A DNA stretch of 64,000 nt from Thermofilaceae archaeon. GTDB taxonomy: Archaea > Thermoproteota > Thermoprotei > Thermofilales > Thermofilaceae. Each line of letters begins with the position of its first letter. Positions within the stretch are counted from its first letter, which is position 1. This document shows positions 1-64,000 of the stretch, one piece after another. Under the pieces are notes generated by a model, which was not told the DNA's origin, did no database searches, and was given only the letters and a program-made list of their open reading frames with translations. Location of the stretch: assembly GCA_025057995.1 (NCBI GenBank), contig JANXEW010000003.1, positions 1 to 64,000 on the forward strand, read 5' to 3'. A program made the position numbers and the translations under genes.

Positions 1-1
1 G

Positions 2-976
2 GCTGGCTTCAGCTTCGACTGGGTTACGGGGAGGGTTCCAGACATCTTTGAGCCTAGGTTTGAAGAGTACGCTAAGGGCGTAGCGGCTCAAAAGTGTGCG
101 CCTAGGGCGCGCGACCCTCTTCTCGTCGGTTACTTCTTGGACAACGAGCTTAGGTGGGGTCCCGACTGGCGTTCTCCTAAACATCTCCTCGACGAGTTCT
201 TAAGGCTTCCAAGCGATGCCCCGGGGAAGAGGGTGGCGGTGGAAGTTCTTCTCGAGGCTTTTGGCGGGGATTTGGAGAGGCTTGGTCGCGAGCTTGGGAT
301 GGAGTTGCGTAACGTCGGGGATCTCCTCCGTTACGCTGGTGACCTGCCTTCGGGCGGTGGCTTTGACGTTGCCCGTAGCTTGTTTCTACGTAGGTTTGCT
401 GAGCGTTACTTTAGCGTAGCTGTCGGCGCCATTAGAAGTTATGATGTTAACCACTTGGTTCTCGGCGTAAGGTTTGCCGGTCAACCGCCTCGGGAGGTGC
501 TTGAGGTAGCTGGCAGGTATGTCGACGTGGTTACTGTCAACTATTACACTTACGGGGCTCATGAGCCGCCGGTTGACGTGCTCCGCTGGTTTCACTCGGT
601 TACCGGTAAGCCCGTGATGGTGACGGAGTTTTCGTATAAGGCGATGGACTCTGGGCTTCCGAATACGAGGGGGGCTGGTCAACCTGTGCGCGACCAGCGG
701 GAGAGAGCGTACTTGACGGCTAGGTACGTGGTGAAGGTGGTGGAGCTCCCCTTCGTCGTCGGGTACCATTGGTTCCAGTACACGGATCAGCCTGCCCAAG
801 GGAGGTTTGATGGGGAGAACAGTAACTTCGGGTTGGTGAAGATAGATGATGAGCCTTGGGATCTTCTTACTCGCGTCTTCACGCTGGTGAACACGCGGGC
901 TGAAGAGGTTCACGCGGGCTTAGTGAAAGCCGACGAAGTGCTCAACCAGGTGGTAGAACTCGTAAAGGAAGGGTAG
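2..976 (+). CDS. Clan GH-A-like glycoside hydrolase (agarase/beta-galactosidase-like), 5' end outside window
   Basis: The reading frame is open from base 2 with no start, so the N-terminus lies upstream of the window. The protein looks like the C-terminal two thirds of a TIM-barrel glycosidase. A DNE motif (about bases 140-150) fits the acid/base glutamate after strand 4, and VMVTEFSYKA (about 616-645) fits the nucleophile glutamate on strand 7. The late segment with GYHWFQYTDQP and FGLVKIDDEPW is typical of agarase-like or GH42/GH50-like enzymes. No membrane segment is visible in the part present. It stands at the edge of a surface-polysaccharide locus, which suggests trimming or salvage of extracellular glycans. 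The substrate cannot be read from sequence. Family confidence is moderate and the fold is fairly clear. Confidence 0.7.
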   Translation, partial: AGFSFDWVTGRVPDIFEPRFEEYAKGVAAQKCAPRARDPLLVGYFLDNELRWGPDWRSPKHLLDEFLRLPSDAPGKRVAVEVLLEAFGGDLERLGRELGMELRNVGDLLRYAGDLPSGGGFDVARSLFLRRFAERYFSVAVGAIRSYDVNHLVLGVRFAGQPPREVLEVAGRYVDVVTVNYYTYGAHEPPVDVLRWFHSVTGKPVMVTEFSYKAMDSGLPNTRGAGQPVRDQRERAYLTARYVVKVVELPFVVGYHWFQYTDQPAQGRFDGENSNFGLVKIDDEPWDLLTRVFTLVNTRAEEVHAGLVKADEVLNQVVELVKEG

Positions 977-1153
977 TACAGCCTAAGAATAGCTACTTCA
1001 TTTACCCTATAGGAAAGCGGTCGGCTTAAAGGGGGTCTCCATTTACTTGAGCGTTTTTCAATTGGGCGCTTTTCCCTCTCTGTCTTGTGGGTTTGAAGTG
1101 TTTCGGCTGTAGTTTGCGACGGAACTTTTTATTGTAGCTTGTTTTAGGGGCTT

Positions 1154-2713
1154 GTGGGTGATCGAGACGCGTTGACTGTTGCTGCGGCTGAGAGCGTTGC
1201 GAGCGCTTTTTCGCTGTTCGGCGGGCAGGTTTTGGCGACTTTTATAGCTGGTTTGTCTTCGATAGTTTTAGCGAGGCTGTTGGGTCCTGAAGGGTACGGT
1301 AGGTACTCTCTCTCGACTACTGTAGCTAGTTTCCTGATGCTTTTGACGAACTTTGGAGTGCATGCAGCTCTCACTAGGGAGGCTTCGAAGCTGGTGGCGA
1401 AAGGTAGTCTACAGGCTTTTTCCCCTCTCGTGGGCGTAGCGCTCCGTTTTAGTCTGATTACTTCGTTCCTCGCTTCGACTGTAGGCTTCCTGTTTTCTAG
1501 TGCCCTTTCCTTACTTCTTTTGAATAGGCTTGAGCTGGTGCACTTAGTGCGTTTGGCGCTCCCGTTGGTTATCATAGATCCGTTGTTTAACCTTGTTTAC
1601 GCGTCGCTTCTAGGCTTGGGTGACGCTAAGGCTTTAGCTTTGATGCCTATCGTACGGGATTTTTCTAGGGGTGTGTTGTCGCCTCTGCTTGCGTTAGGAT
1701 CGGGTTGTGAAGGCGCTGTCACGGGTCTTGTAGTCGGCCACGCGTTAGCGGCTGTCGCAGGCTTTATTCTCCTTTGGAGGAGGGTTGGAGGTTTAGGTTT
1801 TGCGCGTTGGGGTGACTTGAAGCCTCTCCTCAGGTACGGGTTGCCGCTTCACGTTTCTACGGTTTTGAGCACTGGTTTGATGGTCTACCAGAATTCTCTC
1901 CTAGCATGGTTTGCTACTGACGAGGAGGTGGGGAACTTGAAGATCGCCGGGAACTTCTACGCTCTTCTTCAGCTTGTTTCGTTGCCTATAACTTCGGCCC
2001 TCTTCCCAGCTTTCTCTAAGTTGGAGAAGGAGGAGTCGGGGAGGGCTTTCAAGTTTGCTGTAAAGTACTCGGCATTACTGCTTGCTCCAGCTGGAGCGTA
2101 CGCTTGCGTAATGTCTAGGGACCTTGTTCGCTTGATATACGGCGACGCGTACCGTTTGGCTCCAGTATACTTTTCCATTCAAGCTGTGAGCTTCTTGTGG
2201 AGTGGTTTGGGGACGGCGGTGTTGGGTAGCTTCTTGCAGGGGATCGGGGAGTCAAAGGTTGTTTTCGAAGCGATGCTGGTTTACGCTTCAGCCTTCGTCC
2301 CGTTATCTCTTTCTCTCGCGTTAGTCGCTGGCGTCTACGGCGTTCTGGTTGCTACTCTCGCTTCAAACTTGGCTTTCACTCTCTTCAGTCTACGTGAAGC
2401 GTTGAAGCGGGGTGTTAGCCTCGACTGGAGTTTAGCGTTGAGAGTTTGTCTAGCCTCTATTCTAGCTGTCGCAATGGCAGGAGCCTTGAGTTTGATCAGT
2501 TCCCGCTACGTCGTTAGGCTAGCTTTCTCTATGGCCGGCTTCTTATTCGCTTACGGTTTGCTTGCGCCCTCGACGGGGTGTCTCAACCTCGACGATTTGA
2601 AGCAGTTGGAGTTTCTGCTCGGGAAAACTCCCATAGGCTCGATCGTGAAACCCATCCTGAGTATTGAGAAAGCCGTAGTGGGTATGTTGTCTAGGTACGG
2701 AGGGAAAGCTTAA
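1154..2713 (+). CDS. Polysaccharide flippase, MATE/MOP superfamily (Wzx-like)
   Basis: A 519-residue polytopic membrane protein with about 12-14 hydrophobic helices spread over its whole length. The N-terminus carries the typical flippase segment FGGQVLATFIAGLSS followed by LARLLGPEGYGRYSLS (residues about 22-55), seen in O-antigen/teichoic-acid exporters (RfbX/Wzx). It would flip lipid-linked oligosaccharides across the cytoplasmic membrane for glycan or glycoprotein assembly. The start is GTG at 1154. A T-rich TATA-like element lies near 1124-1131, about 26 bp upstream, so the mRNA is probably leaderless. The neighbours are a glycosidase upstream and a sugar aminotransferase downstream on the opposite strand, which fits surface glycan assembly. 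Confidence 0.85.
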   Translation: MGDRDALTVAAAESVASAFSLFGGQVLATFIAGLSSIVLARLLGPEGYGRYSLSTTVASFLMLLTNFGVHAALTREASKLVAKGSLQAFSPLVGVALRFSLITSFLASTVGFLFSSALSLLLLNRLELVHLVRLALPLVIIDPLFNLVYASLLGLGDAKALALMPIVRDFSRGVLSPLLALGSGCEGAVTGLVVGHALAAVAGFILLWRRVGGLGFARWGDLKPLLRYGLPLHVSTVLSTGLMVYQNSLLAWFATDEEVGNLKIAGNFYALLQLVSLPITSALFPAFSKLEKEESGRAFKFAVKYSALLLAPAGAYACVMSRDLVRLIYGDAYRLAPVYFSIQAVSFLWSGLGTAVLGSFLQGIGESKVVFEAMLVYASAFVPLSLSLALVAGVYGVLVATLASNLAFTLFSLREALKRGVSLDWSLALRVCLASILAVAMAGALSLISSRYVVRLAFSMAGFLFAYGLLAPSTGCLNLDDLKQLEFLLGKTPIGSIVKPILSIEKAVVGMLSRYGGKA

Positions 2714-2762
2714 TCGCCAACTGTCTTGTTTCTACCGTCTTGAAAAGTACAAAGGTCTTAAG

Positions 2763-3872
2763 CTACGATCGTGCAGCTTCCTCGATGCTTTGGATTACGT
2801 AACGTAACTGTTCTGGAGTGAGCGCAGGGTGGACTGGGAGGCTTAGGACCTTTCTGCTCGCTTCAACGGCGTTGGGGCATATGTCTTGCGGGTAGCCTAA
2901 CTTCTGGTAGAGTGGTTGCTGGAAGACTGGTATCGGGTAGTGGACGGCTGTCCCCACGCCCTTGCTTCCTAGGAACTCCCTTAAGCGGTCCCGTGGGAGA
3001 GGGAAGTCGTCTTCAACTCGTACTACGTACTGGTGGTATACGTGCTTGGCGCGAGGGTCTTCGTAAGGGGGTGTGAGGCCGTGGAGCTTAGATAGGTTCT
3101 CTGTTAACGTTCTAGCGTTTCTCCTTCTTAACTCGTTGAAGTAGTCGAGTTTTCTCAGTTGGACGCGCCCTATCGCAGCTTGTAGGCTCGTCATCCTCAA
3201 GTTGTAGCCGAGTTCGACGTGGAAGTATTTTTCAGCTTGCCCGTGGTCGCGCAACAGTTTGACTCTTTCAGCTACCAGTCTGTCGTTTGTCGTCACCATG
3301 CCGCCCTCCCCCGTCGTCATATTCTTCGTAGCGTAGAAGCTGAAGATGGCGGCGTCGCCGAGGGCTCCAGCTTTCCTCCCTTCGAACTCGGCTCCGTGGG
3401 CTTGGGCGGCGTCCTCTAGTAAGAGGAGCTTGTGGTCTTGAGCTATCTCCTTCAGAGCTCTCATGTCGGCAGGCTGCCCGTAGAGGTGGACGACTAGGAT
3501 CGCCTTGGTGCGTTGGGTTATCGCGTCAGCTACGCTCGCGGGGTCTATGTTGAACGTTCGCGGGTCTATGTCGGCGAACACTGGTTTCGCGCCTTGGAGT
3601 AGGATCGCGTTGGCCGTAGCTATGAACGTCAGGGGGGTTGTAACCACTTCGTCGCCGGGACCTATCTTGTACGCCTTGAGTAACAAGTCGAGGGCAGAGG
3701 TGCCGTTCATTACCGCGACAGCGTGTTCTACGCCTACGTACTCTGCGAACTCTTTTTCGAAGGCTTCGACTTCTGGACCGTGCGCCAGTATACCGCTTTC
3801 TAGAACTTTTTTCAAGGCTTCTAACTCTTCTTCATCGGTCAGGGGTTTAGCTATTGGAACCTTCAAGTTCAA
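2763..3872 (-). CDS. DegT/DnrJ/EryC1/StrS family sugar aminotransferase
   Basis: A PLP-dependent fold-type I aminotransferase of 369 residues, the normal family length. Family marks in order: PLTFIATANAI, LLLEDAAQAHGAEF (Asp contacting the PLP ring nitrogen), SFYATKNMTTGEGGMV containing the Schiff-base lysine (about residue 184), and HVYHQYVVR. These enzymes transfer an amino group to a 4-keto or 3-keto nucleotide sugar. The likely start is TTG at 3872, preceded on the minus strand by a G-rich Shine-Dalgarno-like run about four bases away. With the flippase and UDP-sugar dehydrogenase nearby it probably makes an amino-sugar building block for the surface glycan. The exact sugar is unknown. 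Confidence 0.9.
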   Translation of the reverse strand: MNLKVPIAKPLTDEEELEALKKVLESGILAHGPEVEAFEKEFAEYVGVEHAVAVMNGTSALDLLLKAYKIGPGDEVVTTPLTFIATANAILLQGAKPVFADIDPRTFNIDPASVADAITQRTKAILVVHLYGQPADMRALKEIAQDHKLLLLEDAAQAHGAEFEGRKAGALGDAAIFSFYATKNMTTGEGGMVTTNDRLVAERVKLLRDHGQAEKYFHVELGYNLRMTSLQAAIGRVQLRKLDYFNELRRRNARTLTENLSKLHGLTPPYEDPRAKHVYHQYVVRVEDDFPLPRDRLREFLGSKGVGTAVHYPIPVFQQPLYQKLGYPQDICPNAVEASRKVLSLPVHPALTPEQLRYVIQSIEEAARS

Positions 3873-4012
3873 CCCCCTGGCTACTAGGATGTGGGGTATA
3901 TACGTGCTACCCCAGCCGTGTTTTCTACGGTGGGCTCTGCGCCCGATGCTTGCTTTATATTTCTCGCGTAAGGTAAATTAGCATCCCTGCCTCTTCATAG
4001 GTGGGGTGTGTG

Positions 4013-4666
4013 ATGGAGTCTTCTCCTCAACAGCCGAGCTCTCTCTCGTTCGTCTACTTTGGAGGTGCGTGCATAGTGGTTGAAGTTCAAGGCTATAGCC
4101 TCGTGTTCGACCCGGCTGACCACATGACTGACAGCGACATAACGGCGTTGACTGGTTCAGTTATAACGTTTTTTACGCACTACCTTGACGACCACTTTCA
4201 CGAGAGGACTGCTATGAAGCTGGTTGAGATGAAGAGTTCGCTTATAGTGGGGACTGAAGAAGTGTACAAGGCTTTAGTCAACTTTGCGCCTTCGACGAAG
4301 TTGCTGGAGTTGAAGCCGAGGAGAGGTTTCAGGGCTGGACCGTTGAGGATCTACGCTTTAGAGGGTAGACACGATGTACCTACAAACCTTTATTACGTGA
4401 CTTGGGGGCCTTCGCTGCTCTTCGCCGGGGACACGGGCTACGTGGACCTCTCTAAACTGAAAGCTGATCTAGCGTTCCTGCCGGCGGGGGGGTCTCTCTT
4501 CTCTAACCCTCAAGACTCTATGCGGATGGCGATGGACGTGGGAGCTCGGTACGTCGTCCCTATCCACTGTGAGCACGGTGAAGCTAGGAGGCTGGCTGAA
4601 TTGCTTGAAGGTAGGGTAACGGTGTTGTTACCAGCCTTGAGGATGACTTACAAGTTGAGTCTCTAG
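4013..4666 (+). CDS. Metallo-beta-lactamase-fold hydrolase (UlaG/UPF0173-like)
   Basis: A small MBL-fold protein. It opens with FVYFGGACIVVEVQGYSLVFDP, the usual first strand pair of UlaG-like hydrolases. The metal motif is THYLDDHFH, a variant of HxHxDH in which the first histidine pair is altered (H-Y-L-D-D-H). Later ligands are visible in GRHDVP, FAGDTGY and PIHCEHGE. The frame is open from GTG 4001, but ATG 4013 follows a GGTGGGG Shine-Dalgarno-like run and gives the family-typical N-terminus. A TATA box (tttatat) ends at about 3960. The substrate is unknown. UlaG relatives act on lactones or phosphodiesters, but that cannot be transferred here with confidence. Confidence 0.75.
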   Translation: MESSPQQPSSLSFVYFGGACIVVEVQGYSLVFDPADHMTDSDITALTGSVITFFTHYLDDHFHERTAMKLVEMKSSLIVGTEEVYKALVNFAPSTKLLELKPRRGFRAGPLRIYALEGRHDVPTNLYYVTWGPSLLFAGDTGYVDLSKLKADLAFLPAGGSLFSNPQDSMRMAMDVGARYVVPIHCEHGEARRLAELLEGRVTVLLPALRMTYKLSL

Positions 4667-4702
4667 CGGAAGGGATATAGGTAGTCGATCCTCGTTCTAA
4701 GC

Positions 4703-5506
4703 GTGCGCTTAAGGAGGTTCTTCAAGGGGATCGCTCTAGCTTTAACCGGCGCCCTCCTGTTAACGGTTTTCGCGCTTATAGTGGTCCTAGTATTTACGCC
4801 GCCTCCCCCTCAACAGTCTCGAAGGAGCGCGTTGATCATCGACTCCCTGTACGAGTGGATGCCTAACGAGGATGTAATCAAATACATGGTTGACGCTTTG
4901 AGTAAAGTCGGTTACGAGGTGACTGTAATTAAAGGTAGGCAAGCAGATGTGGCCGCGTTCAGCAACTTGTCTCTCTACGATCTAGTGGTAATCAGGTGTC
5001 ACGGCGCTTACTTAAGCCCGGGCGAATCTTTGGGCGGAAGAGTGCTCTCCGACTACGCTCCCGTAGTTTTCACGGGTGAAATCTTTAGCGAATGTTTGCC
5101 TTTCTCCTGTAAGTACTATCTAGAAAGGTTGAGGGAAGAGGTTATACGCGGGGATTTCCAAGTTGGCGAGTCGACGGTATCGGTCTTCGCCCTCACGCCA
5201 GTCTTCTTCGAGGACATGGGTGGAAACTTCAGGAAGGGGTCTGTAGTGATAGTCGCGTCATGCTACGGTCTCTCCGGTAGGACGTTGGCGGATGTTCTGA
5301 TACGTAAGGGCGTATCCTTCTACATATCGTGGGATTGGAAAGTGTCGCCTCACCACATGGATGAGAGCCTCAAGATGCTCGTAGAAGAAGCTTTAGTCAA
5401 GGGGAGAGGGTGGGTGGAGGCTGTTGAGGTGACAGCCGGGATCTTAGGCCCCGACCCGCTCGGTGGTGGGAAGTTAAAAATCGTAGCTGGAGGGGAGGGC
5501 GGGTGA
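4703..5506 (+). CDS. Membrane-anchored caspase-fold (clan CD / CHAT-like) protein, putative cysteine peptidase
   Basis: No close family is recognised by name. Residues 8-33 are a single hydrophobic segment after a basic N-terminus, then a proline run (PPPPQQ), so the body of the protein is probably outside the cell, tethered by a signal anchor. The soluble part has the two clan CD hallmarks. A hydrophobic strand ends in a histidine-glycine (LVVIRCHGAY, His about residue 99). A later hydrophobic strand ends in a cysteine (VVIVASCYGLSG, Cys about residue 188). A CHAT-like stretch follows: LADVLIRKGVSFYISW, a loop, then a helix in the position of the caspase-family C-terminal helices. The stop overlaps the next gene, a UDP-sugar dehydrogenase, by four bases, so the two are probably co-translated. 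Fold inference is moderate; peptidase activity is untested. Confidence 0.55.
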   Translation: MRLRRFFKGIALALTGALLLTVFALIVVLVFTPPPPQQSRRSALIIDSLYEWMPNEDVIKYMVDALSKVGYEVTVIKGRQADVAAFSNLSLYDLVVIRCHGAYLSPGESLGGRVLSDYAPVVFTGEIFSECLPFSCKYYLERLREEVIRGDFQVGESTVSVFALTPVFFEDMGGNFRKGSVVIVASCYGLSGRTLADVLIRKGVSFYISWDWKVSPHHMDESLKMLVEEALVKGRGWVEAVEVTAGILGPDPLGGGKLKIVAGGEGG

Positions 5507-6864
5507 GGCGTGTGAGCGGTAACGGTAGGATGGAGAGGGTTGCGGTGTACGGGTTAGGCTACGTTGGTAAAGCTGTAGCTGCTGTCTTTCTTCGGGCAGG
5601 CTTCCACGTTGTAGGCGTAGATGTCTCTAGTAGCAAGATTATGGAGTTGAATTCTGGAGTTGTAAAGTACGCTGAGGAGGAGGTTAGGGAAGCTATTAAC
5701 AAGGGTTTGAGGGAGGGTAGGTTTAAAGCGACAGCTGACGGAGTTGAAGCTTCTCGCGAGTGTGGAGTTAAGATAGTTACCGTACCGGTGCATTTAAAGT
5801 CGAGTGGCGAACCTGATTTTTCCAGCCTCGCATCCGCAGTTGAAGCGGTCGGCTTTGGAGCGGAAGAGGGGGATCTCGTAGTGGTTGAATCGTCGGTTCC
5901 GCCTGGCACGACTTTGAACGTAGTCAAGCCGAAGCTGGAGGAGGCTAGCGGTTTGAGAGTTGAAGAGGAGGTTCTTCTAGCTTACAGCCCGGAGAGAGTG
6001 TACGTGGGGAGAGCTGTTAAAGACATAGAGGAAAGGTACCCGAAGGTTGTCGCGGGGGTTGGACCTAAGAGCGCTGAGGCGGCTGCGCTCCTATACGGTA
6101 AGCTGGCTAGGAGGGGTGTGCTCTTGATGAGTAGTCCTACGGCAGCTGAGCTGGAGAAGTTGTTTGAAGGGGTTTATAGGGACGTGAACATAGCTTTAGC
6201 TAACGAGTTGGCGATGCTAGCCTCAGCTATGGGCGTAGATTACGCGGAAGTTAGGGAGGCTGCTAACTCTCAACCTTTCTGTCATCTCCACGCTCCGGGC
6301 GTAGGGGTGGGCGGGTACTGTATCCCAGTGTACCCTCGCTTCGTCCTGTATTCTGCTTCTAGGATGGGGTTGAAGTTGCCTCTTACTGAGCTAGCTCGTC
6401 GTGTGAACTTATCCATGCCCGGGTTTACGTCAGATCTCGTGGAGACGGTTGTCGAAAGGATGGGGGTCGTGGAACCGAAGGTCGCTGTGCTCGGGTTGGC
6501 TTTTAGGGGAGGGGTCGACGACACGAGGTTTTCACCTACGTACGATCTCGTAGACCACCTCTTGAAGAAAGGCTTCGAGGACTTAATCGTTCACGACCCT
6601 TATGTCGAGCGGGACGTTAAGCTCGAGGAGCTTGGGGTTAAGCTCACTGGAGATCTCGGGGAAGCGTTGGAGGGGAGGGATGTCGTCGTGTTAGCGACGG
6701 ATCACCCGGAGTATGCTCAGCTTACCCTTCAAGAACTGTTGAACCTTTCTGGTGGAAGTCGTTTGGGCGTTGTAGACGGGAGGCTCTTGATTAGAGACTG
6801 GCGTAACCCTCCCTTCGGCGTAGTCTACGCGGCAGTTGGGCGCCCTCTAGTAGCGCGCCTTTAA
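5503..6864 (+). CDS. Nucleotide-sugar dehydrogenase (UDP-glucose/GDP-mannose dehydrogenase family, UDP-ManNAcA-dehydrogenase-like)
   Basis: An NAD-dependent four-electron oxidase that turns a UDP-sugar into a UDP-uronic acid. The Rossmann motif VAVYGLGYVGKAVA is near the N-terminus, followed by ESSVPPGTT. The central dimer region contains AAELEKLFEGVYRDVNIALANE, and the catalytic cysteine is in GVGVGGYCIPVYPRF (about residue 273). The C-terminal domain has VAVLGLAFRGGVDDTRFSP. At 453 residues it is standard length. GTG 5503 overlaps the previous stop and follows a strong GGAGGGGAGG run; ATG 5530 is the alternative and begins exactly at the Rossmann strand. It would supply uronic acids for the surface glycan encoded around it. 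Confidence 0.9.
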   Translation: MRRVSGNGRMERVAVYGLGYVGKAVAAVFLRAGFHVVGVDVSSSKIMELNSGVVKYAEEEVREAINKGLREGRFKATADGVEASRECGVKIVTVPVHLKSSGEPDFSSLASAVEAVGFGAEEGDLVVVESSVPPGTTLNVVKPKLEEASGLRVEEEVLLAYSPERVYVGRAVKDIEERYPKVVAGVGPKSAEAAALLYGKLARRGVLLMSSPTAAELEKLFEGVYRDVNIALANELAMLASAMGVDYAEVREAANSQPFCHLHAPGVGVGGYCIPVYPRFVLYSASRMGLKLPLTELARRVNLSMPGFTSDLVETVVERMGVVEPKVAVLGLAFRGGVDDTRFSPTYDLVDHLLKKGFEDLIVHDPYVERDVKLEELGVKLTGDLGEALEGRDVVVLATDHPEYAQLTLQELLNLSGGSRLGVVDGRLLIRDWRNPPFGVVYAAVGRPLVARL

Positions 6865-7238
6865 GTCGGTTTCGGGATCCACCCTTTGAATTCGACTATG
6901 CCGAGGTTCTTGGCTGCTTCAAGAGCCCATCCGGCTAGGATCTCGGCTATCTTCTTTTGCGCTTCTTCGCGGCTTAACTGTATGCCTAAGCTTTGGTAAG
7001 CTTCTTCAGCAACTTCCGCGTTCACCCGTGCTATGAGCTTCCTCGCTAACTCGTTTCTTAGTTCGATGAGGGAGAGCCTACCGATGCGTTTGACTCTTTC
7101 CTCGATTTCTTCAAGTTCTTCGGCGCTTATCGATACCTCCTCTAACCCTTTCCCTCTGGCTTTCTCCCAGTACCTGTAGAGTGGCTCGTAGTTTCCGACT
7201 ACGCTACCGTTTGCTAGAAAGGGTTTTCTCTCCGTCAC
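6861..7238 (-). CDS. Small helical protein of unknown function
   Basis: A 125-residue soluble protein rich in Glu, Lys, Ala and Leu, predicted here to be almost entirely helical with heptad-like stretches (about residues 35-60 and 70-110). The C-terminus ends in a short aromatic and proline tail (EFKGWIPKP). I do not recognise a family or catalytic motif. Its stop codon overlaps the stop of the convergent UDP-sugar dehydrogenase by three bases, which argues for a tightly packed real gene. The start is GTG at 7238. Coding-like amino-acid composition and good fit to the gap support it. Confidence 0.6.
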   Translation of the reverse strand: MTERKPFLANGSVVGNYEPLYRYWEKARGKGLEEVSISAEELEEIEERVKRIGRLSLIELRNELARKLIARVNAEVAEEAYQSLGIQLSREEAQKKIAEILAGWALEAAKNLGIVEFKGWIPKPT

Positions 7239-7314
7239 ATTTCCCCATGTTTACGAGGGGAAATAGGCGTTTCCTTGATCACACTTAATAACCGATCGAT
7301 TGAAAGGGTCGGTA

Positions 7315-8412
7315 GTGGCGAATTTAAACAGTAAAGCGAGTTACATGCTCGCTTTAACTGTAGGCTTGCTTCTCGTTATACTAGCTCTCGCCTTAAGCGA
7401 CCCTGTAGCCGTCGCCGTGCGCGTCGCTGGAGTCAACCCCATCTACCTAGCGTTAGCTTGCCTGCTCGATCTCGTGGCTATAATCTTCTACGCTCTAGCT
7501 TGGGTTGCGACAGCTAGAGCGCTCGGAGTTGATGTAAGCGTCTCAGACGGCTTCGTAGGCTCCGTGCTCGGCTTGATGGCGGACAAAGTGGTCGCATCGG
7601 CTTCGATCTCTGGGGAGATCGTACGCCTCCTCTACGTGAAACAGAAGAGGAGCAACGTGAGCTACGCTGGGCTGTTGGCGACGATAATGGTCCACCGTTT
7701 CCTCTATAACGTGGCTTTCATAGCGATCCTGTTGTTCGCTCTAATGGATTTAGCGCGTACTTCTCCTCTCTCGCCTTCTCTTTTGAGCGTGTCGCTGCTC
7801 GCTGCAACTGGAACTTTTGCGACCTCGTACCTTTTGGTTAAGCCTGAGAGCATCAAGGGTGTAGCGTGCGCCTTGGTCAAGAGGTTTGAAGGCTTGGTTC
7901 AACGTTTCACGGCTGGTAGACTAGACCTTGTAGCTAGGACTGGTGAGTTTATCGACAACGTGTCCGTCTCCGTAAAAAACGCTTGGAAGAGGAAGGGTTT
8001 AATGATCTTGGCTGCTCTCTTGATGGTTCTCCAGTGGTCAGCGGGAGCCGTCGAGCTAGGTGCCCTTTTCTCGTCGATAAATTACAGCGTCAGCTTGTGG
8101 ATCCTTTTAATCGTGTTCCCTCTCCACTGTTATTTTACAGCGCTTCCCGTCGGGATTCCGGCAGCGTTGGGCGTGACTGAAGTTGGGACCTTGTTGTTGC
8201 TCACGGCTTTCGGCGTCGAGAAGTCGGCTGCCATGGCTGTAACTGTCCTCACGAGGCTGGTTGAAGTCTGGTTTGAGCTAGCGCTAGGCTTGCTCGTCGC
8301 AGCTGTAACAGGGGTTCTGCAACAGGGCTACAGGGTTTACGAGTGGGTACGTGAAGCCGCTCTCCACGGTGTCGTTCATCACGTAGGTGTGAAAGGTGTC
8401 GAGAGAAGTTGA
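7315..8412 (+). CDS. UPF0104 / lysylphosphatidylglycerol synthase TM-region-like membrane protein
   Basis: A polytopic membrane protein with about 8 hydrophobic segments. The features GEIVRLLYVKQK (about residue 104, the conserved GE..R.. motif of this family) and PVGIPAALGVTEVGTLLLLTAFGV near the C-terminus are typical of the UPF0104/AglD2-like domain. In archaea such proteins often lie with glycosyltransferases and are thought to act in lipid-linked glycan or lipid flipping; that is family knowledge, not shown here. A frame extension to TTG 7300 exists. I prefer GTG 7315 because the TATA-like cttaataa (7284-7291) lies about 26 bp upstream, consistent with a leaderless message. It overlaps the next gene by 17 bp. 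Confidence 0.8.
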   Translation: MANLNSKASYMLALTVGLLLVILALALSDPVAVAVRVAGVNPIYLALACLLDLVAIIFYALAWVATARALGVDVSVSDGFVGSVLGLMADKVVASASISGEIVRLLYVKQKRSNVSYAGLLATIMVHRFLYNVAFIAILLFALMDLARTSPLSPSLLSVSLLAATGTFATSYLLVKPESIKGVACALVKRFEGLVQRFTAGRLDLVARTGEFIDNVSVSVKNAWKRKGLMILAALLMVLQWSAGAVELGALFSSINYSVSLWILLIVFPLHCYFTALPVGIPAALGVTEVGTLLLLTAFGVEKSAAMAVTVLTRLVEVWFELALGLLVAAVTGVLQQGYRVYEWVREAALHGVVHHVGVKGVERS

Positions 8413-8920
8413 GGTTAAGGCGCGAGCGAATCTAGAACAAGTTAAGACGAGGCTCAAGGAGCTGGGAGCTAGACTGGTTAAAGTTGAGGATCAAGTGGAT
8501 ACTTACTTCGAGCACCCTTGTAAAAGCCTGATGGCTTCCGATGAAGCGTTGAGACTTCGCGTATCGAGCAGTGGAGTTGAACTCACTTATAAGGGTCCGC
8601 GAGAAGCTGGAGGAGCTAAGTCGAGAGTCGAGGTAACGCTTCGAGTTCACGATCCTTGCGCTACCAAGCTTCTGTTAGAGTCGCTCGGCTTTAGGGAGGT
8701 CGTCGTAGTGAGGAAGAAGCGTGAAGTCTACGTGGTCGGCGACTTTGAAGTAGCTTTGGACAGCGTCGAAGGGCTGGGGGAGTTCGTAGAAGTCGAGTCA
8801 AAGGGCGCGAGCGGAGAACGACTCCAGAGTATACTTCAGCTTCTAGGCGTAGGAGAAGTGGTACAGGAGACTTACGCGGAGTTGGTAGCGAAGCTTCTAC
8901 CCGGAGCTGGGAGACCGTAG
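8396..8920 (+). CDS. CYTH-domain protein (class IV adenylate cyclase / ThTPase-like)
   Basis: A 174-residue CYTH (CyaB-thiamine triphosphatase) domain protein. The N-terminal signature is present as REVEVKAR, the ExExK triphosphate-tunnel motif. Further tunnel residues are in DEALRLRVS, LTYKGP, SRVEVTL, KKREVYVVGDFEVALDSVEGLGEFVEVE. These enzymes bind or hydrolyse triphosphates in a beta-barrel tunnel, with some acting as cAMP synthases. Archaeal members have mostly unknown substrates. The start GTG 8396 lies inside the end of the upstream membrane protein gene, so translation is likely coupled. The 3' end overlaps the convergent regulator gene by 24 bp. Confidence 0.85.
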   Translation: MSREVEVKARANLEQVKTRLKELGARLVKVEDQVDTYFEHPCKSLMASDEALRLRVSSSGVELTYKGPREAGGAKSRVEVTLRVHDPCATKLLLESLGFREVVVVRKKREVYVVGDFEVALDSVEGLGEFVEVESKGASGERLQSILQLLGVGEVVQETYAELVAKLLPGAGRP

Positions 8921-9259
8921 TGAAAATTTGCTGCTTTCCACCACCTTTATCGCTTCCTCTAGTAAACCTTTTTCCTTCATTGCTCGACAGAGTTCGCAGG
9001 CCGATAACTTCTCCCCTTGTTCAAGGCTGAACACTACCCTCTCCAACAAGTCTTTCATACCCGGCATTTGTTCAACCATCCTCCTGTAAAGGCCTCTCTC
9101 CATGTTTATGTAGCGGCTTACAGCGCTCTGGCTGATCCCCATCAACTTGGCTATGTCAAGCTGTTTCATTTTCTTCTCTACGTACATGTATGTTACCAAG
9201 GCCCCCCGTAGAGCGGGTAGCACGTAGCGTACGAAATCTTCGCATGCTGCTTTAAGCAC
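8897..9259 (-). CDS. HTH transcriptional regulator (COG2522-like)
   Basis: A 120-residue archaeal DNA-binding protein. The N-terminal half holds a helix-turn-helix, KMKQLDIAKLMGISQSAVSRY (residues about 31-51). It matches the small archaeal regulator family COG2522, in which the HTH is followed by a short helical tail that often has two cysteines; here this is ACELCRAMKE. The start is GTG 9259 with a TATA-like element (gcttttatcc on the minus strand) about 26 bases upstream, so the message is probably leaderless. Targets cannot be inferred. It lies convergent to the CYTH gene with a 24-bp overlap. Confidence 0.75.
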   Translation of the reverse strand: MLKAACEDFVRYVLPALRGALVTYMYVEKKMKQLDIAKLMGISQSAVSRYINMERGLYRRMVEQMPGMKDLLERVVFSLEQGEKLSACELCRAMKEKGLLEEAIKVVESSKFSLRSPSSG

Positions 9260-9334
9260 GACTGAAACGTTATGACATGTGGATAAAAGCTTTTCTACTG
9301 GCGCTAGCTGCCGTATTCTTTAGTAACGGTTTCT

Positions 9335-9550
9335 CTAAGTTCTCCTCCTCAAGAGTACTTTGAGAAGTTCTCTCTTCCCACTCTTCACCTTAGCCGTATG
9401 TATGAAGCCCATGTTGCTCAAGCGTTTAGCCATCCTCCATGCAGAAGTATGGGGTAGACCTAGTGCCCGGCGGATCTCAAACAGGTAGGCGCTACCCCCT
9501 TTATACGAGAGGTAGCTTAAGAAACGTTGCTCATCCTCGTTAAGCTTCAT
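9335..9550 (-). CDS. Small winged-helix DNA-binding protein
   Basis: A 71-residue protein that is essentially one winged-helix domain. After a first helix (EDEQRFLSYLSYKG) come LFEIRRALGLPHTSAWRMAKRL as helix-turn-helix and GFIHTAKVKSGKRELLKV as a wing. It resembles minimal MarR/ArsR-type regulators of archaea. ATG at 9550 has a TATA-like tttttattc about 26 bases upstream on the minus strand, so it is likely leaderless. Function and targets are unknown. Confidence 0.7.
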   Translation of the reverse strand: MKLNEDEQRFLSYLSYKGGSAYLFEIRRALGLPHTSAWRMAKRLSNMGFIHTAKVKSGKRELLKVLLRRRT

Positions 9551-9662
9551 CGTGAGGGAGATTATGTCATCATTGAATAAAAACTTTTCTCTCTAATGGA
9601 GTTAAGTTAACCGTTGAGAAAGTGCGTTTTCTTTAAAGCTCTTTAATCCGCATATCAGGTAC

Positions 9663-10112
9663 TTATGCTGAGAGGATCTCGTGTACGGCTTGTGCAATCC
9701 CTCCGTCTTCAATTCTAGCTGCCTCGTCTAGAACTTTTGATACGTGCTCCTTTAGTACGTTCTCAACCTTCAACCCCATTCGCGCGTACCTTTTAGCTTG
9801 AACCACTAGCGCAAGCTCGTGAGAGAGCCTGGCTAAGATGGCCTCAAGCCCGTCTGACGTACTGAACTCTTCTCGAGCTTCTCTAAGCTCGACGAGTCCT
9901 TGAGCAACCTCGTGGCTGAGAACAAGCGTCAGGACCTTTCCCGGATCTTTGCAAGCGATACTTGCTAGTTTATATGCTATTAACATTTCCTCAACGATGT
10001 GGCTAGCTAAGGTGTCTTGGAGAGATGGGGGAACCCCACACTCAGCCCATAATGGAACAATCGCGGACTTAACTTTGTCTAACAGATTGACAAAGTCTTT
10101 CACAACAAGCAA
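9663..10112 (-). CDS. Degenerate HD-domain (YfbR/HDDC2-like) protein
   Basis: A 149-residue, mostly helical protein. The order of motifs follows small archaeal HD phosphohydrolases: a first histidine in LASHIVEEMLIAYKLA, then a helix in the HD position reading VLSHEVAQGLVE, and a C-terminal ARLSHELALVVQAKRYARMG that resembles the KxADKLxLLLQAxxY segment of that family. The key Asp of the HD pair is Glu here, and the later Asp is His, so metal-dependent nucleotidase activity is doubtful. It stands alone between the winged-helix gene and tRNA-Leu. The family call is by motif order only and may be wrong. Confidence 0.5.
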   Translation of the reverse strand: MLVVKDFVNLLDKVKSAIVPLWAECGVPPSLQDTLASHIVEEMLIAYKLASIACKDPGKVLTLVLSHEVAQGLVELREAREEFSTSDGLEAILARLSHELALVVQAKRYARMGLKVENVLKEHVSKVLDEAARIEDGGIAQAVHEILSA

Positions 10113-10152
10113 GCCTAGGTAACAGTTTTTCTTTTTTTCCTCTCTAGAATAG

Positions 10153-10272
10153 TGCGGGGGCCGGGATTCGAACCCGGGCAGGCCTTCGCCAGCGGATATC
10201 TCAACCGAGCCCTTAAGTATAGGCCTTTACGAAGCCGGACCGCCCCCTTTGTCCGAGCTCGGGCACCCCCGC
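10153..10272 (-). tRNA. tRNA-Leu (UAA) with two introns
   Basis: Acceptor arms GCGGGGG and CCCCCGC pair perfectly, the T arm is CCGGG/CCCGG around TTCGAAT, and a GGC/GCC variable arm marks a class II tRNA. Read straight through, the anticodon arm does not fold. Removing 21 nt (10239-10219) between positions 30 and 31 and 14 nt (10211-10198) at position 37/38 restores a perfect stem GCGGA/TCCGC and loop C-T-TAA-G-A, giving anticodon UAA (10215-10213). The 37/38 site is the canonical archaeal intron site; the 30/31 site is non-canonical. No 3' CCA is encoded. Exact splice junctions are my deduction. Confidence 0.85.
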
Positions 10273-10325
10273 AAGCAGGGAAGTACAGGTGGAGCTTAAA
10301 AGCTTCACGTTGGTCTTCTGAAACG

Positions 10326-11297
10326 TTAAGCAATGGCCTCGTAGTAGAACTGTCGTGCATCTCTCAGGTTTACGACCTTTCTAACGAAGCCTCTCTTCAC
10401 GAGTTCAGAGATAGCGTACCTTACAGTCCTCTCGGGGAGCCTAGTTGCTTCTACGAGTTCCCTTACGCTCATTGAGCCCTTTATCTCTAACATTTTTAAC
10501 ACGAATTTAGCGCTAGGCGGCATGTCAGAAGCTTCCTCTACTATATCTCTGAGGGTTTCCCTAACCGACGGTCTAGAGTAGACCTTCATGATCTTCACGG
10601 GGGTCTCAGACTTATAGATCTCAACTCTATCCTTGACTTTTACACGAGTGCCGCCGTCTGCTATCGCTTCACACGGGTACCTGCTCGATATTCCACTCAA
10701 CTCGACTTTAGAGGTGTCGGGGATCACGAGTGGACGTTTAGAAGCGTCAACGCTATTCACTGGAACTACCTCTAGGATCGGAGCGTTTTCAAAAACTATG
10801 ACTCCTCCCGCCGAAAGAGCGTAAGCTGTAGATCCTAGCGGCGTGGAAACTAATACTCCGTCCGCTCTGTCGCTCCAGATGCGTTCACCGTCGATTGATA
10901 GCTCGTATCTCATTAACGCAGCGCTTCTAGAGGGGAACACGGCGATCTCGTTTAAAGCGTATAGCGACGTTGAACCGTCGATTACGCCCTTCAACTTCGT
11001 ATAGGTGGCTACCTCGTATTCGCCTCGCTCGACGACGCTCAACGCAGCGCCCAAGTCCTCTAGGCTAACTGACGTGAGGTAGCCGCTAGATCCGACGCTT
11101 GCACCCAAGATGGGCACGTCTTTTTCTCCAACAAGCTGAACTGCGTCAAGTACGCTTCTGTCATCGCCTATGGCTAATACAAAGTCGGCTGAACACGGCT
11201 CGGTGACTTCTTTCATCTCGTGGGCTGTTAATAGCTCTCTCACTTCATCGATCTCGCTAGCTGAGTTTCTGTACACGACGTAAACCTTGAGCGGCAT
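10326..11297 (-). CDS. NAD-kinase-like domain fused to C-terminal winged helix
   Basis: Residues 1-250 are an NAD kinase fold: LYALNEIAVF (NE motif) and RADGVLVSTPLGSTAYALSAGG (the conserved NAD-binding segment) are intact. The phosphate-binding GGDGT motif is altered to GDDRS (residues 44-48), keeping the Asp but losing two glycines. Residues about 255-323 form a winged helix with MSVRELVEATRLPERTVRYA as its HTH, which ordinary NAD kinases (about 250-290 residues) lack. It is divergent from nadA-nadC-aspartate dehydrogenase, with a palindrome between. It could be a bifunctional kinase-regulator or a NAD(P) sensor. ATG 11297 follows a Shine-Dalgarno-like AAGGTGG. Confidence 0.8.
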   Translation of the reverse strand: MPLKVYVVYRNSASEIDEVRELLTAHEMKEVTEPCSADFVLAIGDDRSVLDAVQLVGEKDVPILGASVGSSGYLTSVSLEDLGAALSVVERGEYEVATYTKLKGVIDGSTSLYALNEIAVFPSRSAALMRYELSIDGERIWSDRADGVLVSTPLGSTAYALSAGGVIVFENAPILEVVPVNSVDASKRPLVIPDTSKVELSGISSRYPCEAIADGGTRVKVKDRVEIYKSETPVKIMKVYSRPSVRETLRDIVEEASDMPPSAKFVLKMLEIKGSMSVRELVEATRLPERTVRYAISELVKRGFVRKVVNLRDARQFYYEAIA

Positions 11298-11305
11298 GCG
11301 CTGCC

Positions 11306-11321
11306 CACCTTACGGAAGGTG
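11306..11321. promoter_or_regulatory. Palindrome between nadK-like and nadA genes, candidate operator
   Basis: A perfect inverted repeat CACCTT-ACGG-AAGGTG lies in the 83-bp divergent intergenic region. It overlaps the expected transcription start of the NAD-kinase-like gene and sits about 35-45 bp upstream of the nadA TATA-like element (cttattaaag, 11351-11360). Position and symmetry suit a dimeric winged-helix regulator. No binding evidence exists. Confidence 0.4.
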
Positions 11322-11380
11322 CCTCTGCCGCCTTTGCCGGTAAAAACCTGCTTATTAAAGGGATTGTGAGGGAGGTCTGT

Positions 11381-12307
11381 ATGTACAACGTCCAAGAGTT
11401 GAGGAGGGTACTCAAGAGTAGGGGAGCGTGCTTATTGGCTCATAACTATCAGAGACCGGAGGTGCAAGACGCAGCTGATTTTGTCGGCGACAGCCTTGAA
11501 CTTTCCCTTAAGGCTTTAGAGTCTGATGCTCGCATCGTAGTCTTCGCCGGCGTAGACTTCATGGCTGAGCAGGCAGCTATTCTAAACCCTGATAAAACTG
11601 TAATACATCCCGAGCCTCTTTCCGTGTGCCCTATGGCAGCTATGCTTACAGTTGACATAGTACGTGAGTATAAGGAGAAGTACCCTGGATCGCCTTTCGT
11701 CGTATACGTCAATAGTAGCGCGTCTGTGAAGGCCTTAGCGGACTACGTTGTCACAAGCGCTAACGCCGTAAAGCTAGTTTCGCAACTTGACGCTGAACCT
11801 GTGCTCTTCGGACCAGACCGCCATCTAGCGGAGTATGTGGCGGAGAAGACTTGTAAAGAGGTTGTGCCGGTGCCGGACTTTGGACATTGCCCTGTTCACG
11901 CTGTAATACTACGGGGGGATCTTGTAGAAGCAAAGAAGAAGTATCCAGACGCGAAGGTCCTAGCGCACCCCGAATGTTCAAGCGAAGTTCGCAAGTTAGC
12001 AGACTTTGTAGGTAGTACAAGCCAGATGATTAAGGCTGCAGTGGAGTTGGGTTCTAACGAGTACGTCATAGCTACGGAGATCGGGATGCTCCACCGGTTG
12101 GGGAAGCTCGGTTTGAGAGCATACCCGGCTAGCAGTTATGCCGTCTGCGTCAACATGAAGATGATTACGTTGGACAGCGTGGTGGAGAGCTTGTCGAGCG
12201 GGAAGGGGGTGGTGAAGGTGGATCCGAAGATCGCGGCGAAAGCGAAGGAAGCCATCGTACGATCGTTCGAGCTCCTAGGGGTGGAGGGACCGTGGTCGAA
12301 GAGTTGA
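11381..12307 (+). CDS. nadA: Quinolinate synthase A
   Basis: Condenses iminoaspartate with dihydroxyacetone phosphate to quinolinate, the first committed intermediate of de novo NAD synthesis, using a [4Fe-4S] cluster. Family motifs: LLAHNYQRPEVQDAADFVGDS near the N-terminus, VVYVNSSASVKALADYVVTSANA, VLAHPECSSEVRKLADFVGST, ATEIGMLHRL, and C-terminal CVNMKMITLDSV. Candidate cluster cysteines are in SVCPMAAM, near GHCPVHA and in the C-terminal CVNMKM. The frame opens at GTG 11366, but ATG 11381 is preceded by GGGAGGT and is preferred. It overlaps nadC by 16 bp and heads a three-gene NAD operon. Confidence 0.95.
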   Translation: MYNVQELRRVLKSRGACLLAHNYQRPEVQDAADFVGDSLELSLKALESDARIVVFAGVDFMAEQAAILNPDKTVIHPEPLSVCPMAAMLTVDIVREYKEKYPGSPFVVYVNSSASVKALADYVVTSANAVKLVSQLDAEPVLFGPDRHLAEYVAEKTCKEVVPVPDFGHCPVHAVILRGDLVEAKKKYPDAKVLAHPECSSEVRKLADFVGSTSQMIKAAVELGSNEYVIATEIGMLHRLGKLGLRAYPASSYAVCVNMKMITLDSVVESLSSGKGVVKVDPKIAAKAKEAIVRSFELLGVEGPWSKS

Positions 12308-13149
12308 TCTACAAGAAAATGTTGGATTGGCTGGCGGAAGACATCCCGTTTTGGGATGTGACGGCGGCGCTATTGCCCCAGGGTTGTAAGTGCCGAGCTA
12401 TAATCGTAGCGAAAGAGCGGGGTGTTGCTGCTTGCGTTGAGGATGTAGAGGGCTTCCTAAAGTGGCTCGGCTTCAACGTACGGGTGAAAGTAAGTAGTAA
12501 AACAGTGTTCAAAGAAGGGGACACGTTGATGGAAATAGAAGGAGACATGCGTAAGCTACTGCAGGTCGAGAGGCTTGTGCTCAACGTTTTATCCCACAGT
12601 TGCGGTGTAGCTACTGAAACTCGGAAGGCTGTAGAAAAGGTGAAGGTAGTAAACCCGAAAGTAAGGGTTTCCGCTACGAGGAAGACTCTGCCGGGGTTGC
12701 GTTACTTTGAAAAGAAGGCTGTAGAAGCTGGCGGCGGAGACCCTCACAGGCTATCCCTCTCCGATATGGTGCTCATCAAGGACAACCACCTCCGTTACTT
12801 CCGTTCTGTAAAGTCTGCTGTTGAAGCGGCTAAGGGCTCGACTAGTTTCACGATGAAGATAGAGGTTGAAGTCTCCAGTCCCGAAGAGGCGCTTGAAGCT
12901 GCAGAAGCGGGCGCTGATATCGTCATGCTCGACAACTTTTCAGTAGAGGACGTAAAGAGGACGATTGAACTGCTTGAGAAGGCGGGGTTGAGAGACAAGG
13001 TGGTAGTCGAAGTCTCGGGCGGTGTGACGCTTGAGAACATCGGCGGGTACGCTGAAGCCGGACCGGATGTGATCAGCATGGGTTGGTTAACCCATTCGGC
13101 TAAAGCTGTCGACATGTCCCTCGAAATAGTAGAGGTGGTTAAACCGTGA
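12292..13149 (+). CDS. nadC: Nicotinate-nucleotide pyrophosphorylase (carboxylating)
   Basis: Converts quinolinate and PRPP to nicotinate mononucleotide, CO2 and pyrophosphate. All family blocks are present: EDIPFWDVTAALLP near the N-terminus, the ERLVLNVLSHSCGVAT block, RVSATRKTLPGLRYFEKKAV, GGGDPHRLSLSDMVLIKDNH, EVEVSSPEEALEAAEAGADIVMLDNF, and EVSGGVTLENI. The 285-residue length is typical. The GTG start at 12292 lies within the end of nadA, and its stop overlaps the next start by four bases, so the three genes are translationally coupled. Confidence 0.95.
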   Translation: MVEELIYKKMLDWLAEDIPFWDVTAALLPQGCKCRAIIVAKERGVAACVEDVEGFLKWLGFNVRVKVSSKTVFKEGDTLMEIEGDMRKLLQVERLVLNVLSHSCGVATETRKAVEKVKVVNPKVRVSATRKTLPGLRYFEKKAVEAGGGDPHRLSLSDMVLIKDNHLRYFRSVKSAVEAAKGSTSFTMKIEVEVSSPEEALEAAEAGADIVMLDNFSVEDVKRTIELLEKAGLRDKVVVEVSGGVTLENIGGYAEAGPDVISMGWLTHSAKAVDMSLEIVEVVKP

Positions 13150-13937
13150 AGAAGCTTGCGATCATAGGTTGCGGCGCTATAGGGGCAGTTGTGGCGACGG
13201 CTGTAGATAACGGAGTGGTTGAAGCTGAACTCCTCTATCTAATGGACTTGGATCTACGTAAAGCTGAGAAGCTTGCCTCCCTACTTTCAACGCAGAAACC
13301 AACTGTGACATCCAACGTTGCTGAGATAGCTTGTGACCCTAGGGTTGAACTCGTAGTCGAAGCGGCTAGCCAAGAAGCCGTGCTCCAGTACGCTAAACAG
13401 ATCCTGGAATCTGGAAAAGAGTTGGTTGTCATGAGCGTTGGAGCGTTGCTTCACCCCGAGGCTAGAGGCTTGGTCGAACGTTACTGGAAGAGGATCCACG
13501 TACCTTCAGGAGCCATCGCTGGTATCGACGCTATTAAGGCGATGACGTTAACAGGGGTGGAGAGCGTTGAACTTGTTACGCGTAAGCACCCTCGCAAGCT
13601 GGTTGACGAGCCGTACGTGAAGAACAAGGGGTTGAGGTTGGATCATCTCCTTGAACCCGTCGTCGTTTTCGAAGGTACAGCTGAAGAAGCCGTAAGTGCT
13701 TTCCCCAGGACCCTTAACGTAGCTGCAGCCTTGACCCTTTACTCGAGAACACTTGCTCGAGTAAAAGTGGTCGCCGACCCGAGTTCTGAACTCAACGTAC
13801 ATGAGATACGTGTCAAATCCAAGGCTGGAACTCTTTTCGTAAGAGTCGAGAACGTGCCACACCCTGATAACTCCAAAACCAGTTACCTCGCAGCTTTATC
13901 GGTCGTTAAACTCCTTCAAGAGTTGTGTAACGGGTAA
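13146..13937 (+). CDS. nadX: L-aspartate dehydrogenase
   Basis: Oxidises L-aspartate with NAD(P)+ to iminoaspartate, the substrate of NadA; it replaces L-aspartate oxidase (NadB), for which no gene is seen here. The N-terminus has a Rossmann motif LAIIGCGAIGAVVA, then ELVVEAASQEAV, VVMSVGALLHPE, VPSGAIAGIDAIKA and a C-terminal KTSYLAALSVVKLL helix. The 263-residue length fits the family. GTG 13146 overlaps the nadC stop. Placing all three enzymes in one operon makes the route from aspartate to NaMN complete in this locus. Confidence 0.92.
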   Translation: MKKLAIIGCGAIGAVVATAVDNGVVEAELLYLMDLDLRKAEKLASLLSTQKPTVTSNVAEIACDPRVELVVEAASQEAVLQYAKQILESGKELVVMSVGALLHPEARGLVERYWKRIHVPSGAIAGIDAIKAMTLTGVESVELVTRKHPRKLVDEPYVKNKGLRLDHLLEPVVVFEGTAEEAVSAFPRTLNVAAALTLYSRTLARVKVVADPSSELNVHEIRVKSKAGTLFVRVENVPHPDNSKTSYLAALSVVKLLQELCNG

Positions 13938-13938
13938 T

Positions 13939-15093
13939 TTAGTGTGTAAGACTTTTTAGAAAACCCCTTCTCCCTTCGAAGGCCATTGCGTATATATTTC
14001 TCACTTCCTCGGGTGTCGGCATTACAGGCCCATTTTCGAGATTTCGTTTATAGGAGAAGGCTTCTTCAACCATAGCGTCCAACTCCCCCGCGCTTACACC
14101 GATTGAAGCGATACTGTCAGGGATCCCTACGTCATCAGCCAGCTTACAGACGGCAGCGACTAGTTCAAACCAACTCCTGAACCCGAGTTTCTCAGCCAGT
14201 TCACTCACCCTTCCCCCCTTTTCGGCGTAGTAGGCGAGGGAGTAGGGGAGGAGGAGCGAGTTAGCTACGCCGTGGTGTAAGTCGTGATGTACGGTAAGGT
14301 AGTAGCCGAGACCGTGTACCATAGTTGAACCAGCTTGGTTGATTGCTACACCTGCTAGCATGCTAGCATATAACATCAGTTCCCTAGCCTCCTTCGAGCC
14401 ACGCATAGCTGAAGGAAGGTTGTTAAAAATGATACGTGCGGCTTCGAGCGCAAATAGGTCTGATAGAGGTGAAGCCCTCCTACTGATGAAAGCCTCTAGT
14501 GCGTGTGAAAGAGCGTCGAACCCGGTGCTAGCGACGAGGCGTCCCGGCATTAGATCTGTGACATCCGGGTCTAGGATCGCGACCTTCGGTACGAGCGCGG
14601 GACCTTGCATGACGACTTTCTTCTTTTCCAACGGGTTGGTGAGAACGGAGTAACGCGTTACTTCGCTACCCGTTCCCGTCGTAGTTGGGACGGCAACTAT
14701 CGGTAGAGCCCGGTCCACGCTCCTAGGGTATAGGTGGTCGAGGGGGGAACCTCCGAGTACGATTAAGGCAGCTATAGCTTTTGCAGCGTCGAGCGCGCTC
14801 CCTCCCCCAAATCCAACCACCACGTCAACACTCTTCCCCCTGAGGACGTGTACCCCCCGTTCAACTGTTCTCAGCGAAGGGTTGGGTTCAACCTCTTGGA
14901 AAACTGTTACATCGAGCCCCACCTCTCTAAAGTTTTCAAGGATCTTGGCTAGAAAACCGCTGTTAACCGCGAAGCTTCTACCAGTTACGAGTAGGACTCT
15001 TGAACCGAAGCTTGCCGTAAGCCTTCCCAGTTCGTTGAGAGAACCTCTCCCGAAGACTATCTTACCACTCTGCTCGAAAGTGAAGTTAGGCAT
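13939..15093 (-). CDS. Iron-containing alcohol dehydrogenase (group III)
   Basis: A 384-residue NAD(P)-dependent Fe-ADH. The N-terminal half has VVGFGGGSALDAAKAIAAL, the GGGS nucleotide-binding motif, and AVPTTTGTGSEVTRYSVLT. Metal ligands are in the conserved STGFDALSHALEAF (Asp/His), MVHGLGYYL and HHDLHHGVANSLLLPY segments. It probably interconverts an alcohol and an aldehyde; the substrate is not readable. ATG 15093 is divergent from an HTH gene with 80 bp between them. It ends convergently one base after the aspartate dehydrogenase stop. Confidence 0.92.
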   Translation of the reverse strand: MPNFTFEQSGKIVFGRGSLNELGRLTASFGSRVLLVTGRSFAVNSGFLAKILENFREVGLDVTVFQEVEPNPSLRTVERGVHVLRGKSVDVVVGFGGGSALDAAKAIAALIVLGGSPLDHLYPRSVDRALPIVAVPTTTGTGSEVTRYSVLTNPLEKKKVVMQGPALVPKVAILDPDVTDLMPGRLVASTGFDALSHALEAFISRRASPLSDLFALEAARIIFNNLPSAMRGSKEARELMLYASMLAGVAINQAGSTMVHGLGYYLTVHHDLHHGVANSLLLPYSLAYYAEKGGRVSELAEKLGFRSWFELVAAVCKLADDVGIPDSIASIGVSAGELDAMVEEAFSYKRNLENGPVMPTPEEVRNIYAMAFEGRRGFLKSLTH

Positions 15094-15173
15094 AAGTGCT
15101 CAGTAACTGAAGTCTTTTAAACTAGCGGTTCAGCTTGAAAAACAGTTAACGTTTAGAGGAGAGGCTGTCCTAG

Positions 15174-15599
15174 ATGAGCTTAAGGGATCGTGTGTTGAAG
15201 GTCGTTAGAGAATACTATAGTGAGAAGGGGTCCCTCCCGAGTATGAGGTATGTCGCTAGGACCTTGGGGATTTCAACGAAAACTCTCTACAAAGTTTTTC
15301 CAGGCGGTGCTCAAGAGGTTTACGAATCCGCCGGTGTCGCGTTAAAAGATAAACAACTAGCTGAACTATCGGCTAGTTACGTAGAGTTCTTCGCGCTCTT
15401 CAACGAGTACCTTAAAGTTAGCGGGATGAGCGAGAGCCTCGCCTCCCTATCCGCTTTTATCAACGACGTTCAAGAGTACGTTCGAAAGAGGTTAGGTCAA
15501 GCGGCTGCGTCTCGGCTAGCAGACGCCCCCCTCTCTACATTTAATAGAGTAGCCCGTGTTTTCCTAGAGGTGAGAAAAAGTGAAAGTAGACCTAGTTAA
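15174..15599 (+). CDS. HTH DNA-binding protein, TetR-like N-terminus
   Basis: A 141-residue protein. The first 45 residues contain a helix-turn-helix, PSMRYVARTLGISTKTLYKVFPGG, which resembles the DNA-binding head of TetR-type regulators (the T-x-T-L-Y-x-x-F core). The rest is helical and has no recognisable ligand domain; it is shorter than classical TetR proteins. ATG 15174 follows GAGGAGAGG. Its 3' end overlaps the next membrane-protein gene by 20 bp, and a KaiC-like ATPase follows, so the three form a probable operon of unknown role. Confidence 0.7.
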   Translation: MSLRDRVLKVVREYYSEKGSLPSMRYVARTLGISTKTLYKVFPGGAQEVYESAGVALKDKQLAELSASYVEFFALFNEYLKVSGMSESLASLSAFINDVQEYVRKRLGQAAASRLADAPLSTFNRVARVFLEVRKSESRPS

Positions 15600-15933
15600 G
15601 CTAGCGGCTTTCATCCTCGCTGTAGCGTCAGCTTTTCTACCGTGGTTTAAGCAGGCTAGTAGAGACGTTTACGTCTATCAAGTTCCCCCGACGTTCGTCG
15701 CAACGTATTACGTTGGACTTGTTGTCGCGGTAGTAGCTACGGCTAGAAGAGAGAAATTAGCGCTATTGTCTGCATCTCTACTATTATCCACGTCCCCAGT
15801 CTACGCTTTCTTCGCGCTACGACTGGCATCGGGAACGCTTCAACCTGTGCAGGGATCCATAACTTGTTTAGCTTCGGCGTCACTATATGCAGCAGCTTGG
15901 TTGAGGAGATTAAATCAGACTGAGGAGGAGTAA
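15580..15933 (+). CDS. Small four-helix membrane protein, unknown function
   Basis: A 117-residue protein with about four hydrophobic segments (residues about 5-20, 36-53, 60-75 and 88-106) and short loops. No family is recognised. GTG 15580 lies inside the end of the upstream HTH gene, and the following KaiC-like ATPase gene begins 27 bp after the stop. The coupling suggests joint function with the HTH protein. No motif tells what it transports or binds, if anything. Confidence 0.65.
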   Translation: MKVDLVKLAAFILAVASAFLPWFKQASRDVYVYQVPPTFVATYYVGLVVAVVATARREKLALLSASLLLSTSPVYAFFALRLASGTLQPVQGSITCLASASLYAAAWLRRLNQTEEE

Positions 15934-15960
15934 AACAGTTAATAAACTGAGTTATGTTAC

Positions 15961-16746
15961 GTGGGATGGATGTTGAGGCTGTCGACTGGAGTACCTAAGC
16001 TGGATGAGCTAGTGGCGGGAGGGATTCCAGAAGGTTTCCTAGTAGCTCTCGTAGGTATGCCGGGCACCGGGAAGACTGTCGCCTGCATTCATTTCATATG
16101 GGCTGGATTGAAAAATGGTGAGAGTTGCATCTATGTTACAACTGAGGAGAGTAGGGAGAGCATTGTTAACCAGGCTCGACAGTTTAAGATGGATTTTCTC
16201 TCCCCGATGAAGGAGGGGAAGTTGATAGTTATCGACGCTTTGATGAGGGAGAAAGAGGACGAGTGGAGTCTACGCGATGTAAATGTAGAAGAAATGCTGG
16301 ATAAGGTCATTGCGGCAAAGAAAACCTTGGGTAGAGGCTGTAAGCGGTTAGTGGTAGACTCGATGAGCGCCTTCTGGCTTAAGGCTCCTGTTAGAGCTAG
16401 GGAGCAGAGCTACACGGTGAAAAGAGTGTTAAACCGATGGGGTTTCACGATCTACGCTACGTCCCAGTACGCGATTACTACAGGCTCAGCTTTCGGATGG
16501 GGGGTGGAGCATGTAGCTGATGGGATCATTCACTTTAGGAGGACTATAACCAACGGGGTTCTCCGCAGGTATCTTATCGTAGAGAAAATGAGGCAAACGC
16601 CTCACGACTTGAGAGCTTGGGAGCTGGAGATACTGGATGGGCAAGGATTAGTGTTGAGGAAACCTTTAGTTCGTAGGATGGAAGATGAGGCCCTTCCCCC
16701 TGAGGTTATGGAGCGGATACGTAGACTAGCGACGAAAGAAAGTTGA
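15961..16746 (+). CDS. KaiC/RecA-superfamily ATPase (single domain)
   Basis: A 261-residue KaiC-like ATPase. STGVPKLDELVAGGIPEG is the usual entry, followed by Walker A GMPGTGKTVACIHFIWAGL (about residues 28-46), the EE pair in YVTTEESRESI, and a Walker B strand in CKRLVVDSMSAFW. It has one domain, unlike two-domain KaiC. Single-domain archaeal homologues are thought to act in signalling or motility control; here the context is an HTH protein and a membrane protein just upstream. The start could be GTG 15961 or ATG 15970. No link to the RadA paralogues further downstream is visible in sequence. Confidence 0.85.
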   Translation: MGWMLRLSTGVPKLDELVAGGIPEGFLVALVGMPGTGKTVACIHFIWAGLKNGESCIYVTTEESRESIVNQARQFKMDFLSPMKEGKLIVIDALMREKEDEWSLRDVNVEEMLDKVIAAKKTLGRGCKRLVVDSMSAFWLKAPVRAREQSYTVKRVLNRWGFTIYATSQYAITTGSAFGWGVEHVADGIIHFRRTITNGVLRRYLIVEKMRQTPHDLRAWELEILDGQGLVLRKPLVRRMEDEALPPEVMERIRRLATKES

Positions 16747-16884
16747 AACTTAGGCATCGCTCATCTGTCTGGTAAGTCCCCTTAGAGATCCCTATCTCGT
16801 AGAACTTTTAACGTGCCCTTATCAGTGCATAGTAAGATGGGGGCTAAGAAAAAGTTAAAAGAACTCCCTATCAACAGAGAGTTG

Positions 16885-16984
16885 AGCCCGGTGGTGTAGC
16901 GGCAAACATGCGGGGCTCTGAATCGAACTTAAAGGTTCGGTGAGAAAGCCCCCGAGATCCGGGGTTCGAATCCCCGCCGGGCTA
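16885..16984 (+). tRNA. tRNA-Gln (CUG) with 37/38 intron
   Basis: AGCCCGG and CCGGGCT form a perfect acceptor stem, followed by A73 and an encoded CCA (16985-16987). The D arm is GTGT/ACAT, the anticodon stem CGGGG/CCCCG, the loop C-T-CTG-A, and the T arm CGGGG/CCCCG around TTCGAAT. A 27-nt intron (16922-16948) follows A37, the canonical archaeal position, and contains its own hairpin CGAAC/GTTCG. An A/T-rich TATA-like element (about 16852-16862) lies about 25 bp upstream. The Gln identity rests on the CUG anticodon and the A1-U72 acceptor end. Confidence 0.9.
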
Positions 16985-16995
16985 CCATAATTATC

Positions 16996-17496
16996 TTAAG
17001 TTCGCTTAATGTTATCTAAGATCACTATAATGTCTTTAGCTTGGGGGTCGTCGACGACTTCTGATGCTCGTGTTTGCTCAAGTATTCTCGGCAGCAACCA
17101 AGCGCTTTTCCTAAGGATTGTCACGACAGCTTTTCCACCCGGTTTAACGACCCTAATGATCTCCTTCAGCGACGAAGGGGCTTCATGTACTACCGTAATC
17201 GAGTAGACTGTCCTGAATGCTTCGTCTCTAAAAGGCATGTGTTCTACGTTACCTCTCACTAGATCGCCTTGCCTTCCTCTTCCTTTGTTTTTAGCTACTT
17301 TAAGCATGGCTTGTGAAAGATCCAACCCGACAAAGTAGCACGATAGAAGCTCGAGTAGAAGCCCTGTACCGCAGCCAGCGTCTAGCGTAGGTTCTGTGGG
17401 TTTAACGTGGGCGAGGATCAGGCTGTACTTTACAGTTTGCTCCTCACCGTAAAGCTCATCATATATGTCTGCTATCAGAGAGTAGTCGAGGCTCAC
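16996..17496 (-). CDS. Class I SAM-dependent methyltransferase (UbiE/type 11-like)
   Basis: A 166-residue Rossmann methyltransferase of the type 11 group. Motif I is TLDAGCGTGLLLELL (SAM-binding glycine loop), motif II is GLDLSQAMLKVAK, then GNVEHMPFRDEAFRTVYSITVVHE and a post-motif strand VVKPGGKAVVTIL. It is short, with a minimal C-terminus and no substrate-binding insert, so the substrate is open (lipid, quinone or small molecule). It ends only 9 bp past the tRNA-Gln CCA on the opposite strand. GTG 17496 begins a family-like N-terminus (DYSLIADIYDELYG). Confidence 0.85.
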   Translation of the reverse strand: MSLDYSLIADIYDELYGEEQTVKYSLILAHVKPTEPTLDAGCGTGLLLELLSCYFVGLDLSQAMLKVAKNKGRGRQGDLVRGNVEHMPFRDEAFRTVYSITVVHEAPSSLKEIIRVVKPGGKAVVTILRKSAWLLPRILEQTRASEVVDDPQAKDIIVILDNIKRT

Positions 17497-17557
17497 GGTA
17501 ATTGTCTACAAGTTTTTAGTTAAAAGCCTAGCTTCTAACTTTTGGAACAAAGACGCC

Positions 17558-17565
17558 AATATATA
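17558..17565 (+). promoter_or_regulatory. TATA box of the S-layer-type gene
   Basis: The run aatatata is centred about 33 bp upstream of ATG 17595, predicting a transcription start near 17588 and a very short leader. It is the clearest TATA box in the window, as expected for a strongly expressed surface protein gene. Confidence 0.6.
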
Positions 17566-17594
17566 CCCCATAAGCGAAAGGATAGCGACCCCAG

Positions 17595-19394
17595 ATGAAA
17601 GGGGCATCTTACAAAGGTAGAAAGGTATTAGCGTTGGCCCTCGGAGCAGCGTTAGTTGTCGCGTTGTTAGCTACACTACCTACCGTATCCGCAGCTCCAA
17701 TCATCAAAAGGTGGACGATGAGGCTTGTGGATCAAACTGGTAGACGGCTAGCTAACGAGGAGGTGCTAGTTGCCGTATGGAATGAAACCGGTAAGTGTGC
17801 GATAGCGTACTTCAAGGGTACGACTGACAAAGACGGTAATCTAACCTTAAGTATAATTGCTGGAACACCTCTCGACTTCGCCGGACCGTACGCTGGACAG
17901 ACCTTCAACGTGACAGTGGCAATAAACAAGTACGGTAGATGGATGCTGTTAAACCAGTCTATCGGCTTAACTTGGAGCGCGCTAATGACTAGGTACTTGA
18001 ACAAAACTATAGTAGCTGGTCATTGGTGGTCTCTAAACTTTAATGCTGTTACAGACGTGGATGGCGACGGTTTCGATGATCCCCTCTACTTCAGTACTGG
18101 TTTAGGGGAGGATCTGGCAAGCTTTGTTGTGTTCTGGAACGATACAAGGGTTTTAATAACGGAGATCTTCGCTAAGACTGGCACGAATACGGCAAAAGAC
18201 TTATTGAATATTTCAGACACATTACTTGACGTCAGTGAGGTTGGCACAGGTTGCTTCCTCTTTAGACGCAGGCCACTAGCGCTTTACAAGGAGGTTGTAT
18301 GGAACCTATTTGAAAACGTTGGAGAGTTTAAGCGGGTAAAAGTTGGGGCTGAAATCCTTAGGTTCCACCCGGCCAACAAGACTGTAGATATCATTAATGC
18401 TACGCCGCTCGGTAGAGTCGGTCCTAAGATCAGAAATGTCCCCTTAACTCCTGTAACAACCATTGATGACTTCGCTTACACAACTTTGTTTAGGGTAAAC
18501 ATACGAGATCCTTGTGGCACCTTAATTGATACTGGTGCTCTTGAGACTTGGAAAGTGTTCTTCCAGGCTGAAGTTGAAGGACGCAACATGATCTTGAGGA
18601 GTGGTACACCTGCGGCTGGCGTTGCTCCAGCCTTTGGTGCTGAAGCGCCTGGTGGGTTCGCTTTCTGGCTTCCTGACATCACAAAGGTTTACGGTAAAAG
18701 GTTCAACATAACTTTGAACGTCAACTACTACAACGTTCAAGTCTTCACGGCATCTATACCTACTAACAGGACCAGCCTCAGCTTAGGCACCTACATGACC
18801 ATGGTAACGACTAACAATGTTAGAATTGTCGATGCTTATACTTCGGTTGTAAAGACTCGAATCATTGTTAAAGACAGTCAGCCGACTCCACAACCTTTAA
18901 CTGGTGCTAGACTGTTGATTGCGGCGCAGGTAGGTGACCCGATATACTCTGCTACGACTACGGGCGGAGCAGCCTTCCTACCGCCTTTCACTACGACAGC
19001 AGTAGCTGAGACTTCCGGCGACTTCGGTAGAGTATACTCTTCGGTTTACAGCGATGGCGGTATGCCGTACGGTTACCTACCAGTTCCCTTCACGTACAGA
19101 GCGAGGAAAGATTTAGTAGCCACCTATACTGTGAGAATCTTCTGGGCTATACCTGGTGGAGAGCGGTGGATCGACGTTACACCTGAGAGGAATACGTTCT
19201 CGCTCAACATTACCGACTCTATAACGAAGGGTTGTCCCATAACGACCTTCACGTTCTTCGCTAAGGTGTTTGAAGTTAAGGTGCGCGTACTGGACTTATG
19301 TAACAGACCGATTACGCCCGCCGCCTTCCCCTGGAGCCTACTTAGTGGCATACCTCGACGGTACGAGGATTGGTGTAGTAGGCTTAGGCGCTGA
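17595..19394 (+). CDS. S-layer-type giant secreted protein, N-terminal part (frameshifted)
   Basis: The first part of a very large surface protein. A signal peptide is clear: basic start (MKGASYKGRK), hydrophobic core VLALALGAALVVALLATL, and a VSA-A cleavage site near residue 33. The rest is beta-rich, Thr/Asn-rich and carries many N-x-S/T sequons, with Ig/CNA-B-like repeats (for example MRLVDQTGRRLANEEV). Homologous-looking sequence continues in the +1 frame: VRVLDLCNRPITPA in this frame should be followed by GAYLVAYLDGTRIG, which is encoded one frame later. The last about 20 residues before the stop at 19394 are therefore out-of-frame. Together with the next entry the intact protein would be about 1720 residues. 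Confidence 0.75.
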   Translation: MKGASYKGRKVLALALGAALVVALLATLPTVSAAPIIKRWTMRLVDQTGRRLANEEVLVAVWNETGKCAIAYFKGTTDKDGNLTLSIIAGTPLDFAGPYAGQTFNVTVAINKYGRWMLLNQSIGLTWSALMTRYLNKTIVAGHWWSLNFNAVTDVDGDGFDDPLYFSTGLGEDLASFVVFWNDTRVLITEIFAKTGTNTAKDLLNISDTLLDVSEVGTGCFLFRRRPLALYKEVVWNLFENVGEFKRVKVGAEILRFHPANKTVDIINATPLGRVGPKIRNVPLTPVTTIDDFAYTTLFRVNIRDPCGTLIDTGALETWKVFFQAEVEGRNMILRSGTPAAGVAPAFGAEAPGGFAFWLPDITKVYGKRFNITLNVNYYNVQVFTASIPTNRTSLSLGTYMTMVTTNNVRIVDAYTSVVKTRIIVKDSQPTPQPLTGARLLIAAQVGDPIYSATTTGGAAFLPPFTTTAVAETSGDFGRVYSSVYSDGGMPYGYLPVPFTYRARKDLVATYTVRIFWAIPGGERWIDVTPERNTFSLNITDSITKGCPITTFTFFAKVFEVKVRVLDLCNRPITPAAFPWSLLSGIPRRYEDWCSRLRR

Positions 19395-22300
19395 CGGTAC
19401 GATGGACGTCAGCCACATACCTGCTGGCAAACTAAAGTTCAGGCTGTTCTGGAAGGGGATGTTCCTTAGAGCTAACGTCACAGCTCCTGCAGAGCCGGAG
19501 ATTAGCGTTACAAAGAACATAGGCACCGCAGTAACCCTAGTCTACCCGATCGGCGATCTAAACATTACTTTGACTATGTGGGACGTCAACTACCCGCTTT
19601 ACAACTTGAGCGTAAAGCTACAGTACTTAAAGGACGGTAGAGTCGTACACGAGGAGCCTTGGAAGGTTACCAACTGTTACGGCAAGGTAACTTACACGCA
19701 GGTACCCATCCGTCCTCTCACCGTAGATGAGGGCGCTGGCCGCACCTATGAACTGAGAGTCATCGCGTACACAAGGGACTTCACGCCGTATATAAGGCCA
19801 CGGGACAAAGACTTGCTTGTCGCTAACACAACCGTCAGCTTCGACAGGTTAACAGTCCACTGTAGGAACGAGTACATAGTCCCCGCTTGGATCTTCAGCT
19901 TCAAGCTGTTCGCAGTCGACCACACTGGAGCGACACTTAGAGGCTTAAAGACGGATATCGGCACATTCCCCGTGGCTGTTCTACTGAACGATATGGTTTA
20001 CCCCAAGCAGAGAACCTGCTGCCCAGACATATGCCCCGACCCAGGCTGCGTCTGTCCGCCTCCGGGTACAATAGACGTAGACTTCCGCATACTAAATGAA
20101 ACCACAGGTGACGCAATCTTCACCTACTATTCTCAGCAGTTCTTCGACTCAGACCCTGACAAAGGTACGATCGGCTTGAAACCACACATGTTTGTCGCAG
20201 GCGCCACCTACCACTTCATGGCATTCCACGGAGGCGTCCTAGTCTACAACTACACGATAACCCTGCCGAGACCCTTTGAGACTAAAACGTTCTTCTTCAA
20301 CGAGACCACCCGAAGGGTAACGTCAGTCGACGGAGAAACCTACACTTACACTTGGTTAACTGATCGCAGAGGGAGCATCAACCACCCGATAATGGTGTTC
20401 AAGGGTGCTAAAAGCTGGGTTGAGACAGGCAAGAGAGCTGACGCTCAAGTAAGGCTTGTGACTTGGGTACAGACGCTTGAAGTAAGAACTATGTCTAACG
20501 CCGGAAAAATAGCGGTACCAAGCCTCAACCTCACACTAGCTAGAACAGACGTCTTGAACTGGACACTGGTAGGCAAAAACTTCTCTGTATTAAGTAAGCC
20601 TGCGACGTGGAGCGACAAGTGGACAAACTACGCATGGAATGCCGTCGGCGGCGCAGACGGCACTGTGAGGATACAAGTGCCAGTATGGGTGCCCAGTAGG
20701 ACAGGTGCGCCGTGGATTGATCGTGTTAAGTTTGGCGCCAGGATAGCCTATGTGTTCGTGTTAGCCGGTAGCGCTTGGAAGAGTCCTGGCGTCCCCGATA
20801 CTCCTGAGGCATATACACTTGGATTATCCAACGCGGCTGGAAAGACTATCACACACAAGATATTTGGCTACATTGTCAACTGGAACTACACGGCTAAGAA
20901 GATAGTGATAAATGCAACGGAGTTCTATCGTGATTGGACGAAGCTTGGCGTCACGTTTAGAGGTAACAACACCCACTTCCTCGGTGACTTCTGGAACATG
21001 ACTTACTGGAGTGGAGCAAGCAAGACTGTCAGGACTGTAGCCATGGACGGTTTCTGTGTTACCGTAGTAGCTCCACCGCCTTGCCCAGGCGCAGCTGAAG
21101 AAGGTTTAGCCAACGTACCGGTATGGGTTGTGGCGATAGGTAAAACGGGTAAAAAGCTTGACCTCGCCACGGCAAGAACAGATGCCACCGGAACCGTAAA
21201 GTTCGCTCCCCCGACGGTCTTCGCTTACAAGTTTAGGGTTGACAAATTCAGTGGTGGTATCCCAGAGATCGACTACACTATCAGTACGCAACAAAACTTT
21301 GAGGATCTATTAAAACCGTACGGGCTGGATGAAGCGAAAGCGAACCTATGCCCCGAGGTACTCAGCAAAACCGTAAAGTTCGGTGAAGAACATAACGATT
21401 TCAAGACTTGCATAGAGTTAAGATGGGAGGCTGTCTACCTCTGGATTGAAGACTGGAGCGGTAAGCCGTTAGTCAACATGATGGTTGCTGCAACCAAGAT
21501 GTATCCAACGCCCAGCGGAGGTATCACGACCTTCGCTTTCAGCACGCCTTTCGCAGGCTCAGCTATAGCTAGGCTGTTAGTAACACCTGGCAGCGCTTAC
21601 ACTGTAACTGTCTATTGGCGTGACAGCTACTTGCTCGCAGCTGCAGGAGCGATACCGAAGTACATTAACATCTACGACAGCTTTGCTGACGAGATAACGC
21701 CCAGGTTATTCGCCAGCAGCGTCTTTACAGTGCCTGGAGGCTTCGTAACTTCAGCTGGTGGAACGATTAAGACGTTCGTGTACATCGGCTTGATCGAGCT
21801 TAAGACGAAGGAGGGTAAGCCTCTAAGCCCTGAGGCCCTAGGCAAGATCACCGTTACGGTTACTTGGCCAGACGGTGTTGTAACCATTGTTAAGCCGGGT
21901 AGCGACGGAGTTGCGCCGATAATACTTAACAAGGATACCGTAAAGAGTTGGCCTCACGCTGCTAGCGAGAAGTATAACCCAGCTTCACCACACCCGCAGA
22001 GCCCCGCTGGCGACTACAAGATAGTTGTCGAATGGGCTGGAGTCGGTAAAATAGCTGAAAAGACTATGAGGATCCACAGGGCTAAGCTAGATACGCCGGA
22101 AGTCAGAGAGCCTGTGTTCGTAGATGTAACGGACGTTACAATCACGCTCACCACGCCGTTCAACACGCCCATGACTGGTGCTACAGTCACAGTCACAAAG
22201 CCTGACGGCACCACTTTAACATTGACTGCAGATGCGCAAGGAAGGGTAACTGTACCAGAGGTTCCGTTAAGTAGAGTGGATATCGCTGTAACCTCTTGGA

Positions 22301-22767
22301 ACGGTATGCCAGTGAACTTCAGGAAGACCGGGTTAACAGCTGGCGCTGCCACAGTTGATACAATAGGTAGACTCGTCGTAACAGTAGTAGGAGCAAGGAA
22401 CCAAGGACTCGACGGCGCTAGGGTGAGCATAAGTGGCGCTACCACGATAGTAGGAACAACCGACGCCGCAGGCAAGTTCGCTATAGAACTTCCCGCTGGC
22501 AGCTACACCGTCACAGCTGAGAAAGGTGGAAGGACAGGCAGCACCAGCGTCAACGTCGCAGGTGGACAGACAGCAGAGGCTACGGTGAAGGTAGACGTAT
22601 TCATGTCGTTAGCTGGTTGGGAGATGAGCTTCAGCGAGTTCATCGGCCTGCTACTCTTGATAGCTATACTTGCATTAGTGCTCTTCATCATAGCTCACGA
22701 GTACGCCGTCTGGAGACGTAGGAGAATCGCTAGAGCAATCGTCCCAGCCAAGCCCGAGGGCGCTTAA
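19270..22767 (+). CDS. S-layer-type giant secreted protein, C-terminal part (frameshifted continuation)
   Basis: Open from TTG 19270, but the true reading probably enters this frame near 19332 from the upstream part; the first about 20 residues here are out-of-frame. The protein is a series of beta-sandwich repeats. The last ones are carboxypeptidase-regulatory-like (PMTGATVTVTKPDGT..., GLDGARVSISGATTIVGTTD). A five-cysteine cluster (20017-20055) is unusual for an S-layer protein. The C-terminus is a single membrane anchor, FIGLLLLIAILALVLFIIA, and a basic cytosolic tail. It would form or stabilise the cell wall lattice outside the membrane. Many N-glycosylation sequons fit the glycan locus at 1-8.4 kb. 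Confidence 0.8.
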   Translation: MKLRCAYWTYVTDRLRPPPSPGAYLVAYLDGTRIGVVGLGADGTMDVSHIPAGKLKFRLFWKGMFLRANVTAPAEPEISVTKNIGTAVTLVYPIGDLNITLTMWDVNYPLYNLSVKLQYLKDGRVVHEEPWKVTNCYGKVTYTQVPIRPLTVDEGAGRTYELRVIAYTRDFTPYIRPRDKDLLVANTTVSFDRLTVHCRNEYIVPAWIFSFKLFAVDHTGATLRGLKTDIGTFPVAVLLNDMVYPKQRTCCPDICPDPGCVCPPPGTIDVDFRILNETTGDAIFTYYSQQFFDSDPDKGTIGLKPHMFVAGATYHFMAFHGGVLVYNYTITLPRPFETKTFFFNETTRRVTSVDGETYTYTWLTDRRGSINHPIMVFKGAKSWVETGKRADAQVRLVTWVQTLEVRTMSNAGKIAVPSLNLTLARTDVLNWTLVGKNFSVLSKPATWSDKWTNYAWNAVGGADGTVRIQVPVWVPSRTGAPWIDRVKFGARIAYVFVLAGSAWKSPGVPDTPEAYTLGLSNAAGKTITHKIFGYIVNWNYTAKKIVINATEFYRDWTKLGVTFRGNNTHFLGDFWNMTYWSGASKTVRTVAMDGFCVTVVAPPPCPGAAEEGLANVPVWVVAIGKTGKKLDLATARTDATGTVKFAPPTVFAYKFRVDKFSGGIPEIDYTISTQQNFEDLLKPYGLDEAKANLCPEVLSKTVKFGEEHNDFKTCIELRWEAVYLWIEDWSGKPLVNMMVAATKMYPTPSGGITTFAFSTPFAGSAIARLLVTPGSAYTVTVYWRDSYLLAAAGAIPKYINIYDSFADEITPRLFASSVFTVPGGFVTSAGGTIKTFVYIGLIELKTKEGKPLSPEALGKITVTVTWPDGVVTIVKPGSDGVAPIILNKDTVKSWPHAASEKYNPASPHPQSPAGDYKIVVEWAGVGKIAEKTMRIHRAKLDTPEVREPVFVDVTDVTITLTTPFNTPMTGATVTVTKPDGTTLTLTADAQGRVTVPEVPLSRVDIAVTSWNGMPVNFRKTGLTAGAATVDTIGRLVVTVVGARNQGLDGARVSISGATTIVGTTDAAGKFAIELPAGSYTVTAEKGGRTGSTSVNVAGGQTAEATVKVDVFMSLAGWEMSFSEFIGLLLLIAILALVLFIIAHEYAVWRRRRIARAIVPAKPEGA
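19328..19331 (+). other. Probable frameshift site in the S-layer-type gene
   Basis: A run of four C (within ttcccctgg). Reading with one C fewer joins the two frames as ...ITPAAFPGAYLVAYLDG, which restores continuous repeat-like sequence. It could be a sequencing or assembly error, a natural mutation or phase variation, or recoding. Nothing in the sequence decides between these. Confidence 0.6.
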
Positions 22768-22776
22768 AAACAATAA

Positions 22777-22790
22777 TTTTTTTATTTTTT
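22777..22790 (+). terminator. T-rich terminator after the S-layer-type gene
   Basis: Two T-runs (ttttttta, ttttttt-like) begin 10 bp after the stop at 22767, the usual archaeal intrinsic termination signal without a hairpin. The 210 bp from 22768 to 22977 are strongly A/T-rich and hold no gene, only this terminator and the promoter of the next operon. Confidence 0.6.
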
Positions 22791-22945
22791 ACCTCTATAT
22801 TCACTTTACAATAATTTTGTTTGATTTTATTCTCATTCTCGGCTTTGAACGTAGTAAGAATAATTTTTGATTATTTATTACTTCTAGGTCGGAGTAATGT
22901 TTGAAGAAATTTTTAGGATAAATTAGGAAAATCCTTAGCACGCAA

Positions 22946-22955
22946 GCTTTAAAAT
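22946..22955 (+). promoter_or_regulatory. TATA-like element of the RadA-paralogue operon
   Basis: gctttaaaat is centred about 27 bp upstream of GTG 22978, predicting a leaderless message starting at that GTG. This favours 22978 over the internal ATG 23134 as the start of the first paralogue. Confidence 0.5.
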
Positions 22956-22977
22956 CATATTTTTAGATCTTTATGCA

Positions 22978-23817
22978 GTGCGCGTTTATCTTCCCAAGAG
23001 TTCGAGATCGAGGTTTAGACGTTTAGGATCCCGCTTCCTAGTCGATGTTGCTCTCACTGATGTTGACTTGTCGCGATTTCTAGGTAGGGTTCAAGTTGTT
23101 GCCGCCCCTTGTTGGGTGACTGGTTTAGAAGCTATGAACCGTAGGCTTTTAGTAGAGCGTTTAAGCACGGGTGCACGCGGGTTAGATGAGCTGCTGGGTG
23201 GCGGTCTCGAGGCTGGCTACTTGACGGAGCTCGTTGGAGAGTTTGGTGCTGGTAAGACTCAGCTTTGTCATCAGCTTGCTGTGATGGTTCAGTTGCCTCG
23301 TGATAGGGGTGGTCTTAACGGTAGGGCTTTGTACGTTGATACTGAAGGTACTTTTAGGCCTGAGAGGGTTGTCAGTATGGCTAGGTACAGGGGCTTAGAC
23401 CCTGAGAAAACATTAGAGAACATTATAGTCGTCGAAGCGAGGAGTGAAGGCTCCCTCTTATCCGTTATCTCAGCTTTAAGAGAGCTTGAGGTTAGGCTCA
23501 TCGTAGTTGACACGTTGATAGCCCCTCTAGTAGCGGGAGATGGGGTTGAAGGGCTTGTGAGGAGACAGTATTCTCTTTCGAGGCTTTTAACGATGTTGAG
23601 GGAGGCAGCTGCTGAGGGTAGGGTGGTCGTGGTAACGAATAGGATGTCTATGGATAAACCGGCCGGAGGTTTTGCCCTGGCTTTAGGCTGTCACTACGGC
23701 GTGATCCTGAGGAAGTTGGCTGGTCCTAGGAGGAGGGCAGAGTTAGTTAGGGCTCCCCACCTCCCCGCCCAGTCTGCGCTGCTACTGTTGTCTGAGGAAG
23801 GTGTCGTCGATGCTTAG
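22978..23817 (+). CDS. RadA paralogue A (RadB/aRadC-like RecA-fold ATPase) carrying a RadA-identical core block
   Basis: A RecA-fold ATPase of 279 residues from GTG 22978, or 227 from ATG 23134. The first 52 residues match nothing I know. The core starts at LSTGARGLDELLGGGLEAG, then Walker [10 protein letters not shown] (about residues 87-95) and Walker B LIVVDTLIAP (Asp about 180). There is no helix-hairpin-helix domain and no FxxA-type motif, unlike RadA. Residues about 86-156 come from a DNA block identical to paralogue B and nearly identical to radA; everything outside it is diverged. It overlaps the next paralogue by 17 bp. It probably assists RadA filament control, as archaeal RadA paralogues do, but this is inferred. 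Confidence 0.85.
   Translation: MRVYLPKSSRSRFRRLGSRFLVDVALTDVDLSRFLGRVQVVAAPCWVTGLEAMNRRLLVERLSTGARGLDELLGGGLEAGYLTELVGEFGAGKTQLCHQLAVMVQLPRDRGGLNGRALYVDTEGTFRPERVVSMARYRGLDPEKTLENIIVVEARSEGSLLSVISALRELEVRLIVVDTLIAPLVAGDGVEGLVRRQYSLSRLLTMLREAAAEGRVVVVTNRMSMDKPAGGFALALGCHYGVILRKLAGPRRRAELVRAPHLPAQSALLLLSEEGVVDA
23234..23446 (+). repeat. RadA-core homogenised block, copy 1
   Basis: Bases 23254-23446 (193 bp) are identical to 23906-24098. Bases 23234-23423 (190 bp) match the reverse complement of 62452-62641 with one mismatch (T at 23376 versus C in the radA coding strand). Identity includes synonymous positions and stops abruptly on both sides. The block encodes the region from Walker A to about 60 residues beyond it. 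Confidence 0.95.
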
Positions 23818-24454
23818 CACGGGCGCAGAGTGTCTTGACGCGCTCTTAGACGGCGGCTTAAAAGCACCTGTGTTGTTAGAAGTGGTGGGCGCGCCTGCTA
23901 CAGGCAAGACTCAGCTTTGTCATCAGCTTGCTGTGATGGTTCAGTTGCCTCGTGATAGGGGTGGTCTTAACGGTAGGGCTTTGTACGTTGATACTGAAGG
24001 TACTTTTAGGCCTGAGAGGGTTGTCAGTATGGCTAGGTACAGGGGCTTAGACCCTGAGAAAACATTAGAGAACATTATAGTCGTCGAAGCGAGGAGTGTC
24101 GTAAATCTAGTTGAAGCCGTGTTAGCGTTGGAAGGCTTTGAAGTCGATCTCCTACTCATAGACTCTATAGCTAGCCCGTTTATATTCCCGAGAAGTATAG
24201 GGGAAGCTAGAAGGTCGTGGGGTCGCTTAGTCGCGCTGCTCAAACGTTTATCTAAGCTAAATCGAATTACAGTAGTTACAAACGTTGAAAGGGGTGGAAG
24301 GGCTTCAGGAGATCCGTACACGGCCATGTGGGTTGACAAGAGAATCAAGCTGACAAACCAGAGTGGAAACAGGGTAGATGTATCGCTCACTCTTCCATAC
24401 TCGGTGAAGAAGTGTAGGCTAATGATCAGCGAGGAGGGAGTTCTACAGGGATAA
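23801..24454 (+). CDS. RadA paralogue B (RadB/aRadC-like RecA-fold ATPase) carrying a RadA-identical core block
   Basis: A minimal RecA-fold ATPase of 217 residues. The core begins LSTGAECLDALLDGGLKAP, with Walker A reading GAPATGKTQ (residues about 30-38), which differs from paralogue A and RadA up to the lysine. After the shared block (residues about 36-100) the sequence is its own: VNLVEAVLALEGFEVDLLLIDSIASP with Walker B Asp. It lacks the N-terminal DNA-binding domain. GTG 23801 overlaps paralogue A's stop by 17 bp; ATG 23810 is an alternative start. The pair is one transcription unit and may form a heteromer, which is a guess. Confidence 0.85.
   Translation: MSSMLSTGAECLDALLDGGLKAPVLLEVVGAPATGKTQLCHQLAVMVQLPRDRGGLNGRALYVDTEGTFRPERVVSMARYRGLDPEKTLENIIVVEARSVVNLVEAVLALEGFEVDLLLIDSIASPFIFPRSIGEARRSWGRLVALLKRLSKLNRITVVTNVERGGRASGDPYTAMWVDKRIKLTNQSGNRVDVSLTLPYSVKKCRLMISEEGVLQG
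23906..24098 (+). repeat. RadA-core homogenised block, copy 2
   Basis: 193 bp identical to 23254-23446, 652 bp downstream in direct orientation and in the same codon phase. The first 170 bp also match radA (62452-62621 reversed) with the same single mismatch. Copies 1 and 2 share 23 further bases beyond the radA match, so they exchanged with each other as well as with radA. Confidence 0.95.
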
Positions 24455-24515
24455 CGCAGTGATCTAACCAACTTTAACGGGTATACTTAGTATGGGAGCT
24501 ATGTTGTCCCTCAAG

Positions 24516-24776
24516 CTATGGGTGAAGCAAGCTCGTGGAGAGGGTCCATGAGAGTATTAGAAGGCCGATGTACTCTAAGGCATCCTTCGTTTGACGAATT
24601 AGCCCATACTTGTAAAGTGTTAAAGCTAGGATAACCGCGGCTATGTAGCCGAGAAGGGGTGGAGCGGGAGGGATTCCTAAGACAATGCCGAGTATAGTAG
24701 CTGCAATCAAGTGTAGGTTTCCTCTAGTTTTCACAAAGGCTCTTCTAGGGGAAGGATTTATCGGTGGCGTCAACAT
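24516..24776 (-). CDS. Small two-helix membrane protein, unknown function
   Basis: An 86-residue protein with two long hydrophobic segments, LIAATILGIVLGIPPAPPLLGYIAAVILALTLY (probably two helices broken by PPAPP) and a C-terminal IGLLILSWTLS. No family is recognised. ATG 24776 is 10 bp from the chosen start of the divergent Rqc2 gene at 24787. The frame extension of that gene to 24685 would overlap this ORF, but the extension is not family-like. Reality is plausible, not certain. Confidence 0.5.
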   Translation of the reverse strand: MLTPPINPSPRRAFVKTRGNLHLIAATILGIVLGIPPAPPLLGYIAAVILALTLYKYGLIRQTKDALEYIGLLILSWTLSTSLLHP

Positions 24777-24786
24777 TGCTTCTCAC

Positions 24787-26694
24787 GTGAAGAAATCGTT
24801 AACGGCGCTGGATTACGCCGCGTTGCTCAGAGAGAGCCTTAACGAAGTAGAAGGGTTAAGGTTACAGAAAGCCTGGATGCTTGGGGACGCTGTTGTAGCG
24901 CGGTTTAGAGAACCTTTAGTCGGCGACTATATGCTCGTGCTAAGTCCATCGATTGGAGTCTACGTGACGCGGTACCAGCTGCCGAAAGAGGAGCATCAAC
25001 AGTCGCGGTTTTTAAAAGAGCTGCGTCAACTTAAGGGCGCTAGGCTCGAGTGTATTAGGCAAGTGAATCTAGATAGGGTTGCGGCTTTAACGTTCAAGCG
25101 TGGAGAAAGAGTTGTTGAAGTCGTCGTCGAATGGGTTCGTGAGGGAAATCTACTCGTTGTAGAAGGAGGGAAAATTAACGCGGTTTTAAAACAGAGGAAA
25201 TTGAGGGACCGCAGCCTAGCGGTAGGTGAAGTATACGAACCGCCTCCGCAGAGGGGTTTCGACCCTTTAACGCTTACTTCACACGATATAACAGGACACG
25301 CAGCTGAAAAACTTTCGGCGGCTCCTCTCCTCTCCAAGTTGGTGAATGCACCCGGTGAGCTGGTAGCTGAGTCCCTATACAGGGCTGGGGTGGATCCCAT
25401 GGCTTTATACAATTCGCTAGACTCTACAAGCTTGCGGAAGGCCGTTCAAGAGTTGAAAAACTTGTACGTTCAAGTTCTCTCCGGGAAGCTGGAGCCCTGT
25501 GTAGCTTTTTCCAACGGTGAAGCGGTCGCTGCTTACCCGCTCCGCCTTATACATTTACGTGTTGAACTTAAACCCTTCGACAGCTTTACTGAGGCAGTCG
25601 ATGAAGTATATACGAAGCTATTGGTAAGGAAACCTGAAACGGGAGTTGGAGCAGCTATCGAGGCTTCGAAACTAGCTGAAATGTACACGGCTAGAGCTGC
25701 TGAGTTGAGGAGGGCTGCTGAACATTTGATGACGAGAACAGGATTATTTGAGGAGTTGCTACGTGAGTACAGGAGGCTTAGATCTAGCATAGACTGGGAA
25801 AAGATCTACTTTGAGCTCAAGGCCAAGTACCCTGAACTCGCGTCAGTTGAACCGGAAAACGCTCGCCTTAGAGTCAACGTTGACGGCGTAGAGGTTGAGC
25901 TAGATGCTTCAATGTCTGTAGCTCGAAACGCTTCGAAGCTCTTCCAGTTGGCTAAGGATCTAGAGAGGAAGGCTAGGAAAGCTAGTGAGGTGGCGGCAAA
26001 CCTTCAACCACAGCTTACCCAACAAACGCCTTTAAGGCTGCAGAAGCCTAGGAAATGGTATCAAAACTTTCGATACTTCATCTCAAGTGAAGGTTTTCTG
26101 GTTATAGGCGGGAGGGACGCCAGTCAGAACGAAGCTATCGTGAAAAAGTATATGGACGCCCACGACCTTTTCATTCACGCAGATGTACACGGTGGACCTG
26201 TCGTGGTCGTTAAAACCGAAGGCAGAAAAGTTGGCGAAGCTACGCTCATGGAGGCAGCTCAAATCGCGGCCGCATACTCTAGAGCGTGGGAGCATGGGTT
26301 GACGGCTGTAGACGTCTACTTCGTTCGCGCAGACCAGGTCTCTAAGAAGCCGCCGTCGGGCGAGTACTTGGGTAAGGGCTCATTCATGGTATACGGGAAA
26401 AGAAACTACTTGAAAAACGTGAAGCTAGAGCTAGCGGTAGGAGCTAAAGTATCTGATGAAGCAGTTGAAATCCTAGCAGGTCCTCCTTCTGCGTTGGCTG
26501 ATTATTGTCATGCTATGGTAACCCTCGAGCCGGGTAGAACGGCGAGAGAAGAGGTTGCCAAAAAAATAGCGCGGCTTCTCAGCAATAGTCTTGAATCTAA
26601 AGGTTACAAGATCAAAGTATCTCCCCAAGAAGTCCTCCAACTTTTACCGCGTGGAGGATTCCACTTGAAGTCTACAACTCCTCTAAACATATAA
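24787..26694 (+). CDS. Rqc2/RqcH/NEMF homologue (NFACT protein), ribosome quality control
   Basis: An archaeal NFACT protein that would bind peptidyl-tRNA on stalled 50S subunits. The start GTG 24787 gives VKKSLTALDYAALLRES, the typical N-terminus; the open frame back to 24685 is probably non-coding. NFACT-N occupies about residues 1-170. The middle is helical with a long coiled coil (about 330-450, including ARAAELRRAAEHLM). NFACT-R follows from about 455 with KWYQNFRYFISSEGFLVIGGRDASQNE and HDLFIHADVHGGP. The length (635 residues) is normal. It begins a set of RNA/translation genes running in the same direction to about 32 kb. Confidence 0.9.
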   Translation: MKKSLTALDYAALLRESLNEVEGLRLQKAWMLGDAVVARFREPLVGDYMLVLSPSIGVYVTRYQLPKEEHQQSRFLKELRQLKGARLECIRQVNLDRVAALTFKRGERVVEVVVEWVREGNLLVVEGGKINAVLKQRKLRDRSLAVGEVYEPPPQRGFDPLTLTSHDITGHAAEKLSAAPLLSKLVNAPGELVAESLYRAGVDPMALYNSLDSTSLRKAVQELKNLYVQVLSGKLEPCVAFSNGEAVAAYPLRLIHLRVELKPFDSFTEAVDEVYTKLLVRKPETGVGAAIEASKLAEMYTARAAELRRAAEHLMTRTGLFEELLREYRRLRSSIDWEKIYFELKAKYPELASVEPENARLRVNVDGVEVELDASMSVARNASKLFQLAKDLERKARKASEVAANLQPQLTQQTPLRLQKPRKWYQNFRYFISSEGFLVIGGRDASQNEAIVKKYMDAHDLFIHADVHGGPVVVVKTEGRKVGEATLMEAAQIAAAYSRAWEHGLTAVDVYFVRADQVSKKPPSGEYLGKGSFMVYGKRNYLKNVKLELAVGAKVSDEAVEILAGPPSALADYCHAMVTLEPGRTAREEVAKKIARLLSNSLESKGYKIKVSPQEVLQLLPRGGFHLKSTTPLNI

Positions 26695-26715
26695 TCGAGT
26701 AGGGTAGGTGATACT

Positions 26716-27444
26716 GTGGGTAGGAGGCCGAAACACGCTTTCGTAGAAACACTTCTCCAACTTGATACCGATGATGTCTCTGATGTTGCTGCTGAACTAG
26801 CGCGAAGGCAACTCCTTGTAGCTTCCACTGAAAAAGGGACGATCACCTTAGACTCTCTCATTTCCCTAGCATCGCACGGTCAACTTAACGTAGCTAGCGT
26901 AAGCGATGCTGTCGTCAACGTCCCAAAGATAACAGGGCGTGTTGGAGTCTCTACAATCTTGTCACGTTACGTTTCACTTCGCAGCAAGTACGCGTTAGTG
27001 TTGAACGGTGTACTCACACCCAGGTCCCTCTACAATGTTGCTTCAGCCTCTATCCCTGTAACTCAACTTATGTTAGAGTCCTTATCTCCAGCTATCGTTT
27101 CACCTAATGCAACTCTCCTAGGTGCTTTAAGAAGGATGAGGGAGCGCGGTTCCGTATGCGCTTTTGTTGTGAGATCAGGTAAGCTTAAGGGGGTTATTGA
27201 CGCGTGGTCAACCTTGCTTGTCACAGTGAACGAGGGTAAAAGTGGATTGGAAGCCTCTTGCAGCGATTACCTTAGAAAAGAGCCTCTTAGCTTCAGCTAC
27301 CCGGAGTTCAGTGAGGCGATTATGAGGTACGGTTTCGCAGCCTTAATCGTAGGTGATCAAGTAACGATAGTAGACGACGTTTCGCTCTACACTTCACTAG
27401 TAAAACACTCAAGCGAGTGGTTACACAACCTTAACGGTAGATGA
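26716..27444 (+). CDS. CBS-domain-like protein
   Basis: A 242-residue protein with two or more degenerate CBS-like motifs. The clearest is LSPAIVSPNATLLGALRRMRERGSVCAFVVRSGKLKGVID (about residues 118-157), with the usual helix, strand and GVI(D) end. A second looks to be around VSDAVVNVPKITGRVGVSTILSRYVSLRSKYALVLN. CBS pairs bind adenosyl ligands such as AMP, ATP or SAM and regulate partners. The gene starts GTG 26716 after the Rqc2 gene and overlaps the next RNase-like gene by four bases, so it may act with it. The call rests on pattern only. Confidence 0.55.
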   Translation: MGRRPKHAFVETLLQLDTDDVSDVAAELARRQLLVASTEKGTITLDSLISLASHGQLNVASVSDAVVNVPKITGRVGVSTILSRYVSLRSKYALVLNGVLTPRSLYNVASASIPVTQLMLESLSPAIVSPNATLLGALRRMRERGSVCAFVVRSGKLKGVIDAWSTLLVTVNEGKSGLEASCSDYLRKEPLSFSYPEFSEAIMRYGFAALIVGDQVTIVDDVSLYTSLVKHSSEWLHNLNGR

Positions 27445-27926
27445 TGGTGAATGTTTCATACGAGTTTGTAGTTGACGCGATGTTAGGTGATCTAGCTAAA
27501 TGGTTGCGCATCCTAGGTAAGAGCACGTTCTATGACCCTCAGGCTGAAGACGAAAAACTCCTACTTGTTGCGAAACTCAATGGAGCAGTACTTTTGACAA
27601 GGGATAGAGGTCTATACTTTAAAGCCGTATCACAGGGCGTGGAAGCACTTTACCTTGGTGAACTAGAACTAGATGAAACCCTAATAAAGTTGAACAAGAC
27701 GTATGGACTTAGGCTGGAGGTAGATCTCTTCGACACGAGGTGCCCTCTCTGCAACGGAAGGTTGATAAGGAAGAACCGCGAAGATGTCGAGGAGAAGGTG
27801 CCTGCTGAAGTGGTAAGCCGTTACAACGTTTTTCTAGTTTGTGAAAACTGCGGTCACGTCTACTGGCCTGGTAGCCACCTGAGGAGGATGCGGGAGTTTC
27901 TCTCCAGGTTGAAGCAACGCTTTTAG
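27441..27926 (+). CDS. Mut7-C RNase domain protein with zinc ribbon
   Basis: A PIN-like nuclease of the Mut7-C family (PF01927). The first half has FVVDAMLGDLAKWLRILG (the conserved D and LGKLAKWLR-like motif) and LLTRDRGLYFKA. The second half contains a four-cysteine zinc ribbon: CPLCNGRL and CENCGHVYWPGSH. At 161 residues it is standard length. Such proteins are predicted single-stranded RNA nucleases. It is translationally coupled to the CBS-like protein upstream (ATGA overlap), which suggests that its activity may be ligand-controlled. Confidence 0.85.
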   Translation: MMVNVSYEFVVDAMLGDLAKWLRILGKSTFYDPQAEDEKLLLVAKLNGAVLLTRDRGLYFKAVSQGVEALYLGELELDETLIKLNKTYGLRLEVDLFDTRCPLCNGRLIRKNREDVEEKVPAEVVSRYNVFLVCENCGHVYWPGSHLRRMREFLSRLKQRF

Positions 27927-27947
27927 CCTCGTCAACGCCATAGTCGT

Positions 27948-28598
27948 GTGCCGTTAAATCTGGAGAACATTAGAAAAGAGGATGGAGAGTTCCTTGTAAA
28001 GCTGGCGAGAACCGCGGTAGATAAGTACATCACGGAGTTCACTAGGGTTGAACCCCCGCCTGAAACCCCACCTCTGTTATCTGAGAAATCCGGTATTTTC
28101 GTCACTATAGAGAAGATCACGCGCGATTTAAGAGGAGTTCCTCGCAGAACGCTAAGAGGATGTATCGGTTTCCCTGAACCACTTATGCCCTTAGCCGAGG
28201 CTACTATAGAAGCCGCTATTGCAGCTGCTACACAGGATCCACGCTTCGAGCCGTTGACTCCAGATGAACTAGGCAATGTGGTCTTTGAAGTTAGCGTATT
28301 ATCCCCCCCAAAGCTAATCCATTTCTCAAAGCCCGAGGAACTGCTGGAGAAAGTTAAGGTCGGCAGAGACGGTATAATAGTTGAGAAAGGTCTCTTAAGG
28401 GGTCTTCTGCTTCCACAAGTTCCCGTAGAGTACGAGTGGAGTGTAGAAGAGTACTTGGAGAATGCGTGTATTAAGGCTGGCTTGCCCCCGGACGCTTGGA
28501 AAACCTCCAAGATCAAAGTATACACGTTCACAGCACGGATCTTCGCTGAGGTATATCCCGAAGGGGAGGTTATCGAGCGGGTTTTGAGCGTTGATTAA
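27948..28598 (+). CDS. AMMECR1-domain protein
   Basis: A 216-residue protein of the AMMECR1/TIGR00296 family. Diagnostic segments are GIFVTIEKI, LRGCIGFPEPLMPLAEATIEAAIAAATQDPRF (the conserved RGCIG motif and following helix) and the C-terminal LPQVPVEYEWSVEEYLENACIKAGLPPDAW. The family is universal in archaea and eukaryotes. Recent work relates it to MEMO-type/Fe or redox chemistry, but the archaeal role is not settled. GTG 27948 follows the RNase-like gene by 21 bp. Confidence 0.92.
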   Translation: MPLNLENIRKEDGEFLVKLARTAVDKYITEFTRVEPPPETPPLLSEKSGIFVTIEKITRDLRGVPRRTLRGCIGFPEPLMPLAEATIEAAIAAATQDPRFEPLTPDELGNVVFEVSVLSPPKLIHFSKPEELLEKVKVGRDGIIVEKGLLRGLLLPQVPVEYEWSVEEYLENACIKAGLPPDAWKTSKIKVYTFTARIFAEVYPEGEVIERVLSVD

Positions 28599-28606
28599 AC
28601 TGGAAG

Positions 28607-29803
28607 GTGTTCAGCTTGCTCGCCTACCTCGCCGCTTGTGGCATGGGGTTAGGTCACGCTAGCAGGATGCTTGCTGTAGCTAGAAGGCTTAACGATGCTG
28701 GTGTAAAAGTCGTCTTTTCTTCCTACGATAAGGCAGCTGACATGATTGAGCGAAGCGGATACCCTTGCCTCAGGACCCGCTCTGTGAGCTATGAAGTCGA
28801 CGAGGAAGGGGATGTAGATGTAAGGAGGACGCTAGCTAAAGGCCCTTTGAACCTCTACCACTTTGCTCGCCAGCTAGGCGACGAACTATACTTTACGGGT
28901 ACGCTCGAGCCACAAATCGTAATCTCAGACAGTCGTCTTTCTACTTTGCTAGCGGCAAAGATCCAGGGAATGCCAGCTCTTCTCGTCCTTAGTCAGTTAA
29001 AAGTGATAATCCCGATTAAACATCCTTCTAAAGAAAAGCTTGAAACAAAGGGGTTGGTTGAAGAAGGGTTGTATAAGTTGTTGGGAAGGTTCTGGCTCCT
29101 AGCGGATGAGATCGAGGTGCCCGACTTCCCACCGCCCTACACGGTGGCAAAGGCTAATTTACTCGATGAACCACCACCACCTCGCACGAGGTTCGTAGGA
29201 CCTTCTCTTCCCGTCTGGCCAGATGAGATGCCCTCGCGGGATGAGGTAAGAGAAGAGTTGGGAGTTAAGGGTAAAATGGTTTTAGCTAGCTTCACAGGGG
29301 TGGGGAAAGAAGGGAAGGTGCTAGCTGATGTTTTTCTGGAGGAGTTGAGTAAAAGGAATCTTCCCGACGACGTTTCTATTATAGTATCGAGAGGATCTCC
29401 CACAGGCTCATCTCGGTTGGAGGAAATCAGTAAGGGTGTTTTAGTCTGCGATTGGTTACAGGAGAGGTACCTCTACATGCGAGCTGCTGACGCTCTAGTT
29501 TCTCACGGTGGACACACTAGTGTTATGGAGGCTATGGTGTTCGGTCTTCCGGCTTTACATTTAGTTAGGAGGACGCACACGGAACGCTTGGGGAATTCCC
29601 GCTCAGCTGAATCATTGGGAGTCGCCAAGACCTATCTTGTAGGGGGGGATAACGAAGACTTAGTTAGCCTTCTGAAGTGGGTGCTCAGCGACGAAGCTTG
29701 GAGCGCTGCACAAAAGCTTTCCAGGGAACTTATTCACTTCAAGGGAGATGAAGAGATAGCCTCTAGGGCTCTCAAGCTAGCTAAGGCGGGCGTAGCTTTA
29801 TAA
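28607..29803 (+). CDS. GT28/MurG-like glycosyltransferase (MJ1255-like)
   Basis: A GT-B fold glycosyltransferase of 398 residues. The N-terminal domain has the loop ACGMGLGHASRMLAVARRL, which binds the acceptor/phosphate in MurG-like enzymes. The C-terminal donor site is LVCDWLQERYLYMRAADALVSHGGHTSVMEAMVFGLPAL, with the conserved HGGHTS and E. The donor is probably a UDP-sugar. GTG 28607 is the open start; TTG 28616 after GGAAGGTG is also possible. It lies 8 bp after the AMMECR1 gene, without other glycan genes nearby. Confidence 0.85.
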   Translation: MFSLLAYLAACGMGLGHASRMLAVARRLNDAGVKVVFSSYDKAADMIERSGYPCLRTRSVSYEVDEEGDVDVRRTLAKGPLNLYHFARQLGDELYFTGTLEPQIVISDSRLSTLLAAKIQGMPALLVLSQLKVIIPIKHPSKEKLETKGLVEEGLYKLLGRFWLLADEIEVPDFPPPYTVAKANLLDEPPPPRTRFVGPSLPVWPDEMPSRDEVREELGVKGKMVLASFTGVGKEGKVLADVFLEELSKRNLPDDVSIIVSRGSPTGSSRLEEISKGVLVCDWLQERYLYMRAADALVSHGGHTSVMEAMVFGLPALHLVRRTHTERLGNSRSAESLGVAKTYLVGGDNEDLVSLLKWVLSDEAWSAAQKLSRELIHFKGDEEIASRALKLAKAGVAL

Positions 29804-29829
29804 GCCTGAGCTCACATTTAACGTAGGGC

Positions 29830-30339
29830 GTGTCTGTGGAAAGCGAAGCAGATGAAACAGTTGTTCTTTTCGTGTATAAAGGGGAGCAGTGTGCACGGCT
29901 AGTCAAGGATGTGTACGATGTTCTGCAAGGCTCTGGTAGAAGGGCTCGGCTTAAAGTCATTACGGCTAGTATTCAAAACCCTAATGAGTTCACCTCTTTC
30001 CTTGAGTATTTAGGAGAACTCTACGGAAAACAGTATGTAGCAGAGTACGAAAAACATAACATCAGAAGGCTTCCCGCTCTTGTGGCTGGAGGAACAAAAC
30101 TTTTCGAAGGTGTCTTCCCTTCAAAAGAGCAGTTAGCGCAACTATTTGGCACAGTTAAGCCTATAACCTTAACTACAGGGCAACCTCCGCCAACTTCTTC
30201 AGGATCACTCAAAAGTGAGATGCCGTCAGCTGGCGGCGGTTGTCGAGGTTGTATCTTTTTCGAAAGTAGTTCCAACCGTTGCGTGCTTTTACGAGCTAAA
30301 GTGGAGAGCCCAAGTAAGCCGCCATGCGGGAGAAGGTAG
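29830..30339 (+). CDS. Thioredoxin-fold-like protein with C-terminal four-cysteine motif
   Basis: A 169-residue protein without a recognised name. Residues about 10-100 could be a thioredoxin/glutaredoxin-like fold: strand VVLFVYKGEQCARLV, a YVAEYEKHNIRRLPALVAGGTKLFEGVFPSKEQL segment with the RLPAL cis-proline position, but only one Cys at the active-site position. A linker rich in Pro/Ser/Thr leads to GCRGCIFFESSSNRC and a final PPC, a C-x2-C-x10-C-x14-C array that could bind a [4Fe-4S] cluster or zinc. GTG 29830. Confidence 0.6.
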   Translation: MSVESEADETVVLFVYKGEQCARLVKDVYDVLQGSGRRARLKVITASIQNPNEFTSFLEYLGELYGKQYVAEYEKHNIRRLPALVAGGTKLFEGVFPSKEQLAQLFGTVKPITLTTGQPPPTSSGSLKSEMPSAGGGCRGCIFFESSSNRCVLLRAKVESPSKPPCGRR

Positions 30340-30398
30340 CTATTCTACCCAAAGGATAGGGATAAGAAGCTGTTCAATTAGTATAAGGAGATGAAGTT

Positions 30399-32222
30399 AT
30401 GAGCGACTTGGAATACTCGGTTCTCGTCGATTTTTATGAGAAGATAGAAGCTACAAGCAGTCGCTTGACTATGACTGACCTCCTTGTATCTCTTTTCAGG
30501 AGGACTCCACCGGAAGTTATGGATAAAGTGGTTTATCTAACTAGAGGTACGCTGGGTCCCGATTACGAGGCACCGGAGCTTGGTGTTGCTGAGAAACTGA
30601 CGATTAGAGCTGTCGCGCAGGCGTTGGGTTTGAATGTAAGGGACGTTGAAGCAGCATACAAGAAACGTGGCGACATAGGCTTAGCGGCTGAAGAACTTAT
30701 GGAGAAAGTCAAACCTGCGACGATACTAGATTTCTTTACCTCGGCTGAAACTGTTTCAAAAAAGCGGTTGACCGTGGGGGGAGTCTATGATTTACTACTC
30801 AAGATAGCTAAGGCTTCAGGTCCAGGTGCTCAAGAAACAAAGATCTCGACGCTAGTGTCACTGTTGAAGTATGCTCAACCTAAAGAAGCGCGCTACCTCC
30901 TAAGGACGGTTACCGGGAAACTTCGATTAGGGGTGGCAGACATGACGATACTTGACGCTCTAGCTGTCTCATTCATCGGTTCACGATCAGCTAGATCGTT
31001 CATTGAGAGAGCTTATAACGTTCATCCTGATCTCGGTTACATAGCTAAACTGGTGGCTGAAAGAGGAGTTGAGGGCATTAAGGAAGTAAAAATTCGTGTC
31101 GGCGTGCCTGTAAAGCCAATGCTAGCTGAGCGGTTAAGCGACCCAGCGGAGATAATCGAAAAGCTGGGTGGAAGTTGTCTGGTTGAGTACAAGTACGATG
31201 GCGAGCGTGTACAAGCTCATAAGAGGGGCAGTGAAGTCTTCCTCTTTAGTAGGAGGCTTGAGAACATAACCAACCATTATCCGGATGTGGTAGAGATGAT
31301 CAGGCAATACGTCAAGGCCGAGGAGGTTATCCTGGAGGGCGAGGTTGTCGCTTTAAACCCGGATACAGGGGAAATGTTGCCTTTCCAGGATTTGATGCAT
31401 AGGAGGCGGAAATATGAGGTGGAAGAAGCGATGGAGAAGTACCCGGCAGCCGTCTTCTTGTTCGACATCCTATACCTTGATGGTCGAGGCTTAATTGATG
31501 ATCCCCTTCCGGAGAGGAGGAGGCAGCTAGAAGACGTTGTTGAAGAATCTGAGCGTTTGAAACTGGCTAAATCAGAGATTGTTAAGACGCCTGAAGAGTT
31601 AATTAAATTCTTCGAGGAAGCAGTCTCGGAGGGTTGTGAGGGCGTAATGTGCAAGTCGTTGTCTAATGACTCAATATATCAGATGGGGGCTCGCGGCTGG
31701 CTCTGGGTTAAATTTAAGAGAGATTACCGGTACGAGATGACTGATACGGTAGATTTAGTCGTTGTAGGAGCCTTCTACGGTAAAGGCAAGAGAGCCGGTA
31801 CTTATGGTGCTCTACTTATGGCTGCTTATAGCCCGGAGGAGGATGTTTTCAAAACGGTTTGCAAGGTGGGGAGTGGTTTCTCCGATGATGATTTAGCTCA
31901 GTTGCCTAAGCTTTTAGAACCCTACAGGATAGGGCACAGGCATCCTAGAGTAGTTTCGAGGATGGAGGCAGATGTGTGGTTTACACCCTTCATCGTCCTA
32001 GAGGTGATTGGTGCTGAGATAACGTTAAGCCCTCTTCATACATGCGCGTTAGGCAGGGTTAAGCCGGAAGCTGGTTTAGCCATACGGTTTCCGCGCTTCA
32101 CAGGCAGGTACAGAACCGATAAAAAGCCGGAGGACGCCACTACGGAGGAGGAGATAGTAGAGATGTTCAAACTTCAAAGAAGGGTTTCTGAGCCTGTGGC
32201 TTCGGTTAGCGAAACGTCTTAA
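30399..32222 (+). CDS. lig: ATP-dependent DNA ligase
   Basis: Seals nicks in replication and repair. The N-terminal DNA-binding domain (residues 1-220) is followed by the adenylation domain with the lysine motif VEYKYDGERVQAHK (Lys about 265), motif III LDIL in FLFDILYLDGRG, motif IV EGVMCKS, and motif V WVKFKRDY. The OB domain ends the protein (SEPV... tail). At 607 residues it is a normal archaeal ligase I. ATG 30399 has AAGGAG about ten bases upstream. The 3' end overlaps the convergent unknown gene by four bases. Confidence 0.95.
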   Translation: MSDLEYSVLVDFYEKIEATSSRLTMTDLLVSLFRRTPPEVMDKVVYLTRGTLGPDYEAPELGVAEKLTIRAVAQALGLNVRDVEAAYKKRGDIGLAAEELMEKVKPATILDFFTSAETVSKKRLTVGGVYDLLLKIAKASGPGAQETKISTLVSLLKYAQPKEARYLLRTVTGKLRLGVADMTILDALAVSFIGSRSARSFIERAYNVHPDLGYIAKLVAERGVEGIKEVKIRVGVPVKPMLAERLSDPAEIIEKLGGSCLVEYKYDGERVQAHKRGSEVFLFSRRLENITNHYPDVVEMIRQYVKAEEVILEGEVVALNPDTGEMLPFQDLMHRRRKYEVEEAMEKYPAAVFLFDILYLDGRGLIDDPLPERRRQLEDVVEESERLKLAKSEIVKTPEELIKFFEEAVSEGCEGVMCKSLSNDSIYQMGARGWLWVKFKRDYRYEMTDTVDLVVVGAFYGKGKRAGTYGALLMAAYSPEEDVFKTVCKVGSGFSDDDLAQLPKLLEPYRIGHRHPRVVSRMEADVWFTPFIVLEVIGAEITLSPLHTCALGRVKPEAGLAIRFPRFTGRYRTDKKPEDATTEEEIVEMFKLQRRVSEPVASVSETS

Positions 32223-32776
32223 CCTGTTGAGTCCCCTAAACGCTCAATAACTCTGTTAAGCGTCCAGCGGAGGGCACTGCGTATCTCATCCAGCCTTCGT
32301 TTCTCCCTATAGTTGAGGATACGTATCTCCTTCACCAGTCCTCCTTCCTCAACTATCTCGTAATCAAAAGCCTCATCGTTGCTTATTTCGCCCGTCCTGA
32401 GAAGTTCCTCATCCTTTTTCTTGTAACCGTCGAGTATCTTGTTGATGAAGAAGCTGCGGAGGGGCGGAGTATCGCCGGGAAGCTCGATGAGAGGCTTGAC
32501 CGTTAATCCTTTTTCATAGACTGTCAATTTAGCTACCTCTCTCCCCTCTCTAGATGTTAGCATGGTCTCGGAAACCTGAGCCCCCAGTTCCAGCCTAGCG
32601 GTTGGCAAGGTTTCGCGGGGTAACTCAGATGCGCGAGTAAAGCTTTCACGTGAAAGAGCGACATCGACCAAGTTGAGCAAAGTCTTAAACAAGTTGATTT
32701 CGCTCTCCAGCTCCTCTATCCTTTTTTGAAGGTAGGATTTAGCTTCAGCGAGTCTCCTAATATCTTCTTGATCCAA
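32219..32776 (-). CDS. Coiled-coil archaeal conserved protein, unknown function
   Basis: A 185-residue protein. The N-terminal 50 residues form a heptad coiled coil (RLAEAKSYLQKRIEELESEINLF). The rest is mixed alpha/beta with a hydrophobic core and a conserved-looking DYEIVEEGGLVKEIRILNY segment and a helical end. It resembles archaeal conserved proteins I have no function for. ATG 32776 faces the ribokinase-like gene, whose open frame overlaps this start, but that gene most likely begins at 32864. Confidence 0.65.
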   Translation of the reverse strand: MDQEDIRRLAEAKSYLQKRIEELESEINLFKTLLNLVDVALSRESFTRASELPRETLPTARLELGAQVSETMLTSREGREVAKLTVYEKGLTVKPLIELPGDTPPLRSFFINKILDGYKKKDEELLRTGEISNDEAFDYEIVEEGGLVKEIRILNYREKRRLDEIRSALRWTLNRVIERLGDSTG

Positions 32777-32863
32777 TTAACCACCCGAATCTACTATAGG
32801 GGGAGAGTATTAAAGTTAAGCTTCATCGCTAAAGCTAAAAAGGAACTGAGTATCTTCAGTTAC

Positions 32864-33823
32864 GTGAAAACTTTATCGGTAGGCAACGCCAACGTTGACT
32901 TACTCCTCTACGTGGAGGAACCTCCAGCATGCGGAGCTCAAGTGGAAGCCTGCTTGTTCGAGAAGAGACCTGGAGGTGCGGCTTCGAACTTTGCCGTTGC
33001 AGCCGCCAAGCTCGGTGTTAGTTCCTCGATACTTTGTTGCGTAGGGAGTGACAGTGAGGGGGATTGGCTTCTACGAGAGCTTGAAGCTTGTGGGGTTGAA
33101 ACATCGCTAGTCGCGCACGTCGAAGCGCCGACTGGCTTTGTTGTAATCGTAGTTGACAAGAGGGGTGAGCGCTCAATGATCGCCTTTAGGGGGGCTAACG
33201 CCTTGCTGGCACAAGCTGTAAGATCACTCAACTCGTCGTTGAAAGCGGACTGGGTGCATGTAGCATCTGTGAAGCCGGATACGGCAGAGGCTGCGCTAGC
33301 CATTGCAAAAAGTCTTGGATGCAACACATCCTACGACCCTGGCAGCTTAGTAGCTAAAGTGGGCTTAAGGCAACTGGAAGATGTGTTTCGTTTTGTCGAT
33401 GTTCTATTCCTTAACGAGTTTGAGGCTGCAACGTTAATGGCTGTAGACTATGAGGAAATGGATCATGTGTTTGAAAAAGTACCTGTAACCGTTGTAAAGA
33501 TGGGGTCTAAAGGTTCTAGAGCTGCTGCTGAGGGATGTTGGATTGAAGCTCCTGCGTTCCCTGTGGAAGCTGTGGATACAACTGGTGCTGGCGATGCTTT
33601 CGACGCTGGTTTCGTATTTGCTTACGCATCTGGCTTAAGTCTTCGGGAAGCGTTGATCTTTGCAAACGCATGCGGTGCTTTAAAGGTCACTCGCAGGGGT
33701 TCACAGGCAAGTCCTAGTTTATCTGAAGTTATCAACTTCTTGAAAGAGAGAGGGTTTGAGGCGTTGGCATCCAAACTGTTAATGTCAAGCGAAAGTTTTA
33801 ACAGAAAAGCTATGGATAGATAG
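32864..33823 (+). CDS. PfkB/ribokinase family carbohydrate or nucleoside kinase
   Basis: A PfkB kinase. The N-terminal motif is KTLSVGNANVDLLLYVEE, then RPGGAASNFAVAAAKLGV (sugar-binding GG motif), and the C-terminal catalytic/anion-hole motif VDTTGAGDAFDAGFVFAYA with the base Asp. The frame is open from 32726, but that would overlap the divergent gene; GTG 32864 gives the family start. It phosphorylates a sugar, nucleoside or sugar phosphate; the substrate is not evident. The gene ends at the start of the Cys-rich gene upstream of thrS. Confidence 0.9.
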   Translation: MKTLSVGNANVDLLLYVEEPPACGAQVEACLFEKRPGGAASNFAVAAAKLGVSSSILCCVGSDSEGDWLLRELEACGVETSLVAHVEAPTGFVVIVVDKRGERSMIAFRGANALLAQAVRSLNSSLKADWVHVASVKPDTAEAALAIAKSLGCNTSYDPGSLVAKVGLRQLEDVFRFVDVLFLNEFEAATLMAVDYEEMDHVFEKVPVTVVKMGSKGSRAAAEGCWIEAPAFPVEAVDTTGAGDAFDAGFVFAYASGLSLREALIFANACGALKVTRRGSQASPSLSEVINFLKERGFEALASKLLMSSESFNRKAMDR

Positions 33824-33844
33824 TTGAGCAGAAGGTGGGGGTTG

Positions 33845-34162
33845 ATGCTATCTACTGAATGTTCCCCCCTATGCCCTTTCCGGGCTTTCAAATGCACGAA
33901 AAATGCTCTCGTGATCAGAAGACGGAGGGACCGGCTTGAAACCATATGCGATTGGACTGGTGACAGGTGTATAGGTTGGAGATGCCAGTTTGCAGTTTGC
34001 ATGCGGCACGCGCTCCTTCCTGAAGGGACTTGCAGCTTGATGGCTGAGAAAAAAGAGCGTAAGCCTTCGATCGATGAGGAAGCACTCAGGGTTAAGAGCC
34101 AGTATACGGATATCGGGAGGAAGCTTAAGAAAAGGGGGTTGGACGTAGAGGGTGAGGTGTAA
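33845..34162 (+). CDS. Cysteine-rich small archaeal protein upstream of ThrRS
   Basis: A 105-residue protein with eight cysteines in the first 63 residues: C-x3-C-x6-C near the start (TECSPLCPFRAFKC), then ICDWTGDRCIGWRCQFAVC and GTCSL. The tail is basic and helical. The arrangement suggests zinc or Fe-S binding, but no named family comes to mind. ATG 33845 is preceded by GGTGGGGG; TTG 33824 is an in-frame alternative. It ends 3 bp before the ThrRS start, suggesting an operon. Confidence 0.65.
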   Translation: MLSTECSPLCPFRAFKCTKNALVIRRRRDRLETICDWTGDRCIGWRCQFAVCMRHALLPEGTCSLMAEKKERKPSIDEEALRVKSQYTDIGRKLKKRGLDVEGEV

Positions 34163-34165
34163 AGC

Positions 34166-35980
34166 TTGAAGCTCCTGCTTATACACGCTGAGAAATTTGA
34201 GTTTGAAGTTCGAGAGAAAGCCATAGAGGCTGCTGAAGATCTCGTTGAAACCCCAGGGAGTGCTTCTGTCGATAACGCTCTCGTCTGCTTCACTACGGTA
34301 GAGAGTGTGGATGAAACTAACGTTTCATGGATTTTGCAGAAGGCTGTCGAGGAGATCAAAGACGTGGCGAGCAAGCTGAACGTTAAAAGGGTTGTCGTTT
34401 ACCCTTACGCACATCTTTCCCCGGATTTAGCAAACCCGACAGCCGCAAAGAATGTTCTCAAAGAGCTAGCCTCTACGCTTATATCAAACGGTTTTGAAGT
34501 AGTCCGCGCCCCCTTCGGTTGGTACAAGCGTTTCACGATATCCTGCATAGGACATCCTTTAGCCGAACTTTCTAGAACACTTAGGCCTTCGGAGGCAGCT
34601 GAAGAGTACTCAATCCTTACACCCGAAGGCGAAGTTATCCCCTTGAAGGACTTCGACCTTACGTCGGCACCCGAAGATTTCCGCCAGCTGGTTAGAAAAG
34701 AAGTTTATGGTGAAGGAGGCGGTGGAGGTGAGCCTAAGTACCTTGACTACTGTAGAAAGTTCGGGATCGAGTGGGAGTCCTTCTCGGATCAAGGGCACAT
34801 GAGGTATGGTCCAGAGGCGGCTTTAATGATAGATTTGCTCGCGGAGTACGCTTGGAGCCTCGCCTCTTCTCTCCACATACCTATTTTTAGGGTTAAGGGT
34901 ACAAACATGTTCGACCTCAGCGTCCCGGCTGTTAAACAACACGCCGACCTCTTCGGCGATAGGCTATACGTTCTTGAAGTTGGGCAGAAGAAGTACGTGA
35001 TGAGATATGCAGCATGCCATCAGCAGTTTGCCATGCTAAAAGATTGGAACATCAGCTACCGTCACCTTCCTTTTGGCGTCTTTGAGATTGCGGATAGCTA
35101 CAGGTTAGAGCAACCGGGTGAGCTTACACTTTGTTTCAGGCTGCGAAGGTTCTTGATGCCTGACTTGCATATACTAGCTAGAAGTTTAGAGGAGGCTAAA
35201 GAGCTCTCTTTCAAGGTGCATGAGAAAATCTATGAGGAGGTAAGAAAGGTTGGAAGAGATTATGTGTCTATATATAATCTCACTCGCAGCTTCCTTAGAG
35301 AGAACATAGACTACCTTACGAAGCTAGCTTCCATGGAAGGGAAACCCGTCCTCCTTCACTTTGTGCCTGAAGGCAAATATTACTGGGTGATAAACGTCGA
35401 ATACAATATCATCGACCAGCTCGGCAGACCGAGGGAAATAGGAACGTTCCAGATAGACGTGGGCAACGCTCAACGCTTTGGTATAACATACGTAGACGAA
35501 GACGGCTCGAGAAAGTACCCTGTAATAATTCACACGGCGTTGATAGGCTCCCTTGAAAGGTACTTGTACCTACTAATGGATACAGCTGCTAGAAATGACG
35601 CTCAAGGAGATAAGCCGTCTCTACCGTTGTGGTTATCTCCTGTTCAGGTTAGGTTAATTCCGGTATCAAAAGATCAGTTGAGCACAGCTTTAGCTGTCGC
35701 GGAGAAACTAAACTCGTCGGGAGTTAGGACTGACGTAGATGACCGAGATGAAAGTTTAGCTAAGAGGATTAGAGATGCTGAAGTGAAGTGGATCCCCTAC
35801 ATAGTAGTGCTTGGTACTCGGGAGACGTCCAAAGGCGTGCTAAACGTAAGGAAGAGGGACGGCGGGTCGATGGAGATGAGTATTGACGAATTGATCAGAG
35901 AAGTGAACGAGAAGCTTAGAGATTGTCCACGTCTACCTCTTCCTTTGCCGATACTCGTGTCTACCCGACCAGGTTACTAG
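34166..35980 (+). CDS. thrS: Threonyl-tRNA synthetase, archaeal type with N-terminal editing domain
   Basis: A class II aminoacyl-tRNA synthetase of 604 residues. The first about 140 residues are the archaeal editing domain (D-aminoacyl-tRNA deacylase-like; MKLLLIHAEKFEFEVREKA). The catalytic core has GHMRYGPEAALMIDLLAEYA, GTNMFDLSVPAVKQHADLF, MRYAACHQQFAMLKDWNISYR and YRLEQPGELTLCFRLRRF (motif 2). The anticodon-binding domain ends the protein. Both editing and catalytic domains are in one chain, unlike Sulfolobus-type organisms with split ThrRS. TTG 34166 follows a GGTGAGGTG run. Confidence 0.95.
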   Translation: MKLLLIHAEKFEFEVREKAIEAAEDLVETPGSASVDNALVCFTTVESVDETNVSWILQKAVEEIKDVASKLNVKRVVVYPYAHLSPDLANPTAAKNVLKELASTLISNGFEVVRAPFGWYKRFTISCIGHPLAELSRTLRPSEAAEEYSILTPEGEVIPLKDFDLTSAPEDFRQLVRKEVYGEGGGGGEPKYLDYCRKFGIEWESFSDQGHMRYGPEAALMIDLLAEYAWSLASSLHIPIFRVKGTNMFDLSVPAVKQHADLFGDRLYVLEVGQKKYVMRYAACHQQFAMLKDWNISYRHLPFGVFEIADSYRLEQPGELTLCFRLRRFLMPDLHILARSLEEAKELSFKVHEKIYEEVRKVGRDYVSIYNLTRSFLRENIDYLTKLASMEGKPVLLHFVPEGKYYWVINVEYNIIDQLGRPREIGTFQIDVGNAQRFGITYVDEDGSRKYPVIIHTALIGSLERYLYLLMDTAARNDAQGDKPSLPLWLSPVQVRLIPVSKDQLSTALAVAEKLNSSGVRTDVDDRDESLAKRIRDAEVKWIPYIVVLGTRETSKGVLNVRKRDGGSMEMSIDELIREVNEKLRDCPRLPLPLPILVSTRPGY

Positions 35981-35984
35981 ATAA

Positions 35985-37190
35985 GTGAAGGGCGTGAAGT
36001 TTTCACTCAAGGAAAGCTTATATCAAAAGGTAAAGATCTGTAAGGAATTGTCAGAAAAGCTCAGCTTTGAGAGAGTGGAGCGTGCGAAGGAAGATTATCA
36101 CGCAAGAAAACCACCTGTACATTGCGGAATCACTGTTCACAGTGTAATCGGTTGTACCTATAAATGTTCCTACTGCTATCTTCCAGAAATGGGGATAGCT
36201 TTCTCCAAAGCTCAACCATACGGTTTAGGCGGAGAAGATATTACTCTCTCTCTTCTCTTCAACCCATCTTTCATACCGGGTCTTTTAGGAACGTATATTG
36301 CCCTAGGCAGTATTGGCGAACCGTTTCACCCAGTGGGCGCTTGGAGGACTCTAGAGTACATCGAGACGTTTAGTAGACTGTTGGGCAACCCTATTCAATT
36401 TTCCACAAAAGCAATACTGGATGATCATGTAGCTAAAAGGTTACTGCAGGCTAGAGGATCGCCTATAAACCCCCTTGTGACAATAGTAACGCTTCAGCAT
36501 AACGAGAAAATCGAGCCTGTAGCCCCATCCCCAGTCAGAAGATTGGAGACTATAGCAAATCTTCGAAAGTCTGGTTTATACCCGATGCTTTTCCTTCGCC
36601 CCTTGATCCCTGATCTCCAAGATTCGACGGAATTACTTAGGGAATCTAAAAACAGCGGTGCTACAGCAGTCGTGTTCGGAGGCTTAAGGGTAACTCCCAG
36701 CATTATAGCCAGGCTCGCAAGCGTCGGCGTAGATACGTCGCAAATATTGAATAGGGTTAAAGGGCAGTTAAGAGACGGTATTCAGATAAGCGTACAATCA
36801 CAGGATTTAAAGGAGCATCTTGCAGAGGAGGCTAGAAGGATTGGGCTTACGCCACTATTCAGTGCATGTTGTGCAAACACTCTCAACATATACCTGGCGA
36901 AGGGGGTACGAGTACCATGTGCTGGCTTATGCTTTGTTGAGGGACAATTCTGTGCTAAGTGTCCAGTTAACTGTCAGAGTATAAAAGTCGAAGTTGACCC
37001 GGATGAGATTAAGTGGGCTGTAAAAGAGTTTCTGAACGTGGATGTTTCACGTGTGGATTTTTCAAGTTCACGCATATTTCTCTATGCCACGAACCCGAAA
37101 CATGTTGAAAGACGCTTAAGGGTACATAAGGGTATAAGAGCCTTCCTTGAAACCGCGTACCGGAAGAAGTTTTATGTCGAGCAGGGCTAA
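35985..37190 (+). CDS. Radical SAM protein (SplB-like) with C-terminal cysteine cluster
   Basis: A 401-residue radical SAM protein. The cluster motif GCTYKCSYCYLPEM (C-x3-C-x2-C) is at about residues 57-70. The barrel resembles spore photoproduct lyase-like/COG1533 enzymes, with LGSIGEPFHPV and QFSTKAI strand-loop motifs. The C-terminal part has a second cysteine set: ACCANTLNIYL, CAGLCFVEGQFCAKCPVNC, which may hold an auxiliary cluster. The substrate is unknown. GTG 35985 lies four bases after the ThrRS stop, and the next gene starts inside its end. Confidence 0.85.
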   Translation: MKGVKFSLKESLYQKVKICKELSEKLSFERVERAKEDYHARKPPVHCGITVHSVIGCTYKCSYCYLPEMGIAFSKAQPYGLGGEDITLSLLFNPSFIPGLLGTYIALGSIGEPFHPVGAWRTLEYIETFSRLLGNPIQFSTKAILDDHVAKRLLQARGSPINPLVTIVTLQHNEKIEPVAPSPVRRLETIANLRKSGLYPMLFLRPLIPDLQDSTELLRESKNSGATAVVFGGLRVTPSIIARLASVGVDTSQILNRVKGQLRDGIQISVQSQDLKEHLAEEARRIGLTPLFSACCANTLNIYLAKGVRVPCAGLCFVEGQFCAKCPVNCQSIKVEVDPDEIKWAVKEFLNVDVSRVDFSSSRIFLYATNPKHVERRLRVHKGIRAFLETAYRKKFYVEQG

Positions 37191-37440
37191 CCCGTTGAGA
37201 AATTTCCTGGTGAAGTTAATCTGGGACCCTAATATTCAAAAGGGTGATTATATAATCTACTTCATATCGAGGGGAGCGCCTGGAAACATAGAATCCGTAA
37301 GAGGCAATTCCGTAAAGCATGTTTACTTACGTGGGTTTGAGGCAGAGAGTGAAAACCGGGTGCTGTATATACCATTCCATAGGATTGTACTCATAAAAAA
37401 CGATGCCACTGGAGAGATAGTATACAAAAAGGGTTATTAG
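37174..37440 (+). CDS. UPF0248 / DUF504 protein
   Basis: A small basic protein matching UPF0248 (DUF504): NFLVKLIWDPNIQKGDYIIYFISRG then GAPGNIESVRGNSV and a C-terminal VLYIPFHRIVLIKND. It is about 88 residues from ATG 37174, which follows GGAAGAAG; the open frame begins earlier (37147) inside the radical SAM gene. The family is restricted to archaea. Its role is not established, though several members lie with RNA-processing genes. Confidence 0.85.
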   Translation: MSSRANPLRNFLVKLIWDPNIQKGDYIIYFISRGAPGNIESVRGNSVKHVYLRGFEAESENRVLYIPFHRIVLIKNDATGEIVYKKGY

Positions 37441-37465
37441 GCTTGAACTAGTAGAGGGATGGTTT

Positions 37466-37477
37466 AAAAGAAAAAAA
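37466..37477 (-). terminator. T-rich terminator of the GAPDH gene
   Basis: On the minus strand, the sequence just downstream of the GAPDH stop reads as a T-run (complement of aaaagaaaaaaa). It is placed as an archaeal poly-T terminator would be. Confidence 0.45.
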
Positions 37478-37490
37478 GGAATTTCGAATG

Positions 37491-38519
37491 CTACAGACCT
37501 TTTTTAGCCATGTAGAGGAGCAAGTCGACTAGCCTGCAGCTAAAGCCCCATTCGTTGTCGTACCACGCTATGACCTTAACTTTACTGTTTTTCTCCCCGA
37601 GAACCATGCTTGCTTGAGCGTCGTAAATTGACGAGTGCGGGTTGCCAAGTATGTCGGAAGACACTATGGGTTCATCTACATACTCTAGAATACCCTTCAA
37701 GTAGGTTTCAGCTGCTTGCTTGAATGCAGCATCCATCTCTGCTTTACTAACCTCCTTCTCCAATTCAGCTACAAGGTCTACTACAGACACATCAGCTACG
37801 GGGACCCTCATCGCCATACCATCCATCTTACCTTTAAGCTCTGGTATTACCAAGTGGAGAGCTCTTGCCGCACCAGTTGTCGTCGGGATTATGTTAACGC
37901 CAGCAGCTCTAGTCCTTCTGAAATCTTCAGGGTGTATAAGGTCAAGAACACGTTGGTCGTTGGTATACGCGTGAACTGTTGTCATAAAGCCCCATTTAAT
38001 GCCAAAGTTTTTGAGTAACACGTAAGCTATAGGTGCAAGACAGTTTGTAGTACAGGAGGCGTTAGATACTACTTCATGTTTTGATGGATTGTAGGTTTCG
38101 TGGTTTACCCCCATGACTATAGTGACGTCAGCCCCCTTTGAGGGTGCTGTAACCAAAACTTTCTTCGCACCAGCTTTTATATGTAGAGCAGCCTTGTCGC
38201 GATCAGTGAATCTTCCCGTTGCCTCCATTGCTACATCAACGCCTAGACTCTTCCAAGGTAACTTCTCTGGGTTTGGTTCGTTTAGGACGAGGATCTCTCT
38301 CCCGTCCACGATAATCTTATTGTCTTTCGCCTCAACCTTGTTGGGTAGTTTACCGAAGGTAGAGTCGTACTTAAGCAGATATGCTAGCATTTTAGGATTG
38401 CCGAGGTCATTTACAGCGACCACCTCATATACGTCGAAAAACTCTTTATTTTTTAGAGCAGCTCTAAGGAACAATCTACCTATTCTACCAAAACCGTTGA
38501 TACCTAGTCTGTAGGTCAT
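37491..38519 (-). CDS. gap: Glyceraldehyde-3-phosphate dehydrogenase, bacterial/eukaryotic class I type
   Basis: A class I NAD(P)-dependent GAPDH, not the usual archaeal class II enzyme. The N-terminus is MTYRLGINGFGRIGRLFLRA, the catalytic cysteine is in VSNASCTTNCLAP, the His is in TTVHAYTNDQ, and WYDNEWGFSCRLVD ends the protein. The length (342 residues from ATG 38519) is typical of GapA. The open frame extends eight codons upstream, but a Shine-Dalgarno-like AAGGGG supports 38519. It catalyses oxidative phosphorylation of glyceraldehyde-3-phosphate, just before the PGK encoded 2 kb away. Transfer from bacteria is the simplest explanation of its class. Confidence 0.92.
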   Translation of the reverse strand: MTYRLGINGFGRIGRLFLRAALKNKEFFDVYEVVAVNDLGNPKMLAYLLKYDSTFGKLPNKVEAKDNKIIVDGREILVLNEPNPEKLPWKSLGVDVAMEATGRFTDRDKAALHIKAGAKKVLVTAPSKGADVTIVMGVNHETYNPSKHEVVSNASCTTNCLAPIAYVLLKNFGIKWGFMTTVHAYTNDQRVLDLIHPEDFRRTRAAGVNIIPTTTGAARALHLVIPELKGKMDGMAMRVPVADVSVVDLVAELEKEVSKAEMDAAFKQAAETYLKGILEYVDEPIVSSDILGNPHSSIYDAQASMVLGEKNSKVKVIAWYDNEWGFSCRLVDLLLYMAKKGL

Positions 38520-38681
38520 CGTAACCCCTTCAAGCTTTGACATTAAAGCTTTATCACTAGAGATTCCGCATCAGACTTGCCCGGGAGCATCATTTTTCAT
38601 ACCTTTCGAGCATCATCATGCGCGGTTAGCTTAAACATAGTCTCCGAACCCCTTAAATATGTGATGGCTTATGTAAACCCT

Positions 38682-39401
38682 ATGAGTTTTGAAGCGTGGA
38701 AGGAGGTGGCAGCTAGGATAGTTGGCGACATAGTTCTCTCCACTACGCCTGGGAAGATAATGCGTAAGTGGCGCGAGCATTTTCGAGTGACGCAAACAGA
38801 ATTATCTGAAGTTATGGGGGTTTCCTCTTCTGTCATAAGTGATTACGAGAGCGGGAGGAGAAGGTCCCCGGGGACAAAGTTTCTAAAAAAATTCGTGATT
38901 AGTTTAATCGAGATAGATGAGAGAAGGGGGGGTCACACTCTTAGAAGCCTCTCCTCCTTGATGCTTGGCTCATTGAAACTTCAAGAAGCTGTACTCGATA
39001 TGAGAGAGTTTGATGAACCTATGGAATCCAAGGAATTCTGTGATAAGATAAACGCTGAACTCATCGTCGGAACCGGGAGAGAGTTGTTGCTCGGATACAC
39101 TGTAGTGGATAGCATGAAGCTCGTTGTCGACGTCCCAGCGATAGAGTACATAAGGCTCTACGGTGCGACAACTCAAAGGGCTGCAATATTTACCGGCGTA
39201 ACCCTAGGCAGGAGCCCGATAATAGCTGTCAAGGCTATGCAAGCTGGCATGGGTGGGCTTAGACCTGCGCTTGTTGTAATGCAAGGTGTGTCAAAACCAG
39301 ATAAACTAGCGGTTTTAATAGCTCAGAAGGAGGGGATACCATTGGCTATCTGCGGCATAGGAGACGCAAGTGAACTCATTCACATGCTGCGCTCTCTCTA
39401 G
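38682..39401 (+). CDS. HTH regulator with ThiN-like/COG1709 C-terminal domain
   Basis: A DNA-binding regulator of 239 residues. The N-terminal XRE-type HTH is VTQTELSEVMGVSSSVISDYESGRR (about residues 36-60). The C-terminal domain (about 100-239) resembles the ThiN-like ligand-binding part of archaeal COG1709 regulators, ending in PLAICGIGDASELIHMLRSL. Some relatives sense thiamine phosphate; that is not shown here. ATG 38682 is 26 bp from a TATA-like ccttaaatat (38651-38660), predicting a leaderless message; longer starts at 38577 and 38664 are in frame. Confidence 0.8.
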   Translation: MSFEAWKEVAARIVGDIVLSTTPGKIMRKWREHFRVTQTELSEVMGVSSSVISDYESGRRRSPGTKFLKKFVISLIEIDERRGGHTLRSLSSLMLGSLKLQEAVLDMREFDEPMESKEFCDKINAELIVGTGRELLLGYTVVDSMKLVVDVPAIEYIRLYGATTQRAAIFTGVTLGRSPIIAVKAMQAGMGGLRPALVVMQGVSKPDKLAVLIAQKEGIPLAICGIGDASELIHMLRSL

Positions 39402-39821
39402 TTACTCGACTTTAATCCTGTAGACCCTCTGCTTAGGTAGAGTAACCTCAAGGTAACCTGATTTATAGGCGGCTTGTATGCGTTCAACATCTATATCAGG
39501 TGGGATCTCTAATTCGAGCCTGTAGCCCGTCACTTCGCATCTAGAGTAGAAAGGTATATCGCATAACCTTACCGGCTCCTTCATTCCAGCTTTAATCACG
39601 AGCTTGCTCCCGGCTCTCAATACCTCAATGCTGTTCTTATTAACTTTCGGCATGTCAACTCTCACCACTAACTTGTCTCCAGCGTCAATAACTTCGTATA
39701 AAGGCTCAACCTCACCTGTTTCAGCATCTATTATAGGCTCGACCATTTTCTCCACTTCTCTAAGAAGCCTCTTTAACTCTCGCCTTAATTCCCTGAAGCT
39801 TTCCTCAAACCAACCTTCCAC
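39402..39821 (-). CDS. Small heat-shock protein (Hsp20/alpha-crystallin)
   Basis: A 139-residue ATP-independent chaperone. The alpha-crystallin domain runs from about residue 50: LVVRVDMPKVNKNSIEVL, YRLELEIPPDIDVERIQAAYKSGYLEVTLPK. The usual A-x-x-x-x-G-x-L motif is AYKSGYLEV. The N-terminal arm is short and rich in charged heptads. It ends convergently one base after the HTH regulator and lies 10 bp downstream of the PAC2 protein gene on the same strand. It would protect unfolding proteins at high temperature. Confidence 0.92.
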   Translation of the reverse strand: MEGWFEESFRELRRELKRLLREVEKMVEPIIDAETGEVEPLYEVIDAGDKLVVRVDMPKVNKNSIEVLRAGSKLVIKAGMKEPVRLCDIPFYSRCEVTGYRLELEIPPDIDVERIQAAYKSGYLEVTLPKQRVYRIKVE

Positions 39822-39831
39822 GTCGGGTCAC

Positions 39832-40590
39832 CTACATATACATTGCAGGAACCGTAAACTCGTAAGCCTTACCTGATTCTCTCATCGTCTCCATTGTTCT
39901 TTTCATTGTTTCGCGAAGCCTAGCCCTAATCTCCTCTTCTTGCTCTAGTAGAGGTTCAACGTTCACCTTTAAACCTGTAATAGAGTTTAAAACCGTTATT
40001 ACAGCTGCAGCAGCACCAGGGTCGGGGTAATTTAGGAATGATTCAGCAAGCAGAGCTACACCTTTAACTGACTTGAGGTAACATTCCTTCAATATCATCG
40101 CGTAAGGTCCACTTACGAACCCCTCTCTGAATAGGTTAAGACCGTTCTTCTCTAAAAAGGAAATATCATCAGTTGTAACACCCGCTGCATATACCATTGG
40201 CTTCTCGAGTTTCATCCTCTGTGGTGTCGGGACACCGCCTATGAGGAGTATACGGTCAATATCCTTTGCTTGAGTCCATTCTATTAACTTACGTGAGAAA
40301 GAGTAGACTCCGCTCGGACTCATAGCCACTTCGCTTACGAGAAACAGGAAGCTCCTATCTTGCGTTGTGTAACTGTGAATTCGCATAACAGGATACGGTT
40401 GCGCTTCATGGTAAATAATCACCGGGGGGAGGTAAGGGGAATCTACGTACGCTACAACGTTCGTATTGAGATTCTTTACGAGGTATGTAGATGCTATTAA
40501 ACCTACTAGACCAACATCAGGCATGCCGATCACTAAGTAATCAGCTCCAGGGACTTCCTTAACTTCCATAAAACTCCAGCTACTTTTCAT
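39832..40590 (-). CDS. PAC2 family proteasome-assembly-chaperone-like protein
   Basis: A 252-residue PAC2/COG2047 protein. The N-terminus has PDVGLVGLIASTYLVKNLN and an IIYHEAQPYPVMRIHSY strand. The middle has LLIGGVPTPQRMK, then GPYAMILKECYLKSVKGVALLAESFLNYPDPGAAAAVI. Eukaryotic PAC2 helps assemble the 20S proteasome alpha ring; the archaeal homologues are thought to do so but it is not proven for all. It shares a direction with the Hsp20 gene 10 bp downstream, so both may belong to a proteostasis unit. Confidence 0.88.
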   Translation of the reverse strand: MKSSWSFMEVKEVPGADYLVIGMPDVGLVGLIASTYLVKNLNTNVVAYVDSPYLPPVIIYHEAQPYPVMRIHSYTTQDRSFLFLVSEVAMSPSGVYSFSRKLIEWTQAKDIDRILLIGGVPTPQRMKLEKPMVYAAGVTTDDISFLEKNGLNLFREGFVSGPYAMILKECYLKSVKGVALLAESFLNYPDPGAAAAVITVLNSITGLKVNVEPLLEQEEEIRARLRETMKRTMETMRESGKAYEFTVPAMYM

Positions 40591-40664
40591 CAGGATCTAG
40601 CATTCCTTAGAGACAAAAATAAACTTCACGCTTTCCAGCATGCTAGAATGTACGCAAATTATCC

Positions 40665-40678
40665 TTAAAATAAAAAAA
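40665..40678 (-). terminator. T-rich terminator of the pgk gene
   Basis: Downstream of the PGK stop on the minus strand the sequence is a T-run (complement of taaaataaaaaaag). This fits an archaeal poly-T terminator and separates pgk from the PAC2 gene. Confidence 0.5.
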
Positions 40679-40681
40679 GTT

Positions 40682-41923
40682 TTATTTACTGAATCTTTTA
40701 AGTTCCTCCACTACAGGTAATGAGCCCTTGCTTAAGAACTCCATGAGAGCGCCTCCGCCAGTACTAACGTGTGAAACTCTTTGCATGTAACCCAACTTAG
40801 CTGCTGCGGCGATGGTGTGTCCTCCCCCAATCACGCTGAATGCCTTTGATGAAGCTATAGCCTCAAACGTTCTTTTTGTAGCTTCAGCAAAAGCATCGAT
40901 CTCGAAAACGCCCATTGGGCCGTTCATGACAAGGCTTTTCGCCCTCTTAATGATAGCCTCGTATTTATCTATGGTTTTGGTACCTAGGTCCTTTATCAGG
41001 TAGTCTGTAGGTAAGCTTTCAACCGTAATTTCTTTTCTAGTACCGTTAAAATCTACGGCTAGGTCAACTGGAAGGATAATTTTATCACCGAACTTGTCGA
41101 GCACTTCCTTAAATCTAGGGAGTAACTCGATGAACCCCTTTTCCTCTAAAACTCTAACGTTCGGTCTACCCAAGTCACGGTTTTTAGCTGCTAAAAAGAG
41201 GTTAGCAACAAGTCCTCCCGTGAGGACGTAATCAGCTATTCCTTGGCTTAGCACGGCTTCAGAAATGTCTGCAGCATCTTCGGCTTTCGCACCTCCCAGT
41301 ATGTAGACACAGGGTCTCTCGGGCTTAGAGCGGACTTTCGCTAGCGCTCTGAGCTCTTTTTCCAACACCCTTCCAGCTACAACGTGTTTAGCAACAGGCA
41401 TGAAGCCGACAAGGGAAGCATGGGGTCTGTGAGCAGCCGCAAAAGCGTCCACAACAAATACGTCAACGTAAGATGCTAGGCTTCGGACGAGCTCGCTCTT
41501 CGCATGATCCTCAGCTTTTGCGCTCTTCGTTTCGCCATCCCACATTCTAACGTTCTCTAAAACTAGGACTTCGCCATCGTGGAGAGCTTTTATAGCCTCC
41601 TGAGCCCTACTACCGAAAATCTCGTCGACAAATTTTACTTTTACACCAAGGATCCTGCCCATAATTTCAGCGTGTTCTTTTAAACTTGTAAAATCGGGGT
41701 CACCTTTCCGTCCTTGATGGGCTATTACTACTACCTTAGCTCGCTTAGATACGAGTTCCCTCAAAGTTTGCTCAGTGTGCTCTCTGATCCTGCTATCGTC
41801 TAGAATTTTTTTACTTGAGGGGTCTATAGGTGAATTTATGTCCACCCTTACGAAAACTCTCTTTCCAGAAACATTGACATCGTCTAAGGTCTTTATACCG
41901 TACTCCTCTAGCATCCTCCTCAC
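40682..41923 (-). CDS. pgk: Phosphoglycerate kinase
   Basis: Transfers phosphate between 1,3-bisphosphoglycerate and ADP. The N-terminal domain has KRVFVRVDINSPIDPSS, VVIAHQGRKGDPDFTSL, VDAFAAAHRPHASLVGF (basic patch). The C-terminal domain has YILGGAKAEDA, MNGPMGVFE and SVIGGGHTIAAAAKLG. At 413 residues it is a normal archaeal PGK, in contrast to the bacterial-type GAPDH next door. The start is GTG 41923 or ATG 41914. Confidence 0.95.
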   Translation of the reverse strand: MRRMLEEYGIKTLDDVNVSGKRVFVRVDINSPIDPSSKKILDDSRIREHTEQTLRELVSKRAKVVVIAHQGRKGDPDFTSLKEHAEIMGRILGVKVKFVDEIFGSRAQEAIKALHDGEVLVLENVRMWDGETKSAKAEDHAKSELVRSLASYVDVFVVDAFAAAHRPHASLVGFMPVAKHVVAGRVLEKELRALAKVRSKPERPCVYILGGAKAEDAADISEAVLSQGIADYVLTGGLVANLFLAAKNRDLGRPNVRVLEEKGFIELLPRFKEVLDKFGDKIILPVDLAVDFNGTRKEITVESLPTDYLIKDLGTKTIDKYEAIIKRAKSLVMNGPMGVFEIDAFAEATKRTFEAIASSKAFSVIGGGHTIAAAAKLGYMQRVSHVSTGGGALMEFLSKGSLPVVEELKRFSK

Positions 41924-42008
41924 CGTAAACGAGGCTCATGATCCGTATATAAAGACCCTCTTTGTAGCTTAACAATCAAGACAACATAAGGGTTTAATCG
42001 ATCCAAGC

Positions 42009-42548
42009 TTATAGAGCTACTTCGAGAGTAGCGGAAAGCAGTAGCAGTGCAGCAGCTAACGCTAGGATGGCGAGAATAAGTTCTAGGTCAACCCCTCTCC
42101 TTCTAAGCAAGACGAGGCTTATCCACCAGCTCTCTGTTAAAGCTATAGACAACGCTAATAGGGTTACCCAGTTAGAAGGGGTTAGAAAGAACGACGTTAA
42201 AACTCTAGCTAGATTGACTGATTCTGCGACAGATATAGCTTTCAGCGTCAAGCCAACTGACAATGAGGTATACACTGCGAAAAGGGGACCGATAAGTGGG
42301 ATGCTGAAAACTATCAGTGACCCTACGTTATAATAAAAGATACGGTAAACTGTCTCATCCGAGGGTGCTTGACTCTGGTAAAGACTTTTCACCAGCTCAG
42401 TGTACTGTTTATACATCTCTTCTAGGAGCTCACGAGGCGCAGGTGCGTAAGCACCTACGATCACAAATACGATTAGCGTGATGAGTGCAAACGGGTAGTT
42501 TTTCGCTCTCAGCTTTAACGGCTCGAGTGCGCTCACGAAACTTTCCAT
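42009..42548 (-). CDS. SpoIIM/DUF95-like membrane protein
   Basis: A 179-residue polytopic protein with about five hydrophobic segments. The segment FYYNVGSLIVFSIPLIGPLFAVYTSLSVGLTLKA is typical of the stage II sporulation protein M-like family (PF01944), widespread in archaea, with an unknown role there. ATG 42548 is divergent from the HMG-CoA synthase gene, with 75 bp between. No link to sporulation is implied. Confidence 0.75.
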   Translation of the reverse strand: MESFVSALEPLKLRAKNYPFALITLIVFVIVGAYAPAPRELLEEMYKQYTELVKSLYQSQAPSDETVYRIFYYNVGSLIVFSIPLIGPLFAVYTSLSVGLTLKAISVAESVNLARVLTSFFLTPSNWVTLLALSIALTESWWISLVLLRRRGVDLELILAILALAAALLLLSATLEVAL

Positions 42549-42623
42549 CTCGGCATAGTTTTTAAAAAGCTTCTAGCAGAGCATCCCTAAAATAACATAG
42601 GCATTTACCCTCATTGATAAGCG

Positions 42624-43664
42624 ATGAAGTTTTCGACGATTGTTGGAATAGCTGGCTACGGAGCTTACGTTCCAGTGTACAGGATAAGGGGTAGTGAGAT
42701 TTCGAGAATGTGGGGAGCTGAGGAGGAAACCGTGGAAGAAAAGAGCGTACCAGGGCTTGATGAAGATTCGCTTACCATGGCTTATGAGGCTGCCCGGGAG
42801 GCGTTGCAAATGTCTAGGGTGAAGCGAGAAGATGTGGGAGCTATCCTAGTGGGATCCGAGTCCCCGCCCTACGCTGTAAAGCCTACAGCCACTGTTTTAG
42901 CTGAAGCCCTGGGTTTGTCGCAGAAGATTGTGGCTATCGATATGGAGTTCGCATGTAAAGCAGGGACTACGGCTATGTTATTAGCTGCCGGTCTAATAGC
43001 TAGTGGGGCTATAAAGCATGGGCTCGCTATCGGAACTGACAATGCTCAAGCTCGTCCGGGAGATGAACTAGAATTCACTGCAGGAGCTGGAGCAGCAGCT
43101 TTCCTGCTTTCTAGAGACTCGGAAAGAATGTTAGCTAGCATTGAAAACGTCTTCTCCTATGTAACTGATACCCCTGACTTCTGGAGGAGAGAGGGCGAAG
43201 AATTCCCTAGACACACGTTTAGGTTCACCGGTTCACCAGCTTATTTTCACCATGTCTTAAGTGCAGCTAAAGGGTTAATGGAAGAAACAGGATTAAAGCC
43301 TAACGATTTCGACTACGTTATTTTCCATCAACCTAACGTAAAGTTTCCGCTTAGAGCCGCCCAGCTCCTCGGCTTTAAAGTCGATCAAGTCAAGCCAGGT
43401 CTACTCTGCAATGAGATAGGCAACACTTACGCTGCGGCTTCGCTGTTGGGTTTAGCTAGGGTGCTTGATATCGCTAAGCCCAACCAGAGGATTCTAGTTG
43501 TATCCTTCGGGTCTGGAGCAGGTTCTGATGCTATAAGCTTCATCACGACTGAGAATATAGGTGTGAGTAAGAGTTCAATAGAGAAACTTCTCGCAAGGAA
43601 GGTTTACGTTGATTACGCCTTGTACTCTAAGCATAAGGGTACATTAAAAGGTGTTCTGAGATGA
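42624..43664 (+). CDS. Hydroxymethylglutaryl-CoA synthase (archaeal)
   Basis: Condenses acetyl-CoA with acetoacetyl-CoA to HMG-CoA, the second step of the mevalonate route to isoprenoid lipids. Family marks: GAYVPVYRIRGSEIS, the catalytic Cys in MEFACKAGTTAMLLA (about residue 114), YVIFHQPNVKFPLRAA with the catalytic His, and NTYAAASLLGL with SFGSGAGSDAI. At 346 residues it is standard. ATG 42624 is about 28 bp from an A/T-rich TATA-like element. It overlaps the thiolase by four bases and heads the three-gene complex operon. Confidence 0.95.
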   Translation: MKFSTIVGIAGYGAYVPVYRIRGSEISRMWGAEEETVEEKSVPGLDEDSLTMAYEAAREALQMSRVKREDVGAILVGSESPPYAVKPTATVLAEALGLSQKIVAIDMEFACKAGTTAMLLAAGLIASGAIKHGLAIGTDNAQARPGDELEFTAGAGAAAFLLSRDSERMLASIENVFSYVTDTPDFWRREGEEFPRHTFRFTGSPAYFHHVLSAAKGLMEETGLKPNDFDYVIFHQPNVKFPLRAAQLLGFKVDQVKPGLLCNEIGNTYAAASLLGLARVLDIAKPNQRILVVSFGSGAGSDAISFITTENIGVSKSSIEKLLARKVYVDYALYSKHKGTLKGVLR

Positions 43665-44830
43665 ATGGAAAGGTCTACATCATAGGTGCCGGGGCTACGA
43701 AAATCGGTGAGCATTGGGACAAATCTCTAAGGGATCTTGCAGTGGAAGCATTATTTGCTGCTGTGAAGGACGCGAGCATCGACAAGCGAGATGTAGAGGC
43801 TTTGTATGTAAGCAACATGATGTCAGGGGAACTCCAGGGGCAAGAGCATTTGGGGGCTCTAATAGCTACGTGGGCTGGTATCCCAGGAGTAGCGGCGTGT
43901 AAAGTCGAGGGGGCTTGTGCTTGCGGCGGTGTTGCTATTCATCAGGCTTATTTGGCCGTCGCCTCCGGACTTTATGATTGTGTAGCTGTGGTAGGCGTCG
44001 AGAAGATGACGGACGTTATTCCCAGCGACGTAACCGCTGCTCTGGCAACAGCAGAGGATCAAGATTATGTTGTGTTCACAGGTACATCTTTCGTAGGTTT
44101 GAATGCCTTAATCTATAGGTTTTATCTAGAGAAGTATAGGGTAAAACAAGAAGATATAGCTCGTTTCGCCGTTCACTGTCATAAAATGGCTGTTTCAAAT
44201 CCCTACGCGCAGTTTAGGCGACCTGTAAGTTTGGAAGACGTTATGAGTTCGCCTGTAATAGCTGATCCTATAAGGTTGTTGGAGTGCGCCCCTGTAGGTG
44301 ATGGTGCTGCGGCATTGATACTCTGTAATGAGAGGTTTCTTAAAGAGAACCCTCGAGACGATCTGATAGAAATATCTGGCACTGCAGTAGCAACCGACAT
44401 CGTCAGCATGCATGAGAGAAGGGATCCTCTAGCCGCTTCGGCTCTACGTAGGGCTCTAGATATAGCCATGGAAAAGGCGGGTATTGAAACGAAGGAAATC
44501 GACGTACTAGAAGTGCATGATGCTTTTACAATACTTGGCATACTCCCTCTCGAGTTAATGGGTTACGCTCCCCCCGGCGAGGGTTGGCGTCTTGTAGCGG
44601 AAGGACAGGTAGAGCCCGGCGGAAAGATACCGACGAACACCATGGGTGGCTTAAAAGCGAGAGGTCATCCGGTTGGAGGCACTGGAGTTTACCAGGTTCT
44701 AGATATCGTTACCCAGCTTCGCGGTAAAGCCGGATCCAACCAAGTTGAAGACGCTGAAATAGGGTTGGCCCAGAATTTCGGAGGTGTGGCGAGTACAGTA
44801 GCTGTCAATATACTGAAGAGGGTGAGGTAG
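43661..44830 (+). CDS. Acetyl-CoA C-acetyltransferase (thiolase), archaeal type
   Basis: Makes acetoacetyl-CoA for HMG-CoA synthase. The first cysteine is in CKVEGACACGGVAIHQAYL, the His in EVHDAFTILG, and the second active-site region in GLKARGHPVGGTGVYQVLDI and AQNFGGVAST (Gly-rich instead of the bacterial CxGGG, as in the archaeal branch). It is 389 residues long. In methanogenic archaea this thiolase and the synthase form a complex bridged by the DUF35 protein encoded next; the identical gene order here supports that. Confidence 0.93.
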   Translation: MNGKVYIIGAGATKIGEHWDKSLRDLAVEALFAAVKDASIDKRDVEALYVSNMMSGELQGQEHLGALIATWAGIPGVAACKVEGACACGGVAIHQAYLAVASGLYDCVAVVGVEKMTDVIPSDVTAALATAEDQDYVVFTGTSFVGLNALIYRFYLEKYRVKQEDIARFAVHCHKMAVSNPYAQFRRPVSLEDVMSSPVIADPIRLLECAPVGDGAAALILCNERFLKENPRDDLIEISGTAVATDIVSMHERRDPLAASALRRALDIAMEKAGIETKEIDVLEVHDAFTILGILPLELMGYAPPGEGWRLVAEGQVEPGGKIPTNTMGGLKARGHPVGGTGVYQVLDIVTQLRGKAGSNQVEDAEIGLAQNFGGVASTVAVNILKRVR

Positions 44831-45232
44831 ATGGTCTGGGCTGAAAGCGTACCTCGGGTATGGAGGGAGAGGGTCAAGAAGTATAGGTTACTGGGTGGTA
44901 AATGCTTAAAATGTGGAAGTGTCGTGTACCCTTATCGACCAGCTTGCCCGTACTGCGGTCATGAAGAGCTTCAACCTTTAGAGTTGTCTAGAAGAGGGAG
45001 AGTCATCAATTTTACAATCATCAGGCATCCACCAACAGGGTTTGTAGGTAAAGAGCCCTATGTGGTAGCTATCGTGGAGCTAGAAGATGGTGCTCGAGTG
45101 CTCGCTCAACTTACTGATGTGAAGCCGGAGGATGTGAAAATAGGGTTGGAAGTTGAAGCCGTGTTCAGGAAATACAGAGAACAGGCTTCTAACGGAGTTA
45201 TAGAGTACGGTATCAAGTTTAGACCGGTTTAA
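44831..45232 (+). CDS. DUF35 OB-fold protein with rubredoxin-like zinc ribbon
   Basis: A 133-residue scaffold protein of the thiolase/HMG-CoA synthase complex. The N-terminal zinc ribbon is KCLKCGSVVYPYRPACPYCGHEE, and the OB fold follows with GRVINFTIIRHPPTGFVGKEPYVVAIVELEDGARVLAQL. The start ATG is directly after the thiolase stop. In the family it bridges the two enzymes and channels acetoacetyl-CoA. Confidence 0.93.
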   Translation: MVWAESVPRVWRERVKKYRLLGGKCLKCGSVVYPYRPACPYCGHEELQPLELSRRGRVINFTIIRHPPTGFVGKEPYVVAIVELEDGARVLAQLTDVKPEDVKIGLEVEAVFRKYREQASNGVIEYGIKFRPV

Positions 45233-45249
45233 GTAACTGATTTTTCTCT

Positions 45250-46542
45250 TTATCTTTTAGATGTAGCTTTTGCTATAAAAAATCCTGTTGATTTATGGAG
45301 ATGAGGATACAATCTACGCACCTTTTTACTGCACTTGTAACCAGCGTAACCAGGAACACCTAACAGACTTTCACTGTCCAACATATCGGTTTGAACCGTT
45401 AAGTCAATAACAGTTTCCCCTTCGTCAGATAATAGGGAGCACGTAGAATACACGATTGAGCCGCCGAGCTTTAGATGTTCAAGAAGATTTCTTATTAAGT
45501 TAACTTGCTTAGACATAAAATAACTTACATTTGTCTTTTTCCAAAGTGAAAGCCTTAAAGCTGGATCACTTATAATAGCTCCAGTGTTCGTACATGGCGC
45601 ATCTAATAGTATTTTATCAAATTTTTGAGAGAACTTTATCTTACTTGAATCGGCTTGTACTACATGAACGCCCCTTACACCCATCTTAGTCAACATTTCT
45701 TTCAAGTCGTTTACACGTTTCATGGATACATCTACAGCTATTATTTCAGCTTCATTACGTGATAACTGTTGCACGTGTGAAGTCTTCACACCAGGTGCGG
45801 CGGCTGCGTCCAATACGAGAAGGTTTCTGGACTGACCCAAGGCATGAACAACGGCTGCACTACCTTTGTCCTGTACCACGAGAAATCCCTTTTCGGCTAG
45901 CTTAAGGACTTCAACTGGAATATCTTCCCCTCCTACGATCTCTAACATCTCGGGAAAATCCTCGTCTTCTCGCAAGTTAACAGTGCGTTCGAGACGTTTC
46001 ATCACTTGCCGTACACTAGCCTTAAGCTCGTTAACTCTCAGCCAGACGACCCTTCTAGAGCTGGCTTTTACCAGTTTCTCAACATCAGGTAGTTTAAGAT
46101 GTTTGCACAGCTCCTCCACTAACCAAGGAGGAAAAGAATTTGTATAGGCGATTCTCTCGACTGGTGGAAGGCTGGCAATTATTTGTTCAATTTTCTCGAC
46201 ACTAACGCTTTTAAGGAGATTTCTAAGCTTGCCCGAAAGTAACCCTGTCTCCATAAAGCTTGCTTCTGAAGTGACGCCAGAGGTTTTTATGGCATAAGCT
46301 ACGTAAAAGGCGCATTTACGCCTACGGGGTAAATTGTCCAGACTGTTTTTCCTTAAAAGCAACTCAGCTCGCGCGAACTTAGCAAGAGCCAGCTTGGTGA
46401 GCTTCAGTGCATTAGGGTCTCTTTTTTCTAGTTTCTTAAGTGCTTTAGAGAACGCGTCCTCTAAAGAGAAACCATACCTATCTATCAACTCAAGCGTAAG
46501 AGTTGCGAGCCTAAAGGCATTTAGGGAAAAGAGCTCAGCCAT
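45250..46542 (-). CDS. NOL1/NOP2/Sun-family RNA m5C methyltransferase
   Basis: A 430-residue RsmB/NSUN-like enzyme that methylates cytosine C5 in RNA. Residues 1-135 look like a helical NusB-type RNA-binding domain. The catalytic part has VLDAAAAPGVKTSHVQQL (motif I), AVDVSMKRVNDL, ILLDAPCTNTGAI (motif IV Cys) and VYSTCSLLSDEGE (motif VI catalytic Cys). Whether the target is rRNA or tRNA cannot be said. It lies convergent to the DUF35 gene, with 6 bp to the upstream membrane regulator gene on the same strand. Confidence 0.92.
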   Translation of the reverse strand: MAELFSLNAFRLATLTLELIDRYGFSLEDAFSKALKKLEKRDPNALKLTKLALAKFARAELLLRKNSLDNLPRRRKCAFYVAYAIKTSGVTSEASFMETGLLSGKLRNLLKSVSVEKIEQIIASLPPVERIAYTNSFPPWLVEELCKHLKLPDVEKLVKASSRRVVWLRVNELKASVRQVMKRLERTVNLREDEDFPEMLEIVGGEDIPVEVLKLAEKGFLVVQDKGSAAVVHALGQSRNLLVLDAAAAPGVKTSHVQQLSRNEAEIIAVDVSMKRVNDLKEMLTKMGVRGVHVVQADSSKIKFSQKFDKILLDAPCTNTGAIISDPALRLSLWKKTNVSYFMSKQVNLIRNLLEHLKLGGSIVYSTCSLLSDEGETVIDLTVQTDMLDSESLLGVPGYAGYKCSKKVRRLYPHLHKSTGFFIAKATSKR

Positions 46543-46548
46543 GAAGGT

Positions 46549-47439
46549 TCATGGGATAAAGATTTTAAGTGTGAAACTTAAGTAGAAAATCAGAGACGCT
46601 ACAAGAAATCCTCTTTCGAAATTTGTTCTAAAAAAGGTGGCGACCGTTGCTGTAAGGATACCTAAGGTTAACACTTGTAGAAGCCTTAAGGTCGCGGCTA
46701 ATAAGACCATTATATTCCAGGGAACCTCAGGGTAGTTTAAACCGGTAAAAGAGTAGTGCAACAACATATAAAGCATCAAAGGCGTCTTAGCTAATGCTAC
46801 ACCGGCTGCCACTCCTAGTGGTTGAGCTTTTAAACCGGTTAGTAATCGACCTAGAGTCAATATGATAGCTAGAATAGCTAAAAAGCTTATAAAATAATCA
46901 AAAAAGAGAAGAGCTTCCGGAGGAATCACAATAGAACTTAAGTTCCGTGAATATAGTATGGGAACTTGCTCAACTTCGATGAGTTTAAGTGGAAGCTTTG
47001 TTAATTGTACTACCAGAATACCAGCAATTAAGCAAGAAGAGAGGGTAAGTAAGCTCATTGTAGTATTTTTATATAAACTGATTACTAACTGTTGGGGGAC
47101 TATGAATTTGATTATATTGTCGAAAATAACGTAGCGTTTTCTTCTCATTTGAAGAGCTCTTTTTATAGCCTCATCTCCTTCTTTCATAACTTGGTAAAAG
47201 CGGTAGCCTTTATCAGTCAAGCAGTATCTTCTAGCGTCATCCTTTGTTATAAGGTCTCGTAAACCGTCAAGATTATAATAGAGAGTGCCCACACTAAGGT
47301 TTAACTCACGTTTCAACTCTGAGAAAGGTACCGCCCCTCTTTCCGCTAGCAACTCTACGATTCTCCTTTTAATAGGATTGCCGATAACAGAGTATACTTC
47401 CTCTATGTCGGCTGATTCAACGCCTTCATTGAAAGACAT
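46549..47439 (-). CDS. Membrane-tethered winged-helix regulator
   Basis: A 296-residue one-component regulator. The N-terminal 85 residues are an ArsR-like winged helix (VIGNPIKRRIVELLAERGAVPFSELKRELNLSVGTLYYNLDGL, then a wing with YCLTDKGYRFYQVM). After a basic linker come six hydrophobic segments (about residues 110-295) without known transporter or enzyme motifs. The DNA-binding part must face the cytosol. It is 6 bp upstream of the NSUN gene on the same strand. Signal and targets are unknown. Confidence 0.8.
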   Translation of the reverse strand: MSFNEGVESADIEEVYSVIGNPIKRRIVELLAERGAVPFSELKRELNLSVGTLYYNLDGLRDLITKDDARRYCLTDKGYRFYQVMKEGDEAIKRALQMRRKRYVIFDNIIKFIVPQQLVISLYKNTTMSLLTLSSCLIAGILVVQLTKLPLKLIEVEQVPILYSRNLSSIVIPPEALLFFDYFISFLAILAIILTLGRLLTGLKAQPLGVAAGVALAKTPLMLYMLLHYSFTGLNYPEVPWNIMVLLAATLRLLQVLTLGILTATVATFFRTNFERGFLVASLIFYLSFTLKIFIP

Positions 47440-47556
47440 CGCCTAAGGGCTGGTATCGGGGTAGCTATAAGGATGTCGCGGAGATGCTTGAGCTTAGATG
47501 GTTGCGTGTTCGGCAGAAAGAATATAGGGAACTGAGCTAGAGATTGATGAGATGCG

Positions 47557-48285
47557 GTGTTATGTTACAGCTTAGTGTTCAACGGCTTAGAGGAAGACCT
47601 TAACAGGATCAGGAGCATACCTCAAATGCCAATAGAGCTAGCTTTACCTCTAGACACTTTACAGACTTTAAGTATACCGGAGCTCGCCGATCCATTTCTA
47701 GAAGAGAACGTAAAAGTTGAGTACGTAAAACTTCTCTCGCCGTGTCAAGATACATTAGTAGAAGATTTGGAAAAAACAGTGATTCTGGCGGACGAGCTCA
47801 CTGCCGAGTTCATCGTACTCCCGGTTGATAAAGGCGGTTTACACTCGATCATCAATGTAATTGATAAAATATTCGAATCGGCTGTAGTCTATTCAAAGAA
47901 GATAGCGCTAGAGCCTTCGAGAGAAGCGTTAGCTAAGGTAGTTTCTTCAACAAATAAGTTCTTGGGGGGTGTTTTCAAGTTTTCATTTTCGCCAACACCA
48001 ACTTCTACAACAGATGAGGTAACAACTCTAGCATTGACGTACTTAGGTCAGCTTGCCGCTGTCAAGCTAGTGGGGTTTTCAAATGAGGGCAACGCTTCTA
48101 GAATTTCAGGTGCCTCTGGGATAAACGTCTTCGCGTTGATAAAGGAGTTGTTAGAGAGTGGATATGATGGCTACTTTGTCCTTGATTACGAACCTCGTGG
48201 ACTTATGTTACCATCACGTCTCGTGTGGGAGGATTGTGAGCTCTTGATACAGTACATAAACTCGCTAATCGAGAAGCGTAGTTAA
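47557..48285 (+). CDS. Xylose-isomerase-like TIM-barrel (AP endonuclease 2 family) protein
   Basis: A 242-residue protein resembling the sugar phosphate isomerase/AP endonuclease family, with repeated strand-helix units: LVEDLEKTVILADELTAEFIVLPVDKGG, KKIALEPSREALAKVV, and AAVKLVGFSNEGNASRISGASGINVFALIKELLESGYDGYFVLDYEP. The metal-binding acidic and His residues of true family members are only partly present, so activity may be lost. GTG 47557 is the open start, without a clear Shine-Dalgarno sequence. Its stop overlaps the convergent small membrane protein by four bases. Confidence 0.6.
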   Translation: MLCYSLVFNGLEEDLNRIRSIPQMPIELALPLDTLQTLSIPELADPFLEENVKVEYVKLLSPCQDTLVEDLEKTVILADELTAEFIVLPVDKGGLHSIINVIDKIFESAVVYSKKIALEPSREALAKVVSSTNKFLGGVFKFSFSPTPTSTTDEVTTLALTYLGQLAAVKLVGFSNEGNASRISGASGINVFALIKELLESGYDGYFVLDYEPRGLMLPSRLVWEDCELLIQYINSLIEKRS

Positions 48286-48533
48286 CCTTTACCCATCAGT
48301 TCACGCTTTTTAGCTTCAGAGGCTGTCAACATCACCCACCCGACCCAAGTTGAGAAGAAAACAGTAAGTGCTACTATGATTGCGATTGGTAACGCCATGA
48401 CCCACCAACTCCAAGCCTGATCGCCGAACAGTGAGAGTATCGAGGTAGCCCAGGTGATAAATGACCATATGTACAGTGCTCCGAAACAAAGTGAGGAGAT
48501 CACTATTATAAAGCCCAACTTTCTTCCTCTCAC
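48282..48533 (-). CDS. Small two-helix membrane protein
   Basis: An 83-residue protein with two long hydrophobic helices (LGFIIVISSLCFGALYIWSF and WWVMALPIAIIVALTVFFSTW) and a basic C-terminal tail (SEAKKRELMGKG). No family is recognised. GTG 48533 is divergent from the cis-prenyltransferase gene, 21 bp away. The divergent placement and length suggest a real gene. Confidence 0.6.
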   Translation of the reverse strand: MRGRKLGFIIVISSLCFGALYIWSFITWATSILSLFGDQAWSWWVMALPIAIIVALTVFFSTWVGWVMLTASEAKKRELMGKG

Positions 48534-48554
48534 GGGGTGCTGAGAGGATAGTAT

Positions 48555-49385
48555 ATGAAAAACTTGACGGGGGAGAGAATGCCGCGTTTAACGAGAACAA
48601 TAAGGAAAATCGCCTTAACACTCGGCATCTACAACCTCTACGAGAAACTACTAGAGTCTGAGGTATTAAGTGCTGATAAGAAACCATCTCACGTCGCTGT
48701 GATTTTAGACGGCAACAGGAGATGGGCTAGGGAGGAGGGTCTACCTTTAGAGGAAGGGTATAAGGAGGGAGCTCGCCGCGTGGAAGACTTTCTTAAGTGG
48801 TGTTATGATGCTGGCATCAAGACTGTCACCTTATACGCCCTGTCAACAGAGAATATTCACAGACGTAGCCAAGAAGAGCTTCAAGTTCTGTTGGGTATAT
48901 TGAGAGAGTATTTGAAAAGGGAGCACGAGAGAGGAGAGCTTATCAAAAGAAAGGTTAGGGTAAAAGCTCTAGGCTTTTTAGATTTGCTGCCATCAGATAT
49001 TGTAAAAGAACTAAGAGAATTAGAAGATAGGACTAAAGAGTTCAGAGAAAGGTTCCTTAATGTCGCTATCGCTTACGGCGGCAGGGCAGAGATAGTTGAA
49101 GCCGCGAAAAGGATAGCGAAAGACGTCTTGAATAGGGACATTAGTATCGATGATATAGATGAAAAAACTTTTGAGAAATATCTTCTAACAGCTCATTTAC
49201 CCAATCCGTACCCAGACCTCGTTATAAGGACAAGCGGGGAGTCGCGTATAAGTAACTTCCTACTTTGGCAGATAGCGTATTCTGAACTTGTATTCCTCGA
49301 CGTCTACTGGCCGGAGTTTAGAAAAATTGATTTCTATAGGGCGTTAAGAACCTATCAGAAGAGGAGTAGAAGGTATGGTGCCTAG
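48555..49385 (+). CDS. uppS: Cis-prenyltransferase (polyprenyl diphosphate synthase, UppS-like)
   Basis: Makes the long-chain polyprenol carrier used to assemble surface glycans and N-glycans. The catalytic motif is HVAVILDGNRRWAREEGLPLEEGYKEGARR (Asp and substrate arginines). Then come LYALSTENIHRRSQEE, FLNVAIAYGGRAEI, PDLVIRTSGESRISNFLLWQIAYSELVFLDVYWPEF. At 276 residues it is the usual length. ATG 48555 or a downstream in-frame ATG (48579, PRLTRTIRK) may be the start. Functionally it would feed the flippase locus at the start of the window. Confidence 0.93.
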   Translation: MKNLTGERMPRLTRTIRKIALTLGIYNLYEKLLESEVLSADKKPSHVAVILDGNRRWAREEGLPLEEGYKEGARRVEDFLKWCYDAGIKTVTLYALSTENIHRRSQEELQVLLGILREYLKREHERGELIKRKVRVKALGFLDLLPSDIVKELRELEDRTKEFRERFLNVAIAYGGRAEIVEAAKRIAKDVLNRDISIDDIDEKTFEKYLLTAHLPNPYPDLVIRTSGESRISNFLLWQIAYSELVFLDVYWPEFRKIDFYRALRTYQKRSRRYGA

Positions 49386-49535
49386 GGTCGGGCTCTTGCC
49401 ACAGATTTACTCTAGTTAAACCATATACGCTTTTCAATTAAATTAGTTGGATGATGAACTGTAGACTGAGATAAAACAGGAATGTAAGAGCCGCTACGTA
49501 TATTTAACCCACTATAACACACTTATTGATTTAGT

Positions 49536-49970
49536 ATGTCATATGACTTGTTGAGTTTCGCGAGCTTTGAAGACTTTGTTGAGTATCTGGACGCACAGAT
49601 AAACCAGTTTAAATCCAAGCTTGAATACTTGGAAAAGAGGTACGAGTTTTTAAAAGACAAAGCCGATAAGGTAAAGAGGTTGGAGGATATTCTGAGTAGA
49701 TTAGTTGGAGAGCAGATCAAGACTATAAACGAAGTGGACTTTATGGGGATTAAAGTGGTTGTAAGCACACGGGCCTTGGACGAGTTGATAGCAGTTGAAG
49801 AAACTTTAGCTTCGGTAAGGGATGTGTATGCTGCACTCATAAGGGTTAGAGAAGTAGTCGCTAGACTAGCTAAAGAAGCTGGTGCAGAGCGGGGTGGGCT
49901 TAACCTCCTTGTTCAGACGATTAACGGTATACCGATCAAGCTTCTGTTTAAGGAGAGCGAGACATTATGA
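49536..49970 (+). CDS. Coiled-coil protein of unknown function
   Basis: A 144-residue protein. Residues about 15-60 make a strong coiled coil (AQINQFKSKLEYLEKRYEFLKDKADKVKRLEDIL). The second half is mixed and ends in VQTINGIPIKLLFKE. No catalytic motif is visible. A TATA-like gtatatttaac (about 49497-49507) lies upstream of ATG 49536. It overlaps the next secreted protein gene by four bases and is likely its partner. Function unknown. Confidence 0.65.
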   Translation: MSYDLLSFASFEDFVEYLDAQINQFKSKLEYLEKRYEFLKDKADKVKRLEDILSRLVGEQIKTINEVDFMGIKVVVSTRALDELIAVEETLASVRDVYAALIRVREVVARLAKEAGAERGGLNLLVQTINGIPIKLLFKESETL

Positions 49971-52153
49971 AACTGATATTGGTTCTAAGCATCCCATTCA
50001 TCTTTGCGTTAGCTTGTGCTCAACCATACGTGACGACCTTACAGCCTGAATCTGAAGTAGTAGACGCGACGGTGGTTGGAGACCGGTTAACAGTTTTGTA
50101 TGCTAATGGTAGCCTCATAGTTTACAGCTTACCTTATTTAACATTGGATAGAATGGTTAATTTATCATTCATGAACACGAAGCTTGTTGGTATTGGTGCT
50201 TTAGAAGACAAATCGATAGTATTAATTTTCAATAATGGAACCATACTCACCTTTGATCCTAACACCGGGGTTGTAACAGGGTCGGTGAATGTTGAAATTA
50301 GCGAGCCGATTGATCGCGCTGTAGTGGGCGGGAGATGGATAGCTTTGTTCACAAAATACCATTATTTAACTGAGAAATCTTTAGTAAAGTTAGATCGAGT
50401 ATACATTTATGATACCAAACTAAAAGCAGTCACTTTTGTTATAGATAGAAAAGCAGGTATAAGGATGGTATATGTTTTCAATGCGAAAATAGTCGGAAAC
50501 CTACTTTTAGTGATAGGAATTGATACAACTTGCGAGATATGTAAACTCACTGACACCTATGCCGCCGTGTATAACTTGACAAACTTCGAGCTCCTGTTCT
50601 TGAAAAGGGTAGGCGAATGCAAAGCTGATATAAGTTCTCGAGGATTGATAGCCATTAACGTTCACCAAGGTATCGGTTTCTTTTACGATTTCTCAACTAA
50701 GCAAGAAACGAATTTTAACATAGAGGGAAATATTTTAAATATAAAAATAGTAGAAGAAAATATTTTTATTCTTTCACGCAAAGAAAATAGCTTTTATATT
50801 TTTAGATTAGATAAAGGAACCATTACTAAACTTAAGGAGTATGAGGATGGATACGAGTTATTTTTTATAAACTCGCAATTATATGTGGCATCTTCCTATA
50901 TCTACTTTGGGGATCAAAAACTACGTGTAGCTAGCTTTGTACCACCATGGAAACCTAGACTCATTGGCGAGTATGAGGGAGGTGCTATACTACTTTACGG
51001 TAGGTGGCTGTTGTGTTCAGTGTACGACGTCGTTGAACGCGTCGACTTTGCGCTTGTGCAAGTGATAACTGAAGCTGGCTCAACCATAGTAGTCCCTCGG
51101 TTAGGCTTAACGGCACAGAGCAATAATTCAGGTGTTGCACTGTTGAAGCTTCCGCCCGGTTTGTATGAAATTAGAGTCGAAAAAAGTGGTTTTAAACCAA
51201 ATTCAACGGAGGTAGATGTTAAAGCTGGTGATGATCTAGTATTACACATCCAATTAACCCGAGATTCTAGAGAAGTCTCTGATGAGAACGAGACAGCGTT
51301 TCTAAAAATCCTCCTTGTCAACGCTTCATCTCAAACAGTTAGTCACGTTGCTGAAATCTGTGATTCGAATGGTTCGCTATTGAAGAAAGTTCATTTAAAT
51401 ATCAGCGAAAACGTCGTGAAGCTTAAACCTGGGGACTATATAGTGAAGGTTAGTTTCAACGGATGTTCGTGGAACAGGACCATTCAATTAAGCTCAGGCG
51501 ATAACGCTGAAGTAAGTATACATTTCAACTGTTCACACGATTCAGTTGTGACGTCAATTGATTCAGACGAGAGAAGGAGGGTTGATGTTGATGAAATAAA
51601 GTCGGCAATTCTCCCCTTAATGTCTTTGGATAAAACTCCGCGGGACTCGTCGAAGCAGCATCTTCCAAGGCTCTATGATATAAGAGGAGAGGTTATAGAT
51701 CCGAATGAAGGTGTCAAAGTGCTCGTCTTCTTTTACACGAAATGTACAGGGTGTTCGCTACTCGTTCCGAAACTTAAAGGGTTACAAGTTGATATGGTCA
51801 TGATATCTCCCTCTACCTACGATGATGAGTTTTCACTAAGAGACTACATGGAAGAGGTTGATGCACGTGAGTGGTACTGGGTTTTAGACGAATCGGCGAG
51901 TCTCACAAGGTACTTTAATATTACAGCTTTTCCCACGGTGGTTCTGTTAGACGATGGTGTAGTTAAGTTCATCGGTGTCGGCTATTCTGAAGAAGCTCGT
52001 GAAATGGCCGCCATCATAGCTGGTGCTCTAACACGCTATCTAGAAGAGCTCACTGATCCAGCTGCTTTGGCCGCCTTGTTTGGTGCCTTTTTGCTTATCC
52101 TCATGTCTCGTATATGGAAAGCCAGGGAATGGCAAGCTGACTTCGAGACATAA
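49967..52153 (+). CDS. Secreted beta-propeller/PEGA-like protein with thioredoxin-like domain and C-terminal membrane anchor
   Basis: A 728-residue extracytoplasmic protein. Residues 1-18 are a signal peptide (LILVLSIPFIFALACAQ). Residues about 20-340 contain repeated short strand units like a propeller. Two carboxypeptidase-regulatory/PEGA-type repeats follow (GLYEIRVEKSGFKPNSTEVDVKAGDDLVLHIQL and GDYIVKVSFNGC...). Then a thioredoxin-like domain with VFFYTKCTGCSLLVPKL (CxxC), the FNITAFPTVVLLDDG cis-Pro strand and a helix. The end is a single hydrophobic anchor (PAALAALFGAFLLILM) and a short tail. Cysteines ahead of the thioredoxin domain may be its disulfide targets. ATG 49967 overlaps the coiled-coil gene. 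Confidence 0.75.
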   Translation: MKLILVLSIPFIFALACAQPYVTTLQPESEVVDATVVGDRLTVLYANGSLIVYSLPYLTLDRMVNLSFMNTKLVGIGALEDKSIVLIFNNGTILTFDPNTGVVTGSVNVEISEPIDRAVVGGRWIALFTKYHYLTEKSLVKLDRVYIYDTKLKAVTFVIDRKAGIRMVYVFNAKIVGNLLLVIGIDTTCEICKLTDTYAAVYNLTNFELLFLKRVGECKADISSRGLIAINVHQGIGFFYDFSTKQETNFNIEGNILNIKIVEENIFILSRKENSFYIFRLDKGTITKLKEYEDGYELFFINSQLYVASSYIYFGDQKLRVASFVPPWKPRLIGEYEGGAILLYGRWLLCSVYDVVERVDFALVQVITEAGSTIVVPRLGLTAQSNNSGVALLKLPPGLYEIRVEKSGFKPNSTEVDVKAGDDLVLHIQLTRDSREVSDENETAFLKILLVNASSQTVSHVAEICDSNGSLLKKVHLNISENVVKLKPGDYIVKVSFNGCSWNRTIQLSSGDNAEVSIHFNCSHDSVVTSIDSDERRRVDVDEIKSAILPLMSLDKTPRDSSKQHLPRLYDIRGEVIDPNEGVKVLVFFYTKCTGCSLLVPKLKGLQVDMVMISPSTYDDEFSLRDYMEEVDAREWYWVLDESASLTRYFNITAFPTVVLLDDGVVKFIGVGYSEEAREMAAIIAGALTRYLEELTDPAALAALFGAFLLILMSRIWKAREWQADFET

Positions 52154-52184
52154 TCCAGACGAAGAGGATTTAAGGAGGCTCTAA

Positions 52185-52241
52185 ATGGTTAAGTCTGAAG
52201 AAGTATGGGAGGTAAAAAGAGACCATCAATATCCCAATTAG
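52185..52241 (+). other. Short upstream ORF overlapping the S25e start
   Basis: ATG 52185 has an ideal AAGGAGG six bases upstream (52172-52178) but opens an 18-codon frame (MVKSEEVWEVKRDHQYPN) that ends at TAG 52241, out of frame with S25e. The S25e ATG 52205 lies inside it, 26 bases from the Shine-Dalgarno sequence. It could be a leader peptide coupling translation, or a chance match. Confidence 0.35.
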
Positions 52242-52534
52242 AGAAAAGGGTGCAAAAAGAACAAGAGAGTAAAACATCTAAACAAGAAGGTGGAGGAAAG
52301 CCTAAGCTTAAGGTTACTGGCGAAGGAGCTCTAACTCAGACGTCAGTGGATGTTATATATCGAGAGTTAGCTAAACTCCCCTACGCAACCCCCTACCAGG
52401 TGTCCAGCATGTTTGGGATAAAGGTTAGTGAAGCTAAACGGGTACTACGTAGACTCGAAGAACAAGGAGCTCTTAAGCTACTAGACGCTAATAAGCGTGT
52501 GAAAATCTACGTTCCCGCTAAAGCGGCAAGCTAG
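52205..52534 (+). CDS. rps25e: 30S ribosomal protein S25e
   Basis: A small basic ribosomal protein with the archaeal N-terminus MGGKKRPSISQLEKR, a Lys/Glu-rich linker, and the S25e winged helix (about residues 40-109): YRELAKLPYATPYQVSSMFGIKVSEAKRVLRRLEEQGALKLLDANKRVKIYVP. It is found in archaea and eukaryotes only, which supports the lineage. It lies after the secreted propeller protein and ends convergently, 8 bp from the next gene. Confidence 0.93.
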   Translation: MGGKKRPSISQLEKRVQKEQESKTSKQEGGGKPKLKVTGEGALTQTSVDVIYRELAKLPYATPYQVSSMFGIKVSEAKRVLRRLEEQGALKLLDANKRVKIYVPAKAAS

Positions 52535-52542
52535 CTGAGGTT

Positions 52543-53268
52543 TTACAGTCCTAAAACGTCGGCTAGACTTTTTTGCGGTAAAATACTAGCTGACTTTTGT
52601 ATAATTTTTTCGATGGATTCTCTATCAGCGTTAACTATTCCAGGCTCAAGTATTTTAACTAAACCTTCGCTTGATAACCTCCTTAAAAGTGAGTCCGGAT
52701 CTTTCACTCCCAAACTTTTCATGTCCGATTTAAACCGAAGTTCTCCAACGCTCCAATATCTACGTAGATACTGGAGGGCTAGCAAAAATTCCTTATCTAA
52801 AGATAATAGAGTCTGGGTGGAGGGGGACTCTCTTTCTAGAATACTACTCTCAGGTTCCGAGAGTTCGCCAGCTGTATTTAACTCCTTTCGGGGTTTTTCT
52901 TTCTCTTCTTCTTTTACCTCAGTTGTCTTTTGTTCTTCCTCGTACAAGAACTTTAGTAAAGCCCCATGTTGATCTTTGGAAAAATGTGGCGTCTTCCTTT
53001 TTGTAACCTTAGAATGATGAACGGTAGCCGAGATTTTTCTCACGTAGATTCTTTTCGGGATAATGATATCTAGGTGCTCATCGACAACCTCTACCTCAGA
53101 AGCAGCTTCTATGAAACTCCTCCGTTGTAATTCTTCAATGAGAAGCGACAGCGTGACGAGACCTATCCTTTTATCCTCTCCCCACTTCAACAACTCATCT
53201 ATCGTCAATGTTTGTTTAGATTTCACAAGCTCCTCAAGCTCCTTCAGCAGCTCTTCGTACTCATCCAT
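52543..53268 (-). CDS. Putative double winged-helix protein, unknown function
   Basis: A 241-residue protein with two HTH-like ends separated by a charged, low-complexity linker (TEVKEEEKEKPRKELN). The N-terminal part (about residues 15-65) reads like a winged helix, TIDELLKWGEDKRIGLVTLSLLIEELQRRSFIEA, and the C-terminal one (about 165-215) like another, YWSVGELRFKSDMKSLGVKDPDSLLRRLSSEGLVKIL. No family is recognised. It is 13 bp downstream of the PqqD-like gene on the same strand; the two are likely one operon. Confidence 0.6.
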   Translation of the reverse strand: MDEYEELLKELEELVKSKQTLTIDELLKWGEDKRIGLVTLSLLIEELQRRSFIEAASEVEVVDEHLDIIIPKRIYVRKISATVHHSKVTKRKTPHFSKDQHGALLKFLYEEEQKTTEVKEEEKEKPRKELNTAGELSEPESSILERESPSTQTLLSLDKEFLLALQYLRRYWSVGELRFKSDMKSLGVKDPDSLLRRLSSEGLVKILEPGIVNADRESIEKIIQKSASILPQKSLADVLGL

Positions 53269-53281
53269 GGCTCTGACCTGT

Positions 53282-53713
53282 TTATGAACCAGTTTGAGAA
53301 CTTGTATGTTCAGTAGATGGACTTGGAGCTATTAACGCTACAAGGCCTCTTTCGGACAGCATCTGAAGATATGCTAGAAGAGAAGTTTGTGCTTCTCTCC
53401 GATGCAGTTTAAATTGCTTAGCGACATGCTCGATTACATTATTAACGGTCTTCTCACCATCTAGCAGCTCCCACACGAAGCCTCCTACTTGATCGAGTAC
53501 TATTTTTCTCTCAGTTGGTTCTTTTACAAATCCGCTAAAGAGACCGGGTTTCGAGGAAGGTTCAAGCTTTATCGTGAGTACAACTTCCCCCTTCTCGTTC
53601 TTCTCCCAAGTAACTGTAGGGTTCCTTATAGGCTTGCTAGCTAGTATCACCTCCAAGGGGATGGGCGGAGGCTCGACCTTTCTCGAACGCTTAAACAGTG
53701 GCACGTTATGCAC
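53282..53713 (-). CDS. Standalone PqqD-like (RRE-fold) protein
   Basis: A 143-residue protein. The C-terminal 75 residues match the PqqD/RiPP-recognition-element winged helix: KIVLDQVGGFVWELLDGEKTVNNVIEHVAKQFKLHRREAQTSLLAYLQMLSERGLVALI. The N-terminal part has PIRNPTVTWEKNEKGEVVLTIKL. PqqD folds bind leader peptides in RiPP pathways, but no radical SAM maturase or precursor is next to it. Archaeal standalone members are common enough that another role is possible. ATG 53713 faces the Lhr helicase gene. Confidence 0.75.
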   Translation of the reverse strand: MHNVPLFKRSRKVEPPPIPLEVILASKPIRNPTVTWEKNEKGEVVLTIKLEPSSKPGLFSGFVKEPTERKIVLDQVGGFVWELLDGEKTVNNVIEHVAKQFKLHRREAQTSLLAYLQMLSERGLVALIAPSPSTEHTSSQTGS

Positions 53714-53775
53714 TTAATACACTACGTTAAATTTTTGGCGCAGCCCATACCTAGTGCTTCAACGGGTTTAAGTGT

Positions 53776-56544
53776 ATGAACGCTAGCGAGCTACTGAACA
53801 GTAAACTCTTGGAAGTATCCCTTAAGTACGGGTACGTAAGTTTTAACGAATTACAGTTACGCGCCTTTGCCACTCTAAAAAGAAGAGTTAACACGGTCAT
53901 TATAGCACCCACGGGTTACGGTAAAACAGAGGCTGTTCTTTTCCCGATAATGAGTTCCCTTGTGACAATGGATATAGGTGATCAAAGGGTTAAGGCGCTT
54001 TATATAACACCTCTCCGCGCGCTTAACAGGGACATCTTTCACCGGATGAATAAAATAGCTTTAGAGCTTGGTTTAAGGCTTGGAGTTAGACACGGTGACA
54101 CACCGCAGAGTGCCAGGAGGAAGATGATAGAAAACCCTCCTCAGATCCTTATAACAACTCCTGAGACACTCCAGTTTATACTCGTAAATAAGAAGATGCG
54201 AGAAGCATTGCAGGATTTAGAGTGGGTAGTAGTTGACGAGTTGCACGAGTTAATATCGAGTAAGCGTGGTGCTCAACTGACGATCTCCCTTGAAAGATTA
54301 GAATCGCTTTGCAGACTAGAGCTATGCAGGGTGGGACTCTCCGCTACGCTTAGAGATCCTATCCAGGCAGGGTTCTTCCTTACAGGCGGGAGATACTTCG
54401 AAGTAGTAGAAGCTGAGGGGGTTAGAAGATATGAGGTAAGCGTGGTTTACGTAAGCTCTTACGATGATGTTGAGGAAAGAGTAAAATTTCTAGCCGATCT
54501 CCTGGATCAATACGGGAGCGTTATCGTTTTCACAAACACTCGTGAGACAGCAGAGGCTCTGGGAGCTAGGCTGAGAAAGCTTCGCAGCGGAGTAATTGAA
54601 GTCCACCACGGCTCCCTATCTAAGGAGCAAAGAGTTGAGGTTGAGCGAAGATTGAAGGAAGGGCTTTTGAGATGTGTCATAGCTACCTCTAGCTTAGAGC
54701 TAGGCATAGACGTAGGTCATGTGGGTTACGTAGTGCAGTATATGTCACCTAGGCAGGTAAATCGTCTAGTCCAAAGAATCGGTAGAAGTTCGCATTTTAT
54801 AGGAGGAGTTGCCAAGGGATGCATCATTGCGGCGGATCCTGATGACCTTCTGGAATCCATCGTGATCTCTAAGCGAGCTGCACACGGGGATCTTGAAAAC
54901 ATTGGTTTTGAAGAGAAGGCTTACGATGTCCTAGCCCATCAGCTCGTGGGGTTGCTTTTAGAGCGGGGTGAAGTGAGCATCGAGGAAGCGCATAAATTGG
55001 TGTCAAGGGCCTGGCCCTATAGAAACATTAGTATCCGCGAGTTAAAGACCCTAGCAGAGTTTCTAAATAGTATTAAGATCCTACGGTTAAAGAATGAGAA
55101 GTTGTCATTGGGTTCACGGAGTATTCGATACTATTATGAAGCTGCATCGACTATACCGGATGTAGAAACACTAGATGTGATTGATGTAGCTGATAGAAGG
55201 AAAATCGGAGTTTTGGATGGAGATTTCGCCATTTCTTCCCTAGCTGAGGGGAGTAGGTTCATACTGGGAGGCAAAGCATGGGAAGTGGTAAAGCTTGCTT
55301 TGGATGAGGGGAGAGTTTACGTAAATGCGGCGGGTGAATTCGAGGCTGCTATACCCGCTTGGATGGGGGAAGATCTACCGGTCCCTTATAAAGTGGCTAG
55401 AGAGGTGGGTGCTTTAAGGCGAAGGTTGCTTTCAGAGCCTTTATCTAAGCTCTCGAAGGAATACGGTGTGGATGAACGAGTACTCAGTGAAGTAAGAGGG
55501 TACCTTGAATCTCAAAAGCAAGTTACCGGCATGATCCCCAGTGATAGAGATATTATTATTGAGTGCGGGAATAAGTTGGTTGTTATACATGCTTGCCTAG
55601 GTACGAGGGCCAATTCGCTTCTAGCCCTGCTTTTAAGCTTCATGCTTGCGAAAGGACGCGGAATTTCCTCTAAACAATACTTTGATGCATATCGTGTAGC
55701 TTTCTCTCTTTCGAGAGATATCAGTCCAGAGGATATCAGAGAGTTATTAATTAACAAGTTTGATGAGTTAATATCTCTGGTGAGAGAAGCTATAAAGACT
55801 TCTGGTTTATACTTGTGGAAGCTTAAACACGTTTGCCAGAGGATGGGTATATTAGAAAAGGGTTCTGAGCCTAAGCTGCCTATTAAAAAACTAGCTGAGT
55901 TACTGGAAGGAAGCGCTGTTGAAGAAGAAGTAATAAGAGAGCTTCTAAATACGCGCTTAGATTTGGAAACTTTACGGTTGCTATCGAATAATTTAAAAGA
56001 AAAAAGAGTGCAAATTCACGCCGTGAGAGTAAAAGAGTTCTCACCTATGGCTAAGATCCTTTTCGAGAAGCCTTATAGGGTGGGAATTTTAGTAAGAGGT
56101 ACTGAGCCTCTCCTAGTTCTAGATGCTTTGAAAAAGAGATTAGTAAATACTCGCATGCCCCTTGTATGTTTACACTGCTTAGAATGGAGCAATGAGATTC
56201 TTGTAGGTGAAGCGCCAGAACAACTACTTTGTCCTAAATGTGGTTCAAAAGCTATCGCAGTTCTCAACTACTGGGGTAATGATGCTTTAAAGGTGCTGAA
56301 AAAATGGAGAAAAGGTGGGAAACTCAGCAAAGAGGAAACAGACATAGTCAAAAACGCTCAGAAAAGCGCTATCCTGTTAATGAGTTATGGTAGAAAAGCT
56401 TTGTTGTGTTTAGCAGGTAGGGGAATCGGACCCACTGTCGCGTCTAAAATTTTGAGTGCAAGCAAGAGCGAAGAGGAACTCGTGCGAGATATCGCTAAGG
56501 CTGAGGTAAACTACCTTAGAACGAGGGAATACTGGGATAGGTAA
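53776..56544 (+). CDS. Lhr-like superfamily 2 helicase (aLhr2 type)
   Basis: A 922-residue DEAD/DEAH helicase. Motif I is IIAPTGYGKTEAVLFP, Ia ITPLRALNRD, II VVVDELHELI (DELH), III VGLSATLRDP, IV/V IVFTNTRETAEALGAR and CVIATSSLELGIDVGHV, VI QRIGRSSH. After the RecA pair come Lhr core winged-helix and beta-bundle domains. The C-terminus adds a four-cysteine zinc finger (LVCLHCLEWSNE..., LLCPKCGSK) and a helix-hairpin-helix-like GRGIGPTVASKIL. Lhr2 proteins unwind and anneal nucleic acids; a role in DNA repair or RNA biology is supported for relatives. The start is GTG/ATG at 53776. Confidence 0.9.
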   Translation: MNASELLNSKLLEVSLKYGYVSFNELQLRAFATLKRRVNTVIIAPTGYGKTEAVLFPIMSSLVTMDIGDQRVKALYITPLRALNRDIFHRMNKIALELGLRLGVRHGDTPQSARRKMIENPPQILITTPETLQFILVNKKMREALQDLEWVVVDELHELISSKRGAQLTISLERLESLCRLELCRVGLSATLRDPIQAGFFLTGGRYFEVVEAEGVRRYEVSVVYVSSYDDVEERVKFLADLLDQYGSVIVFTNTRETAEALGARLRKLRSGVIEVHHGSLSKEQRVEVERRLKEGLLRCVIATSSLELGIDVGHVGYVVQYMSPRQVNRLVQRIGRSSHFIGGVAKGCIIAADPDDLLESIVISKRAAHGDLENIGFEEKAYDVLAHQLVGLLLERGEVSIEEAHKLVSRAWPYRNISIRELKTLAEFLNSIKILRLKNEKLSLGSRSIRYYYEAASTIPDVETLDVIDVADRRKIGVLDGDFAISSLAEGSRFILGGKAWEVVKLALDEGRVYVNAAGEFEAAIPAWMGEDLPVPYKVAREVGALRRRLLSEPLSKLSKEYGVDERVLSEVRGYLESQKQVTGMIPSDRDIIIECGNKLVVIHACLGTRANSLLALLLSFMLAKGRGISSKQYFDAYRVAFSLSRDISPEDIRELLINKFDELISLVREAIKTSGLYLWKLKHVCQRMGILEKGSEPKLPIKKLAELLEGSAVEEEVIRELLNTRLDLETLRLLSNNLKEKRVQIHAVRVKEFSPMAKILFEKPYRVGILVRGTEPLLVLDALKKRLVNTRMPLVCLHCLEWSNEILVGEAPEQLLCPKCGSKAIAVLNYWGNDALKVLKKWRKGGKLSKEETDIVKNAQKSAILLMSYGRKALLCLAGRGIGPTVASKILSASKSEEELVRDIAKAEVNYLRTREYWDR

Positions 56545-56670
56545 ACTCCACGTAAACCTAAGAGTCATGTAACCCTTCAATTATGGTTATTAAGTTTGAG
56601 AGAAGGCTTGGTTAAAATTATTTAGTTAACTTACTAAGCTTTTAGGCATTAAAGATTGAGCATTAATGAG

Positions 56671-56680
56671 TATTATTAAA
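56671..56680 (+). promoter_or_regulatory. TATA-like element of the ribosomal P1 gene
   Basis: tattattaaa, centred about 26 bp upstream of 56702. If used, transcription would begin at the foot of the first leader hairpin and give a leader of about 117 nt, long for this window. The 274 bp between the helicase stop and P1 ATG hold this element and two hairpins and no gene. Confidence 0.5.
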
Positions 56681-56701
56681 CGAGGCTGGGTTCATGGTTT
56701 T

Positions 56702-56740
56702 CTGTAATACGATGATTTTAAGGAACATCGTATCTTACAG
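56702..56740 (+). promoter_or_regulatory. Leader hairpin 1 upstream of ribosomal P1
   Basis: CTGTAA-TACGATG, an 11-nt loop, CATCGTA, a two-base bulge (TC), then TTACAG: thirteen base pairs, all Watson-Crick. The predicted transcription start is at or next to its first base. It is too strong to be chance at this position and may be a 5'-terminal protein-binding or stability element. Confidence 0.65.
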
Positions 56741-56773
56741 TATGGATTCTTGATAGGTCACAAGGAAGGGAAA

Positions 56774-56804
56774 GCTCTTAAACCCCCTATTGAGGGGCAA
56801 GAGC
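56774..56804 (+). promoter_or_regulatory. Leader hairpin 2 abutting the P1 Shine-Dalgarno sequence
   Basis: GCTCTT pairs with AAGAGC, and inside it CCCC pairs with GGGG around a TATTGA loop, with a small asymmetric internal loop. The helix ends one base before GAGGTG (56805-56810), the Shine-Dalgarno sequence of ATG 56819, so its folding or protein binding could control ribosome access. Confidence 0.65.
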
Positions 56805-56818
56805 GAGGTGCGGATATC

Positions 56819-57142
56819 ATGGAGTATGTATATGCCAGTTTACTGCTACATTACGCTAAGCGCCCTATCACAGAAGATGGATTGAAGAAGATACTTGAAG
56901 CTGCTGGAGTCGCCGTAGATGATGTTAGAGTAAAGGCTATCGTAGCAGCTTTAAGCAATGTGAACATCGATGAAGCCATAAAGAGTGCTGGCTTTTCTGT
57001 ATCTACTGTCGCCGTGACAGCTCAACCAGTTCAGCCAGCAGCTCAGCCAGCTGCTGAGGCTAAGAAGGAAGAGAAGAGGGAGGAGGAGAAAAAGGAAAGC
57101 GAGGAAGAGGTAGCTGAAGGCTTAGCTGCGCTGTTCGGTTAA
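56819..57142 (+). CDS. rpl12: Ribosomal protein P1 (archaeal L12, stalk)
   Basis: The acidic stalk protein P1/L12, 107 residues from ATG 56819. The N-terminal dimerisation domain is YVYASLLLHYAKRPITEDGLKKILEAAGVAVDDVRVKAIVAALSNVNIDEAIKSA. An Ala/Pro/Gln hinge follows (AQPVQPAAQPAAEAKKEE), then a Glu/Lys-rich run and the conserved C-terminal GLAALFG that recruits elongation factors. The open frame begins earlier (56750) but the preceding sequence is the structured leader. It usually sits with L11, L1 and L10; those are not adjacent here. The last 21 bp overlap the convergent membrane protein. Confidence 0.93.
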   Translation: MEYVYASLLLHYAKRPITEDGLKKILEAAGVAVDDVRVKAIVAALSNVNIDEAIKSAGFSVSTVAVTAQPVQPAAQPAAEAKKEEKREEEKKESEEEVAEGLAALFG

Positions 57143-57871
57143 CGACTTGAGTAAAGCTTCCACTTTACGTGGGTCATCAGAGTATAACCTGATCTTGCTG
57201 GATAAGCTTCCAGATACAGAGGTTGTTTTTGTTTTAAACTCTAAAAAGTGGCGGCGAGTATCGACTTTTACTATAGATATGTGTACGGGAGCCTTAATGG
57301 GTGTTCTCCCCTCTAGTAATAGCCCTTTATCGGTAACTATGTAGAATGAAGGGACCTCTATCCTACCGCCTAGCTTCTCTAAGCGTAACTTTGTAAGGAA
57401 GTTGACTATTTGAAAAATTATCATAAAAAAGCCATAAAATATTAAAAATGATATAAATGATTCCATATTTGATTCAAAATTGAATATTTTTAGAAAATCC
57501 TTAATCGATTGAATTATCTGATCTCTTACACCTGGTACGAATATCAGGATCATAAAAAGGAACGGCGTAACCATCTGCGGTATAAGAGCTGTTGACTGTT
57601 TGCTCAATTCTTCCTGAAGCAAACGGTCGCGTGATTTTAAGCGTTCAACTTCATTCCGGCTAATCGACAAAAGTACCTGTCCGCTTTTCACATATTCAAT
57701 ATCTCGGATAATCGTCGCGGCGCTTCTTCCACCCAAAACTAGAGTTATAGCTATAGTAGCTATAATGTAAATAATAAAGAAAGTCCCCATGTGCTGGGGT
57801 TGGTGAGAAGATAGGTAAGCAAATACTATTAGAAGCGCCACTGAAACGAGTGTTGTAAGACGTGAGTCCAT
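57122..57871 (-). CDS. Archaeal membrane protein (possibly DUF2208)
   Basis: A 249-residue protein with two N-terminal helices (residues about 5-45), a cytosolic coiled segment (ISRNEVERLKSRDRLLQEELSKQ), then two further hydrophobic helices (about 97-160, ALIPQMVTPFLFMILIFVPG and FISFLIFYGFFMIIFQIVNFL) and a soluble beta-rich C-terminus. The arrangement recalls the archaeal DUF2208 family, a tentative match from memory. It overlaps the end of the P1 gene by 21 bp, convergent. The middle (57400-57500) is A/T-rich, as usual for membrane segments. Function unknown. Confidence 0.65.
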   Translation of the reverse strand: MDSRLTTLVSVALLIVFAYLSSHQPQHMGTFFIIYIIATIAITLVLGGRSAATIIRDIEYVKSGQVLLSISRNEVERLKSRDRLLQEELSKQSTALIPQMVTPFLFMILIFVPGVRDQIIQSIKDFLKIFNFESNMESFISFLIFYGFFMIIFQIVNFLTKLRLEKLGGRIEVPSFYIVTDKGLLLEGRTPIKAPVHISIVKVDTRRHFLEFKTKTTSVSGSLSSKIRLYSDDPRKVEALLKSLTEQRS

Positions 57872-58004
57872 GAGTTAAACCTCTATCGGTTGATCTGAAA
57901 AAACTTGTGTAGTATGTTAAAGGCTAACTTGAATTTCGATGGGACAGACAGTTTAGTGAGATGTCTTAAAAAAGGTCTGATAAATAGAGTGGAGGGCATT
58001 AGTC

Positions 58005-59309
58005 GTGGGGAAGCTTATGGATGAAAAATTAAAGAGTAGAAAAATTTCAGAAATATTCGAATGTGAGGAGGGTTCTCGAGTAGCTATTAGGGGTTGGGTT
58101 TACCGCTTTAGAGATCTTGGTGACAAAGTCTTCTTAGTTGTCAGAGATTCTTCGGGTGTAATCCAGGTTGTGTTTGAGGGTGAAGGGGCAACAGAAGCAC
58201 GTCTCGTCGATGTAGAAGCATCGGTATTTGTTATCGGGCGGGTGAGGAGTGACAAAAGAGCCCCTGGAGGTAAGGAAATCGCTGGTGAAGCGATGGAGCT
58301 GTTAGGACCGTCTCATAACTTCCCGATAACAAGAGATATATCAAGGGAGTTTCTCCTAGATGTAAGGCATCTATGGGTTAGGAGCAGAAGGATGCAATCA
58401 ATGATGAAGATTAGACACACTGTATTTGGTGCTTTACACGGGTACTTTCGAGAGAACGGGTATTACGAGGTACATGCGCCAATGTTTATCACAGCAGCGG
58501 TTGAAGGAGGTGCCACGCTTTTTCCTGTGAAGTACGTTGATGGTAGCACCGTTTACTTGACTCAATCTTCACAATTTTATTTAGAGGCGTTAATATTCAG
58601 TCTTGAAAAAGTCTACACGATCGCTCCATCATTTAGGGCAGAAAAGTCGAGGACTCGAAGGCATCTTACAGAGTTTTGGCACTGTGAAGCTGAAGTCGCT
58701 TGGGCTACTCTAGATGATATAATGCAAGTCGAGGAAGACCTTATCTGGTATGTGGTGCAAAAGGTTCTTGAGGAAAACCAGGATGAATTAAAGTCATTAG
58801 GTAGACGTCTCGAGAGACTCGAGCAGTGTAAACCACCTTTCTACAGGATAAGTTACGATGAAGCTTTAGAGCTCTTGTCGATGAAAGGTGTAAGTATAAA
58901 ATGGGGGGACGACCTCGGCGCAGATGAGGAGCGACTCCTAGTCGAAGAGTTCGATAAGCCCGTTTTCGTCCACCGTTACCCGGAAAAAGTAAAGGCCTTC
59001 TACCATAAAAGTGACCCCAAAAGACCTGAGGTCACGCTCTCAGCCGATCTCTTAGCTCCCGAGGGCTATGGAGAAATTATTGGTGGCGGGGAGAGAGTCG
59101 ATAACCTCGACGAGCTAATAAGTAAGATCAAAAAGTTCGGTCTTCGACCAGAGGATTATGCTTGGTATCTAGATTTACGTAAATATGGTTCTGTACCTCA
59201 CTCGGGTTTCGGGCTAGGTGTCGATAGAACTGTTATGTGGATAGCGGGTTTGGATCACATTACCGACGCGTTACCCTTTCCTAGGACACTAAGACGTGTG
59301 TATCCATGA
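58005..59309 (+). CDS. asnS: Asparaginyl-tRNA synthetase
   Basis: A class IIb synthetase of 434 residues. The N-terminal OB anticodon-binding domain runs to about residue 100 (VAIRGWVYRFRDLGDKVFLVVRDSSGVIQVVF). Motif 2 reads APSFRAEKSRTRRHLTEFWHCEAE, the AsnRS form (the archaeal AspRS form has a different stretch). Motif 3 has GFGLGVDRTVMWIAGLDHITDALPFPRT. A non-discriminating AspRS is the main alternative and would need a phylogeny to exclude. GTG 58005 and ATG 58017 are both possible starts. The gene lies 87 bp upstream of tRNA-Thr. Confidence 0.85.
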   Translation: MGKLMDEKLKSRKISEIFECEEGSRVAIRGWVYRFRDLGDKVFLVVRDSSGVIQVVFEGEGATEARLVDVEASVFVIGRVRSDKRAPGGKEIAGEAMELLGPSHNFPITRDISREFLLDVRHLWVRSRRMQSMMKIRHTVFGALHGYFRENGYYEVHAPMFITAAVEGGATLFPVKYVDGSTVYLTQSSQFYLEALIFSLEKVYTIAPSFRAEKSRTRRHLTEFWHCEAEVAWATLDDIMQVEEDLIWYVVQKVLEENQDELKSLGRRLERLEQCKPPFYRISYDEALELLSMKGVSIKWGDDLGADEERLLVEEFDKPVFVHRYPEKVKAFYHKSDPKRPEVTLSADLLAPEGYGEIIGGGERVDNLDELISKIKKFGLRPEDYAWYLDLRKYGSVPHSGFGLGVDRTVMWIAGLDHITDALPFPRTLRRVYP

Positions 59310-59396
59310 ACATGTACGAGCGTGGAGTGGTACAGTGGAAAGCGTTAAGAAAGTTATAAAAAATCAAGAAGCTATCCCTCTTCAATCTATAATTAA

Positions 59397-59501
59397 GCCC
59401 CGGTAGCTCAGCCGGTAGAGCGCCGGCCTCGTAAGTATATAGTAGTGCAGCTGAGTGATCAAGAGAGCCGGAGGACCCGGGTTCAAATCCCGGCCGGGGC
59501 T
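59397..59501 (+). tRNA. tRNA-Thr (CGU) with 37/38 intron
   Basis: The acceptor GCCCCGG/CCGGGGC, D arm GCTC/GAGC, anticodon stem CCGGC/GCCGG, loop C-T-CGT-A-A, and T arm CCGGG/CCCGG around TTCAAAT are all perfect. Anticodon CGU is at 59430-59432. A 32-nt intron (59434-59465) sits at the canonical 37/38 position. The discriminator is U73, as common for archaeal tRNA-Thr; no CCA is encoded. Confidence 0.92.
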
Positions 59502-59619
59502 TCCTCTTTTCCCTTACAGCTTTCATAAAAATCCAGATTAGTATTTTTACGCTCTTCAAATGTTTCAACTATGAGGGGGAAAGTCAAGACAAAAGTGCAT
59601 TCGTAAACAACAATTTGAG

Positions 59620-60609
59620 TTACTGATTAGCTAAGTTGTTAACCTTTAGTAGGAGAAGTTTTGCCTCCATAATGAGGGCGCCTAATGATGCCGTAAGTGC
59701 CAGTAAGAAGTCCATATACGGGTACACTAATCTCTCAGCTTTTCCCTCCTTTATTTTGGAGAGGTGGTATAGGTGCAACGGCACAAAGATCAGCGACACT
59801 GCCGCTAAGAAATATTCTAAGTTTCCGAGAATTAACAGAGCAGCAGATATTGTAAGTATAGCCATGAGTGAATAGGAGAGCAGAGTTATCACCTTAGAAT
59901 AAACGCACCCCCTCGAGTGTCGTCGGAAAAGAGGGAGTCCACATCCATACTCAAAGTATCTTTTCAGCACAGTTGTGAACCTCGTTCTATTGTAGTGAAA
60001 AACAGATACGGGGCTGCACAATATTTTATAGCCTGCTTTCGTTATCCTATAGAAAAAATCCAAGTCTTCAAAACCATACCTACCGTAACTAGGTGGAATA
60101 ATTCTAGAGTTTAGTAAGACGTCGCGACGGAGCAACACGTTTGCAGTAACTAGCAGGTTTACGCCTATATCATGGACGATTATCTTGCGAGAGTGTTTAG
60201 GGTTGGGGGAGATGAGTGAATATTCTTGGGCTCTTGAAATCACTTTTTCCAAGTTTATTCCGGTTACGGATCCAGCTATCACATCTACTTGCTCGGAGAG
60301 CATTTCTTTCATCATCCTCTCTAACCAGTCAGGTGGAGCTACACAATCACTGTCTATGAATGCCACGTAACATCCTCTTGAAGATATTCCACCGAATATC
60401 CTAGCTCTGATAGGTCCAGGGTCTTTTCTCAACTCAATAATTTTTACATCAAGTTTCGTAGATTTTACAAGTTCTTTAACATCGTGCGAGCTTTCCGGTG
60501 TAACAATGACTAACTCTTCAGGAGGTAGTGATTGTGCCTCTAAACTACTGATAAGCCTCCTTAGTTCAGAGTCAATCCCGGCTGAAGCCACGACGACGCT
60601 TACGTGCAC
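59620..60609 (-). CDS. Family 2 glycosyltransferase with C-terminal membrane helices
   Basis: A 329-residue GT-A glycosyltransferase. The N-terminal sheet starts VSVVVASAGIDSELRRLISSLEAQSLPPEELVIV. The metal-binding motif is CYVAFIDSDCVAPPDW (DSD), then YGFEDLDFFYRITKAGY with the ED catalytic base region. After about residue 220 there are two or three hydrophobic helices that anchor it to the membrane. The donor and acceptor are unknown. GTG 60609 is the start. It fits dolichol- or lipid-linked glycan work with the cis-prenyltransferase and flippase elsewhere in the window. Confidence 0.9.
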   Translation of the reverse strand: MHVSVVVASAGIDSELRRLISSLEAQSLPPEELVIVTPESSHDVKELVKSTKLDVKIIELRKDPGPIRARIFGGISSRGCYVAFIDSDCVAPPDWLERMMKEMLSEQVDVIAGSVTGINLEKVISRAQEYSLISPNPKHSRKIIVHDIGVNLLVTANVLLRRDVLLNSRIIPPSYGRYGFEDLDFFYRITKAGYKILCSPVSVFHYNRTRFTTVLKRYFEYGCGLPLFRRHSRGCVYSKVITLLSYSLMAILTISAALLILGNLEYFLAAVSLIFVPLHLYHLSKIKEGKAERLVYPYMDFLLALTASLGALIMEAKLLLLKVNNLANQ

Positions 60610-60728
60610 AAAGTCACTTCAGCTACGGTTCAAATATTTTACTTGGAAGCGTTAAAGCCGGTACGGCAAGTTTTTTGAGTACCAGTGAGGTATAGGGGTG
60701 TACATGTGGCGATGCCGAGGTTGTAGAA

Positions 60729-62024
60729 ATGAACGATGGAGTGAGGTTACTATGCATATCAGATGTTCATGGTAGACAGGAAGCTGCTAGAGAGCTGGTA
60801 TCTAGTATCGAGCAATCTACGCTGAAGGGGATCGATGCAATAGTAATAGCCGGAGATGTGGGCAGTCCGCAGAGGGAGGATGCGTTTTATTCAGTAATCA
60901 AAGAACTCATGAAATTCGATAAGCCTGTCTTGTATATTCGCGGGAACTGGGACGTAAACTTACCTACAGGCATTCTGAATGAAGAGCCCCTTGTAGCAGA
61001 TCTAGAGTTTTTGAGCCCACTGGAGTTAAAGGGTATGACAATAGTAGGACATGCAACTTCATTAAAACCATCTAAGGAGTTTACAAAAAGACCTTTAACA
61101 CTTGTCACACACTATCCTCCGTTCAGCGTGTTGGATAAAGGGAAGAAAGCTGAGGTAGCCCATTATAGCCCTCACACGGGATTGCCGGAGATAAACTACC
61201 TTGTTGCACACTACAAGCCAGTTGTTCACGTGTTCGGACATTGTCACGCCTTAGGTGGTGTAGAGGTTAAACATGGTGGAGTGACTTTCGTTAACGTTTC
61301 AAGGTTAGATAGGGTAGATAAGAATGGGGAGATAATTGGCAACTATGCTCTTATTTTCATAGGAAAAAATGGGAACGTTGACGTAAAATGGAGATTCATT
61401 AATGGTGTATGGAAGCAATGCTCGAGATGCGGTAAGAGAGTGAACTTGCCTTCTGAATGGTCGCTCTGTAGGAAGTGTGCCAGCCGTTTTGAGTTGAATT
61501 TTAAAAAACTAGATAAATCTCTAGAGAGAATTATTATTTCAGTAAGAGAAATTAATAAAAATGAATTTGTTTTTAGGGATAACTTCTACATTCCTGTCAC
61601 AACGTTAAAAGACGAGGAAGCTTATGAAGATTTTATCGAGTATTTAATATTTCAAAAACTAAAGGAAATAGCATTAAAAGACAACTACAAGATCCTATCA
61701 TTAACCAAAGATAAGGTAATAGAATATTATACTGAGAATCCAAATTCTGGCATATCGTTTAGTGAGTATCTGTTCTCATGTAATGAAGAAAAGATGGGTA
61801 AAAAAGTATGCATACTGATGAAATTATACATTTTAGATAAAAAAGCTCAAGTTTTATGGAAAATTAAACATAAAGAAAAAGTATTGGAAAGTGAATATGT
61901 TTTAGCAAAGGAGGAAATATTCAAAAACAATAATCTAGCAAATGATCTTGAAAATCACGGTTTCATCCCACTTTCATATTCAGTGGAGAAAGCTGAAAAC
62001 ATGCAAGCGTTTTCAAACGTCTAG
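60729..62024 (+). CDS. Calcineurin-like phosphoesterase with zinc ribbon and A/T-rich C-terminal extension
   Basis: A 431-residue fusion. Residues 1-220 are a metallophosphoesterase: LLCISDVHG (D-x-H), [10 protein letters not shown] (GD), YIRGNWDV (GNxD), LVTHYPPF, and [13 protein letters not shown] (GHxH). Residues about 230-255 form a four-cysteine zinc ribbon (CSRCGK, CRKCAS). The final about 175 residues (61490-62024) are of no family I know and are clearly richer in A/T and Lys/Ile/Asn than the rest. Substrate unknown. ATG 60729 directly follows an in-frame stop. The last 12 bp overlap the convergent radA. Confidence 0.8.
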
Positions 62025-63107
62025 AACCCCTTCATCCGAGATAGTAAAAACAGATTCCTTCTCTGCATGCTTGGGAGAGTCAATAATTCTTGCGATCCTC
62101 TTGCCTTCCTTCCCCTTTCTCAGCCAAAGCCTGTAAGTACATCCATGAGCCACTATGTTACCACCAGCCGGTTTCAGTGGATTCCCGAAGAATACATCGG
62201 GAGCCGCTAGAACTTGGTTTGTTACAACAACAGCGGCATCGTAGATAGCCGCTATCTTAGCAAGTTGCATGATGTGTTTATTCAGCTTCTGTTGTCTAGC
62301 CGCCAGGTTCTCTCTACCAGGATATTCGGCCCTGAAGTGCGTGATTAGGCTATCGACGAGGATGATTTTCACGCCTTCTTCTTCGATCAAGTGTTTGGCT
62401 TCATCTATAAGCAACATTTGATGGTCACTGTTGTAAGCTCTAGCGTATATGATGTTCTCTAATGTTTTCTCAGGGTCTAAGCCCCTGTACCTAGCCATGC
62501 TGACAACCCTCTCAGGCCTAAAAGTACCTTCAGTATCAACGTACAAAGCCCTACCGTTAAGACCACCCCTATCACGAGGCAACTGAACCATCACAGCAAG
62601 CTGATGACAAAGCTGAGTCTTACCAGCACCAAACTCTCCAATAAGCTCTGTAATAGCTCTTGTTTCTATCCCTCCTTCCAGAAGATCATCCAAAGCTCTC
62701 ACACCGGTTGAGATGTAGGCTACATTCTTTCTCTCCTCATAATACTCCTTTGCGGTCATAAAGAGTTTACCGAGACTGATCAAGCGTTGTGCAGCTCTTA
62801 TTATGCTTAGAGCCCTTTCTTCAGACCCTAGAACTGTTGCGAGCTCATGAGATGAAGCATAGGCCACGTCCTTCACTGAAGCATATCCAGCCTGCCTAAG
62901 TTTCTGCGCTGTCACTCTTCCAACTCCCTCCAAGTCCTCTAAATCCAAACCCACGGGTTCCTCATGCGGTACATGTTCTTCCTCTATGAATTCCTCGGTA
63001 TACTCCATCGACTGCTCCATTTCGCTCTCAACTGTTTCCCCATCTATGCTCGAAACTTTCTCTGTTCCAGACGCTCTCCTCTTGCTCACGATTACCTCAT
63101 CTTCCAC
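62013..63107 (-). CDS. radA: DNA repair and recombination protein RadA
   Basis: The archaeal Rad51/RecA recombinase, 364 residues. An acidic N-terminal tail (1-50) leads to the helix-hairpin-helix domain ([20 protein letters not shown]). The FxxA-type polymerisation motif is FMTA in [15 protein letters not shown]. The core has Walker [10 protein letters not shown] (about residues 157-165), Walker [18 protein letters not shown], loop L1 and L2 ([16 protein letters not shown]), and the end [18 protein letters not shown]. The 190-bp block 62452-62641 is shared with the two tandem paralogues. A TATA-like ccttttaaaag (minus strand) lies about 23 bases upstream of ATG 63107. Confidence 0.97.
62452..62641 (-). 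repeat. RadA-core homogenised block, radA copy
   Basis: 190 bp inside radA matching 23234-23423 in inverted orientation with one mismatch (G at 62499 on the plus strand). In radA the block flows into a normal family continuation ([10 protein letters not shown]), so radA is the likely donor. Confidence 0.95.
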
Positions 63108-63206
63108 TTAGCGTATCGTCTTTTAAAAGGTTACGGACAATTAAAAGGTTGAAAGTACTCGATCATTGGAACAAGGATAATAACTATACTGGCGGAGGGA
63201 GTTGTA

Positions 63207-64000
63207 GTGTTCCTAACAAGAAAGGAGGAGGAAATACTGAACGGGGTGAGAGGGGAGGGATTAGCCCTGGCTATGGAGACTGTTGTGAAGGTAGCTGAAG
63301 TGCTCGGAGCTACTAGATTAGTTGAAATCTCCAGCGCACACGTCTCCGGAGTATCTTACAAGAACTTGGGCGAGGAAGGGGTTGAGTTCATTGAAAAACT
63401 AGCCGATAAGGGTTTAAGGTTTGCGGTACCCACTACAGTTAATCCAGCAGGTTTCGATACTTGCGCATATGCAAAAATGGGCGTTGGAAGCAGAGAATAT
63501 CAGTTGCAAATGCGCGTCATAACAGCTTTGTCGTCAATGGGTGCTAAGGTTATTCTCAGTTGCATTCCGTATATCACGTATCCACCCAAATATGGTGATC
63601 ACTTAGCATGGGCTGAGAGTAACGCCGTATTGTACGCAAACAGTGTCATAGGCGCCAGGACAAACAGGGAAGGGGGACCTTTCTCCATTCTAGAAGCCCT
63701 AGTTGGAAGAGCTCCGTATGTAGGTCTTCATACAAAGGAAGGGCGTGCACCAACCATCGCTGTGGATATGCAAGCGGTTAGGGAGTTTGTTGAGGAAAAA
63801 GGCTACTACTCGGCCCTAGGGTACCTCCTAGGTTCTATCGTGAAAACTGGGATCCCACTCGTTTACAACCCCCCCAATGGATTAAGGAGACCTAGTAACG
63901 TACGTTTATTCCTAGCCTCTGTCGGAGCCTCTAGCTCAATAGGTTTGACCTTAATAGAAGGCGTGTCACCAGAGTTTAGGAGAGTCAAAGGGTTAGAGAT
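63207..64000 (+). CDS. Aconitase X large subunit (phosphomevalonate dehydratase), 3' end outside window
   Basis: An open frame from GTG 63207 to the window end, 264 codons so far. The sequence matches the aconitase X catalytic domain (DUF521): EISSAHVSGVSYKNLGEEGVEF, FAVPTTVNPAGFDT, LSCIPYITYPPKYGDHLAWAESNAVLYANSVIGARTNREGG, and GRAPYVGLHT. In archaea this is the large subunit of phosphomevalonate dehydratase of the archaeal mevalonate pathway, so it joins the HMG-CoA synthase operon of this window. GGAGGG lies just upstream of the start. It is divergent from radA with 99 bp between. The small subunit would be expected next. Confidence 0.9.
   Translation, partial: MFLTRKEEEILNGVRGEGLALAMETVVKVAEVLGATRLVEISSAHVSGVSYKNLGEEGVEFIEKLADKGLRFAVPTTVNPAGFDTCAYAKMGVGSREYQLQMRVITALSSMGAKVILSCIPYITYPPKYGDHLAWAESNAVLYANSVIGARTNREGGPFSILEALVGRAPYVGLHTKEGRAPTIAVDMQAVREFVEEKGYYSALGYLLGSIVKTGIPLVYNPPNGLRRPSNVRLFLASVGASSSIGLTLIEGVSPEFRRVKGLE

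Follow-up and report, generated by a model that had tools for sequence, protein, structure and literature searches.

The ATPase core of the recombinase gene radA is shared, almost letter for letter, with two tandem RadA-like paralogues (P1 and P2) in the genome of a Thermofilaceae archaeon, and comparable sharing recurs genome by genome among its relatives. The pattern is very probably the product of ongoing ectopic gene conversion, which maintains a self-renewing island of identity confined to this conserved module. The window, that is, the whole stretch of DNA analysed, comprises 64,000 nucleotides of contig JANXEW010000003.1, and the genome to which it belongs (G000) is a MAG of 1.81 Mb in 83 contigs. 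The genes and block copies concerned are the following.

19270..22767, forward strand: large ORF with CarboxypepD_reg domains, conserved neighbour upstream of P1/P2
22978..23817, forward strand: P1, 279-aa RadA/Rad51-like paralogue
23801..24454, forward strand: P2, 217-aa RadA-like paralogue, its frame overlapping the end of P1
24685..26694, forward strand: rqcH (NFACT), downstream of the paralogue pair; NCBIfam RqcH_arch 538 bits
62013..63107, reverse strand: radA, encoding a canonical recombinase of 364 aa that has an HhH domain and an FMTA linker motif
23234..23446, forward strand: P1 copy of the block, running from Walker A to IIVVEARS
23903..24098, forward strand: block copy in P2, beginning within the P-loop at GKTQ
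62448..62641, reverse strand: radA copy of the block (about residues 156-219), which is the probable donor
23424..23446, forward strand: extra 23 bp common to P1 and P2 only, P1-like in related genomes

The product of radA passes both NCBIfam RadA cut-offs (472.2 versus 259 bits for NF003301 and 453.4 versus 361.15 bits for TIGR02236), below which P1 (197 and 183.1 bits) and P2 (131.6 and 114.4 bits) both fall. The paralogues are also far below the RadB cut-offs of 172.4 bits (TIGR02237) and 278 bits (NF006861), scoring 70.9 and 49.7 bits for P1 and 58.4 and 52.9 bits for P2. Pfam Rad51 (PF08423) is passed by all three, with 165.6 bits for P1, 115.3 for P2 and 307.6 for radA relative to a gathering threshold of 22 bits. 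P1 has neither the HhH N-terminal domain nor the FxxA linker motif, and its L2 is shortened; in the pair as a whole, the FxxA motif, the HhH domain and RadA-like L1/L2 are all missing. The AF2 model of P1, reliable in its core only (mean pLDDT 77, with the first ~57 residues poor), adopts the RAD51/RadA-type ATPase fold, and its top Foldseek matches are RAD51 chains.

P1 and P2 sit between the CarboxypepD_reg ORF and rqcH. P1 is flanked by a long upstream ORF and a P2-like ORF in five further genomes (G009, G010, G011, G012 and G014), most of which have an rqcH-like frame next, and one flank of P1/P2 is visible in G001, G002 and G004. With rqcH and the other neighbours conserved in relatives, position supports the orthology of P1 and P2 in addition to sequence. 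The two are to be regarded as ancient RadA paralogues, maintained as a conserved pair beside rqcH. The absence of P1 and P2 from G003 and G016, both of which gave no RqcH match, is not readable as loss, and the additional matches returned by a class-wide search with P1 as query were mainly radA. A RadA-like gene also adjoins rqcH, a gene of ribosome rescue, in G006, G008, G017, G019, G020 and G024, and this link spans the order.

Within the window, 23254-23446 and 23906-24098 are identical at 193/193 bp, and 23234-23423 matches the reverse complement of 62452-62641 at 189/190 bp, the sole mismatch being T/C at offset 142. Both identities had been claimed in an earlier note on this DNA and are borne out, as is the run of 23 bp by which the paralogues resemble each other further (23424-23446 = 24076-24098). 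Self-BLAST of the window detected no further repeats at E<=1e-3, and no block copies were found in the 1.81 Mb genome beyond these three, which rest on one MAG assembly. Identical runs of 142, 122 and 193 nt were never reached in 5000 codon-alignment shuffles, the shuffle maxima being 32-44. Outside the block, the gene pairs of the window retain 22-31% amino-acid identity and 27-33% third-position identity.

Near-identical DNA of the module, from Walker A to about "LENI", occurs in at least 12 genomes from several families, including assemblies of 2 and 4 contigs. Within the Thermofilaceae, radA shares it with P1/P2, and outside the family it is shared by a RadA-like tandem pair, with the following tracts.

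G001, radA and paralogue: 167 bp, 99.4%
G002, radA and paralogues: 170 bp and 127 bp, 100%
G004, radA and paralogue: 99 bp, ended by the contig end
G006, radA and paralogues: 126-156 bp, 99-100%
G008, radA and paralogue: 192 bp, 96%
G010, radA and paralogue: 275 bp, 100%
G011, radA and paralogue: 283 bp, 97.9%, six differences
G014, radA and paralogue: 293 bp, 100%
G023, RadA-like tandem pair outside the family: 234 bp, 94.9%, with a stretch of N within
G033, RadA-like tandem pair outside the family: 106 bp, 95.3%
G038, RadA-like tandem pair outside the family: 143 bp, 91.6%

Within a genome (G000, G001, G002, G004, G006, G010, G011 and G014), 0.79-1.00 of the fourfold sites in the block are identical, compared with about 0.2-0.6 outside the block in the same within-genome pairs. 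Between genomes, radA compared with radA gives 0.05-0.55 at fourfold sites in the block, bar one very close pair; because these sites differ from genome to genome, the block DNA is free to change and has been copied anew in each lineage. A tree of block DNA joins each radA to the paralogues found in that genome, some forks being weak (174 columns), in conflict with the protein tree built without the block, which groups by gene. Holding all radA blocks together was rejected (p-AU 0.002), as was holding all P1 blocks together (p-AU 7e-5). Paralogues within a genome are closer at synonymous sites than orthologues between genomes, and together with the conflict of trees inside and outside the tract this is the signature of concerted evolution. 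Block borders vary between genomes, and P1 is unconverted in four Thermofilum genomes, namely G009 (T. uzonense), G012, G013 and G015. Homogenisation within single genomes, its borders, its repetition and its spread across families are matters of observation, and the comparison strongly supports the view that the block has been homogenised INDEPENDENTLY in each lineage, radA with the P1/P2 of its own genome. The recent, ongoing conversion among radA and two tandem paralogues proposed in the earlier note thus gains strong support from independent recurrence in relatives, whose blocks display ordinary synonymous divergence between genomes and homogenisation within each converted genome.

Further repeats were seen in passing. 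The N stretch of the tandem RadA-paralogue tract in G023 (L120, G023:C108, near 2195-2428) is as expected of a repeat that confuses assembly. In T. uzonense (G009), two other RadA paralogues with near-identical C-terminal coding ends are each followed, after ~200 bp, by a copy of a 239-bp repeat of 99.6% identity (L087:2598-2836 and L089:2576-2814).

For the direction of copying, the informative sites are few. At residue 203 of G000, and more weakly at 219, radA is in the state of other radA genes and P1 and P2 share a derived base; P1 and P2 agree at residues 220-227, where their sequence, like the extra 23 bp, resembles that of P1 in relatives; and at residue 188 of G011 it is P1 that is derived. 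Copying in G000 was therefore likely from radA to P1 and then from P1 to P2, an order that lends support, from these few sites, to the previous suggestion of radA as donor followed by exchange between the paralogues.

Aligned to human RAD51, the block is ungapped at an offset of 30 (query = RAD51 + 30), covers RAD51 ~126-190 and takes in Walker A, E163, M158, D187-V189 and A190 (RAD51 numbering). In RAD51, M158 and A190 are Phe-pocket residues and D187-V189 form the Ala-pocket edge for FxxA binding (PMC5117717), and a docking role of P1/P2 towards RadA is possible. Converted copies also carry catalytic residues that are missing from unconverted orthologues. Unconverted P2 (G004, G009, G010, G011, G012 and G014) has a degenerate P-loop ending in GSGR and misses ~15 core residues, whereas converted P2 has those residues and a canonical P-loop, the radA-derived stretch starting at GKTQ within it. 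Likewise, unconverted P1 (G009, G012, G013 and G015) reads DT(R/T)GDF, and converted P1 reads D(T/A)EGTF with the catalytic glutamate. Such differences may reflect either the restoration of a lost site by copying or its later loss from the unconverted orthologues.

The earlier note called it unusual for a recombinase gene to act as donor to its own paralogues. That the process is peculiar to a recombinase is not supported, as thermosome and Cdc48 pairs in these genomes have tracts of equal or greater length. In each of seven genomes tested (G001, G002 and G009-G013; loci L145-L161, about residues 280-426 depending on the gene), the two thermosome genes have an exact run of 162-304 bp in common, always in one position and with divergent flanks, and the G014 pair shares 127 bp at a broken contig. 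Eight genomes (G000, G002 and G009-G014; L225-L241) each have two Cdc48/VAT-like genes with exact runs of 137-255 bp in common, mostly in the second AAA domain and again genome by genome. Between genomes, thermosome and Cdc48 orthologues have exact runs of at most 53 bp despite 81-88% protein identity. Runs reached only 46 (G011), 79 (G014) and 42 bp (G010) in ABC ATPases once overlapping loci were set aside, and only 16-60 bp in thermosome pairs from eleven genomes outside the order. Several paralogue families of Thermofilaceae thus show elevated ectopic conversion; the most extreme case is that of radA and P1/P2, because the partners are elsewhere only 19-33% identical. In G014, G006 and G000 the thermosome contigs are broken, which would fit the run shared by the thermosome genes.

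How the island persists can be pictured as follows. Only between Walker A and about LENI, a stretch that includes the DTEGTF catalytic strand, would the DNA still be similar enough for radA and P1/P2 to pair, so that a break or lesion in either paralogue would be repaired from radA or the other paralogue, with a tract of about 100-290 bp being copied. Copies with a working ATPase core would survive; tracts extending into the paralogue-specific ends are not seen and are presumably removed by selection. Fresh identity would raise the odds of the next conversion, the island lasting while exchange outruns divergence and exchange ending when similarity becomes too low, as may have happened in T. 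uzonense and three relatives. In this picture we infer the repair mechanism, the similarity threshold and the purging of longer tracts.

Selection for a shared RadA surface, by which P1/P2 keep RadA's ATPase and FxxA-acceptor face, is a less likely though possible explanation. The RadA linker would dock on P1/P2, which would cap or load RadA filaments, with conversion supplying variation and co-assembly selecting among it. The FxxA-pocket residues do fall within the block in the ungapped RAD51 alignment, and P1/P2, having neither FxxA nor RadA-like L1/L2, would be acceptors only. Yet RadA identity is unneeded in the four Thermofilum genomes that hold an unconverted P1 without the catalytic Glu, and the P-loop of P2 is degenerate in G004, G009-G012 and G014. 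Several of the RAD51 chains that best match the P1 model come from paralogue-capped filaments, but these matches are RAD51 itself rather than the capping paralogues and say little on capping. Thermosome and Cdc48, the other converted families, are likewise oligomer subunits, although conversion-prone modules would look alike without such selection. The fuller proposal, that P1/P2 cap RadA filaments or act as mediators, with their RadA-docking and ATPase face refreshed by repeated copying from radA, and that core copying also reinstated ATPase residues in a degenerate P2, is one we would advance only tentatively and consider rather improbable. Selection for a shared RadA-facing surface may nevertheless act on top of the conversion island.

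Other explanations fare worse. An assembly or binning artefact, in which the assembler put one radA block into the paralogues, draws on the window genome being a MAG of many contigs and on several related MAGs breaking in the block; it is very improbable given that every copy has unique flanks with syntenic orthologues, that the pattern recurs in separate assemblies (radA and P1 in G011, of 2 contigs, and G014, of 4, with no broken contigs) and that divergence after copying (the six differences of G011, and P1 of G001) is biological. Contig ends fall within the 189-bp block 15 times in fragmented relatives (four of them in one 20-contig genome) versus about 2 expected from rounded contig numbers and genome sizes under uniform breaks, and they cluster there because a true repeat, present in the reads, breaks assemblies. 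That purifying selection on the DNA or RNA keeps the copies identical has a negligible chance of being correct: no part of the RadA protein is more conserved than the block, but fourfold sites of the radA block vary freely between genomes (5-55% identical). Inteins are known from archaeal radA genes, at sites close to the P-loop, which lends some plausibility to a mobile cassette or homing element that brings the block into genes. Such an element is nonetheless highly unlikely, as the block keeps the reading frame and occupies the equivalent position in homologous genes, its borders vary between genomes, and the translated radA ORFs that were read show no insertion. Nor was an endonuclease gene or a fixed target-site border tied to converted genomes noticed in the course of the analysis. 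A plasmid search found nothing. Convergence through codon bias was also considered and is rejected, since the identity is 193/193 at a G+C content of 47% and unconverted pairs match at 0.2-0.4 of their fourfold sites.

Gene conversion between radA and its paralogues was not found reported in searches of the open-licence literature, and related phenomena differ in instructive ways. Gene conversion in archaeal chaperonins was reportedly described by Archibald and Roger in 2002; it too involves paralogous ATPase subunits, and thermosome pairs are converted here as well, but chaperonin paralogues are ~60% identical throughout, which radA and P1/P2 are not. Copies of the tuf and nif genes are near-identical duplicates. 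Their concerted evolution (PMC11276520) likewise relies on short conversion tracts that even out the copies within a genome, whereas radA and P1/P2 are deeply diverged paralogues. Archaeal mtrA-1 and mtrA-2 (PMC4632066) are paralogues that long-lasting conversion keeps uniform in one domain across whole orders, another part remaining distinct. There the exchange concerns a whole domain of two genes in one operon; here it concerns an ATPase module of ~60-90 aa, common to a distant recombinase gene and a pair of paralogues with 22-33% amino-acid identity elsewhere. RadB and aRadC, proposed RadA regulators, have RadA-like ATPase domains without the N-terminal dsDNA-binding domain (PMC4080772), an architecture that P1/P2 resemble; unlike them, P1/P2 score far under the NCBIfam RadB cut-offs, lie beside rqcH and have radA-derived cores.

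Taken together, radA and P1/P2, whose proteins differ by about 70-75% elsewhere, provide a clean natural example of module-limited conversion that recurs across an archaeal order, and reveal that a catalytic core is transplantable between paralogues even where orthologues lack active-site residues. Because the block of the paralogues follows radA, the assumption of a single history fails for RadA-family protein trees over their full length. The finding also offers a reason for the frequent radA breaks in MAGs of Thermofilales. With RadA, thermosome and Cdc48 all affected, the lineage stands out for unusually active ectopic conversion, which makes the similarity threshold of recombination in hyperthermophiles accessible to comparison between genomes. 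If the reading of P1/P2 as caps or mediators were true, the regulators of a recombinase would have co-evolved with it through the very recombination that it performs itself.
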